This document shows, piece after piece, positions 1-36,849 of a stretch of 36,849 bases of DNA. The notes beneath the pieces were generated by a model. That model was not told where the DNA came from. It did no database searches and saw only the letters and a list, made by a program, of their open reading frames with translations. This stretch comes from Pelosinus sp. GTDB taxonomy: Bacteria > Bacillota > Negativicutes > DSM-13327. The stretch covers positions 1 through 36,849 of the forward strand of contig JARBUM010000035.1 of NCBI GenBank assembly GCA_029239675.1, in the 5' to 3' direction. The stretch's first letter is position 1. The number at the start of each line of letters is the position of its first letter. Both the position numbers and the translations under genes were made by a program.

Positions 1-924
1 CCCTTGGACGACTATTTTATGAAAGGCAGGATGAGGCAGGGTGCTGGCTTGTAAGAAAGCTTGTTTTGTAAACAAGCTTAGGCGAGATAATAGTTGGGCT
101 GAATCCTCATAATAGGCAACAAAATTGAGATCACCCCTTTCTTGATCCTCAGAAGCGTCGATGAAGTAATCTAATAATATATGTAAGCCACTAATCCAGG
201 GAAAATAGGCTGAAGAAATGCTTGCTGCTATTTGAGGTGTAAGTCTTTTATCGCTGGCAGCAGCGCAGAGCATAAACATACCCAAGGTAGATCCTGTGGC
301 AGCAGCAAATTCCCAATGAGTAATAAGGGGATAGTTTTCTAAATGCTGATCAATCCAAGTTAACATTTTTTCTTCTCGAACGTTAGGATCTAGGTGTTTA
401 TAAGTCTGTAAGTCACTATAAAGGCAGGCTAATTTTTGAATTTCTGGTTTTACAAGTTCATAAGACGGCAGCTTTTTTACTTGCTGTTGGCAAGTGATAA
501 CAAGCTTTCTAAGATAGTCGCCATCTTGTTTATAAGGGTAAAAAGCATAATAGTCCTGAGGAAGAACGTTAGGATCAAGAGCATCGGTCATTGCTTGGTG
601 CAATTGCCGAAAGGCTTTTTCATCAATGACCCCAGCATTATCGCAAAGATTATCTAAATAATCACTAATGGTTTGCAGAGCTACGATGAGAGAGGTGAAG
701 TCATTCCTGTGTACTCCGGGGTAGAGACTGTAAATGCTTCCTCCCTGACAATGAAATTTTTTATCTTTAATGCTGGAAAGGGCCTGCTCTTTGAGTTCTG
801 GGCAGGCATGAGTTACGCCATGGGTTGACCAGTGATGCAGTTCTAGGTCGATTAAAGGAAATACTTTTTTTACAAAAGTGATAATTAATGGGAGTCCCCC
901 TAGAACATTAAAAAAAGAATTCAT
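1..924 (-). CDS. DUF2600 / YtpB-like terpene cyclase (3' end cut by window edge)
   Basis: This is an open frame of 308 codons on the minus strand that runs off the left edge, so its C-terminus is missing. The ATG at 924-922 follows a good AGGAGG site (931-936). The translation resembles Bacillus subtilis YtpB (tetraprenyl-beta-curcumene synthase, about 367 aa) as I remember it, so roughly 60 residues are probably absent. Family-like segments are HCQGGSIYSL near residue 58, TISDYLDNLCD near 85, GSTLGMFML near 208 and LHILLDYFID near 248. Asp-rich stretches such as DYLDNLCD and DYFIDASED fit a diphosphate-binding class I terpene synthase. The family cyclises long linear prenyl chains. No prenyl-diphosphate synthase gene is adjacent, so the substrate is open. 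The family assignment is firm; the exact product is not. Confidence 0.8.
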   Translation of the reverse strand, partial: MNSFFNVLGGLPLIITFVKKVFPLIDLELHHWSTHGVTHACPELKEQALSSIKDKKFHCQGGSIYSLYPGVHRNDFTSLIVALQTISDYLDNLCDNAGVIDEKAFRQLHQAMTDALDPNVLPQDYYAFYPYKQDGDYLRKLVITCQQQVKKLPSYELVKPEIQKLACLYSDLQTYKHLDPNVREEKMLTWIDQHLENYPLITHWEFAAATGSTLGMFMLCAAASDKRLTPQIAASISSAYFPWISGLHILLDYFIDASEDQERGDLNFVAYYEDSAQLLSRLSLFTKQAFLQASTLPHPAFHKIVVQG

Positions 925-1287
925 TGTTGGCCTCCTGTTTGAGAATATAAGTTATTTTACGGTTTCAGAAAGTATAGCGCTTTTGCGATTCCCAGTAAGA
1001 ACGACTAAGGCCTCTGCCTACGTCTGAGGACTTGCCACAAGCCAAGTCTTTTCTTATCATAGCTTGGATTTGGGAGTAAACGGTTAGAAGATAATTCCTC
1101 TGTTACATATTATAAGAGTTAAAAGTCAATTCAATACAATTCAAGATTGGTTTTTTACATATATAGTAACATCATAACATAAAAATTGTCTCCAAAATGT
1201 ATACATGAATAACCTGGCAGGAATAATGTCCTCCATGGATAATATAAGCAGGGAAAGATACAATATTTTTTAAGGAGGCAGTTCATA
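925..1287. other. Intergenic region between DUF2600 gene and oppA
   Basis: These 363 bases separate divergent genes and should hold both promoters, but I see no convincing -35/-10 pair. The region includes a small inverted repeat at 1029-1048 (GACTTG / CAAGTC, 8-nt loop) and a very AT-rich stretch at about 1090-1200. The only clear signal is the AAGGAGG ribosome binding site at 1272-1278 for the downstream TTG start. Confidence 0.4.
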
Positions 1288-2847
1288 TTGGGTAAGAGAA
1301 GTTTGGCATTATTGTTGATGTTGGTATTTGCAACCAGTATAGCCCTTGTCGGATGTGGCGGGTCTAAAAGTACGAGTGGTGCGAATAGTGTTCTAGTATT
1401 TGCTCAGGGGTCAGATCCTCGGGGTCTTGATCCTGCTTATGTAGATGATGGCGAATCGGCAAAAATCATGATGCAGATTTTTGAAGGATTAGTACGTTAT
1501 AAGCCGGGTAGTACAGAAGTTCAACCTTTATTGGCAACAGAATGGACCACGAGTGCTGATGGCAAGGAATGGACTTTTAAACTGCGTAAAGATGTAAAGT
1601 TTCATGATGGTACTGCCTTTAATGCTCAGGCTGTAAAGTTTAGCATTGAACGTCAGCTTCCCCCGAATCGCAAAGATGATATGCCCTATGCGGAATTCAC
1701 TTTTGATGGAATTACTAAAGTAGAAGTGATTGATGACCTTACAGTAAAAATTATACTGGAAAAGCCTTCAGCTACGCTTTTAGCTAACTTGGCAATGGCT
1801 TTGGCTGCACCGATTGTCAGTCCAGAGGCTGTGAAAAAGCATGGAGATAAATTTATTGAAAATCCAGTAGGAACAGGCCCGTATAAATTTGTAAAATGGG
1901 ATAAGGGACAACAAGTTGAATTAGTACAATTTGACGGCTATTGGGGAACGAAACCTAAAATGGCGAAAGTAGTTTATAAATTTACTAAGGAAAACTCTGT
2001 TCGTGCGGCGGATCTTATGACAGGTTCTACAGATATCATGGATGGTGTAGATATCAATGATATTAAAGCACTAGAAGCCAAAGGAATGACTGTGATTAAA
2101 ACTCCTGGTATGAACATAAATTACATGGGTTTTTATACTTATAAAAAGCCTTTTGATAATCTAAAACTCAGAAAAGCAGTCAGTATGGCAATTAACCGCC
2201 AAAACTTAGTTGACTATCTGTATCAAGGTAATGCTCAGTTGCCTAATACTATGCTACCAAGCTTTATTCCTGGATACGCGAAAGAAGTAAAACCTTATGA
2301 TTACAATATTGAAGAAGCTAAGAAGCTTTTAGCGGAAGCTGGTTACGCCAATGGATTTGAGTTTACGGCGATTACTTACTCCAATCCTCGTCCATACAAT
2401 CCAGTAAATGGTGAAAAGCTGGCTGCTGCCATACAAGCAGATTTGGCTAAGATTGGTGTGAAAATGAATATAAAATCGTATCCATGGAAGGAATACAAAC
2501 AAGTTCTTAATGATGGCGAAGGGGATGCCTACTTCTATGGTTGGATTGGTGACAATGGTGACCCAGATAACTTCTTGATGTTACTGGAAACAGCTAATAT
2601 TAAAGGTAGTTTAAATTCATCCAAATACTCCAATCCTAAAATGGATGAATTGTTGGCCCAAGGGCGCACAACTCTTGACCCAGCCAAACGGGTAGCCATT
2701 TATACAGAAGCGCAAAAGATTGCGGCAGAAGATGCTCCTTGGGTGCTAATCAGCCACAGCATTGATATGGCGGCTCACCGTCCCAATGTGAAAGGATTCG
2801 CTCTACATCCAACTGGTGTACATTGGTTAGATATTGTAAGTAAATAA
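1288..2847 (+). CDS. Peptide ABC transporter substrate-binding lipoprotein (DppA/OppA, SBP_bac_5)
   Basis: A 519-aa extracytoplasmic binding protein that captures peptides outside the membrane and delivers them to the permease encoded just downstream. The TTG start at 1288 is set by AAGGAGG at 1272-1278. The N-terminus has a basic start, a hydrophobic stretch and a lipobox LVGC with the lipidated Cys at 23. Family 5 hallmarks follow: LDPAYVDD near 50, an EGLVRY segment, WTFKLRKDVKFHDG near 95-108 and NPVGTGPYKF near 190. Length is normal for the family (500-540 aa). It is the first gene of an oppABCDF-order operon and is followed by a hairpin and a palindromic repeat that may set its level relative to the permease genes. 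Sequence reading alone does not separate dipeptide, oligopeptide or other ligands. Confidence 0.9.
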   Translation: MGKRSLALLLMLVFATSIALVGCGGSKSTSGANSVLVFAQGSDPRGLDPAYVDDGESAKIMMQIFEGLVRYKPGSTEVQPLLATEWTTSADGKEWTFKLRKDVKFHDGTAFNAQAVKFSIERQLPPNRKDDMPYAEFTFDGITKVEVIDDLTVKIILEKPSATLLANLAMALAAPIVSPEAVKKHGDKFIENPVGTGPYKFVKWDKGQQVELVQFDGYWGTKPKMAKVVYKFTKENSVRAADLMTGSTDIMDGVDINDIKALEAKGMTVIKTPGMNINYMGFYTYKKPFDNLKLRKAVSMAINRQNLVDYLYQGNAQLPNTMLPSFIPGYAKEVKPYDYNIEEAKKLLAEAGYANGFEFTAITYSNPRPYNPVNGEKLAAAIQADLAKIGVKMNIKSYPWKEYKQVLNDGEGDAYFYGWIGDNGDPDNFLMLLETANIKGSLNSSKYSNPKMDELLAQGRTTLDPAKRVAIYTEAQKIAAEDAPWVLISHSIDMAAHRPNVKGFALHPTGVHWLDIVSK

Positions 2848-2860
2848 GAGCAAGCAGGCA

Positions 2861-2892
2861 AAAGGGTGGTTTCCTGGTGGAATCACCTTTTT
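2861..2892 (+). terminator. Terminator or attenuator after the first oppA
   Basis: An imperfect stem (GGGTGGTTTCC / GGAATCACCTTT, loop TGGT) ends in a T run, 14 bases after the oppA stop. It probably stops part of the transcripts so that the binding protein is made in excess over the permease. Confidence 0.55.
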
Positions 2893-2910
2893 GGATAAAT
2901 TGAATAACAA

Positions 2911-3009
2911 TGAACCGCTAAGACACAATACCGCTACTGCGGTACACAAAGGAATTTGCGGGAACTCGTTTATGAAAAATCTTTGTGTTCTTTGTGTATT
3001 AGCGGTTCA
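2911..3009. repeat. Palindromic AACCGC repeat element inside the opp operon
   Basis: A 99-bp imperfect palindrome. The outer arms are TGAACCGCTAAGACACAA (2911-2928) and its inverse at 2992-3009 with one mismatch. Inside lie a second inverted pair, ACACAAAG / CTTTGTGT (2944-2951 and 2981-2988), and a small TACCGC / GCGGTA hairpin (2929-2944). It sits between oppA and oppB and resembles the element at 20829-20914 in its AACCGC ends and design. It looks like a dispersed non-coding palindrome that would fold in mRNA. Confidence 0.7.
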
Positions 3010-3038
3010 ACTGTTTTTATCCTAGGAGGTGTTATAGA

Positions 3039-4043
3039 GTGCTTAAATACATTATCCGTAAATTGTTATTATTAATTCCCGTATTATTTGGTGTAACCTT
3101 AGCTACCTTTATGGTCATGCATTTATTTACAACAGATCCTACAGAAATTATTTTGGGTCAGCATGCTACTACTCAGCGAGTAGAAGCTTTGCGAGAAGAA
3201 TTAGGGCTTAATAAACCCATTTATGTACAATTTGGTGATTATCTTTCCAATGCCTTGCAAGGGGATTTAGGAAAATCTGTAATTACGAAAACTTCGATTA
3301 CTGATGAATTAATGCGACGCTTTCCAGCAACGGTAGAGTTGGCCCTAACGGCTATTTTTATTGCTACGATCATGGGTATTTTATTTGGGGTCATTTCAGC
3401 TGTGAAGCAAAATTCTATTTATGACTATGGAACCATGGTGACAGCTTTACTGGGAGTAAGTATGCCTATCTTTTGGTTAGGTTTGATGATGATTATTCTA
3501 TTTTCTGTTATTCTAGGGTGGCTGCCAGCTTCTGGACGTATTGCAATTGGTATGCAGCCAGAAACGATTACTGGCTTATATCTGGTAGATGCCTTATTAA
3601 CAGGTGATATGGGAGCTTTTGTGAATGCCTTTGAGCATTTAATAATGCCAGCCGTGGCTTTAGGGTCCTATTCTACAGCGATTATTGCTAGAATGACGAG
3701 GGCTACTATGCTAGAGACTATTCGCCAAGATTATATTCGCACTGCCAGGGCCAAAGGTCTGACGGAAAAGATAGTTATTTTTAAACATGCCTTGCGGAAT
3801 GCTCTCATTCCAGTAGTAACGGTTATTGGACTGCAAATGGGAGCCTTATTAGGTGGGGCAGTATTAACGGAAACCGTATTTTCCTGGCCTGGAATTGGTT
3901 CTTATCTAGTAGAGGGTATAATGGTCTCGGATTACCCTCGGGTGCAAGGAGCTGTTTTGCTAGTAGGAACTATTTTTGTACTGGTTAATTTGCTGGTCGA
4001 TGTGCTCTATAGTTATCTTGATCCTCGTATTCAACATATGTAG
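3039..4043 (+). CDS. Peptide ABC transporter permease, DppB/OppB type
   Basis: A 334-aa inner-membrane permease half that forms the peptide channel with the next gene product. The GTG start at 3039 follows AGGAGG at 3024-3029. The N-terminus (ILRKLLLLIPVLFGVTLATFMV-like) is the usual first membrane helix of DppB, and about six helices can be seen. The EAA loop that contacts the ATPases is readable near residues 228-250 (IRTARAKGLTEKIVIFKHALRNAL). The C-terminal DPRIQ ending is standard. It lies 17 bases before the oppC-type gene and is clearly part of the same operon. Confidence 0.92.
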   Translation: MLKYIIRKLLLLIPVLFGVTLATFMVMHLFTTDPTEIILGQHATTQRVEALREELGLNKPIYVQFGDYLSNALQGDLGKSVITKTSITDELMRRFPATVELALTAIFIATIMGILFGVISAVKQNSIYDYGTMVTALLGVSMPIFWLGLMMIILFSVILGWLPASGRIAIGMQPETITGLYLVDALLTGDMGAFVNAFEHLIMPAVALGSYSTAIIARMTRATMLETIRQDYIRTARAKGLTEKIVIFKHALRNALIPVVTVIGLQMGALLGGAVLTETVFSWPGIGSYLVEGIMVSDYPRVQGAVLLVGTIFVLVNLLVDVLYSYLDPRIQHM

Positions 4044-4060
4044 GTGGTGATGTAAAAACA

Positions 4061-4963
4061 ATGGAAGCAAATATAGAAGTAAAAAAACAAATTAAAGCCA
4101 ATGGACATGTACATGTAGATAAGGTAAAGGGGCCTTTTGCCGAATTTGTAGAACGTTTTATGAAATCGCGATCTGCCGTAATAGGACTAGGTATATTAAT
4201 TGTATTAATTTGCTGTGCAGTCTTTGCTCCCATATTGGCGCCTTATAATCCTTATGAAAGTAACTTACCCATTGCTCTGCAGGCACCTAGTGCAGAACAT
4301 ATTTTAGGTGTTGATGAATTGGGACGGGATATTTTTTCCCGTATTTTATATGGAGCACAAGTATCTTTAGTAGTAGGTGTTGAGGCTGTGACCCTAGCTT
4401 TGTTTTTTGGGATTTTACTAGGAGCCTTGGCAGGATTTTACGGTGGTAAAGTGGATACAGCAATTATGGGTGTTATGGACGTCATGTTGTCTTTTCCTAG
4501 TATTTTATTAGCCCTGGCCTTTATGACGGTGTTAGGGCGGGGTATTGACAAGGCGGTCATTGCCATTGGAATTGTTTCCATTCCTCAGTATGCTCGTATT
4601 GTGCGAGGCAGTGTCTTATCGGTAAAGGAAAACGTATATGTTACCGCTGCTAGAGCTATTGGTAACAATGATAGACGGCTGATTTTTGTGCATATACTGC
4701 CCAATGTATTAGCACCGATTATTGTTAGGTCCACCATTGGTATTTCAGAAGCGATACTGGAAGCCGCTGCTCTAGGGTTTCTTGGTCTTGGTGTTATGCC
4801 TCCTACTGCTGAATGGGGAACCATGCTAGGTGCAGGGCGGCAGACTATTTTCAATGCACCCCATATTGTAACTTTTCCAGGGCTCGCTATCACTCTTACC
4901 GTTATGGCTTTCAATTTATTGGGGGACGGATTGCGTGATGTGCTGGATCCAAGGTTGAAATAG
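4061..4963 (+). CDS. Peptide ABC transporter permease, DppC/OppC type
   Basis: A 300-aa second permease subunit. The ATG at 4061 follows a GGTGGTGATG ribosome binding site. An N-terminal cytoplasmic segment of about 35 residues precedes the first helix. The conserved LGVDELGRDIFSRILYGAQVSL segment follows near residue 81, and the EAA loop AARAIGNNDRRLIFVHILPN lies near 196-215. It ends in VLDPRLK as typical DppC proteins do. It pairs with the DppB-type protein and is followed after 16 bases by the first ATPase gene. Confidence 0.92.
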   Translation: MEANIEVKKQIKANGHVHVDKVKGPFAEFVERFMKSRSAVIGLGILIVLICCAVFAPILAPYNPYESNLPIALQAPSAEHILGVDELGRDIFSRILYGAQVSLVVGVEAVTLALFFGILLGALAGFYGGKVDTAIMGVMDVMLSFPSILLALAFMTVLGRGIDKAVIAIGIVSIPQYARIVRGSVLSVKENVYVTAARAIGNNDRRLIFVHILPNVLAPIIVRSTIGISEAILEAAALGFLGLGVMPPTAEWGTMLGAGRQTIFNAPHIVTFPGLAITLTVMAFNLLGDGLRDVLDPRLK

Positions 4964-4979
4964 GAGGAACAGTATTAAT

Positions 4980-5963
4980 ATGCAGATACCTTTATTACAG
5001 ATTAATCAATTGCAAACACATTTTCATATAGGTAAAAGGGTAGTTAAGGCGGTAGATGGCATCAGTATTAGCGTAAATCCAGGAGAAACCATGGCGTTAG
5101 TTGGTGAATCTGGCAGTGGAAAAAGCGTTACGGCGATGTCGATTATGCGTTTATTACCCGAGGCAATTACAAAAACCCAGGGAGAAATCTTGTTTGAAGG
5201 CCGTGACATGTTAAAAATGTCTATGGAAGAGATTAGAGACATTCGCGGCAAACATATTTCTATGATTTTTCAAGAGCCTATGACTTCTTTGAACCCTGCT
5301 TATACCATTGGTGAACAGATCTCTGAAGCTGTAAGGGTACATAGTAATGTGGATAAGAAAACTGCGTGGAATAAGGCTGTAGAAATGTTGGAACTGGTAG
5401 GCATTCCTGCAGCAGTCCAGCGAGCGAAGGAATATCCTCACCAAATGAGTGGAGGTATGAGGCAGAGGGTGATGATTGCGATTTCCTTGGTTTGTAACCC
5501 TCGTCTGCTGTTAGCAGATGAACCAACTACAGCTCTCGACGTAACTATTCAAGCACAGATTTTAGATTTGATTATAAAATTAGCCAAAGAGTTTAATACG
5601 GCACTGATTATGATTACTCATGACTTAGGAGTAGTAGCTGAGATTGCACAAAACATGGCAGTTATGTATGCTGGGCGCATTGTAGAACAAGGAAGGGTAG
5701 CGGATGTCTTCGCAAATCCTCATCATCCTTATACCGTTGGTTTAATGGACTCGATTCCTCGCCTAGATGGCGGTAAAAAACAACGGTTACATACCATTGA
5801 GGGTGTTGTTCCCGATCTGTCAGCATTGCCTATGGGGTGTACTTTTGCAGATCGCTGTGAATACGCCAAGGAAAAATGCCGTGAGGAATTTCCTGCAGTA
5901 AGAGTGCTAGCCAACGCTCGTCAGGTGGCCTGTCATTATCCCTTAGGAGGGATTGAATCATGA
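4980..5963 (+). CDS. Peptide ABC transporter ATPase, DppD/OppD type
   Basis: A 327-aa cytoplasmic ATPase that powers the peptide importer. Visible motifs are Walker A GESGSGKS (42-49), Q-loop Q98, signature SGGMRQR (157-163), Walker B LLLADE (176-181), D-loop ALD (185-187) and the H-loop in ITHDLG. The C-terminal oligo_HPY region has four cysteines in the pattern GCTFADRCEYAKEKC...VACHYP, the set proposed to bind an iron-sulfur cluster in DppD-type ATPases. An AGGAGG site lies just upstream. The stop overlaps the next gene's start by 4 bases (ATGA), implying translational coupling. Confidence 0.93.
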   Translation: MQIPLLQINQLQTHFHIGKRVVKAVDGISISVNPGETMALVGESGSGKSVTAMSIMRLLPEAITKTQGEILFEGRDMLKMSMEEIRDIRGKHISMIFQEPMTSLNPAYTIGEQISEAVRVHSNVDKKTAWNKAVEMLELVGIPAAVQRAKEYPHQMSGGMRQRVMIAISLVCNPRLLLADEPTTALDVTIQAQILDLIIKLAKEFNTALIMITHDLGVVAEIAQNMAVMYAGRIVEQGRVADVFANPHHPYTVGLMDSIPRLDGGKKQRLHTIEGVVPDLSALPMGCTFADRCEYAKEKCREEFPAVRVLANARQVACHYPLGGIES

Positions 5964-6931
5964 GTAAAGAGGAACATTTACTTACAGTACGTAATCTAAA
6001 AAAACATTTTCCCATTCGTGGTGGTTTGTTTGGCGGCCAGATTGGTACAGTGCAAGCAGTAGACGGTGTCTCCTTTACGATTAAACATGGGCAAACCTTA
6101 GGGCTTGTAGGTGAGTCGGGATGTGGTAAGTCTACTACTGGCATGTTAGTATTACGCCTTCTGGAAATGACTGCTGGTCAAGTGTTATTTCAAGGACAGG
6201 ATGTAGGACAAATGAAGAAGCAGGAGTTAAGAGATTTTCGTCGTCATGCGCAAATCATTTTTCAGGATCCTTATGCTTCTTTGAATCCACGTATGTCAGT
6301 AGGGGATATTATTGCAGAACCCATGATGCTGCATGATATAGCCAGTGGTATAGAACGCACAAAGAAAGTGGAAGACTTGCTGAAGGTGGTAGGACTCGGG
6401 CCTCATCATGCCAGACGTTATCCACATGAGTTTTCTGGTGGACAACGGCAGAGAATTGGTATTGCCAGGGCCTTGGCAGTACAGCCTAAATTAATCGTGT
6501 GTGATGAGCCTGTATCGGCTTTAGATGTATCCATTCAGTCCCAGATACTTAATTTGTTAGTAGATTTACAGCAGGAGCTAGGGTTAGCATATTTATTTAT
6601 CGCCCATGGCTTAAACGCAGTAAAACACATTTCAGATGAGATTGGCGTAATGTATTTAGGAAAAATGGTAGAACTTGGAGAGGGAGATGAGCTGATTCTA
6701 AATCCTCTGCACCCTTATACAAAGACTCTTATTTCTGCGATTCCTCAACCCCATCCTGGTGCTAAGAAAAATCGCATTATTTTGCAAGGCGATGTACCAA
6801 GTCCGGCAAATCCTCCTTCTGGTTGTCGGTTCCATACTCGATGTCCAGAGCAGATTGCCATATGCAGTCAAGAAGAACCGGAATTTCGTCAGGTACAGTC
6901 TCGCTTTGTAGCTTGCCATTTGGTGAAATAA
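5960..6931 (+). CDS. Peptide ABC transporter ATPase, DppF/OppF type
   Basis: A 323-aa second ATPase subunit and last gene of the first opp operon. It shows Walker A GESGCGKS (51-58), Q102, signature SGGQRQR (159-165), Walker B LIVCDE (178-183) and an oligo_HPY C-terminus with paired cysteines. An oddity is the H-switch region, which reads FIAHGLNAVKH: the His is kept (H216) but the Asp that normally follows it is Gly217 (GGC at 6608-6610). The second OppF in this window has the usual AHDL. One functional site in the heterodimer may tolerate this change, and a single base change (GAC to GGC) would explain it. Two hairpins follow the stop. Confidence 0.92.
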   Translation: MSKEEHLLTVRNLKKHFPIRGGLFGGQIGTVQAVDGVSFTIKHGQTLGLVGESGCGKSTTGMLVLRLLEMTAGQVLFQGQDVGQMKKQELRDFRRHAQIIFQDPYASLNPRMSVGDIIAEPMMLHDIASGIERTKKVEDLLKVVGLGPHHARRYPHEFSGGQRQRIGIARALAVQPKLIVCDEPVSALDVSIQSQILNLLVDLQQELGLAYLFIAHGLNAVKHISDEIGVMYLGKMVELGEGDELILNPLHPYTKTLISAIPQPHPGAKKNRIILQGDVPSPANPPSGCRFHTRCPEQIAICSQEEPEFRQVQSRFVACHLVK

Positions 6932-6935
6932 AGAA

Positions 6936-6979
6936 GATAAGATCCAGGTGGAGTTTTTTAACTCCTCCTGGATCTTATC
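6936..6979. terminator. Hairpin at the end of the first opp operon
   Basis: A 20-bp stem with one mismatch (6936-6955 with 6960-6979) and a TTTT loop, 4 bases after the oppF stop. No T run follows the right arm, so it may act with the second hairpin at 7004-7041. Confidence 0.6.
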
Positions 6980-7003
6980 CGCGCGTATCAGGGACTATCG
7001 GAT

Positions 7004-7041
7004 AAAGAAGAGGCACAGCATTTTTGCTGTGCCTCTTCTTT
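7004..7041. terminator. Bidirectional terminator between opp operon and ppx/gppA gene
   Basis: A perfect 17-bp stem (AAAGAAGAGGCACAGCA, 7004-7020, with 7025-7041) separates convergent genes. On the minus strand it overlaps the stop codon of the ppx/gppA-type gene. Each strand has a T-rich end at its right arm, so it can serve both directions. Confidence 0.75.
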
Positions 7042-8566
7042 ATATGGGGGCAGTTAAAACGATTAGCTCTCTACCCGTCTCTCGTTTAAACCATTTACTA
7101 TGTTTTTTTACTGCTTGCAATTCTAATAACAGTTCATGTCTTGTTGTTAGAATTAATTGGCCTTGCTTTTTGGAGATTAAAGTTGTGACTTTTTCTACTC
7201 GACTCATTTGCGTGGTATCCAAACCTTCAGCTAGTGCTAGTAATAAGGCAAACTTGCGAGCTATTCGCCAGTTGTCTGCATCTAAGAATTCGTTATAGAT
7301 TCTATTGTAAGAGTATTTTACAGAAGGACTATGATGCCAGCCGGCAATGACTGCTGCCATAATTTGTTCACGGTGAGAAAGGCCGAATAAACGAGCATTT
7401 TCGATTAAGTAAGCACTATGGCGAGCATGATCATAATAATTCACTTTAATACCAATATCATGTAATATAGCCGCTACTTTTAATAGTTTTCGGTTATTAG
7501 GATGTAAATCGAGTATTTCATGCCAATCATCAAAAAGGTCATTGGCTAGTTTAGTTACATGATAAGCATGCGTTGTATTTTCGCTGTAGAATAATAACAT
7601 ATTCTCTGTACTATGGGCAAGAGGGTCACTAATCAGTTCTGGTTGCCCAGTTTTTGAAAGATAGTGCTGGATGAATAAACCTTCCCTTACTCCACAACTG
7701 CTAATGATTAATTGTGTACTTTCGATCTTTTCAAATAAATTTTTGACAATGGCTAATCCGGAGATAATAATATCGGCACGTTCACTACTTAGTCCAGCGA
7801 TTTTGCGACGCTGGGCACAGGTCATTTTAATAACGTCCTCCCATAAAGAGTGAAACGAGAGAGAGCTGGTACGGTAGTTGTGCAATTTGAGTAAAGGATA
7901 GTGGTTGCGTTTTTGTTCCATTTTACCAATACTGCGAGCAGTTCCACCAATGCCAATGAGCGGGAGCTTGAGGTTTTTCAGCCAAGGAACTTTAGCAAGT
8001 TCTTGGGAGATGAACTCATCAAGGGTCGTCAATTGGGCTTCACTGGCCTTATTTTCTAATTTAAAACGTTCTGTTAGTGTCACAGCTCCAAAAGGTAAAC
8101 TAATCACTTTTTCAGCTTTACGATTTTTTATTAGGGTTAATTCCGTACTGCCGCCCCCTAAATCGAACAAAACGGCATCTGCAACATCAAGGGTATTAAT
8201 TGCGCCTAAATAGCCTAACTTCGCTTCTGTTTCTCCGCTAATAATTTTAATGAAAATTCCTGTTTCTTTTTGAATCTTTTTTACAAACTCAGAACCGTTA
8301 AGAGCGTTGCGCAAAGCTGCTGTACCTACACCTACAATTTTATCTGTACGATGTATTTGACACATATGGGCAAAACTTTTGAGTAAGCTCATAGTACGAG
8401 CCATAGCTTCTGGTTGTAATTGGCGATCTTTATCTGCTTCTTGCCCTAAACGAACTGCATCTTTTTGATGATAAATTAAATTGTAGGAACCGTTGGAATA
8501 GATTTCTACAATAATCAGGCGAGCGGAGTTTGATCCTAAATCAATAATAGCAATACGCTGATTCAT
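7040..8566 (-). CDS. Ppx/GppA family exopolyphosphatase or pppGpp phosphatase with HD domain
   Basis: A 508-aa protein. It has an N-terminal actin-fold phosphatase domain (DLGSN at 9-13, DLGGGSTELT around residue 140) and a C-terminal HD-type domain (AAILHDIGIKVNYYDHARHSAYLI). The family removes terminal phosphate from polyphosphate or converts pppGpp to ppGpp. I chose the ATG at 8566 because GGAGA precedes it at normal spacing and the protein then begins MNQRIAIIDLGSN as in relatives. An in-frame ATG at 8647 would add 27 unconserved residues. It is divergent from the polyphosphate kinase gene, so polyphosphate turnover is the likely role. Assignment to ppx rather than gppA is not certain. 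Confidence 0.88.
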   Translation of the reverse strand: MNQRIAIIDLGSNSARLIIVEIYSNGSYNLIYHQKDAVRLGQEADKDRQLQPEAMARTMSLLKSFAHMCQIHRTDKIVGVGTAALRNALNGSEFVKKIQKETGIFIKIISGETEAKLGYLGAINTLDVADAVLFDLGGGSTELTLIKNRKAEKVISLPFGAVTLTERFKLENKASEAQLTTLDEFISQELAKVPWLKNLKLPLIGIGGTARSIGKMEQKRNHYPLLKLHNYRTSSLSFHSLWEDVIKMTCAQRRKIAGLSSERADIIISGLAIVKNLFEKIESTQLIISSCGVREGLFIQHYLSKTGQPELISDPLAHSTENMLLFYSENTTHAYHVTKLANDLFDDWHEILDLHPNNRKLLKVAAILHDIGIKVNYYDHARHSAYLIENARLFGLSHREQIMAAVIAGWHHSPSVKYSYNRIYNEFLDADNWRIARKFALLLALAEGLDTTQMSRVEKVTTLISKKQGQLILTTRHELLLELQAVKKHSKWFKRETGRELIVLTAPI

Positions 8567-8868
8567 GAGTTCAGTTCTCCTTTTCGTAGCGTGTAAATCT
8601 TTATAAAAGTATGTATTAGCATTATTTATTAAAAATCCTCTGCCCATGCAGGAATTTATAAAAGATTCTTATGAAAAGATAATATTGGAATTCAGATAAT
8701 TCAGAGAACTAATTGTTAAGTTATTGTAAAATCCCTCAAATACTGTTCTTAGAGTAGGGGAAACAGCAGGGAATACAAAGATTTGTGTCGAAAGTATTTT
8801 TTTACAATGATTTACAATGAAATTGAAACTAGATAAGTTTTAAACTCTAATATAGGCAGGGTGAAGCC
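8567..8868. other. Divergent intergenic region between ppx/gppA and ppk
   Basis: About 300 AT-rich bases that should carry promoters for both polyphosphate genes. The only striking element is an exact tandem 10-mer at 8801-8820. I see no strong -35/-10 pair. Confidence 0.4.
8801..8820 (+). promoter_or_regulatory. Tandem 10-bp repeat upstream of ppk (possible Pho-type site)
   Basis: TTTACAATGA occurs twice head to tail, 49 bases before the ppk start. Pho-type response regulators of Firmicutes bind direct repeats of TTAACA-like hexamers about one helical turn apart (usually an 11-bp period). Here the period is 10, so the link is suggestive only. Confidence 0.35.
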
Positions 8869-10923
8869 ATGTTTGATAAGAAGGAAAATTTTTTAAACAG
8901 AGAATTAAGCTGGCTGAAATTTAACCAACGGGTATTGGAAGAAGCCAATGATCCCGGAAAGCCTTTGCTAGAAAGATTAAAATTTGTTGCGATTACAAGT
9001 TCTAACTTAGACGAATTCTTCATGATTCGGGTTGCAGGGCTAAAGCAGCAAGTCGAGAGTGGTATTGCTAAGACAGATGCTGCAGGACTTAATGCAACAG
9101 AACAACTGAGGCTAATTGATGCAGATGTGCGAGAGATGGTACGACTACAGTATTATTATTTAAAGAAAATTCTTGGTGGCATACAAAATCATGCTATTTA
9201 TTTGAGTGATGTAAACAGTTTATCTGTTAGCGGCCGACAGTGGGTAGAAAACTATTTTTATAATACGATTGATCCGTTATTAACTCCTTTAGCTGTTAAT
9301 GCGAGTCATCCATTTCCTTTGTTGGCGAATCGCAGTCTAAATCTAGCGGTCTTGCTAAGTAAAGGCAAAGAAGATGTGCAGACTGCTATTCTTCCCGTGC
9401 CAAGTGTATTACCTAGAATGATAGAAGTACCTGACCAAGGTGTAGGTAAACAATTTGTATTATTAGAAGATATTATAAAAAATCACTGTGCTCATTTATT
9501 TTGCGGTTATAACATCAAAGATATTGTAGCCTTTCGAATTACGCGAAATTCAGATTTGCTAATTGATGGTGAAGGGGCCGAGGACTTGCTGGCAGAAATA
9601 AAAAAATCTTTGCGTCAGCGTAAACGGGGTGAGGCAGTTCGCTTAGAGATCAGCAAAACCAATAAGCCTTTGTTGAAAGAGTTCTTATTGGATATATTTA
9701 AGATGGATGAGCAAGACCTGTATGAAATTGCAGGGCCTATTGATGTTTCTTGTTTTATGAAAATCATTGATTTACCGGGTTATGATGATTTGCGTTATGA
9801 GTCCATTACGCCACAAATTCCTCGTGAACTAAAAGATGCAGAAGCTTTGTTCGATGTTATTCGGGAGAAAGATGTTTTGCTGCATCATCCTTATGAATCT
9901 TTTATGCCTGTAGTGAACTTTATTCGTCAGGCAGCGATTGATCCTAAGGTCTTAGCCATTAAGCAAACTTTATATAGAGTGAGCGGAAATTCTTCCATTG
10001 TCCGCGCCTTAGCGCAGGCCGCAGAAAATGGCAAACAAGTTACGGTTGTAGTAGAAGTTAGAGCGCGATTTGATGAAGAAAATAATATTTTATGGGCCAA
10101 ACGCTTAGAAGAAGCTGGTTGTCATGTTATTTATGGATTATTAGGTTTCAAGATACACGCTAAAATGGCATTGGTTATAAGACAGGAAGAAACTTGTATT
10201 AAAAGATATGTTCATATGGGAACAGGTAACTATAATGGCATTACGGCTCGGATATATTCGGATATGAGCTTATTCACTGCCGATGAGAAGATTGGTGCTG
10301 ATGCTTCTGATTTCTTTAATATGCTACTAGGCTACTCTGAACCGCTAGCTTGGAACAAATTAATAGTTGCACCTACTGGGTTAAGAGAAAGTCTGAAAGA
10401 CATGATCGACCAAGAAATTGCTTTCGCTAAGTCCGGTAAAGGCGGGCATATTATTGCTAAAATGAATTCTTTATTGGATAAAGACATTATCCTTAAACTA
10501 TATGAGGCTTCAAGTAAAGGAGTTAAAATTGAACTGATCGTTCGCGGTATTTGCGCTTTGATTCCAGGTCTTGAGCATGTGAGTCAGAATATTATGGTAA
10601 GAAGCATTGTGGGGCGGTTTTTAGAACATCATCGTATTTTATATTTTGCAAACGGTGGTAAGGAAAAAATCTATTTATCCAGCGCTGATTGGATGCACCG
10701 CAATTTAAGTGAAAGAGTGGAATTATTATTTCCCGTAGAAAATCAAGAAATCATGGTTCGTATAAAAAGCATCTTGCATCTTATGCTGAAAGATAATCGT
10801 AAAGCCTATATTATGAAAAGTGATGGAACCTATCGGCGGGTATATCGCCGAGGTAAAGTAGTAAATAGTCAGCAAAAATTATATCAAGAAGCGCAAGAAA
10901 GGTCTGGTCTGTTAGATTTTTAG
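8869..10923 (+). CDS. ppk1: Polyphosphate kinase
   Basis: A 684-aa enzyme, full length for PPK1 (about 690). It reversibly transfers the gamma-phosphate of ATP to polyphosphate. The N-terminal domain starts FLNRELSWLKFNQRVLEEA, the classic PPK1 opening. The two catalytic-core histidines are visible as H430 in KIHAK and H449 in VHMGTGNYN, 19 residues apart as are H435 and H454 of the E. coli enzyme. Two phospholipase-D-like C-terminal domains follow. The ATG at 8869 has a weak AGGGTG site. Pairing with the divergent phosphatase gives a synthesis and degradation module. Confidence 0.96.
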   Translation: MFDKKENFLNRELSWLKFNQRVLEEANDPGKPLLERLKFVAITSSNLDEFFMIRVAGLKQQVESGIAKTDAAGLNATEQLRLIDADVREMVRLQYYYLKKILGGIQNHAIYLSDVNSLSVSGRQWVENYFYNTIDPLLTPLAVNASHPFPLLANRSLNLAVLLSKGKEDVQTAILPVPSVLPRMIEVPDQGVGKQFVLLEDIIKNHCAHLFCGYNIKDIVAFRITRNSDLLIDGEGAEDLLAEIKKSLRQRKRGEAVRLEISKTNKPLLKEFLLDIFKMDEQDLYEIAGPIDVSCFMKIIDLPGYDDLRYESITPQIPRELKDAEALFDVIREKDVLLHHPYESFMPVVNFIRQAAIDPKVLAIKQTLYRVSGNSSIVRALAQAAENGKQVTVVVEVRARFDEENNILWAKRLEEAGCHVIYGLLGFKIHAKMALVIRQEETCIKRYVHMGTGNYNGITARIYSDMSLFTADEKIGADASDFFNMLLGYSEPLAWNKLIVAPTGLRESLKDMIDQEIAFAKSGKGGHIIAKMNSLLDKDIILKLYEASSKGVKIELIVRGICALIPGLEHVSQNIMVRSIVGRFLEHHRILYFANGGKEKIYLSSADWMHRNLSERVELLFPVENQEIMVRIKSILHLMLKDNRKAYIMKSDGTYRRVYRRGKVVNSQQKLYQEAQERSGLLDF

Positions 10924-10980
10924 TGCGAAGTAGTGTTTTTTCGTGAGAACCCTAATATTCTAAGGATTTGCCCCCAAAAC

Positions 10981-11140
10981 CCATAGTTATCCCCATAGTT
11001 ATTAACAAAAGCATAAAAAATGTGGATAACTATGGGGACATGCTAAGGTTTTTGCTTAAAAACAAAGGATTTTTAGGACTTTATTAGGAGAAAAGGTGTG
11101 GATAAAGTGATGTGGATAAAGTTATCCACATCACTTTATC
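10981..11140. other. DnaA-box cluster
   Basis: The ppk-tRNA intergenic region contains four exact TTATCCACA boxes: 11021-11029, 11097-11105 and 11111-11119 (minus orientation) and 11122-11130 (plus). A near match, TTATCCCCA, lies at 10987-10995. A 12-mer CCATAGTTATCC (10981-10992) is nearly repeated head to tail, and its inverse lies at 11024-11035. An AT-rich stretch follows at 11138-11180. This looks like a DnaA binding region. No dnaA or dnaN gene is present in the window, so it is either a DnaA-titrating or regulatory cluster or a displaced part of an origin. Confidence 0.65.
11101..11140. repeat. 40-bp perfect palindrome carrying two DnaA boxes
   Basis: Arms GATAAAGTGATGTGGATAA (11101-11119) and their exact inverse (11122-11140) flank a 2-base centre AG. 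Each arm holds one consensus DnaA box, with a third box overlapping the left boundary. No T run follows, so it does not look like a simple terminator. Confidence 0.85.
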
Positions 11141-11170
11141 TCTGTTATAAAACAATTTCAATAAAATTTC

Positions 11171-11200
11171 TTGACTTTATAGACATAACTATGGTAAGAT
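11171..11200 (+). promoter_or_regulatory. Promoter of the tRNA-Arg/tadA cluster
   Basis: TTGACT (11171-11176), an 18-base spacer and TAAGAT (11195-11200) lie 38 bases before the first tRNA. This is a good sigma-A type match and lies directly after the DnaA boxes. Confidence 0.6.
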
Positions 11201-11237
11201 ATTTTTTGTCGACGGGACAAGGGTTCCATTGAAGAAT

Positions 11238-11314
11238 GACTCCGTAGCCCAGCTGGATAGAGCGCTTGACTACGAATCAAGAGGTCGCAGGTTCGAATCC
11301 TGCCGGGGTCACCA
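11238..11314 (+). tRNA. tRNA-Arg(ACG)
   Basis: The cloverleaf is complete: acceptor GACTCCG pairs with CGGGGTC, the T arm carries GTTCGAATC, and CCA is encoded. The anticodon loop CTACGAA gives anticodon ACG. A34 of this tRNA is the normal TadA substrate (deaminated to inosine to read CGU, CGC and CGA), and tadA lies 113 bases downstream. Confidence 0.96.
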
Positions 11315-11338
11315 TTTTTTTGTTGCTTACTATATTTT

Positions 11339-11415
11339 GCGCCCGTAGCTCAGGCGGATAGAGCAACGGTTTCCTAAACCGTGTGCCGGTGGTTCGAGTC
11401 CTCCCGGGCGCACCA
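11339..11415 (+). tRNA. tRNA-Arg(CCT)
   Basis: Acceptor GCGCCCG pairs with CGGGCGC, with encoded CCA. The anticodon stem ACGGT / ACCGT closes loop TTCCTAA, giving anticodon CCT (reads AGG). It lies 24 bases after the first tRNA and is probably cotranscribed with it. Confidence 0.96.
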
Positions 11416-11426
11416 TTGTTATTTGT

Positions 11427-11918
11427 GTGGTGAACCGGATATTGGATGATAATTATTATATGGGACTAGCATTAGAGGAAGCGCAAAAGGCTTATGAGAT
11501 TGGTGAAGTACCAATTGGAGCCGTGCTTGTTATGGACGGCCAGGTAGTGGCTACAGGACATAATATGCGAGAAAATTGGCATGATGCTACAGCACATGCT
11601 GAAGTAATTGCTATTCGTGAAGCTTGTCAAAAGCTAGGACGATGGCGTTTAACTGGACTTACATTGTACGTTACGATAGAACCTTGCCCTATGTGTGCTG
11701 GTGCGTTAGTTATGAGCCGTATTGACCGTTTGGTTTACGGTAGTGCTGATGTTAAGGCGGGGGCAATTGAGTCAATTTTTAATATAGCACAAAATGATGC
11801 ATTGAATCATTCTATGATGGTGACGTCAGGGATAAGAGCTCATGAATGTGCACAAATAATGAAAGATTTTTTCAAACAAAGGCGAAAAAAGAGTAACAAT
11901 CATAAGATAGATGACTGA
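11427..11918 (+). CDS. tadA: tRNA-specific adenosine deaminase
   Basis: A 163-aa zinc deaminase that converts A34 of tRNA-Arg(ACG) to inosine. Active-site motifs are HAE (57-59, zinc ligand His and catalytic Glu) and PCPMC (86-90, two zinc Cys). It aligns with B. subtilis TadA from about residue 10 onward as I recall that sequence. The GTG at 11427 gives the family length but has no clear ribosome binding site, and an ATG at 11460 is the alternative. It lies 12 bases after tRNA-Arg(CCT) and is probably cotranscribed with both arginine tRNAs and the following tRNA-Ser. Confidence 0.94.
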   Translation: MVNRILDDNYYMGLALEEAQKAYEIGEVPIGAVLVMDGQVVATGHNMRENWHDATAHAEVIAIREACQKLGRWRLTGLTLYVTIEPCPMCAGALVMSRIDRLVYGSADVKAGAIESIFNIAQNDALNHSMMVTSGIRAHECAQIMKDFFKQRRKKSNNHKIDD

Positions 11919-11947
11919 GACATTAGTATTGAAGTAGATCAGGTCAC

Positions 11948-12041
11948 GGAGAGGTGGCTGAGCTGGTCGAAGGCGCTCGACTCGAAATCGAGTAGGCGGG
12001 AAACTGTCTCGTGGGTTCGAATCCCACCACCCTCTCCGCCA
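11948..12041 (+). tRNA. tRNA-Ser(CGA)
   Basis: A class II tRNA with a long variable arm. Acceptor GGAGAGG pairs with CCTCTCC and CCA is encoded. The anticodon stem CTCGA / TCGAG closes loop CTCGAAA, giving anticodon CGA (reads UCG). Confidence 0.96.
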
Positions 12042-12055
12042 TGAAGTGAATAATA

Positions 12056-12097
12056 CCAGAAGTTATAGCTGCTTGCAGCGAAGACTTCTGGTTTTTT
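12056..12097 (+). terminator. Terminator of the tRNA/tadA cluster
   Basis: Stem CCAGAAGT / ACTTCTGG with a loop that itself holds GCTGC/GCAGC, followed by six T. It closes the tRNA-tadA-tRNA transcription unit. Confidence 0.85.
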
Positions 12098-12130
12098 GTT
12101 GTTGGTAACAGTATTTTTGCAAAAAAAATG

Positions 12131-12161
12131 TAGTCGGACCTGTTTTTGACAGGTTCGACTA
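12131..12161. terminator. Second terminator-like hairpin
   Basis: A 13-bp stem TAGTCGGACCTGT / ACAGGTTCGACTA with one G-T pair and a 5-base loop. It is followed by TTTATTATAG and preceded by an A run, so it could work in both directions. Confidence 0.55.
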
Positions 12162-12324
12162 TTTATTATAGATTTTTTTGTATTGTAGAGTTGTCTAGAT
12201 TTTAGTTTAAGTGAATGTGTTATACGCTAGGAAGCATGCTTATGAGATCGATGCAATAATTGAATCCTCTAGCATTACTTGCTCCCATTTACTCAAATGA
12301 TAGGCTCGGTAAATCAAATTAGAA

Positions 12325-12352
12325 TTGCATTTATTAATACTTATGTTATAAT
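12325..12352 (+). promoter_or_regulatory. Promoter of the padR-efflux operon
   Basis: TTGCAT (12325-12330), a 16-base spacer and a perfect TATAAT (12347-12352). The -10 box overlaps the start of the inverted repeat at 12351-12380. Confidence 0.65.
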
Positions 12353-12380
12353 TAATCTTATTAAAAATAATAAGATTAAT
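12351..12380. promoter_or_regulatory. Probable operator of the PadR regulator
   Basis: A perfect 12-bp inverted repeat ATTAATCTTATT / AATAAGATTAAT with a 6-base centre, placed across the -10 box and the predicted transcription start, 22 bases before the gene. This position suits autorepression. The sequence differs from the ATGT-N8-ACAT type known for PadR. Confidence 0.6.
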
Positions 12381-12402
12381 AGCAGGGCTAGGAGGCGTTA
12401 CG

Positions 12403-12804
12403 TTGTCTAGAAAAATGGAAAACTACCAAACATGGGTCAATATTATCACGGGATTATATTCGCTGATTATTTTAGAGCGTGAACCGGCTTACGGCCATAA
12501 GATAGCTGGGGAAATCAAGTGTCGAACTGGAGGAGCTATTTCGCCTAATTCCAATGCGTTATATCCGTTACTACGCAAAATGGAGGAGAGGGGTTATATT
12601 ACTAGCAGCTGGGAGAAGCCTGATACACGAGGCAAGCGTATCTATAATATAACCGCGGAAGGAATTTCTCGTATACCAAGCTTGCGAGCTGAATTTCAAC
12701 AAAGGCTGGAAGAAGCCGAAGTACGGCTGCAAATATTGCGCAGTGATTTATTGTCAAATAAAGAGGTGGATATACATGGATGCAAGCCTATTGCAAAAAA
12801 ATAA
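12403..12804 (+). CDS. PadR family transcriptional regulator
   Basis: A 133-aa winged-helix regulator. The TTG start at 12403 is set by GGAGG at 12391-12395; an ATG at 12415 is less well spaced. The PadR core is clear: LYSLIILEREPAYGHKIAGEI (about 19-39), then SPNSNALYPLLRKMEERGYI (about 47-66) with the conserved Y-L-L recognition region, then a wing TRGKRIYNITAEG. The C-terminal helix is probably for dimerisation. PadR proteins often repress drug-efflux genes, and the gene overlaps the efflux adaptor gene, so local control of the pump is a natural inference. Confidence 0.88.
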   Translation: MSRKMENYQTWVNIITGLYSLIILEREPAYGHKIAGEIKCRTGGAISPNSNALYPLLRKMEERGYITSSWEKPDTRGKRIYNITAEGISRIPSLRAEFQQRLEEAEVRLQILRSDLLSNKEVDIHGCKPIAKK

Positions 12805-13798
12805 GAGATTAATGTATATTGTTGGGATAATTATGCTTGCCTTGATTGGCGGTGGTATCTGGTGGTGGATTCATTATGCAGGTACAGTGTCTACAGATGA
12901 CGCCAGAGTGAAAGGTACAATTGTGAATGTAAGCTCACGTGTGTCTGCACGTGTAGATGAATTATTAGTTAACGAAGGTGATCAAGTGCGGGCTGGGCAA
13001 GTTATTGCCAAGCTAGACAGCAAGCAATTGGAGGCGCAAGTCGCGCAAGCCAAGGCAAATCTGGCGGCAGGCCAGGCCAAATTGGCCGGTATTAAAGCTG
13101 GTAATCGTCCACAGCAAGTTGCAGAAGCCGCAGCCTCAGCTGACTCGGCTGAAGCAAATTTCTCTAATGCTCAAAAAGTGTATGAGCGTACTAAAGCACT
13201 TTATCATCAAGGTGCGCTATCAGCCCAGCAGATGGATGCGGCCCAAGCTGCTGTATCGATTGCTCAAGCACAGTATGCGGCTGCAAATCAGTCGGCTAGT
13301 TTGGCAGCGGAAGGCTCCCGACCGGAAGATATACAAGCGGCAACGGCACAAGTAGAGCAGGCAGCTGCTGGTTTGAAGAATGCGCAAATACAACTTGATA
13401 ATGCGACCATAATAGCGCCAATTACAGGGATTATAGCGTTGCGATCGGTTAATATAGGCGAAAGCATTACTGTGGGGCAGCCTATGTTTAATATTGTTGA
13501 TGATAAAGATGTGTGGGTTGCAGCGAATATTGACGAAACATATATTGGCAAAGTTCATGTTGGACAAAGTGCAACTTTTACAATTGACGCCTTTCCAGGT
13601 AAAACCTTCAAAGGAACAGTACGTGAGGTAGGTGCAGCAACTGGTTCCCAGTTTACACTCTTGCCCAATGAAAACACATCAGGTAACTATACTAAATTGA
13701 CGCAAAAGCTACCAGTAAAAATAACTGCCTTGGAAATGAGTAATAATGAGTTGAAGCCAGGCATGTCCGCTATCATTCGCATTAATGCTCGTTCTTAA
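12776..13798 (+). CDS. HlyD/EmrA family membrane fusion protein
   Basis: A 340-aa periplasmic adaptor for the adjacent MFS pump. I chose the ATG at 12776, preceded by AGAGGTGG, which overlaps the end of padR by 29 bases. The ATG at 12743 has no ribosome binding site. It has one N-terminal membrane helix (YIVGIIMLALIGGGIWWWI), TDDARVKGTIV at the start of the beta region, a biotinyl-lipoyl half (VDELLVNEGDQVRAGQVIAKLD), an Ala/Gln-rich coiled-coil hairpin (about 80-205), the second lipoyl half (APITGIIALRSVNIGESI) and a beta-barrel. An adaptor of this kind suits a cell with an outer membrane, which fits Negativicutes, but such adaptors also occur in monoderms. Confidence 0.9.
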   Translation: MDASLLQKNKRLMYIVGIIMLALIGGGIWWWIHYAGTVSTDDARVKGTIVNVSSRVSARVDELLVNEGDQVRAGQVIAKLDSKQLEAQVAQAKANLAAGQAKLAGIKAGNRPQQVAEAAASADSAEANFSNAQKVYERTKALYHQGALSAQQMDAAQAAVSIAQAQYAAANQSASLAAEGSRPEDIQAATAQVEQAAAGLKNAQIQLDNATIIAPITGIIALRSVNIGESITVGQPMFNIVDDKDVWVAANIDETYIGKVHVGQSATFTIDAFPGKTFKGTVREVGAATGSQFTLLPNENTSGNYTKLTQKLPVKITALEMSNNELKPGMSAIIRINARS

Positions 13799-13811
13799 TA
13801 AGAGGTGCAAA

Positions 13812-15395
13812 ATGATGGAGAAATCCTTAAATAGCAATAAATATGCTGTACTCCTTATAGTAACCCTGGGTACAATGCTCAGTGCTTATGTGAGTAGTGC
13901 GGTAAATATCGCGTTACCGAACATAATGCAAGTCTTTGGTTTTACCATGGATTCAGTGGTATGGGTGTCATTGTCCTATATGTTGCCATATGGTTCAATC
14001 TTACCTATCACCGGAAAGTTAGGCGATCAATTTGGTCGTAAGCGCATGTATTTAATCGGTCTGACTATTTTCACCATAGCCACATTGTTAGTCGGTATAG
14101 CGTGGAATGGTACGGCACTTATTATCTTTCGTGTTATGCAGGGTATTGGTGCTGGTTTGTTATTTCCCAATTCGATGGCATTAGTATCTGATGCTTTCCC
14201 AGCTCAAGAGCGGGGGCAAGCATTAGGATTATGGGGGGCACTAGCTGCAGGGGGAAGTGCACTGGGGCCGACGGTTGGTGGCTTAATTGTTGAATATTTA
14301 GATTGGCGTCTCATATTCTATTCGATTTTGCCAGTTTCCATGGCATCGCTGTTTTTAGGAATCAAGATGCTGAAAGAATCGAAGGCAGATAGTGGTGGAG
14401 CCAAAATCGATTATGTAGGCGGAACGCTTTTGGTAGGAAGTCTAATATGCCTGCTGTTAGTGCTTAATCAAGGAGCAGACGAAGGGTGGACTTCGTTATA
14501 TATCATCAGCTTACTAACAACAGCCATATTAAGCATGGTTGCTTTTATAGTAGTGGAAAGGCATATTGATCAGCCCATGGTCGATCTTTCCCTATTTAAA
14601 AATACTACTTTTACTGTTTCTAACATTGTCGGGTTCCTATCCTTTATGGCCATGTATGGCGGATTGTTTCTTTTGCCTTTTTATCTCCGTAACATTCAAG
14701 GCTTTACTGCTATTAAGGCGGGTATATCCATGCTGCCTCTTACTTTATCCCTGATTCTATTAGCACCATTAGGTGGTAAGCTAGCTAGCAAGTATGGCTC
14801 GAAAATCCCCGCATCCCTAGGCATGACGGTTATGACTTGCTCGTTATTCTCTTTTCGATTACTTGACGATCGTACGCCCTATTCCTCTATAGCAGTGGGA
14901 CTCGTTGCAATGGGCGTGGGACTGGCCTTTACGATGGCGCCTCTTTCCAATGGAGTAATGGGCACATTGCCCAAAGATAAACTAGGGGTTGGCTCTGGTG
15001 TCTTTAATCTTTTTAAGAATATTGGGGGCGGTGTTGGAGTTGCAGTCATGGGTACATTGCTTGATAGTAGACAACTGCTGCATATTGACAAATATAAAGA
15101 CTATATTGGTAATAGTTCCCAGGTAGCATCTCATGCGTTGAGTGTGTTGCAAAATAGTTTTGTTCACAAAGGATTTACCCTTGTGGAGTCAAAGGCTCTA
15201 GCACTAAATGTGTTACAGGGGATGGTATCGAAAAAAGCTGCCGTCGCGGCCTTTGAAGATGTATTTTTAGTAACAGCCATATTATGTGCCATTGGCATTA
15301 TTCCTGCGCTTTTTATTCAGGATGGCAAAAAGAACACAACGTCTTCCATTAAATCGCAAGAGAAGGAACCCGCAGTGGCGGTGAGTTCTAATTGA
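13812..15395 (+). CDS. MFS drug efflux transporter, DHA2 (EmrB/QacA) family
   Basis: A proton-driven multidrug exporter of about 527 aa. AGAGGTG at 13801-13807 indicates a start at the ATG at 13812 or the adjacent ATG at 13815; an upstream ATG at 13785 lies before that site and inside the adaptor gene. Motif A appears as GKLGDQFGRKRMYLIG between helices 2 and 3, and motif C-like glycines as GALAAGGSALGPTVGGLI. The hydrophobicity fits 14 helices. It overlaps or abuts the adaptor gene and is followed by a strong terminator, so padR-adaptor-pump form one operon. The substrate is unknown. Confidence 0.92.
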   Translation: MMEKSLNSNKYAVLLIVTLGTMLSAYVSSAVNIALPNIMQVFGFTMDSVVWVSLSYMLPYGSILPITGKLGDQFGRKRMYLIGLTIFTIATLLVGIAWNGTALIIFRVMQGIGAGLLFPNSMALVSDAFPAQERGQALGLWGALAAGGSALGPTVGGLIVEYLDWRLIFYSILPVSMASLFLGIKMLKESKADSGGAKIDYVGGTLLVGSLICLLLVLNQGADEGWTSLYIISLLTTAILSMVAFIVVERHIDQPMVDLSLFKNTTFTVSNIVGFLSFMAMYGGLFLLPFYLRNIQGFTAIKAGISMLPLTLSLILLAPLGGKLASKYGSKIPASLGMTVMTCSLFSFRLLDDRTPYSSIAVGLVAMGVGLAFTMAPLSNGVMGTLPKDKLGVGSGVFNLFKNIGGGVGVAVMGTLLDSRQLLHIDKYKDYIGNSSQVASHALSVLQNSFVHKGFTLVESKALALNVLQGMVSKKAAVAAFEDVFLVTAILCAIGIIPALFIQDGKKNTTSSIKSQEKEPAVAVSSN

Positions 15396-15402
15396 AAAGT
15401 AG

Positions 15403-15439
15403 AAAATCCGTAAGCATGATGCTTACGGATTTTTTTTTT
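15403..15439 (+). terminator. Terminator of the efflux operon
   Basis: Stem AAAATCCGTAAGC / GCTTACGGATTTT with loop ATGAT, continuing into a run of ten T. A textbook intrinsic terminator 8 bases after the stop. Confidence 0.93.
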
Positions 15440-15691
15440 GTCTAAGTTAGCTCTTACTCTTAATATGTTGATAAAGCCGCTAACACAACGTAGGTGCATC
15501 GGCCACACAATAGGTGAGGCATACTTAGATTTTTTGAACTTGGTTCCTTGCTCGAAGAGAAGCATTTCTGTAATTAGATTCGTTTCAGTAGTCCCGTCTT
15601 GCACGTTTATTTGGATAAATCTCCATGCATAATTAATATTAATAGACATAAAATAATCATGTTTCTATTAATATTCAAGGAGGTAATAAAT

Positions 15692-15850
15692 ATGAACCAT
15701 AATTCAAGCATAGGTTGCTCAGTAGCAGAATGTTCATTTCACTGTAAAGATGATGATTATTGCACTTTAGACAAGATTCAGGTAGTAAAACACGGTCACA
15801 AGGCAGTTACTATTGAATGTACAGACTGTGGGAGTTTCAAGAAAAGCTAA
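15692..15850 (+). CDS. DUF1540 small cysteine-rich protein
   Basis: A 52-aa peptide with six cysteines at 9, 14, 18, 24, 43 and 46, in the DUF1540 layout (CxxxxCxFxC...C, then ECTDCGSF near the end). The ATG at 15692 follows a perfect AAGGAGG. An upstream in-frame ATG at 15599 adds 31 residues without similarity and without a ribosome binding site. The cysteine pairs suggest metal binding. The function of the family is not established; it is common in spore-forming Firmicutes. Confidence 0.85.
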   Translation: MNHNSSIGCSVAECSFHCKDDDYCTLDKIQVVKHGHKAVTIECTDCGSFKKS

Positions 15851-15894
15851 TTAAGGGGTAACGTCAGTAATTTGGCAAAAACGTATATCAATAA

Positions 15895-15929
15895 CTGAGC
15901 GGCTAGCACAATGCATGCTGGCCGCTCAG
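15895..15929. terminator. GC-rich hairpin after the DUF1540 gene
   Basis: A 13-bp stem CTGAGCGGCTAGC / GCTGGCCGCTCAG with one G-T pair and a 9-base loop. No T run follows, so it may act with the next hairpin. Confidence 0.5.
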
Positions 15930-15936
15930 ACTATAG

Positions 15937-15985
15937 AAAAAAGGGGGATTTTCAAACCATTATGGTTTCGAAGATCCCTTTTTTC
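15937..15985. terminator. Bidirectional terminator-like hairpin
   Basis: A long imperfect stem beginning AAAAAAGGGGGAT and ending ATCCCTTTTTT, with inner AACCAT / ATGGTT. An A run before and a T run after let it work on both strands. Confidence 0.7.
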
Positions 15986-16220
15986 CATAATTTGAGCTAT
16001 CGTTTATCAGCGGTAGCTATTCACAATTTCGTTTAATCGACTGTATGGATGGGGGAGAGTTCTGAGAAGTGGTACGGCAGTCCATATTGGATTAATTGCA
16101 AGTTAAAGGGGTGAAGGACAGCAAGATTCGGCAATATGACTTGCAGGACTTTACTTTGTTGTGGTAAATAGAGTACATATAGATAGTGAAGAATAGAATG
16201 AAATTGGGGTGTATGTAAAG
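15986..16220 (+). other. Leader region of the hydroxyacid dehydrogenase gene
   Basis: A stretch of 235 bases with several pairable segments: AGCTATCG / CGGTAGCT near its start, TATGGA / TCCATA around 16042-16086, and TGCAAGT / ACTTGCA (16097-16103 and 16139-16145). This could be a structured leader RNA, but I do not recognise a known riboswitch core. Confidence 0.3.
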
Positions 16221-17213
16221 ATGAATAAACATAAGGTAGTAATAACTGGCGGACTTATGTCTCCTGCTTTAGAGCGACTGCAGGAAGTTTGTGATGTTAG
16301 AAAGTGGGGAAAAACAGAACCCATTCCACGAGATGTTTTACTGGAATGGGCTTCAGAGGCTGAAGGTATTATTGCAAGTAATACGATTATTGTTGATGAA
16401 GAACTTTTGCAGCATGCGCCAAAACTGAAAGTGATTGCTCAAGCAGCAGTTGGCTATGACAATATAGAGATTGAAGCTTGTACTAAATATGGTATACCCT
16501 TTGGTAACACTCCAGGAGTGCTTGTTGCGGCTACTGCCGATTTAGCTTTTTCCTTGCTCTTATGTTCAGCGCGTCGAGTTCATGAGGGATGGGATTTTGT
16601 CAGGAATGGTTCTTGGGGCCAAGATCATAAAATGCCTTTTGGCATTGATATCGCGGGAAAAACATTAGGAATCGTTGGAATGGGACAGATTGGCGCCGCA
16701 GTTGCTCAAAGAGCAAGAGCTTTTGGCATGAATGTAATTTATTATAATCGTAATCGTCGACATGATGATGAAAGTATTGGTGCATCCTATCAGCCTTTTA
16801 ATACTTTACTAGAAGTAGCCGATGCCATCATAGTGTTGACCCCTTTGTCTAAGGAGACTAGAGGTTCATTTGGTCGGGAACAGTTCCAGAAGATGAAATC
16901 TACAGCATACTTTATCAATGTATCACGAGGCCCAGTAGTAGATACAGATGCATTGCTAGAAGCTTTGCAAACGGGAGAAATAGCCTATGCAGCTCTTGAT
17001 GTTACCGATCCAGAGCCATTACCAGAAGATCATCCCCTGTTAAAGCTTTCTAACATTCTTGTTACGCCTCATATTGGTAGTGCGACGATAGAAACACGTA
17101 TTGCAATGGCGGAGCTTACCGTTGATAATCTTCTTGCAGGATTGGCAGATAAACCTCTGCCAGCTTGTGTGAATTCAGATAGGATAACTAGAAAGAATAA
17201 AGGGGTATTTTAA
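16221..17213 (+). CDS. D-2-hydroxyacid dehydrogenase (glyoxylate/hydroxypyruvate reductase-like)
   Basis: A 330-aa NAD(P)-dependent dehydrogenase that reduces 2-keto acids to D-2-hydroxyacids. I chose the ATG at 16221, with GGGGTG at 16206-16211; a GTG at 16209 is weaker. The Rossmann motif VGMGQIGAAVA lies near 150, and the catalytic residues are Arg in NVSRGPVVD, Glu in DPEPLP and His in TPHIGSAT, in the order and spacing of the family. The acidic residue expected at the end of the second Rossmann strand is replaced by an Asn-Arg run (YYNRNRR), which hints at NADPH preference. It appears to be a single-gene unit between two terminators. Substrate is not determined. Confidence 0.88.
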   Translation: MNKHKVVITGGLMSPALERLQEVCDVRKWGKTEPIPRDVLLEWASEAEGIIASNTIIVDEELLQHAPKLKVIAQAAVGYDNIEIEACTKYGIPFGNTPGVLVAATADLAFSLLLCSARRVHEGWDFVRNGSWGQDHKMPFGIDIAGKTLGIVGMGQIGAAVAQRARAFGMNVIYYNRNRRHDDESIGASYQPFNTLLEVADAIIVLTPLSKETRGSFGREQFQKMKSTAYFINVSRGPVVDTDALLEALQTGEIAYAALDVTDPEPLPEDHPLLKLSNILVTPHIGSATIETRIAMAELTVDNLLAGLADKPLPACVNSDRITRKNKGVF

Positions 17214-17236
17214 GTATAGAGTATTTAGAAAAGAAG

Positions 17237-17272
17237 ATCCTGCTAAAATAGATGTCTGTGTTTTAGCAGGAT
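17237..17272 (+). terminator. Terminator of the dehydrogenase gene
   Basis: A perfect 12-bp stem ATCCTGCTAAAA / TTTTAGCAGGAT with a 12-base loop, followed by the T-rich TAATTATT. Confidence 0.65.
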
Positions 17273-17302
17273 TAATTATTAGATTAGAATACTCCATACA
17301 TT

Positions 17303-17330
17303 TTGGCTCTATTTTTTTATATTCTATAAT
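17303..17330 (+). promoter_or_regulatory. Promoter of the cblT-cblS pair
   Basis: TTGGCT (17303-17308), a 16-base spacer and TATAAT (17325-17330). The predicted start near 17337 leaves a leader of about a dozen bases, too short for a cobalamin riboswitch, and it rules against the GTG at 17334 as start codon. Confidence 0.65.
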
Positions 17331-17348
17331 TAAGTGGGAGAACAAATC

Positions 17349-17870
17349 TTGAAAATACGAGAAATTGTTTTGACGGCTTTATTTATCGCACTAAGCTTTA
17401 TTGGAGCAAACATAAAGGTTATGGGAAGCATTGCTTTTGATTCAATGCCAGGATTTTTGGGAGCATTATTGCTTGGTCCAACCTATGGCGCTTTCATTGG
17501 TGCAATTGGACACTTATTAACTGCATTAATATCTGGATTTCCATTATCATTTCCGGTTCACGTTATCATTATGATTAATATGGCGGCAACAATGGCAGTT
17601 TTTAGAGTTGTTTATTGTAAAGTAGCAAATGATAATGAGTTTTCCCTCAAAGGAATAATAGTGTCTGGAATATTGGGAGTTGCCATAAATGGACCAATAT
17701 CGTTGCTTATGTTAGCTCCTTTGTTGTTACCTGTTATGGGGTTAACTGGAATTATTGCCTATTTGCCGATAGTTTCAGGTATCGCGATGATTAATATTGC
17801 GTTGGCATCTATTGTATACAAGTTATTACCCGATACTATAAAAAAGGCTAGGAAGAATGTATGCAAATAA
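17349..17870 (+). CDS. cblT: ECF transporter S component, likely alpha-ribazole/DMB transporter CblT
   Basis: A 173-aa integral membrane protein with about five or six helices. I start it at TTG 17349, preceded by GGGAG at 17336-17340; a GTG at 17334 would lie before the predicted transcription start. The segment FDSMPGFLGALLLGPTYGAFIGAIGHLLTALISGFPL has the size and helix pattern of ECF S components and resembles the CblT group. CblT-type proteins are linked to uptake of alpha-ribazole or dimethylbenzimidazole for the lower ligand of cobamides. The adjacent CblS-like gene supports this. The energising EcfA/T module is not in the window. The ECF type is fairly sure; substrate is inferred from the partner. 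Confidence 0.68.
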   Translation: MKIREIVLTALFIALSFIGANIKVMGSIAFDSMPGFLGALLLGPTYGAFIGAIGHLLTALISGFPLSFPVHVIIMINMAATMAVFRVVYCKVANDNEFSLKGIIVSGILGVAINGPISLLMLAPLLLPVMGLTGIIAYLPIVSGIAMINIALASIVYKLLPDTIKKARKNVCK

Positions 17871-18601
17871 GAAAAGTAAGAGATTTGACATTAATTGATT
17901 TGGGCCAGGAAAAAACAATAGTAATTGCTTGTGATAGTTGTGGGGGAGTCGGCATGAAAGAGTATGATGTTCTTAAGGTTTCTCCTTTTATAACTGGAAA
18001 ATACACTGCAAGAGTTGCTATTTTAGAGATTTTGTGTTCAGGAGCAGATGTCGTTTGCTTGGCTAATACGATTTGTAATGAAATGGAAGTTACAGGTAAG
18101 GAAATCATACGAGGAATTGAGGAAGAATTAGAAGAAGCGGGCATTGGTAAAATCGTATTGACGGGAAGTACGGAAGAAAATTTTGCCACTTTTGCAACAG
18201 GCTTTGGTGTTACTGCTGTGGGACTTGTCGAAAATAAAAAACTGAAGGTGAATACAATTAGAGAGGAAGCCCTTCTAATTGCTATTGGTCAGCCAAAAGT
18301 TGGGAATGAGCTACTAAAAAGCAAAAAGGGAGATATCGCAACTTATAACTTGTTAAAGAAGTTGCTTGTATCTGAAAAAGTATATGAACTGGTTCCTGTT
18401 GGCTCTAAAGGAATAATGTTTGAGGCGCAACAATTAGCTCAAAATAATAACATGCAATTCATTTTAGATCGTAATCTAAGAATAGATATTCATAAATCTG
18501 CAGGACCAAGTACTGTGGTTATTGCAGCAATGGAAGATGTTTTCTTTCAGGAAATGGATCTTCCGGGAAGTGTGGAAGTCATTGGGAGAATTAGAGTATA
18601 A
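17861..18601 (+). CDS. cblS: AIR-synthase-like protein, likely alpha-ribazole kinase CblS
   Basis: A 246-aa cytoplasmic protein whose start overlaps the end of the S-component gene by 10 bases. It resembles the AIR synthase/ThiL fold: an N-terminal IVIACDSCGGVGMKEYD acidic/glycine segment, a middle block TARVAILEILCSGADVVCLAN, and a glycine-rich C-terminal half. CblS proteins phosphorylate alpha-ribazole to alpha-ribazole phosphate for cobamide assembly and are typically encoded with CblT. The assignment rests on remembered similarity and on the neighbour gene. A more general AIR-synthase-related role is possible. A strong terminator follows. Confidence 0.65.
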   Translation: MQIRKVRDLTLIDLGQEKTIVIACDSCGGVGMKEYDVLKVSPFITGKYTARVAILEILCSGADVVCLANTICNEMEVTGKEIIRGIEEELEEAGIGKIVLTGSTEENFATFATGFGVTAVGLVENKKLKVNTIREEALLIAIGQPKVGNELLKSKKGDIATYNLLKKLLVSEKVYELVPVGSKGIMFEAQQLAQNNNMQFILDRNLRIDIHKSAGPSTVVIAAMEDVFFQEMDLPGSVEVIGRIRV

Positions 18602-18608
18602 ATTAACA

Positions 18609-18652
18609 AAAATCCTGCACTGTTTCATATTGGAAACGGTGCAGGATTTTTT
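18609..18652. terminator. Bidirectional terminator between cblS and the murein-peptide operon
   Basis: An 18-bp stem (AAAATCCTGCACTGTTTC with its inverse, one G-T pair) and a 6-base loop, with a T run after it and an A run before it. It separates convergent units and can end both. Confidence 0.9.
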
Positions 18653-18664
18653 GCGGAAACCGTA

Positions 18665-19786
18665 CTAATCAAGTAGATCAATTGCGGTCATGGCCATGGC
18701 TTTTGCCCCTATCAGCAGTCGCTCCTGGGCATAAGGAGATCCTGTTGCGACTGCAAACTCTGGGGTGTGGGCTGCAAGATTGCTTCCGATGAAAATATCG
18801 GGATGGATGGTAGGTACCGCATGACTGACATTGCCCACATCGGTAGATCCATCCGCAGCTTTTGGTTCAAGTATGGTTACTTCTTCGCTAAGTAAGGTCA
18901 TGTTATTTTTAAATAATTCCATTAGTTCAGGATTATTGACTAGCTCTTTAAACAAAGGCTCATAATGCAAGGTTTCAACGGTTGTATCAGTAGCAAGTGC
19001 AACACCATCGGCTAGTCGTCGTACTGCTGGAAGGACTGTTTCCTCCAAATAGCGAGATGATAAGGCTCGTATTGTGAATTTTCCTTCTGCTTCATCAGGA
19101 ACAATGTTGGGAGCCGTTCCTCCCTTTGTAATAATTCCAGCTAGAATAGTCTCTTGCGTAAAAGTTTGACGCAAGGGTTTGATCCCCTGATAAAACATGA
19201 TAAGGGCATCTAAGGCATTAACGCCTTTATTGGTTTTGTTGGCTACATGCCCTGCGCGCCCCCGAAAGGTGACTTTTAAGGGATGAGTGGCATAAGACGT
19301 ACCACCGATGTTGTTGCTGTCAGCAGGATGAATAATCAGTGCTGCCCTTAACTCATCAAAAACACCGTCGGCTGCCATGGCAACTTTAGCCCCACTCGTT
19401 TCTTCCGCTGGACAACCAATGCAATAGGAAATAGCCCGGCCTTTCGCAACCTCTGCAAATGCAGCGGCGGCACCCCAGCTCATAGCAGCAATGAGATTGT
19501 GACCGCAGGCATGACCTAGTCCTGGTAAGGCATCATATTCAGCTAAAAAGGCAATTTTGGGCCCCGTGTTTCCTTTCGTAGCAATAAAAGCTGTTTCATA
19601 ACCGCTAATATTTTGTTTGACAACAAATCCTTTACGCTCTGCCATTGTTTTGAGGCGCTGGGCTGCCTGGTATTCTTGCCCACCCAGCTCAGGATGTTTG
19701 TGCAAGAACAAGCTAATGTCTCTAAGTTCTGGTGCCATTGCATCTACTGCAGCTATCACTTGCTCTTTCCATACTTGTTTGTTCAT
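18665..19786 (-). CDS. M20 family amidohydrolase/metallopeptidase (AbgB/ACY1L2-like)
   Basis: A 373-aa zinc amidohydrolase and last gene of the minus-strand operon. The ATG at 19786 follows TAGGAGG. Metal-site motifs are visible: GHACGHN near 91-97, PAEETSGAK near 126-134 and a dimerisation-domain segment GRAGHVANKTNKGVNALDA. The pattern is closer to AbgB/M20D2-type proteins than to hippurate hydrolases. Such enzymes cleave N-acyl or dipeptide amide bonds. With the peptide importer and LD-carboxypeptidase upstream, hydrolysis of an imported peptide or murein fragment is a reasonable inference; the true substrate is unknown. Confidence 0.82.
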   Translation of the reverse strand: MNKQVWKEQVIAAVDAMAPELRDISLFLHKHPELGGQEYQAAQRLKTMAERKGFVVKQNISGYETAFIATKGNTGPKIAFLAEYDALPGLGHACGHNLIAAMSWGAAAAFAEVAKGRAISYCIGCPAEETSGAKVAMAADGVFDELRAALIIHPADSNNIGGTSYATHPLKVTFRGRAGHVANKTNKGVNALDALIMFYQGIKPLRQTFTQETILAGIITKGGTAPNIVPDEAEGKFTIRALSSRYLEETVLPAVRRLADGVALATDTTVETLHYEPLFKELVNNPELMELFKNNMTLLSEEVTILEPKAADGSTDVGNVSHAVPTIHPDIFIGSNLAAHTPEFAVATGSPYAQERLLIGAKAMAMTAIDLLD

Positions 19787-19809
19787 CTGTCGCCCTCCTA
19801 TATCAATAT

Positions 19810-20760
19810 TCAGTCCGAAGTAGCTGTTTCGATAATTTCAAGCCCCTTTGAATGGGTATTTAATATTGCCATAACGCCTAATGGAAGGGTTGCTTTATCG
19901 GCAGTATGCCCGAAATACAAATGGGAAAGAACAGGCTTAGCTAAATGACCTAGACGATCCTGTAATACTTCTTGGACGGTGAAGCTAGGTGGATCATTTT
20001 CTAACTCGCAGTCGGTGCATACATCAAAAACAATCCCTGCTGCATCCTGTAGTTTGCCAGCTAGGAGTAATTGGGTCAGCATGCGGTCAAGGCGATAGGG
20101 GGCCTCAGCGACTTCTTCAAGGCAAAGAATTTTACCACGAGTATCAATTTCGTAAGGTGTTCCAAGGGTGGCGACAATAAGACTTAAGTTTCCTCCTGTC
20201 AAATATCCCTGCGCTTCTCCCGGTGCGATACATATGGGAGGTGCAGTTAGGGGAGGGTTCATTATAGGACCAAGGGGGGAGGGAGCCGTAATCGCTCGAG
20301 AAAAATAATCCCAGGTGTAATAAGGCAACCCTTTTGCCATATCAGACCCCACCATGGGGCCATGGAAGGTGACTAAACCTGTTCTCTGACCAATACTGGT
20401 ATGTAGGGCTGTGATGTCACTGTAACCGACAAATACTTTAGGATGGGATTGGATTAGGTTATAATCTAAAAGTTCTAACAGCCGCATGGTGCCATACCCT
20501 CCACGGAGGCAAATAATGCCATCAATGGCAGGAGAAGCAAACATGTTGTTAATATCCATGGCCCTTAGAGTATCTGCTCCTGCAAGATATCCCAAGGTTT
20601 GGTCAACTGTCGAGCCTAGCTGTACACAAAATCCCTGTGCTTCTAGCCATTTTACACCTGCTATGGCTAATTCCGTATCACCAGGACTGGCGGGAGCAAC
20701 CACACCGATGGTGTCTCCAGGGGAGAGCCGCTTGGGTTTAATTTGAGGAATGGCAGAAAT
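19810..20760 (-). CDS. LD-carboxypeptidase (peptidase S66), apparent ATT start
   Basis: A serine peptidase of about 316 aa that removes the terminal D-Ala from murein tetrapeptides in the cytoplasm during cell-wall recycling. Catalytic features of the S66 family are the nucleophile Ser in GYSDITALH, Glu in LEEVAEAPYRLDR and His in YFGHTADKA. The start is unusual. A full-length Shine-Dalgarno (20762-20773) points to the ATT at 20760-20758, giving ISAIPQIKPKRLSPGDTIG at the family's normal N-terminus. The only upstream ATG codons (20811, 20853) lack a ribosome binding site and would translate through the Shine-Dalgarno. No ATG, GTG or TTG in frame lies close downstream. Confidence 0.87.
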   Translation of the reverse strand: MSAIPQIKPKRLSPGDTIGVVAPASPGDTELAIAGVKWLEAQGFCVQLGSTVDQTLGYLAGADTLRAMDINNMFASPAIDGIICLRGGYGTMRLLELLDYNLIQSHPKVFVGYSDITALHTSIGQRTGLVTFHGPMVGSDMAKGLPYYTWDYFSRAITAPSPLGPIMNPPLTAPPICIAPGEAQGYLTGGNLSLIVATLGTPYEIDTRGKILCLEEVAEAPYRLDRMLTQLLLAGKLQDAAGIVFDVCTDCELENDPPSFTVQEVLQDRLGHLAKPVLSHLYFGHTADKATLPLGVMAILNTHSKGLEIIETATSD

Positions 20761-20761
20761 A

Positions 20762-20773
20762 GGATCACCTCCT
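20762..20773 (-). promoter_or_regulatory. 12-nt perfect Shine-Dalgarno of the LD-carboxypeptidase gene
   Basis: The minus strand reads AGGAGGTGATCC, complementary over 12 bases to the usual 3' end of 16S rRNA. Seven bases separate GGAGG from the ATT codon. Its position decides the start in the absence of a canonical codon. Confidence 0.85.
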
Positions 20774-20828
20774 ATATTAATAAGATAAAAAACACATGTT
20801 TTATGGAACATAACGGGGAAACAATGAT

Positions 20829-20914
20829 TTAACCGCAGAGGCGCAGAGTACACGGAGGGATATTTTTAGAAACAATCTATTTTTTCTCTGTGTCCTCTGC
20901 ATCTCTGCGGTTAA
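20829..20914. repeat. Palindromic AACCGC repeat element between ldcA-type gene and oppA
   Basis: An 86-bp imperfect palindrome. The outer arms TTAACCGCAGAG (20829-20840) and CTCTGCGGTTAA (20903-20914) are perfect, with an inner GCAGAG / CTCTGC pair and further ACAC / GTGT pairing. It shares AACCGC ends and overall design with the element at 2911-3009 and lies inside an operon in the same way. Confidence 0.75.
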
Positions 20915-20936
20915 GAAAGGTATAGGTAGTATTTTC

Positions 20937-22532
20937 TTACTTTTCTATGTATGCGGTCTTAAAATCGGCTAGACCGAGTACTGACCAAAAATAGCCTTTT
21001 ACATAAGGTCTTGCGACAAAGGGTTGAGTTGTATAATAAATCGGCAGGATTACGGCATCATCAAAGAGAACTTTTTCCCCGTCATGCATGGCCTGCATGC
21101 GAAGCTTTTGGTCTATTGTGGATTGTGCCTGTTCAATCAGATGATTGTATGCGGGATTGCTGTATTTAGCATCATTGCTGGGGTCTTTAAATACATCCAT
21201 AAAGGTCATGGGATCAGCATAGTCCCCGACCCAAGAAGCCCTGGCAACTTGGAATTCACCTTGTGACCGTGATTCTAGGAATACTTTTGACTCCTGATTG
21301 GTTAAGGTCGCAGACACTCCTAAGTTCTGTTTCCACATTTCTTGTATGGCTTCAGCAATGGATTTATGCATTTCACCAGTATTGAAAAGAATGGTGATTG
21401 GTGGTAAGCCTTGCCCCCCAGGATAGCCAGCTTCGGCCAGTAACTTTTTGGCTAAGGTGATATCTTCGATGGCATAATTCCCGCCTTCTTCACGAAAATC
21501 CTTATTGGTAGCAGGATTTACAAGGCCAGGTGCCACCCAAGCATAAGCTGGTTTTTTGCCACCTTTGATTACATTTTTCGCAAGAACATCACGATTAATC
21601 CCTAAAGAAAGTGCTTTACGTACTTTAGGATTGTCAAAGGGAGCCTTTTGCGTATTAAATACGTAGTAATAGGTACCTAAGTAAGGTGAAATTTTAAGCA
21701 AGCCTTCCTTATTAAGACGATCATGCTCTACAACGGGTGGTTCCACCATCATGTCAACTTGTTTATTTTCTATGAGTGATAACCGAGTTGATTGGGAATC
21801 GCTGATTGGCCATTCCATTTTTGCAAGTTTTACAGCCGCCCCATCCCAATATTGATCATTCTTGGTAAATTGAATTTGACCGCTGTGGACCCAATTAGTG
21901 ATTTTGAAAGGGCCATTGCCAATTAATGTAGTAACATTGTTTGCCCATGTATCAGGATTAGCAGTAACGGTTTTCTGATGAACGGGATAAAAAGCATGGA
22001 AGGCTACTAAGCTTAAAAAATAAGCAGTAGGTTTCTCCAAGGTCACTTCCAGGGTATGATCATTGAGGACTTTAATACCTACTGTCTCGACTGCTAATTT
22101 CTTTTCGTTGTAGGCCTGAGAATTTTTTATAGGAAATAACATATAAGCATTTTCAGAAGCAAATTCAGGACTTAACGCCCGCTTCCAGGCAAATGCGAAA
22201 TCAGCTGCCGTGACTGAGTCGCCGTTGGACCACTTTGCATTCTGGCGTATATAAAATGTATACGTTAATCCATCGGGAGTAACCTCCCATTTTTCCGCTA
22301 CGCCTGCTGTAGGCTGGTCTTTAGCATCTAAGCGGGTCAGACCTTCAAAAAGCTGTAGTTCAACCAAGGATTCTGGGATAGCTGTGGATTTTGCAGGATC
22401 TAGGGTTGCAGGTTCCGCCTCTAAAGCATAGCGAAGCACTTGTTCATTGCTGTCAGATTTACTACATCCTACTGTGAGGCTAAGGGTCATTAGTATCGTC
22501 ATCATTACTAAGAAGAATTTTTTGTATGACAT
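20937..22532 (-). CDS. Peptide ABC transporter substrate-binding lipoprotein (OppA type)
   Basis: A 531-aa binding protein for the second peptide importer. The ATG at 22532 follows GGAGG at normal spacing; an upstream in-frame ATG at 22565 lies before that site. The N-terminus has a lipobox LTVGC with Cys23. Family features are EPATLDPAKSTAIPESLVELQLFEGLT, WSNGDSVTAADFAFAWKRALSPEFAS (typical of OppA) and LIGNGPFKITNW. The WKRALSP pattern suggests an oligopeptide type close to OppA/MppA. With an LD-carboxypeptidase downstream, murein tripeptide or tetrapeptide is a plausible ligand. Unlike the first operon, its gene follows the permease and ATPase genes. Confidence 0.9.
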   Translation of the reverse strand: MSYKKFFLVMMTILMTLSLTVGCSKSDSNEQVLRYALEAEPATLDPAKSTAIPESLVELQLFEGLTRLDAKDQPTAGVAEKWEVTPDGLTYTFYIRQNAKWSNGDSVTAADFAFAWKRALSPEFASENAYMLFPIKNSQAYNEKKLAVETVGIKVLNDHTLEVTLEKPTAYFLSLVAFHAFYPVHQKTVTANPDTWANNVTTLIGNGPFKITNWVHSGQIQFTKNDQYWDGAAVKLAKMEWPISDSQSTRLSLIENKQVDMMVEPPVVEHDRLNKEGLLKISPYLGTYYYVFNTQKAPFDNPKVRKALSLGINRDVLAKNVIKGGKKPAYAWVAPGLVNPATNKDFREEGGNYAIEDITLAKKLLAEAGYPGGQGLPPITILFNTGEMHKSIAEAIQEMWKQNLGVSATLTNQESKVFLESRSQGEFQVARASWVGDYADPMTFMDVFKDPSNDAKYSNPAYNHLIEQAQSTIDQKLRMQAMHDGEKVLFDDAVILPIYYTTQPFVARPYVKGYFWSVLGLADFKTAYIEK

Positions 22533-22558
22533 GATTGGTCCTCCTATACAAAATTTTG

Positions 22559-23350
22559 TTAACATGTTTCCGAAGGTTGAAAATGTTCATAAATAACTTT
22601 GCCAATGCTGGCGACCAACTGAAGACCTTGAAAATTAACGGCAAGATCAGCTGTTAAGATGCAAATGATATAGGGACCGTTGGGTAAAAAAAGAATCCCT
22701 CCGTCATGTTCGACTCCAGGTAAGGTTCCAGTCTTATGAGCAATTTGTGTTCCTTCTGGCAAGTAAAAGGGCAGTTTATCTTGCACCTGTTGCCGTGTTA
22801 GAATATCGAGCATTAGTGCGCTGTAATCAGTAGGCAATTCTAAGCTATCATATATGGCTGCAAATAAATAAGCTAAGTCGGCTGCTGAGGTATCATTCTC
22901 TTTACCTGCTAAAGCGGCATCGAAATCCATCATGCGCCGCCGCAGTACAGTTGCCTTTAATCCGATATCCATCATAGTCTTATTTATGGCATCCATACCA
23001 ACAAGATCAATCAACATATTAGTAGCGGTGTTATCACTAAGGACAATCATTAAGGTAACAAGTTCCCGAACCGTCATTGAAATATCTGGCCGTAACTCTT
23101 TGAGAATACCAGCACCGCCTACCCGAAACTCATCTTTTACAATTAGGGACTGGTCAAGGGAAATGATTTTGGCTGCAGCCTGGCGCATAACCTCATACAT
23201 GATGGGAATTTTAATCATACTTGCCGAGGGAAAGAGCATTTGTGGATTCAATTGCAATTTCTGACCATTGGAGTGATTTAAGATTACGATTCCCCAGCGA
23301 CCAGTGTATTCTGCTAAAATAGCTTCTATCTTTGTACGTAATGATTTCAT
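22559..23350 (-). CDS. Class A beta-lactamase-like serine hydrolase (Beta-lactamase2 type)
   Basis: A 263-aa protein of the penicillin-recognising serine hydrolase fold. All three hallmark motifs are present: SMIK (S44 to K47), SDN (105-107) and KTG (206-208). The omega-loop region reads AGKENDTSAADLAY, so the general-base Glu166 of true class A enzymes is not placed as expected. I see no signal peptide, so the protein looks cytoplasmic. I chose the ATG at 23350, preceded by GGAG; the ATG at 23362 lacks a site. It is embedded in the peptide-import operon, 21 bases after oppF and 26 before oppA. A murein-peptide hydrolase role is more likely than drug resistance, but this is inference. Confidence 0.85.
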   Translation of the reverse strand: MKSLRTKIEAILAEYTGRWGIVILNHSNGQKLQLNPQMLFPSASMIKIPIMYEVMRQAAAKIISLDQSLIVKDEFRVGGAGILKELRPDISMTVRELVTLMIVLSDNTATNMLIDLVGMDAINKTMMDIGLKATVLRRRMMDFDAALAGKENDTSAADLAYLFAAIYDSLELPTDYSALMLDILTRQQVQDKLPFYLPEGTQIAHKTGTLPGVEHDGGILFLPNGPYIICILTADLAVNFQGLQLVASIGKVIYEHFQPSETC

Positions 23351-23371
23351 AATTTTCTCCATTTTATTGAT

Positions 23372-24346
23372 TTACCTATGTAGTAAATGGCAGGCAGCCA
23401 TATGCCCAGCACCGATATCGGCAAATGCTGGTTCCTGTTCGGAACATCGGGAAAACGCATGGGGGCAGCGGGTGGAAAAGTTGCAGCCAGTAGGAGGATG
23501 GATGGGGCTTGGAACATCGCCTGTTAAGTGAATTCGTTTTTGTTTTTGTGCTAATGGATCTGGAATGGGTATAGCAGACAGCAATGCTTGGGTATAGGGA
23601 TGCTGAGGCTTACTATATAAGTCAAGACTATTCGTCATTTCCACTATTTTGCCAAGATACATGACGGCCACAATATCGCTAATATGTTTTACCATGGCTA
23701 GGTCGTGAGCAATGAACAAATAGGTCAGGCCTAATTCTTCTTGTAGACGTTCCAATAAATTGATCACTTGTCCTTGAATCGAAACATCTAAGGCAGAAAT
23801 TGGCTCATCACAAATAATAAAACTGGGTTCTACTGCTAAGGCGCGAGCAATACCAATCCGTTGTTGTTGACCGCCGCTGAATTCATGAGGAAATCGGCTC
23901 ATATGTTCAGAATTGAGCCCTACCATTTGTAGAAGGTTTATTATGCGATCCTTACGCTCACCAAGGGAGGTTAACTTATGAATGTCCAAGGGATCACCGA
24001 TAATATCGCTCACCGTCATACGGGGATTTAGGGATGCATAGGGATCTTGGAAAATCATCTGCATCTGGCGTCGTAATTTTTTTTCTTCAGATAACTTGCT
24101 AAGGGTCTTGCCGTTAAAAAAGATTTCTCCAGCAGTAGGCTCATATAATTGAATGATAGTTCGTCCTGTGGTGGATTTTCCGCAGCCGCTCTCGCCTACC
24201 AGACCCAGGGTTTTTCCTTTCTCGATAGAGAAACTCACGCCGTCTACTGCTTTAAGGTAGGCTGTAGGGCGACCGAAGAAATCTGTGTCAGCAATAAAAT
24301 ACTTTTTTAGATTGCGTACTTCTAAAATGGTTGTTGTTTGCTCCAT
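23372..24346 (-). CDS. Peptide ABC transporter ATPase, OppF type
   Basis: A 324-aa ATPase with Walker A GESGCGKS (51-58), signature SGGQQQR, Walker B FIICDEPISALD and an intact H-loop AHDLAMVKH, unlike the first OppF. The oligo_HPY C-terminus has GCNFSTRCPHAFSRC and AACH. Its start overlaps the preceding stop by one base (TAATG), with GGAGG inside the upstream gene, implying translational coupling. Confidence 0.93.
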   Translation of the reverse strand: MEQTTTILEVRNLKKYFIADTDFFGRPTAYLKAVDGVSFSIEKGKTLGLVGESGCGKSTTGRTIIQLYEPTAGEIFFNGKTLSKLSEEKKLRRQMQMIFQDPYASLNPRMTVSDIIGDPLDIHKLTSLGERKDRIINLLQMVGLNSEHMSRFPHEFSGGQQQRIGIARALAVEPSFIICDEPISALDVSIQGQVINLLERLQEELGLTYLFIAHDLAMVKHISDIVAVMYLGKIVEMTNSLDLYSKPQHPYTQALLSAIPIPDPLAQKQKRIHLTGDVPSPIHPPTGCNFSTRCPHAFSRCSEQEPAFADIGAGHMAACHLLHR

Positions 24347-25356
24347 TAGTCTCTTACCTCCCCCTTTGGCTGAGGTGCATTAGGATGTTGTAGCCAGCAG
24401 TTCACCATGTGATCTTGGCTTATTTGTGTAGTTTCAGGATAGGATTCACTGCAAATTACCATTGCATGGGGACAGCGAGGATGGAAGGGACAGCCAGTGG
24501 GTGGTGACAGGAGGTCAGGAGGCTGACCGTGGATGACGGAAAGTTTCTGCTTTTGCTTAAGATCTAAACGGGGTAATGATTGTAAAAGTCCCCAAGTATA
24601 GGGGTGCTGGGGTTGATGAAAGATATCCATTGCATTTCCTGATTCTGCGATTTTACCTGCATACATCACAATTACACGACTGCATAAACTGGCAATGGCA
24701 CCAAGGTCGTGGGAAATTAAAATAATAGCAGTGTTTAATTTAGTTTGTATTTCCTTCATTAGATCTAAGATTTGCGCTTGGATGGTAACATCTAGAGCCG
24801 TTGTGGGCTCATCGGCAATTAATAGTTTCGGATTACAGGAGAGTGCCATGGCAATCATGACTCGTTGTCGCATGCCGCCGCTGAATTGATGGGGGTACTC
24901 TTTCATACGCTGTTCTGGCGAGGGTATACCCACTAAGTTTAACATTTCAACTGCTCGTGCGTAGGCTTCTTGTTTGTTCATATGCTGATGTATCTGTAAA
25001 GATTCCCCAATCTGCATTCCTATAGTAAGCACAGGGTTAAGAGAAGTCATAGCATCTTGAAAGATAATACTAATATCGTTGCCTCGAATTTTCGCCATTT
25101 CTGTTTCAGAATACTGTAGTAAATCCCTATTCTCAAAGAAAACTCTTCCATTGGTGTATTTGCCAGGAGGAGTAGGAACTAACTGCATAATAGAATGAGC
25201 GGTTACACTCTTACCACAACCTGATTCGCCCACAATACCAATAGCCTCTCCAGGAAACACTTGAAAACTTACGTTATTTACAGCCTTTACTTCACCTGCA
25301 TAGGTAGCAAAAGATACGGTTAACTGATCTACATTTAATAATGGACTGGTTTTCAT
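24346..25356 (-). CDS. Peptide ABC transporter ATPase, OppD type
   Basis: A 336-aa ATPase with Walker A GESGCGKS (43-50), signature SGGMRQR, Walker B LLIADEPTTALD, H-loop ISHDLG and a four-cysteine oligo_HPY region (GCPFHPRCPHAMVIC...VNCW). AGGAGG precedes the ATG at 25356. It lies 9 bases after the permease gene. The C-terminal tail past the last Cys is slightly longer than in the first OppD. Confidence 0.93.
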   Translation of the reverse strand: MKTSPLLNVDQLTVSFATYAGEVKAVNNVSFQVFPGEAIGIVGESGCGKSVTAHSIMQLVPTPPGKYTNGRVFFENRDLLQYSETEMAKIRGNDISIIFQDAMTSLNPVLTIGMQIGESLQIHQHMNKQEAYARAVEMLNLVGIPSPEQRMKEYPHQFSGGMRQRVMIAMALSCNPKLLIADEPTTALDVTIQAQILDLMKEIQTKLNTAIILISHDLGAIASLCSRVIVMYAGKIAESGNAMDIFHQPQHPYTWGLLQSLPRLDLKQKQKLSVIHGQPPDLLSPPTGCPFHPRCPHAMVICSESYPETTQISQDHMVNCWLQHPNAPQPKGEVRD

Positions 25357-25365
25357 TTGTACCTC

Positions 25366-26277
25366 CTAACGCCTTACGCGAGGATCCAAAGCATCCCGTA
25401 GGCCGTCCCCTAAGAAATTAAATGCTAGCATAGTTATGCTGATGGCCATGGCTGGGAAAAATAGTTGGAAGGGATAGGAGCGTAAACTGGTAATTCCTTC
25501 TGAAGCCAGTACCCCCCAACTTGCCATAGGAGCTGCAACCCCTAGGCCGATAAAGCTTAAAAAGGCTTCGGTGAAGATGGCCTCAGGAATAGCTAGTGTC
25601 ATGGTAATAATAATTGGGCCCAGACTATTAGGAATTAGATGACGAAACAGAATGCGCCATTTACTTGCGCCAATGGTCCTAGCTGCAATCACATAATCTT
25701 GTTCTTTTAAGCTCAAAATCTGTCCGCGAACAATTCGCGCCATGCGTAACCAGTAAGCGATACCCAAGGCGATAAAAATATTAGTCAAACCAGGCTCTAA
25801 AACTACCATGAGCAATATTACATACAATAGAACGGGTATACCATATAAAATATCAACAATATTCATCATAAATTTATCGACGCGGCCGCCAAAGAAGCCA
25901 GAGATACCGCCATAAATCACTCCGATGGTAAGATTGAGAAAACTAGCAACAATGCCAATAGAGAGAGAAATACGCGCACCATATAGAACACGAATAAATA
26001 AATCACGCCCTAGGTTATCCGTGCCGAACCAATGCTCTGCACTAGGAGATTGATTGGTTCTAAGGAGATCTTGGTCGGAGTAGGAAGCTGATGAAATCCA
26101 GGGACCGGCAAGGGCAATGAGCATGATGAGTAAAATAGTGTATAGACCGATCATGGCCAGTTTGTTTTTTTTAAGACGGCGCCAAGCGTCTTGTCGATAG
26201 GTAATAGTGGGGCGGGTGATCGTTTCCTTATTAATCCTTTGAAGGAGAGGTTTAAAGGATTCGCTGTTTAGATGCAT
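25366..26277 (-). CDS. Peptide ABC transporter permease, OppC type
   Basis: A 303-aa permease. A roughly 40-residue cytoplasmic N-terminus (TYRQDAWRRLKKNKLAMIG) is typical of OppC. WFGTDNLGRDLFIRVLYGARISL follows, and the EAA loop is AARTIGASKWRILFRHLIPN. It ends ALDPRVRR. Two bases separate it from the upstream permease stop, so translation is probably coupled. Confidence 0.92.
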   Translation of the reverse strand: MHLNSESFKPLLQRINKETITRPTITYRQDAWRRLKKNKLAMIGLYTILLIMLIALAGPWISSASYSDQDLLRTNQSPSAEHWFGTDNLGRDLFIRVLYGARISLSIGIVASFLNLTIGVIYGGISGFFGGRVDKFMMNIVDILYGIPVLLYVILLMVVLEPGLTNIFIALGIAYWLRMARIVRGQILSLKEQDYVIAARTIGASKWRILFRHLIPNSLGPIIITMTLAIPEAIFTEAFLSFIGLGVAAPMASWGVLASEGITSLRSYPFQLFFPAMAISITMLAFNFLGDGLRDALDPRVRR

Positions 26278-26279
26278 TG

Positions 26280-27215
26280 TTATGATTCCCCCTGTTTACC
26301 ATTAAGTTTTATGCGGGGATTGAGCAGCGGATAGATAAGATCAACGATTAAATTTAAGCCGATGATCAATACGCTATAAAAAATAGTTACGCCGAGAATC
26401 ACAGTGTAGTCACGGTTGTAAATACTAGTGACAAAATGCCGGCCTAAGCCAGGAATGGCAAATATAGTTTCAATGATAAAGCTTCCAGTCAAAATACCTG
26501 CAGCCATGGGGCCAATATAAGTCACTACGGGTATTAAGGCATTTTTTAATGCATGGCGGTACAGGATGAGGGTAGGAGAAAGGCCTTTTGCCCGAGCTGT
26601 TTTAATATAATCCTGAGCCAAGACCTCTAGCATGCTAGAACGAGTAAGCCGGACAATGAAAGCCGTCGGTTGCCCGGCTAAGGTTAAGGCTGGTAAAATG
26701 ACATAGGTAACTCCGCCCCACATAGCGGCGGGTAATAAAGCAAGCTTAATGGCAAATACATAAATTAATAGGGTAGCAAGAACAAAACTAGGGACAGATA
26801 CACCCAAGGTAGCAAAAAACATAGTGGCATAATCCTGCCACTTATTTTGGCGCAATGCAGCAATGGCACCAGCGGGAATACCCAATAAAATGGATAATCC
26901 AATGCTTACCATGCCTAGTTGCAAGGAGACCGGAAAGCTTTCACGAATGAGGTCATTAACAGTACGTCCTGCATACTTAAAAGAAGGACCTAAGTCAAAG
27001 TGGCTCAAATTAACCAAGTAATCAACATACTGTCGCCATAGAGGATCATGTAGTCGATAACGCTCCTCTATATTTTTTAGTACGGCGGCAGGGATATTTT
27101 TTTCGCTAGTAAAAGGGCCACCGGGGATGGCATGCATTAGAAAGAAAGTAATAGTAATAATGGCCAGTAAGACAAGTAAGGAATTTGAAATGCGATTTAA
27201 CATATAACGTAACAA
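26280..27215 (-). CDS. Peptide ABC transporter permease, OppB type
   Basis: A 311-aa permease and first gene of the minus-strand murein-peptide operon. The TTG start at 27215 follows AGGAGG; an internal ATG at 27203 is an alternative. The segment PGGPFTSEKNIPAAVLKNIEERYRLHDPLWRQYVDYL is the typical OppB periplasmic loop, and the EAA loop reads KTARAKGLSPTLILYRHALKNAL. The GGPF motif is OppB-like, in contrast to the DppB-like TTDPTE segment of the first operon, so the two importers belong to different subgroups. Confidence 0.92.
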   Translation of the reverse strand: MLRYMLNRISNSLLVLLAIITITFFLMHAIPGGPFTSEKNIPAAVLKNIEERYRLHDPLWRQYVDYLVNLSHFDLGPSFKYAGRTVNDLIRESFPVSLQLGMVSIGLSILLGIPAGAIAALRQNKWQDYATMFFATLGVSVPSFVLATLLIYVFAIKLALLPAAMWGGVTYVILPALTLAGQPTAFIVRLTRSSMLEVLAQDYIKTARAKGLSPTLILYRHALKNALIPVVTYIGPMAAGILTGSFIIETIFAIPGLGRHFVTSIYNRDYTVILGVTIFYSVLIIGLNLIVDLIYPLLNPRIKLNGKQGES

Positions 27216-27572
27216 AAACAGGGCCCTCCTTTCTTAGTCTCTCTTTAACTCCCACTTGTAGAAATTGGAGTTAAGAGCGGTTTAGTTAGCCGATAAAAAG
27301 GTATATGTACTGCGTGCCTTTTCTAGTCAGATTATGTCTAAATATAGGCTCTCTTAAATTGAGCGGGCTTATGCAGGGAGACTGTTTTCTTTAGGGTGGC
27401 TTTTTAATTCATGGTACAAATTCTATAAAAACGCTTAAAGTCCTTCCAATGGATGAAGGATTGCCTGCTAGAGGCTTGAAATACTGTGATTGGAGCACCA
27501 TAATGTTTACTTTAGGGGTTTAAAAAATCTAAAAAATCGAATACTACTAGCAAAAACAATGAGGCAAACAAG
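27216..27572. other. Divergent intergenic region before the second opp operon
   Basis: These 357 bases must hold promoters for the opp operon (minus) and the glutamate-synthase-like gene (plus). I see no strong promoter match. The clearest element is the inverted repeat at 27245-27274. Confidence 0.4.
27245..27274. promoter_or_regulatory. Inverted repeat upstream of the second opp operon
   Basis: TTAACTCC (27245-27252) and GGAGTTAA (27267-27274) flank 14 bases, about 30 bases before the oppB start codon. It could be an operator or a leader hairpin. Confidence 0.4.
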
Positions 27573-29246
27573 ATGCAAATGATTCTAGCCAATGTTCATT
27601 GGTCCTTATTGGTGATTCTTTTATTAACGCTTCTATTAATAGTACTCATTTTTGTGGCTAAACCAGTCATGCGCTATATTATCAAAAGAATCTCTAATGA
27701 CATAACAGGAAAACTTTTAAGTGATACTTATTCCCAAAATCTTGGGGAGTTGTTACCTTCATTAAAACGTTTTTCACTCATAAATTTATTAGAAATGAGC
27801 TTACGCGCCCAAACTGGAAAAGTATTAAACCGTCCATTAGGATCGCCTAAACATTTTTTTGGTTATGATAATTTGATGTTTTCCCCGCGGCAAATAACAA
27901 AATTATCGTTGCCTGAAAATACCAAAATTGATATGTCCGTAAGGATTGGCTGCAATGCGAAAAAACCGATGACGATAAAGATTCCATTTATGATTGGTGG
28001 TATGGCCTACGGTTTAGCTCTTAGTGAGGAAGCTAAGATTGCTTTGGCCAGAGCATCAAAAATACTGCAAACCGCGACTAATTCTGGAGAAGGCCCATTT
28101 TTACCAGAAGAACCGGGTGCATCCGGTAAGTTTGTATTGCAAATTTGCTGCTGGTCATGGGGTCTTAGGACGAACCAACAAATCGCCTCTGCTGATATGT
28201 TAGAAGTAAAAATGGGACAAGGTGCAGATACGGGAGCAGCTAGAATAGAGGCTGCAGAATTCGCTGGTAGAGCACGCATACTTGCAGGATTAGAACCTGA
28301 TGAACCAGCTTTAGGTCTAATAGGACCTCCAGGGGTCAAAAAGGCAGAAGACTGGCCGGAGTTTATGAAAAAATTGCGTCAAAGGGCTAATGGGATTCCC
28401 ATAGCACTAAAAATTATGGCAACTGATCGCCTTGAAGAGGAGTTAGCACTTGCAGTAGATCTAGGTTTTGACGCAATCGTACTCGATGGTTGCGAAGGTG
28501 GATCCCACGCAACAACTCCCACTAAACAAGATGATTTCGGTATACCCAGCTTGCAAGGTTTGATACGTGCCAAACGTTATTTGAAAGACAGCTCAATCAG
28601 TTTAATTATAGGCGGAGGCTATTTTACACCAGGTCAGTGCCTGAAGGCTCTGGCCCTAGGGGCAGATGCGATTTGCATGGGTACGATTCCTCTTTTTGCA
28701 CTAGGACATAATCAAGTAACAAAAGTGACTCCTTGGGAGCCGCCTACTACGTTAATTTTTTATAATTCTCCAACAAAAAAACAGCTTAAGATCAATCAGG
28801 CTGCAACTAGTGTTGTAAATGTAATGAAAGCTATGGTTTTGGAAATGGAAGAAGCAATGCGTACCATGGGAAAGGCATCACTAAAAGAACTTAGTCCCGA
28901 CGATCTTGTTGCATTGGACTCTCTCACCGCTGAAATTACAGGTGTGAGAAGCGTGTTAGAGAATCCAGTATCACAGGCAGCAAGCAGACAAGAGTCTACA
29001 CCCCAAGAAATGCAGCAACAAAATTTCGATAAACAGATGGAACAAATACAAATAGTTGATTCCTCAAACTCCGCTCTAGCTAAAAACCTGATTGAACAGC
29101 AGATCCAGGTAATAAGAGAATTAAAAGAACAAAATAAAATGATGTGGGAAATTATAGATAAACGTATAAAATCCTACAACGAAAATGAAATTAACACTAC
29201 CAAAAAAAGAAGAAAAGCATATTCAGGTAAGAAAAGATCGAAATAA
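27573..29246 (+). CDS. Membrane-anchored glutamate-synthase-like FMN protein (GltB central/FMN domain)
   Basis: A 557-aa protein. Residues 1-35 hold one membrane helix (LLVILLLTLLLIVLIFVA). Residues of about 90-430 form the FMN-binding barrel of the glutamate synthase family (PFMIGGMAYGLALSEEAKIALA, KMGQGADTG, VLDGCEGGSHATTP, GADAICMGT). The tail of about 100 residues is Gln/Glu-rich and probably coiled coil. The cysteine triad that binds the 3Fe-4S cluster in GltB just after the ICMG segment is absent here (FALGHNQV). There is no amidotransferase domain. B. subtilis YerD is a similar stand-alone protein of unknown reaction. The ATG at 27573 has a modest GAGG site. It appears to be a single-gene unit. 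Confidence 0.85.
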   Translation: MQMILANVHWSLLVILLLTLLLIVLIFVAKPVMRYIIKRISNDITGKLLSDTYSQNLGELLPSLKRFSLINLLEMSLRAQTGKVLNRPLGSPKHFFGYDNLMFSPRQITKLSLPENTKIDMSVRIGCNAKKPMTIKIPFMIGGMAYGLALSEEAKIALARASKILQTATNSGEGPFLPEEPGASGKFVLQICCWSWGLRTNQQIASADMLEVKMGQGADTGAARIEAAEFAGRARILAGLEPDEPALGLIGPPGVKKAEDWPEFMKKLRQRANGIPIALKIMATDRLEEELALAVDLGFDAIVLDGCEGGSHATTPTKQDDFGIPSLQGLIRAKRYLKDSSISLIIGGGYFTPGQCLKALALGADAICMGTIPLFALGHNQVTKVTPWEPPTTLIFYNSPTKKQLKINQAATSVVNVMKAMVLEMEEAMRTMGKASLKELSPDDLVALDSLTAEITGVRSVLENPVSQAASRQESTPQEMQQQNFDKQMEQIQIVDSSNSALAKNLIEQQIQVIRELKEQNKMMWEIIDKRIKSYNENEINTTKKRRKAYSGKKRSK

Positions 29247-29275
29247 CTATATATTTTAAAGGTATAATCATAAGA

Positions 29276-29314
29276 AAAATAGTCTGCATCCTTACAAAGG
29301 GAGTAGGCTATTTT
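29276..29314 (+). terminator. Terminator-like hairpin after the glutamate-synthase-like gene
   Basis: An imperfect stem AAAATAGTCTGC... / ...GTAGGCTATTTT with G-T pairs, ending in a T-rich tail. Confidence 0.6.
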
Positions 29315-29451
29315 CTATTGGTGACCGAAAGAGATGATTACTAAACTTATTTCGAAAATTAGTAGATCTTCAATTGATTAAAGGATCTTCGACCTTACAT
29401 TTGTTTACGCATTAGTAGCTCTTTGGCATATGCTAAAGAGGAGGTGATAAA

Positions 29452-29787
29452 GTGGCGTATTCAATTATTGTAAAATTATCAGCCCGACAACTGACTCTCT
29501 ATCAGGGAGGTGCAGTGATACGATCTTTTCCGGTGGGTGTTGGTAAAGTGGTCAGCCCAACGCCAACTGGTGTTTACTATATTGCTAATAAGATGCCTAA
29601 TCCTGGCGGACCGTTTGGTGTTATGTGGATGGGGCTCAATATACCCCATTATGGCATTCATGGAACGAATAATCCCTCTTCAATCGGTAAGGTTGTATCC
29701 CATGGTTGTATCCGTATGTACAATAAAGATGTGCGGGAACTATCTAGATTGATTTCCTTAGGTACACCTGTAAGAATAATACATTGA
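29452..29787 (+). CDS. Minimal L,D-transpeptidase (YkuD domain)
   Basis: A 111-aa protein consisting almost only of the YkuD catalytic domain. The active-site set is intact: H70 in YGIHGTNNP and S83-H84-G85-C86 with R88 in SHGCIRM; C86 is the nucleophile that forms 3-3 crosslinks in murein. The GTG at 29452 is fixed by a strong GAGGAGGTGAT. B. subtilis YkuD has a LysM domain of about 50 residues in front, which is missing here, and there is no signal peptide or membrane helix. Export is therefore unexplained. A short spore-associated or cytoplasmic form is possible. Confidence 0.9.
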
Positions 29788-29852
29788 GCTCACTTTCCCT
29801 CAGAACTTCAGTGATTAAATAGTGCTTGGGTATAATTATAATTAGCTAATTG

Positions 29853-29861
29853 TGGTATAAT
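29853..29861 (+). promoter_or_regulatory. Extended -10 promoter of the cyclophilin gene
   Basis: TGGTATAAT, a full extended -10 element, lies 32 bases before the GTG start. No good -35 hexamer is present at the normal distance. Confidence 0.6.
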
Positions 29862-29893
29862 AGCAAGACAACAAACAAAGTGAGGGATTATTA

Positions 29894-30325
29894 GTGAAAA
29901 AAGCAATTATTGAGATGGATAAGGGTAAAGTTGTGATTGAACTGTTTGAAAAAGAAGCACCAAAAACAGTAGAAAATTTTGAGAAATTAATTGGTAAAGG
30001 TTTCTATGATGGGCTTAAATTCCATCGGGTCATAAAAGGATTTGTAGCGCAAGGTGGTTGCCCGCATGGCACAGGTACCGGCGGTCCTGGATATGAGATT
30101 GACTGCGAAACAAAAGGCAACCCGCGTAAAAATGTACGGGGTGCATTATCTATGGCTCATGCTGGTCCGAATACTGGAGGTAGCCAATTCTTTATAGTAT
30201 ATGAACCACAACCCCATCTGGATGGTGTTCATACTGTTTTCGGCCAAGTTATCGAAGGTATGGATATCGTAGATCAAATTCGCCAAGGTGATAAAATGAA
30301 TAAAGTTACATTTGTACAAGAATAG
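29894..30325 (+). CDS. ppiB: Cyclophilin-type peptidyl-prolyl cis-trans isomerase
   Basis: A 143-aa cytoplasmic cyclophilin that speeds proline isomerisation during folding. Conserved active-site elements are [13 protein letters not shown] (catalytic Arg45 region), [16 protein letters not shown] and FGQVIEGMD. The tryptophan of cyclosporin-sensitive forms is His here (DGVHTVFG), as in many bacterial enzymes. The GTG at 29894 follows GAGGG. It is a single-gene unit between an extended -10 promoter and a strong terminator. Confidence 0.95.
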
Positions 30326-30335
30326 TAGAACGTAT

Positions 30336-30382
30336 AGTGTCCCCTTTTCAACAGTCTAAGCATTGAAAAGGGGACACTTTTA
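30336..30382. terminator. Terminator of ppiB
   Basis: A perfect 16-bp stem AGTGTCCCCTTTTCAA with its inverse, an 11-base loop and a T run (CTTTTATTT) after it. Confidence 0.9.
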
Positions 30383-30435
30383 TTTATAGATTAAACCTTA
30401 TAAGTTTTAGATAAATCTTAATACTCTTAGGCCGC

Positions 30436-30509
30436 GCCAAGTCCATGTTATTAACGCTACGCCATTAACATTTAGCTTACGCGTATAATGGAAGAACATG
30501 GCGATTGGC
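30436..30509. repeat. Imperfect 74-bp palindrome
   Basis: GCCAAGTCCATGTT pairs with AACATGGCGATTGGC at the ends, and CCATTA pairs with TAATGG inside. It is likely a dispersed intergenic palindrome or a structured RNA, distinct in sequence from the AACCGC elements. Confidence 0.55.
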
Positions 30510-30637
30510 TGAGTAAATAAGAATGCGCAGTGCCTTTTGCGCCGTTCCTTTTTGTTTCAATCCCAATGACAGGTATAGTCTATATGTAAATGAAAGGGTG
30601 AAATTTGGGAAATGCTTTTAAGAGATGCTACACCTTA

Positions 30638-30646
30638 TGATATAAT
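30638..30646 (+). promoter_or_regulatory. Extended -10 promoter of the M20D gene
   Basis: TGATATAAT, 61 bases before the start codon, with a weak TTTTAA at the -35 position. Confidence 0.5.
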
Positions 30647-30707
30647 TATATTAAGGTTTTATTTGAAAAAAGATTAACGATTTACCATAGAAAAAGGTGG
30701 TTTTAGG

Positions 30708-31901
30708 ATGTGGGATGAAAGGAATACAGCCGATCTTGTTACTCAGTTAGTATCATGGCGGCGGATGTTTCATAGAAACCCAGAATTAAGTACTAAGGAA
30801 AGAGAAACATCAATTACCATTTTGGATGCTTTGAGAAAAATGGAAATTGAGGTAGTTACATTTACTAACCACTTTGGACTTTGTGGTATCATCCAAGGTA
30901 AATATCCTGGTCCTGTGGTTGCCTTGCGGACTGATATGGATGCTCTTCCTATTACTGAGGCCAATGATGTTTCTTATCACTCACAAACCTCGGGTGTTAT
31001 GCATGCTTGTGGTCATGATGGTCATATGGCGATTATGTTAGGTGTGGCTAAGATGTTTTCTTTATACCATGGTGAATTTGCAGGTACTATTAAGTTGATT
31101 TTTCAACCAGCAGAGGAAGCAGCACCGGTTGGTGGTGCTGGACTAATCATAGAAGAAGGTATTTTAGAAGATGTAGATGTTATTTTTGGCTTGCATTTGT
31201 GGCCTGATTTACCCTGCGGTCATATTGGTATTCGTCAAGGACCTCTTATGGCAGCTTCTGATCGGATTACTATCAAGATCTTAGGGCAGGCGGCTCATGC
31301 TGGACAGCCACAGCATGGTGTAGATGGGATTACAATTGCTGCGGATGTGATTCAAGGATTAGGGCAGCTTATGAATCGGCAAATTGATCCTTTAGAAACA
31401 GCAACACTTTCTATTGGCAACATACAGGGGGGTGAACGGTATAACGTCATTGCAAGCGAAGTGCTATTAGATGGAACGGTACGTACTCTTGGTGAGATTG
31501 TACGCAGGCAAATGCCGTTGAAGATAGAAAGAGCACTAGCGGGCATTACTGCAGCCCAGGGCGGACATTATGAATTGGATTATCAATTTGGTTATCCTGT
31601 ACTTAATAATTGGGCAGAGCCAACTGGCTTGATTATCAAGGCGGCTAGGGATGTTGTGGGAAGTGAGGCAGTGCATGGTAACGTAAAGCCTGTGCTGGCT
31701 GCAGAGGATTTTGGCCGATATCTGGAAAAAATTCCTGGGGCATTTTTTTGGCTAGGATGTGCTAAAGAGGGACAAGAAAATTATCACTTGCACAGTTCTC
31801 ATTTTGATATAGACGAAGATGCACTGCTAATAGGGGCTAAAATAATGCATCAGTTAGTCCTTAAGGCATTAGTACATTATGATAAAGAGGGTAAAAGATA
31901 A
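30708..31901 (+). CDS. M20D amidohydrolase (N-acyl amino acid / hippurate hydrolase type)
   Basis: A 397-aa zinc or manganese amidohydrolase. The opening WRRMFHRNPELSTKE is the classic M20D start. Metal ligands are visible in MHACGHDGHMA (Cys and His near 100), FQPAEEAAPVGGAGL, and the terminal HSSHFDIDEDAL. The ATG at 30708 follows AAGGTGG/TAGG. Relatives release amino acids from N-acyl forms or hydrolyse hippurate, indole-3-acetyl amino acids or N-acetyl-diaminopimelate. It is only distantly similar to the other M20 protein in this window. The last five codons lie inside a long perfect hairpin. Confidence 0.9.
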   Translation: MWDERNTADLVTQLVSWRRMFHRNPELSTKERETSITILDALRKMEIEVVTFTNHFGLCGIIQGKYPGPVVALRTDMDALPITEANDVSYHSQTSGVMHACGHDGHMAIMLGVAKMFSLYHGEFAGTIKLIFQPAEEAAPVGGAGLIIEEGILEDVDVIFGLHLWPDLPCGHIGIRQGPLMAASDRITIKILGQAAHAGQPQHGVDGITIAADVIQGLGQLMNRQIDPLETATLSIGNIQGGERYNVIASEVLLDGTVRTLGEIVRRQMPLKIERALAGITAAQGGHYELDYQFGYPVLNNWAEPTGLIIKAARDVVGSEAVHGNVKPVLAAEDFGRYLEKIPGAFFWLGCAKEGQENYHLHSSHFDIDEDALLIGAKIMHQLVLKALVHYDKEGKR

Positions 31902-31948
31902 AGGATAGCAATCGATGGGATTGCTATCCTTTATCTTTTACCCTCTTT
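31884..31948. terminator. 30-bp perfect hairpin overlapping the end of the M20D gene
   Basis: The arms at 31884-31913 and 31919-31948 are exact inverses, with a 5-base loop. The left arm encodes the last residues and the stop. No T run follows the whole stem, so it may end transcription in either direction only in part, or protect the mRNA 3' end. Confidence 0.65.
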
Positions 31949-31993
31949 AGGCTCGACCTGCCTTCGTGTTTTTCAGGTTTGGTTTGTTAAAGG

Positions 31994-32026
31994 ACTGCGT
32001 TTTTCTTATTATAAGAAAAACGCAGT
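31994..32026. terminator. Hairpin after the rpiR-type gene
   Basis: A 16-bp perfect inverted repeat ACTGCGTTTTTCTTAT with a 1-base centre, 8 bases beyond the stop of the minus-strand RpiR gene. It is likely its terminator. Confidence 0.6.
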
Positions 32027-32033
32027 ATGTCTC

Positions 32034-32897
32034 TTATATTTTACGCTTGGCGATGGATTTGCGAACTTTATTCATATTTTCTATAATTTTATCTTGTTGG
32101 CGGAGTAGTGATCCAATGTATAGTACATCGACAATGGCAAGATGGACCAATCGTGAGGCCATGGCTTCAGATCGGTAATTGATTTCTCTACCCATTCCAT
32201 GAAGTGCAATATCTGCTATTTGACTGAGGGGAGATCGTATATAACTCGTAATAGCAATCGTGGTAACATGATTGCTTTTTGCCATGGTAACAGCATCTAA
32301 TACATCCCGATTAGCCCCTGTATGTGATACTGCAATCACTAAATCTCCAGGTTGGAGTAGCGTTGCTGAGGCTATTTGAAGATGTGGGTCAGAATAAGCC
32401 CTAACAGAAATGCCAAAGCGCATGAAACGATGTTCAATATCAGACGCTATAATTGCCGACCCACCTGAGGCGTAAACATCAATGCGCCGTGTAGCGGTAA
32501 TGGCTTGGATGGCTTTCTCGATGGCTTCTTCATCAACAATCTTGAGCGTATCTTGTAGTCCTTCGTTTATGCCGAAGAATATCTTGTTCATCATGGATTT
32601 AATAGAGTCGCTAGGGCTTACTTCTTTATAAACAGATTCTAAAGGAGTATATAAATCACCCGCTAAGGCGATTTTTAACTCTTGATAGCCTGAAAAACCT
32701 AATTTTTTACATAGGCGAAAAACAGTTGCTTCTGCATTTTTTGCTGCTTCTGCTAATTCTGTTATGGTCATATGTATGACTTCGGAAGGATTCTCCAGGA
32801 TATAAGTTGCGGTCTTTTGCTCTGTCTTGGTTAAATCGTTGAAACTGCTGCGTATACGGGGTAAACATGAATTCAAGTTGCTTTCCGTTCGTTCCAT
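32034..32897 (-). CDS. RpiR/MurR family transcriptional regulator
   Basis: A 287-aa regulator with an N-terminal HTH_6 domain (about 1-77; FNDLTKTEQKTATYILENP, then MTITELAEAAKNAEATVFRLCKKLGFSGYQELK) and a C-terminal SIS domain (about 125-255; IDVYASGGSAIIASDIEHRFMRFG, VIAVSHTGANRDVLDAVTMAKS) that senses sugar phosphates. The ATG at 32897 follows GGAGG. It is divergent from gntP-gntK, so it probably controls gluconate use, with 6-phosphogluconate or a related ester as effector. Family is secure; effector is inferred. Confidence 0.92.
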   Translation of the reverse strand: MERTESNLNSCLPRIRSSFNDLTKTEQKTATYILENPSEVIHMTITELAEAAKNAEATVFRLCKKLGFSGYQELKIALAGDLYTPLESVYKEVSPSDSIKSMMNKIFFGINEGLQDTLKIVDEEAIEKAIQAITATRRIDVYASGGSAIIASDIEHRFMRFGISVRAYSDPHLQIASATLLQPGDLVIAVSHTGANRDVLDAVTMAKSNHVTTIAITSYIRSPLSQIADIALHGMGREINYRSEAMASRLVHLAIVDVLYIGSLLRQQDKIIENMNKVRKSIAKRKI

Positions 32898-32950
32898 TTT
32901 ATGGCCTCCAACCTTTGCGATAAGAGAAAATTCGGTTTTTATGTATCAAT

Positions 32951-32979
32951 ATTGTATCAGACACCTTAAAACCATGCAA
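32951..32979 (-). promoter_or_regulatory. Promoter of the rpiR-type gene
   Basis: On the minus strand: TTGCAT (32979-32974), a 17-base spacer and TACAAT (32956-32951). A GAAA-N5-TTTC palindrome lies 11 bases upstream of the -35 box. Confidence 0.65.
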
Positions 32980-32990
32980 GGTTGCCGTTT

Positions 32991-33003
32991 GAAATAATAT
33001 TTC
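32991..33003. promoter_or_regulatory. Candidate RpiR operator 1
   Basis: The palindrome GAAATAATATTTC lies between the divergent promoters. It matches the GAAA-N5-TTTC form of the site at 33065-33077. Confidence 0.4.
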
Positions 33004-33063
33004 TGTTATTTAAGAATTATAGAAAAATATTGCCTTTCCTAAAAAATGAGTATATTATATAAA

Positions 33064-33078
33064 TGAAAATATTTTTCA
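33064..33078. promoter_or_regulatory. Candidate RpiR operator 2
   Basis: TGAAAATATTTTTCA, a near-perfect palindrome of the same GAAA-N5-TTTC form as the site at 32991-33003. Confidence 0.4.
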
Positions 33079-33103
33079 ATAATTATATATATTCAGATAA
33101 TGG

Positions 33104-33122
33104 TTTTCATAAAATATGAAAA
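33104..33122. promoter_or_regulatory. Inverted repeat upstream of the gntP promoter
   Basis: Perfect arms TTTTCATA / TATGAAAA with centre AAA, 16 bases upstream of the gntP -35 box. The arms carry TTTC and GAAA in the opposite order to the two sites further left. Confidence 0.4.
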
Positions 33123-33138
33123 GTTGGATTTCCCATTA

Positions 33139-33183
33139 TTGCAATGGTGATTATATGGATTATCATCTAAGGTGCAATGCACC
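33139..33183 (+). promoter_or_regulatory. Promoter of gntP-gntK with downstream palindrome
   Basis: TTGCAA (33139-33144), a 16-base spacer and TATCAT (33161-33166). Immediately after lies the palindrome GGTGCAATGCACC (33171-33183), at the predicted transcription start, where a repressor could block RNA polymerase. Confidence 0.5.
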
Positions 33184-33253
33184 CAATATAAAAGAAAGGA
33201 GTTATGCAAAAACTGCTTGGTTAAAAAATAGTTAAGTGGAGGGGATTCATGCG

Positions 33254-34588
33254 ATGTTATTAGGAATTGTGTTTGTGGCTATTATATTGTTACTGCTATT
33301 AATTACGAAATTGAAAGTAAACCCATTTATATCCTTGATGATTGTTTCCTTTTTCGTTGGGTTATCTACAGGAATGCCTCTTGACAAAATAGTTGGTTCC
33401 ATTCAGGCTGGACTGGGCAATACATTGGGATTTATCGCCATTGTACTCGCTCTAGGAACCATGCTTGGTAAATTAATGGAAGAGTCAGGTGCTGCTGAAC
33501 GTGTAGCGCGTACGCTGATTGATCGCTTCGGCAAAACAAATGTACATTGGGCGATGATGTTTGTTGCTTTTATTGTTGGTATCCCAGTATTTTTCCAGGT
33601 CGGATTTGTGCTATTACTACCTTTGGTATTTACGATTGCGAAAGAGACAGGTATGTCACTGCTTAAAATTGGCTTACCTTTAGTTGCGGGTTTGTCCGTT
33701 GTACATGGATTAGTACCACCCCATCCAGCAGCCATGGCAGCTGTAGGTATTTTCAAGGCTGATGTGGGCAAAACAATTCTGTATAGCATTATTGTCGGCT
33801 TACCGACAGCTATGTTAGCAGGGCCGGTTTTTGCCACTTTTATTAGTAAAAAAGTACATATCATGATACCGGAGAATATAGCCGATACAGTAAAGATAGG
33901 ACGTAAGGAAGAAGAATTGCCTGGATTTGGTATTACTGTTCTTACCATTCTATTCCCTGTATTTCTGATGCTGCTGTCAACTTTTGCTGATATCTATTTA
34001 GAAAAAGGCGCTTCTCTTCGGATGGCATTGAATTTTATCGGTAATCCGATTACTTCCCTATTGATTTCTGTGTTGCTTAGTTTATTTACCTTTGGCTTAT
34101 GGCGTGGTTTTTCCATGACGCAAATCGGTAAATATTGTGATCAGTCCTTACCAGCGGTTGCAAGTATTTTAATGGTTATCGGTGGTGGTGGTGCTTTTAA
34201 TAAAGTGTTACTTGACAGTGGCGTAGGGGCGGAAATCGCTAAATTAGCAACGGCTGCCCAATTTAACCCGATTGTTCTCGGCTGGTTGGTAGCCGCGCTT
34301 ATTCGCGTAGCTACAGGTTCCGCTACGGTGTCCATGTTGACTGCTGCTGGCATTGTGGCACCCATTCTTGCCATGTCTCCTGGTTCTGCTAGTCCAGAGT
34401 TAATGGTATTAGCTACTGGAGCAGGATCACTCGTTCTGTCTCATGTGAATGATTCCGGCTTCTGGCTGATTAAAGAGTATTTTGGTATGACAGTTCAAGA
34501 AACATTATCTACATGGACTGTGTTAGAAACGATTATTGGTGTAGCAGGATTAGCATTTACGCTATTACTAAGTATGTTTATAGCATAA
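33254..34588 (+). CDS. gntP: Gluconate permease, GntP family
   Basis: A 444-aa inner-membrane proton symporter for gluconate with about 12-14 helices. The ATG at 33254 is chosen because GGAGGGG at 33239-33245 lies at normal spacing before it; a GTG at 33236 overlaps that site. Family segments include AGLGNTLGFIAIVLALGTMLGKLMEESGAAERVA (about 45-80), GLVPPHPAAMAA and HVNDSGFWLIKEYFGM near the C-terminus, all typical of GntP. It is followed by gntK, which supports gluconate over other GntP substrates. Confidence 0.93.
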   Translation: MLLGIVFVAIILLLLLITKLKVNPFISLMIVSFFVGLSTGMPLDKIVGSIQAGLGNTLGFIAIVLALGTMLGKLMEESGAAERVARTLIDRFGKTNVHWAMMFVAFIVGIPVFFQVGFVLLLPLVFTIAKETGMSLLKIGLPLVAGLSVVHGLVPPHPAAMAAVGIFKADVGKTILYSIIVGLPTAMLAGPVFATFISKKVHIMIPENIADTVKIGRKEEELPGFGITVLTILFPVFLMLLSTFADIYLEKGASLRMALNFIGNPITSLLISVLLSLFTFGLWRGFSMTQIGKYCDQSLPAVASILMVIGGGGAFNKVLLDSGVGAEIAKLATAAQFNPIVLGWLVAALIRVATGSATVSMLTAAGIVAPILAMSPGSASPELMVLATGAGSLVLSHVNDSGFWLIKEYFGMTVQETLSTWTVLETIIGVAGLAFTLLLSMFIA

Positions 34589-34720
34589 CCTTTAATAATG
34601 AAGTGACATAAGATCGTTGTGTTACTCCTTAAGCGATTGTAAGATTGAAATAAGAAAGAAATGATCACTTCTTTCTACTACTATATATAGAAGACAACTG
34701 TTATAAAGGAGGTTGTAAAA

Positions 34721-36262
34721 ATGAATATGCAAAAGATTATTGGTGTAGATATTGGTACAACAGGTTGTCGAGCTGTTATCTATCGGCAAGATGGTACGAC
34801 CGTTGGCAGTAAGTCTGTGGAATATCCTCTATTTACACCACAAGCTGCCTGGGCTGAGCAAGATGCGGAAGAAATACTTAAAGGTGTGTTAGCGGTATTA
34901 AAAGAAGTGATCGTTGAGGCAAAACTAGCCCCAGCTGATATTGCAGGAGTATGTTTCAGTTCTGTTATGCATAGCATGATCCCTGTTGATGCCGAAGGTC
35001 ATCCACTAGATCGCATGCAAACTTGGGCTGATTCTCGCGCTCAGGATTATATTGAAAAAATAAAAGCATCCCATGATGCTGATTCTATATATTTTAAAAC
35101 GGGTTGCCCAATTCATCCCATGTATCCTTTGTTTAAAATGATTTGGTTAAAGAATGAAAGAGCAGATATCTTTTCTCGCACGGCTAAGTTTATTGGAATT
35201 AAAGAATATGTTTGTCATCATTTATTGGGTAAATATTTGGTAGATGAATCCATTGCATCTGCTACAGCTGTTTATAATATTCATACTCGTAAATGGGATG
35301 AAGATTTATTAGGTATGATAGGAATTGCAGCGGAGAAATTATCAGAGGTATTACCTACTACTCACATTGAACGAAGTATCAAACCAGAGATCGCCGCTAT
35401 GCTAGGTTTAGCGCCAAATACGGCCATTATCTTGGGTGCTAGTGATGGGGTATTGTCTACGTTAGGATCAGGTGCTGTCAATCCAGGTCAAGTTACAGCT
35501 ATGATTGGTACTAGTGGCGCAGTACGGATGATTACCAATAAACCACAGGCAGATGAAAAAAAACGTACGTGGTGTTACAACTTGGCTGGTGATACCTGGG
35601 TTTTAGGCGGGGCGCTTAGCAACGGTGGTGTGGCATTCCGGTGGGCGCGAGATAAATTTGCGACGACGGAACAACGTGTTGCCGCAAATTTAGGATTGGA
35701 TACTTACGAAATTTTAGGTCGTTATGCAGAGCAAAAACCTGCAGGTTGTGAGGGGCTAATTATGTTGCCCCATTTCTCTGGAGAACGGGCACCTTATTAC
35801 AATGCCAATTCTCGGGGAGTGTTATTTGGCCTTAATCTAAATCACGGTAAACGTCACTTGGTTCGGGCAACACTAGAAGGAATTATTTATGGGATGTTTA
35901 GTATCTTTAAATCCTTAGAGGAAGTTGCAGGAGAAGTCAATGAGATTAGAGTTGGGGGTAGCTTTACTCGCTCAAAGGTATGGGTTCAGATCATGGCAGA
36001 TGTATTTGGTCGAACGATTCATGTGCCTGGAGAACCAGAAGGATCAGCATTTGGTGCGGCAGTTCTAGGTATGTATGCATTAGGTATAATTGGTGACCTT
36101 AAAGAAGTGGAAAAATTTATTATAATTAAGGAAACGTACTATCCTAATGAAGCCAATAAAGAAATTTATCAGAAATTATTTGGTATTTATGAAAGAGTAT
36201 ACTGGAATCTGCAAAAAGAATACGAGGAGATTGCTGAAATTCAACGTACTTGGAAAAAGTAA
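34721..36262 (+). CDS. gntK: Gluconokinase, FGGY family
   Basis: A 513-aa kinase that makes 6-phosphogluconate from gluconate and ATP. The length equals what I recall for the B. subtilis GntK of this family. Features are the N-terminal phosphate loop DIGTTGCRAVIYRQDG (11-26), a Trp/Asp substrate region QTWADSRAQ, MIGTSGAVR near 260-270, GGALSNGGVAFRW and the FGGY C-terminal signature (GGSFTRSKVWVQIMADVFGRTIHV, then EGSAFGAAVLG). The ATG follows a perfect AAAGGAGG. It is cotranscribed with gntP across 132 bases in which I see no terminator. Confidence 0.92.
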   Translation: MNMQKIIGVDIGTTGCRAVIYRQDGTTVGSKSVEYPLFTPQAAWAEQDAEEILKGVLAVLKEVIVEAKLAPADIAGVCFSSVMHSMIPVDAEGHPLDRMQTWADSRAQDYIEKIKASHDADSIYFKTGCPIHPMYPLFKMIWLKNERADIFSRTAKFIGIKEYVCHHLLGKYLVDESIASATAVYNIHTRKWDEDLLGMIGIAAEKLSEVLPTTHIERSIKPEIAAMLGLAPNTAIILGASDGVLSTLGSGAVNPGQVTAMIGTSGAVRMITNKPQADEKKRTWCYNLAGDTWVLGGALSNGGVAFRWARDKFATTEQRVAANLGLDTYEILGRYAEQKPAGCEGLIMLPHFSGERAPYYNANSRGVLFGLNLNHGKRHLVRATLEGIIYGMFSIFKSLEEVAGEVNEIRVGGSFTRSKVWVQIMADVFGRTIHVPGEPEGSAFGAAVLGMYALGIIGDLKEVEKFIIIKETYYPNEANKEIYQKLFGIYERVYWNLQKEYEEIAEIQRTWKK

Positions 36263-36375
36263 ATAGATAGATTATATGACTGAAAATATGATCAAAAATT
36301 ACAGTTAACATATATCAGTCGAGTAATACATCTTGCTAGCATATAGGTTGAGTTGCAAGCTTATCATGAAAGTGT

Positions 36376-36410
36376 GCTATATAGGAGGTTTTTTGAACCT
36401 CCTATATAGC
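36376..36410. terminator. Hairpin downstream of the gluconate operon
   Basis: A perfect 15-bp stem GCTATATAGGAGGTT / AACCTCCTATATAGC with loop TTTTG, 113 bases after gntK. Only a short T-rich tail follows. Confidence 0.65.
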
Positions 36411-36460
36411 TTATTAAAAGGAATATAGCAATGTGGAATTTTAATCCTTACATATTGTTG

Positions 36461-36489
36461 TTGACAATATTCTTGATAAATGATATTAT
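36461..36489 (+). promoter_or_regulatory. Consensus promoter of tRNA-Ser(GGA)
   Basis: TTGACA (36461-36466), a 17-base spacer and TATTAT (36484-36489). It is the best sigma-A promoter match in the window, 47 bases before the tRNA. Confidence 0.8.
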
Positions 36490-36535
36490 ATTTCTTGCAG
36501 TCAAGTAATGCGAAATTGACTGGTGAAGTAACCTT

Positions 36536-36625
36536 GGAGAGATGTCCGAGCGGTTGAAGGAGCACGCCTGGAAAGCGTGTGTACGGGAAACTGTACCGAG
36601 GGTTCGAATCCCTCTCTCTCCGCCA
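36536..36625 (+). tRNA. tRNA-Ser(GGA)
   Basis: A class II tRNA with a long variable arm. Acceptor GGAGAGA pairs with TCTCTCC and CCA is encoded. The anticodon stem CACGC / GCGTG closes loop CTGGAAA, giving anticodon GGA (reads UCC and UCU). Confidence 0.96.
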
Positions 36626-36712
36626 TTAAATTTTAATAGAGATGTCAGTTGATAATGTGTACTGATAGTTGTTGGCGTAAAATTTAATATTTTAGCCATT
36701 TATTTATTTTAG

Positions 36713-36843
36713 AGTGGGGCCACAGCAAAAGTTGGGTCTCACGCAATGGAAACTCATGAACCCCGTCAGGTCCGGAAGGAAGCAGCGGTAAGTGATAATT
36801 TTTATGTGCCGTGAGGTTGCCTGACTTTTGTTGTGGCCCGACG
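36713..36843 (+). ncRNA. ffs: Signal recognition particle RNA (4.5S/small bacterial type)
   Basis: The universally conserved SRP domain is readable (CCCGTCAGGTCCGGAAGG at 36762-36779, then AAGCAGCGGTAAG). The ends pair over a long stem (GGGCCACAGCAAAAGT with ACTTTTGTTGTGGCCC). About 130 bases suggests the short form without an Alu domain, unlike the roughly 270-base RNA of Bacillus. It binds Ffh and targets nascent membrane proteins. Exact ends are estimated from the pairing. Confidence 0.92.
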
Positions 36844-36849
36844 CTAAAA

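Follow-up and report, generated by a model that had tools for sequence, protein, structure and literature searches.

Six DnaA-box clusters outside oriC are described in Bacillus subtilis, where their loss leads to early initiation, so that the clusters limit free DnaA (PMC5295017, PMC13220808). In Streptomyces, a DnaA-box cluster near oriC is said to repress untimely initiation (PMC4585315, PMC10950094). The datA locus of Escherichia coli, as outlined in PMC5742627 and PMC10950094, lies downstream of glyVXY, needs IHF between its boxes and has essential boxes that are unidirectional, while DARS1 and DARS2 are portrayed as a tandem box pair with a 12-bp step and a further box in the opposite direction (PMC5742627).

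Here we analyse a DnaA-box array of Pelosinus sp. (Negativicutes) on a 36,849-nt contig of a draft genome (assembly GCA_029239675.1, contig JARBUM010000035.1), the whole of which is called the window. The array has several boxes clustered outside oriC in a Firmicute, as do the B. subtilis clusters, but it is a single array with a fixed geometry across families and beside tRNA-Arg. The likeness to the B. subtilis clusters concerns this clustering and their described role, and that to the Streptomyces cluster its described role. Like datA, it lies outside oriC on one chromosome arm, borders tRNA genes and has a spacer that separates its boxes. However, datA is found downstream of its tRNA genes and the array upstream, and the array boxes point both ways (Y, Z and D on the (+) strand; A, B and C on the (-) strand), in contrast to the single direction of the essential datA boxes. 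In E. coli K-12, both cores at what we take to be the places of DARS1 and DARS2 measure (+)-14-(-)-12-(-). The array agrees with them in box order and in the 12-bp step, but its first step is 22 instead of 14 and it comprises an extra phased box B and, in the Pelosinus family, palindromic boxes. We thus assigned it neither to datA nor to DARS; searches of open-licence literature returned no description of such an array. Conserved sites, spacing and position favour the regulatory non-oriC cluster that a previous sequence-only reading had considered. We predict, with a probability of about one half, a dedicated and anciently conserved non-oriC DnaA regulatory array resembling datA or the Bacillus clusters.

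Results

Four exact TTATCCACA boxes lie in the window at positions 10987-11130, between ppk and tRNA-Arg(ACG), together with two near boxes (Table 1); the exact boxes had been recognised before, as had one of the near boxes. Taken on its own, the box count of the whole window is weak evidence (6 TTATNCACA observed versus 2.1 expected, at least 6 in 3 of 100 shuffles), and it is the clustering that stands out. Assuming Poisson spread, a four-box group within 110 bp is expected about 7e-8 times in the draft genome (G000). The draft genome contains 66 TTATCCACA versus 41 for the backward pattern, and corresponding counts elsewhere are 80/29 (G003, P. fermentans JBW45), 70/54 (G006), 57/29 (G025) and 33/14 (G035). 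On the JBW45 chromosome, the orthologous array (5108857-5108980) comprises five of the 80 exact boxes and is the densest exact-box group, with 75 further exact boxes elsewhere. JBW45 TTATCCACA sites show a strand bias: most of those on the right arm are (-) and most of those on the left arm (+), possibly owing to GTG-GAT-AAx codons on the leading strand.

Table 1. Features of the array and its surroundings in the window; 8/8 refers to the readable genomes of the Pelosinus family.
Feature	Position	Strand	Remarks
ppk (polyphosphate kinase 1), upstream neighbour	8869-10923	+	Pfam and NCBIfam matches over cut-off
Near box Y, TTATCCCCA	10987-10995	+	34 bp 5' of A in 8/8
Near box Z, TTATTAACA	10999-11007	+	22 bp 5' of A in 8/8
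DnaA box A, exact TTATCCACA	11021-11029	-	same in 8/8
A-B spacer, 67 nt	11030-11096		67, 66 or 65 nt within family
DnaA box B, exact TTATCCACA	11097-11105	-	same in 8/8; A-B 76, 75 or 74
Inverted repeat, 19-nt arms, centre AG	11101-11140		arms 11101-11119 and 11122-11140 fully complementary
DnaA box C, exact TTATCCACA	11111-11119	-	B-C step 14 bp in 8/8
DnaA box D, exact TTATCCACA	11122-11130	+	C-D step 11 bp in 8/8
Decayed box E, TTATCTCTG	11136-11144	+	exact TTATCCACA in G001-G004
Promoter-like site of tRNA unit, TTGACT-18-TAAGAT	11171-11200	+	conserved in family alignment
tRNA-Arg(ACG)	11238-11314	+	
tRNA-Arg(CCT)	11339-11415	+	
tadA	11427-11918	+	NCBIfam TadA over cut-off

Some further box sites were noted. 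An inverted pair, TTATCCACA-N3-TGTGGATAA, is located in the dnaB-purA gap of JBW45 (L210 7735-7755, that is G003 5328551-5328571) and recurs beside dnaB in the genome of the window (L010 1489-1509, that is G000 C27:49764-49784); it is a possible DnaA site beside the replicative helicase gene. Three TTATNCACA, all (-), lie within 42 bp upstream of a transporter-like gene in JBW45 (5293395-5293436, L208), and a box pair with the same 33-bp step is present in G006 at 4641883.

We recovered the locus from nine of the ten genomes of the Pelosinus family (f1). Because an N gap interrupts the G004 palindrome and no locus was obtained from G007, eight of the ten were readable. Boxes A to D are identical in all readable genomes (36/36 columns invariant) and the steps from B to C and from C to D are fixed, while the A-B spacer has diverged (10 of 67 columns invariant). 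The A-B step measures 75 in G009, 74 in G008 and 76 in the other six genomes; the Y slot reads TTATCCCCA, TTATCCACA or TTATCAACA, and E has decayed in the window, G005 and G006. Six of the ten invariant spacer columns fall in the middle of the spacer (window 11062-11075, AAGG..TTTTA-like), a possible site for a bending protein. The AT-rich flank of the array varies in both sequence and length.

A single copy of the C-D core is present in each of eight of the ten family genomes, and one of the 370 other genomes of the class likewise has it. A scan of genome contigs yielded at least 118 stretches with this core; among the 80 loci listed, one (Anaerovibrio, L094) fits a looser triple and has steps of 12/11, and of 16 picked from these 80 for their many boxes, ten carry a dnaA match, so this type of pair is also present in origin regions. 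Within the class, the looser triple was detected in 11 of 380 genomes, namely eight of the family, G112, G286 and G287, and in the last two it is positioned directly upstream of dnaA.

An older core extends beyond the family. Two complete genomes from other families have box clusters directly upstream of tRNA-Arg, and 11 of the 21 tRNA-Arg loci compared have three or more TTATNCACA within the preceding 450 bp (the other ten include further tRNA-Arg copies and contig ends). The Y(+)-12-Z(+)-22-A(-) module was found in 59 of the 380 Negativicutes genomes and in 34 of the 102 genera, versus none for the backward control. It occupies 67 distinct places (one overlapping G025 row was left out), 41 of which are anchored by ppk upstream or by a tRNA-Arg that follows within 700 bp. 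Of the 26 with neither, four represent the same locus, judged by a contig-end tRNA match or a small gene (L316, L335, L336, L337), three (L300, L303, L305) are flanked by a PLP decarboxylase gene and a DegS gene, and 19 have no explained context (18 in family f11, and L318 in f13). These three loci (in G039, G025 and G021) comprise a Y-Z-A-B module with an A-B step of 53 or 54; the search for the PLP decarboxylase and DegS-like histidine kinase families covered L300. Box A was TGTGGATAA in 24 of 24 genus representatives, with the fifth base left free in the search pattern. The geometry of the Y-Z-A core is retained across many Negativicutes families.

Distances between the array and dnaA come from relatives, as dnaA was not found in the draft assembly of the window. 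In JBW45, with a genome of 5,380,816 bp (PMC4582584), dnaA starts at base 630 and the array is 272 kb away. GC skew in 10-kb bins stays negative from 5.08 Mb up to the chromosome end and is positive throughout the first 100 kb. Another 20 samples from the rest of the chromosome fit this picture and place the opposite turn between 2.4 and 2.6 Mb. Thus, the turn of the skew coincides with dnaA rather than with the array. No copy of the Y-Z-A module (at most one mismatch per box) was found at the 18 dnaA loci scanned, of which L358 and L363 include hardly any upstream sequence, and upstream of dnaA the same box sequence appears in a different arrangement. In JBW45 the array is therefore not the origin, and the part in a split origin that the sequence-only reading had suggested is not supported.

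Twelve genomes have the array on the same contig as dnaA. In 11 of them it was found 104-408 kb upstream of dnaA (G002 237, G003 272, G005 362, G006 293, G013 408, G025 303, G301 298, G304 346, G306 347, G310 104 and G311 167 kb), its downstream side pointing away from dnaA. The exception, G035, has it 306 kb away on the other side, pointing toward dnaA and with another box layout. Position does not count as independent evidence, since the order of genes on the array side may have been inherited, and kept gene order may explain part of the rule.

In the class, ppk is usually followed by a small unnamed gene, the array and tRNA-Arg, sometimes with tadA and tRNA-Ser. The product of the small gene, a protein of about 95 aa (alignment A1, e.g. 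L348:1633-1932), gave nothing over the Pfam and NCBIfam cut-offs for the four of 15 alignment members searched. By profile, its gene was detected in 313 of 380 class genomes and in none of the ten Pelosinus-family genomes; by a C-terminal motif that misses some members, at 30 of 75 loci. Of 40 further small-gene loci, 28 belong to f11 and have no boxes within 300 bp after the gene, whereas 11 of the other 12 have them. Since the small gene and the boxes are each found without the other, array and neighbours separate in evolution, and the small gene looks like a neighbour of the array rather than its partner. A partnership with tadA was likewise rejected: no box precedes tadA at 22 loci outside the Pelosinus family (L264-L285), although in G049 and G314 the array lies about 500 bp before tadA, preceding tRNA-Arg(CCT) and tadA.

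A rival reading is that DnaA acts as a transcription factor for the downstream tRNA-Arg/tadA unit and couples tRNA supply to replication state. The promoter that had been postulated before this unit is present as a promoter-like site, 31 bp past the repeat; two such sites were found before tRNA-Arg versus 1.4 expected in shuffles. Wherever the anchor test detected tRNA-Arg, it was on the same side and the same strand; the test counted one strand, and a tRNA listing of both strands within 1.5 kb revealed no opposite tRNA-Arg. In addition, a second type of module precedes the DegS gene in three genomes. However, the distance to the tRNA, 95 to 186 nt past the E slot in the family, shifts by 35-91 nt without helical phase. 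Moreover, 8 of 10 loci of family f30 retain the array with no tRNA-Arg found within about 2 kb downstream (of the other two, one has tRNA-Arg and one ends at 291 nt). The link to the tRNA unit is thereby weakened, its same-strand association with tRNA-Arg standing, and we consider transcriptional control of this unit unlikely.

The spacing between A and the next box on the same strand points to the regulatory array. Taking B as the next same-strand box 40-85 bp from A, with one value per genus, the distances in 28 genera were 52-56, 63-67 or 74-79 bp. These groups centre near 54, 65 and 76 bp, one helical turn apart, as would follow from a need for proteins bound at A and B to face the same side of the helix. 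In a first set, 19 of the 23 anchored genera gave a Rayleigh R of 0.71 at 10.5 bp; the other four (g34, g43, g88, g13) have no B at 40-85 bp and were outside the test. Nine further genera, with values picked by hand, gave R 0.67 (p 0.02), and all 28 gave R 0.69 at 10.5 bp (p 1e-6), p-values that are too small because genera share ancestry. When each of 21 families contributed a single value, none of 20000 uniform draws matched. Where values differed, one representative was entered (77 for f14, which also has 75; 54 for f15, which also has 52); f10, which has a different layout, was left out, and the genus of G105, with 73, was entered as 74.

Such regularity also bears on pure titration, the first of the functions suggested by the sequence-only reading, in which the array would be a sink of boxes whose geometry has no role. 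The many boxes within a short stretch suit a sink, but a sink needs neither fixed steps nor helical phasing, and the other exact boxes of JBW45 are numerous; we regard titration alone as improbable. Another rival is a DARS-like array that would reactivate DnaA through ADP release. Read in reverse, A(+)-22-Z(-)-12-Y(-) follows the order of the DARS core, so that reactivation has to be taken seriously. Yet besides the deviating first step the C-D pair faces the other way, with TTAT ends and a 2-bp gap, and we regard this function as improbable.

Part of the array in the window is embedded in what had been called a 40-bp perfect palindrome. The 19-nt arms are indeed perfect, but 38 of the 40 bases mirror, the 2-nt centre being the exception. 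The nested repeat described earlier resolves into box B, a 5-nt linker, box C, 2 nt and the inverted box D. The 5-nt linkers B-C and D-E mirror each other in all six readable Pelosinus genomes, their sequence varying among species (AGTGA, AAGGA, AGTAA). Mirroring is absent from both readable g2 genomes of the same family, which retain the boxes, and in the family genome G009 the flank of D complements that of B instead. In the genomes compared, the palindrome is confined to Pelosinus; it is a late local addition rather than an old part of the array. Mirrored linkers of differing sequence are the pattern that template switching between inverted boxes would leave, a process treated in PMC7202029 and PMC8794818, and the palindrome probably arose in this way; the linkers may have a role of their own. 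That a hairpin or cruciform (a terminator or RNA element) is the feature kept and the boxes are incidental is very improbable: the linkers do remain mirrored while changing and the repeat folds strongly (-17.7 kcal/mol, z -8.9), but no terminator-like site was called at the repeat, a T run is missing, the g2 genomes keep the boxes unmirrored, and the module occurs across Negativicutes without the palindrome.

Discussion

For a dedicated regulatory array speaks that neighbours change while the array persists. Against it stand the module places without explained context, the f11 small-gene loci that lack boxes, the deviating side and layout in G035, and the four of 23 anchored genera without a phased B. 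Another reader of DnaA boxes may also act at the array.

The motif GGRDHTTV, which we take to be that of DnaA domain IV, is present at 14 of 14 DnaA loci looked at. From the observed sites, their conservation, spacing, phasing and position we infer that DnaA would bind the array, that A and B would come into contact, and that initiation timing would be affected. DnaA on the convergent Y/Z-A group would contact DnaA on box B across about 54, 65 or 76 bp, a contact that would demand helical phasing and thus a loop or an ordered assembly. Located about 0.1-0.4 Mb from dnaA, the array would be duplicated soon after initiation, and its two copies would then hold DnaA or alter its nucleotide state, by which the next round would be delayed. 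In the Pelosinus family, boxes C and D (and E in some genomes) would add a denser inverted cluster. More tentatively, the array could be a DnaA control element of the Negativicutes that has its own geometry, formed by the convergent Y/Z-A group and the helically phased fourth box B, lies early on one arm next to tRNA-Arg and switches DnaA between active and inactive states, i.e. a Firmicute counterpart of datA and DARS.

According to a 2026 review, B. subtilis is without datA and DARS, and whether it possesses regulators of DnaA nucleotide state is an open question (PMC13220808). The array described here may help to set when these bacteria copy their chromosome. It would represent a second lineage with a DnaA array beside tRNA genes, as is the case for datA, and as a short element with invariant boxes, helical-turn spacing and a fixed place it offers a direct target for work on initiation timing in Firmicutes.
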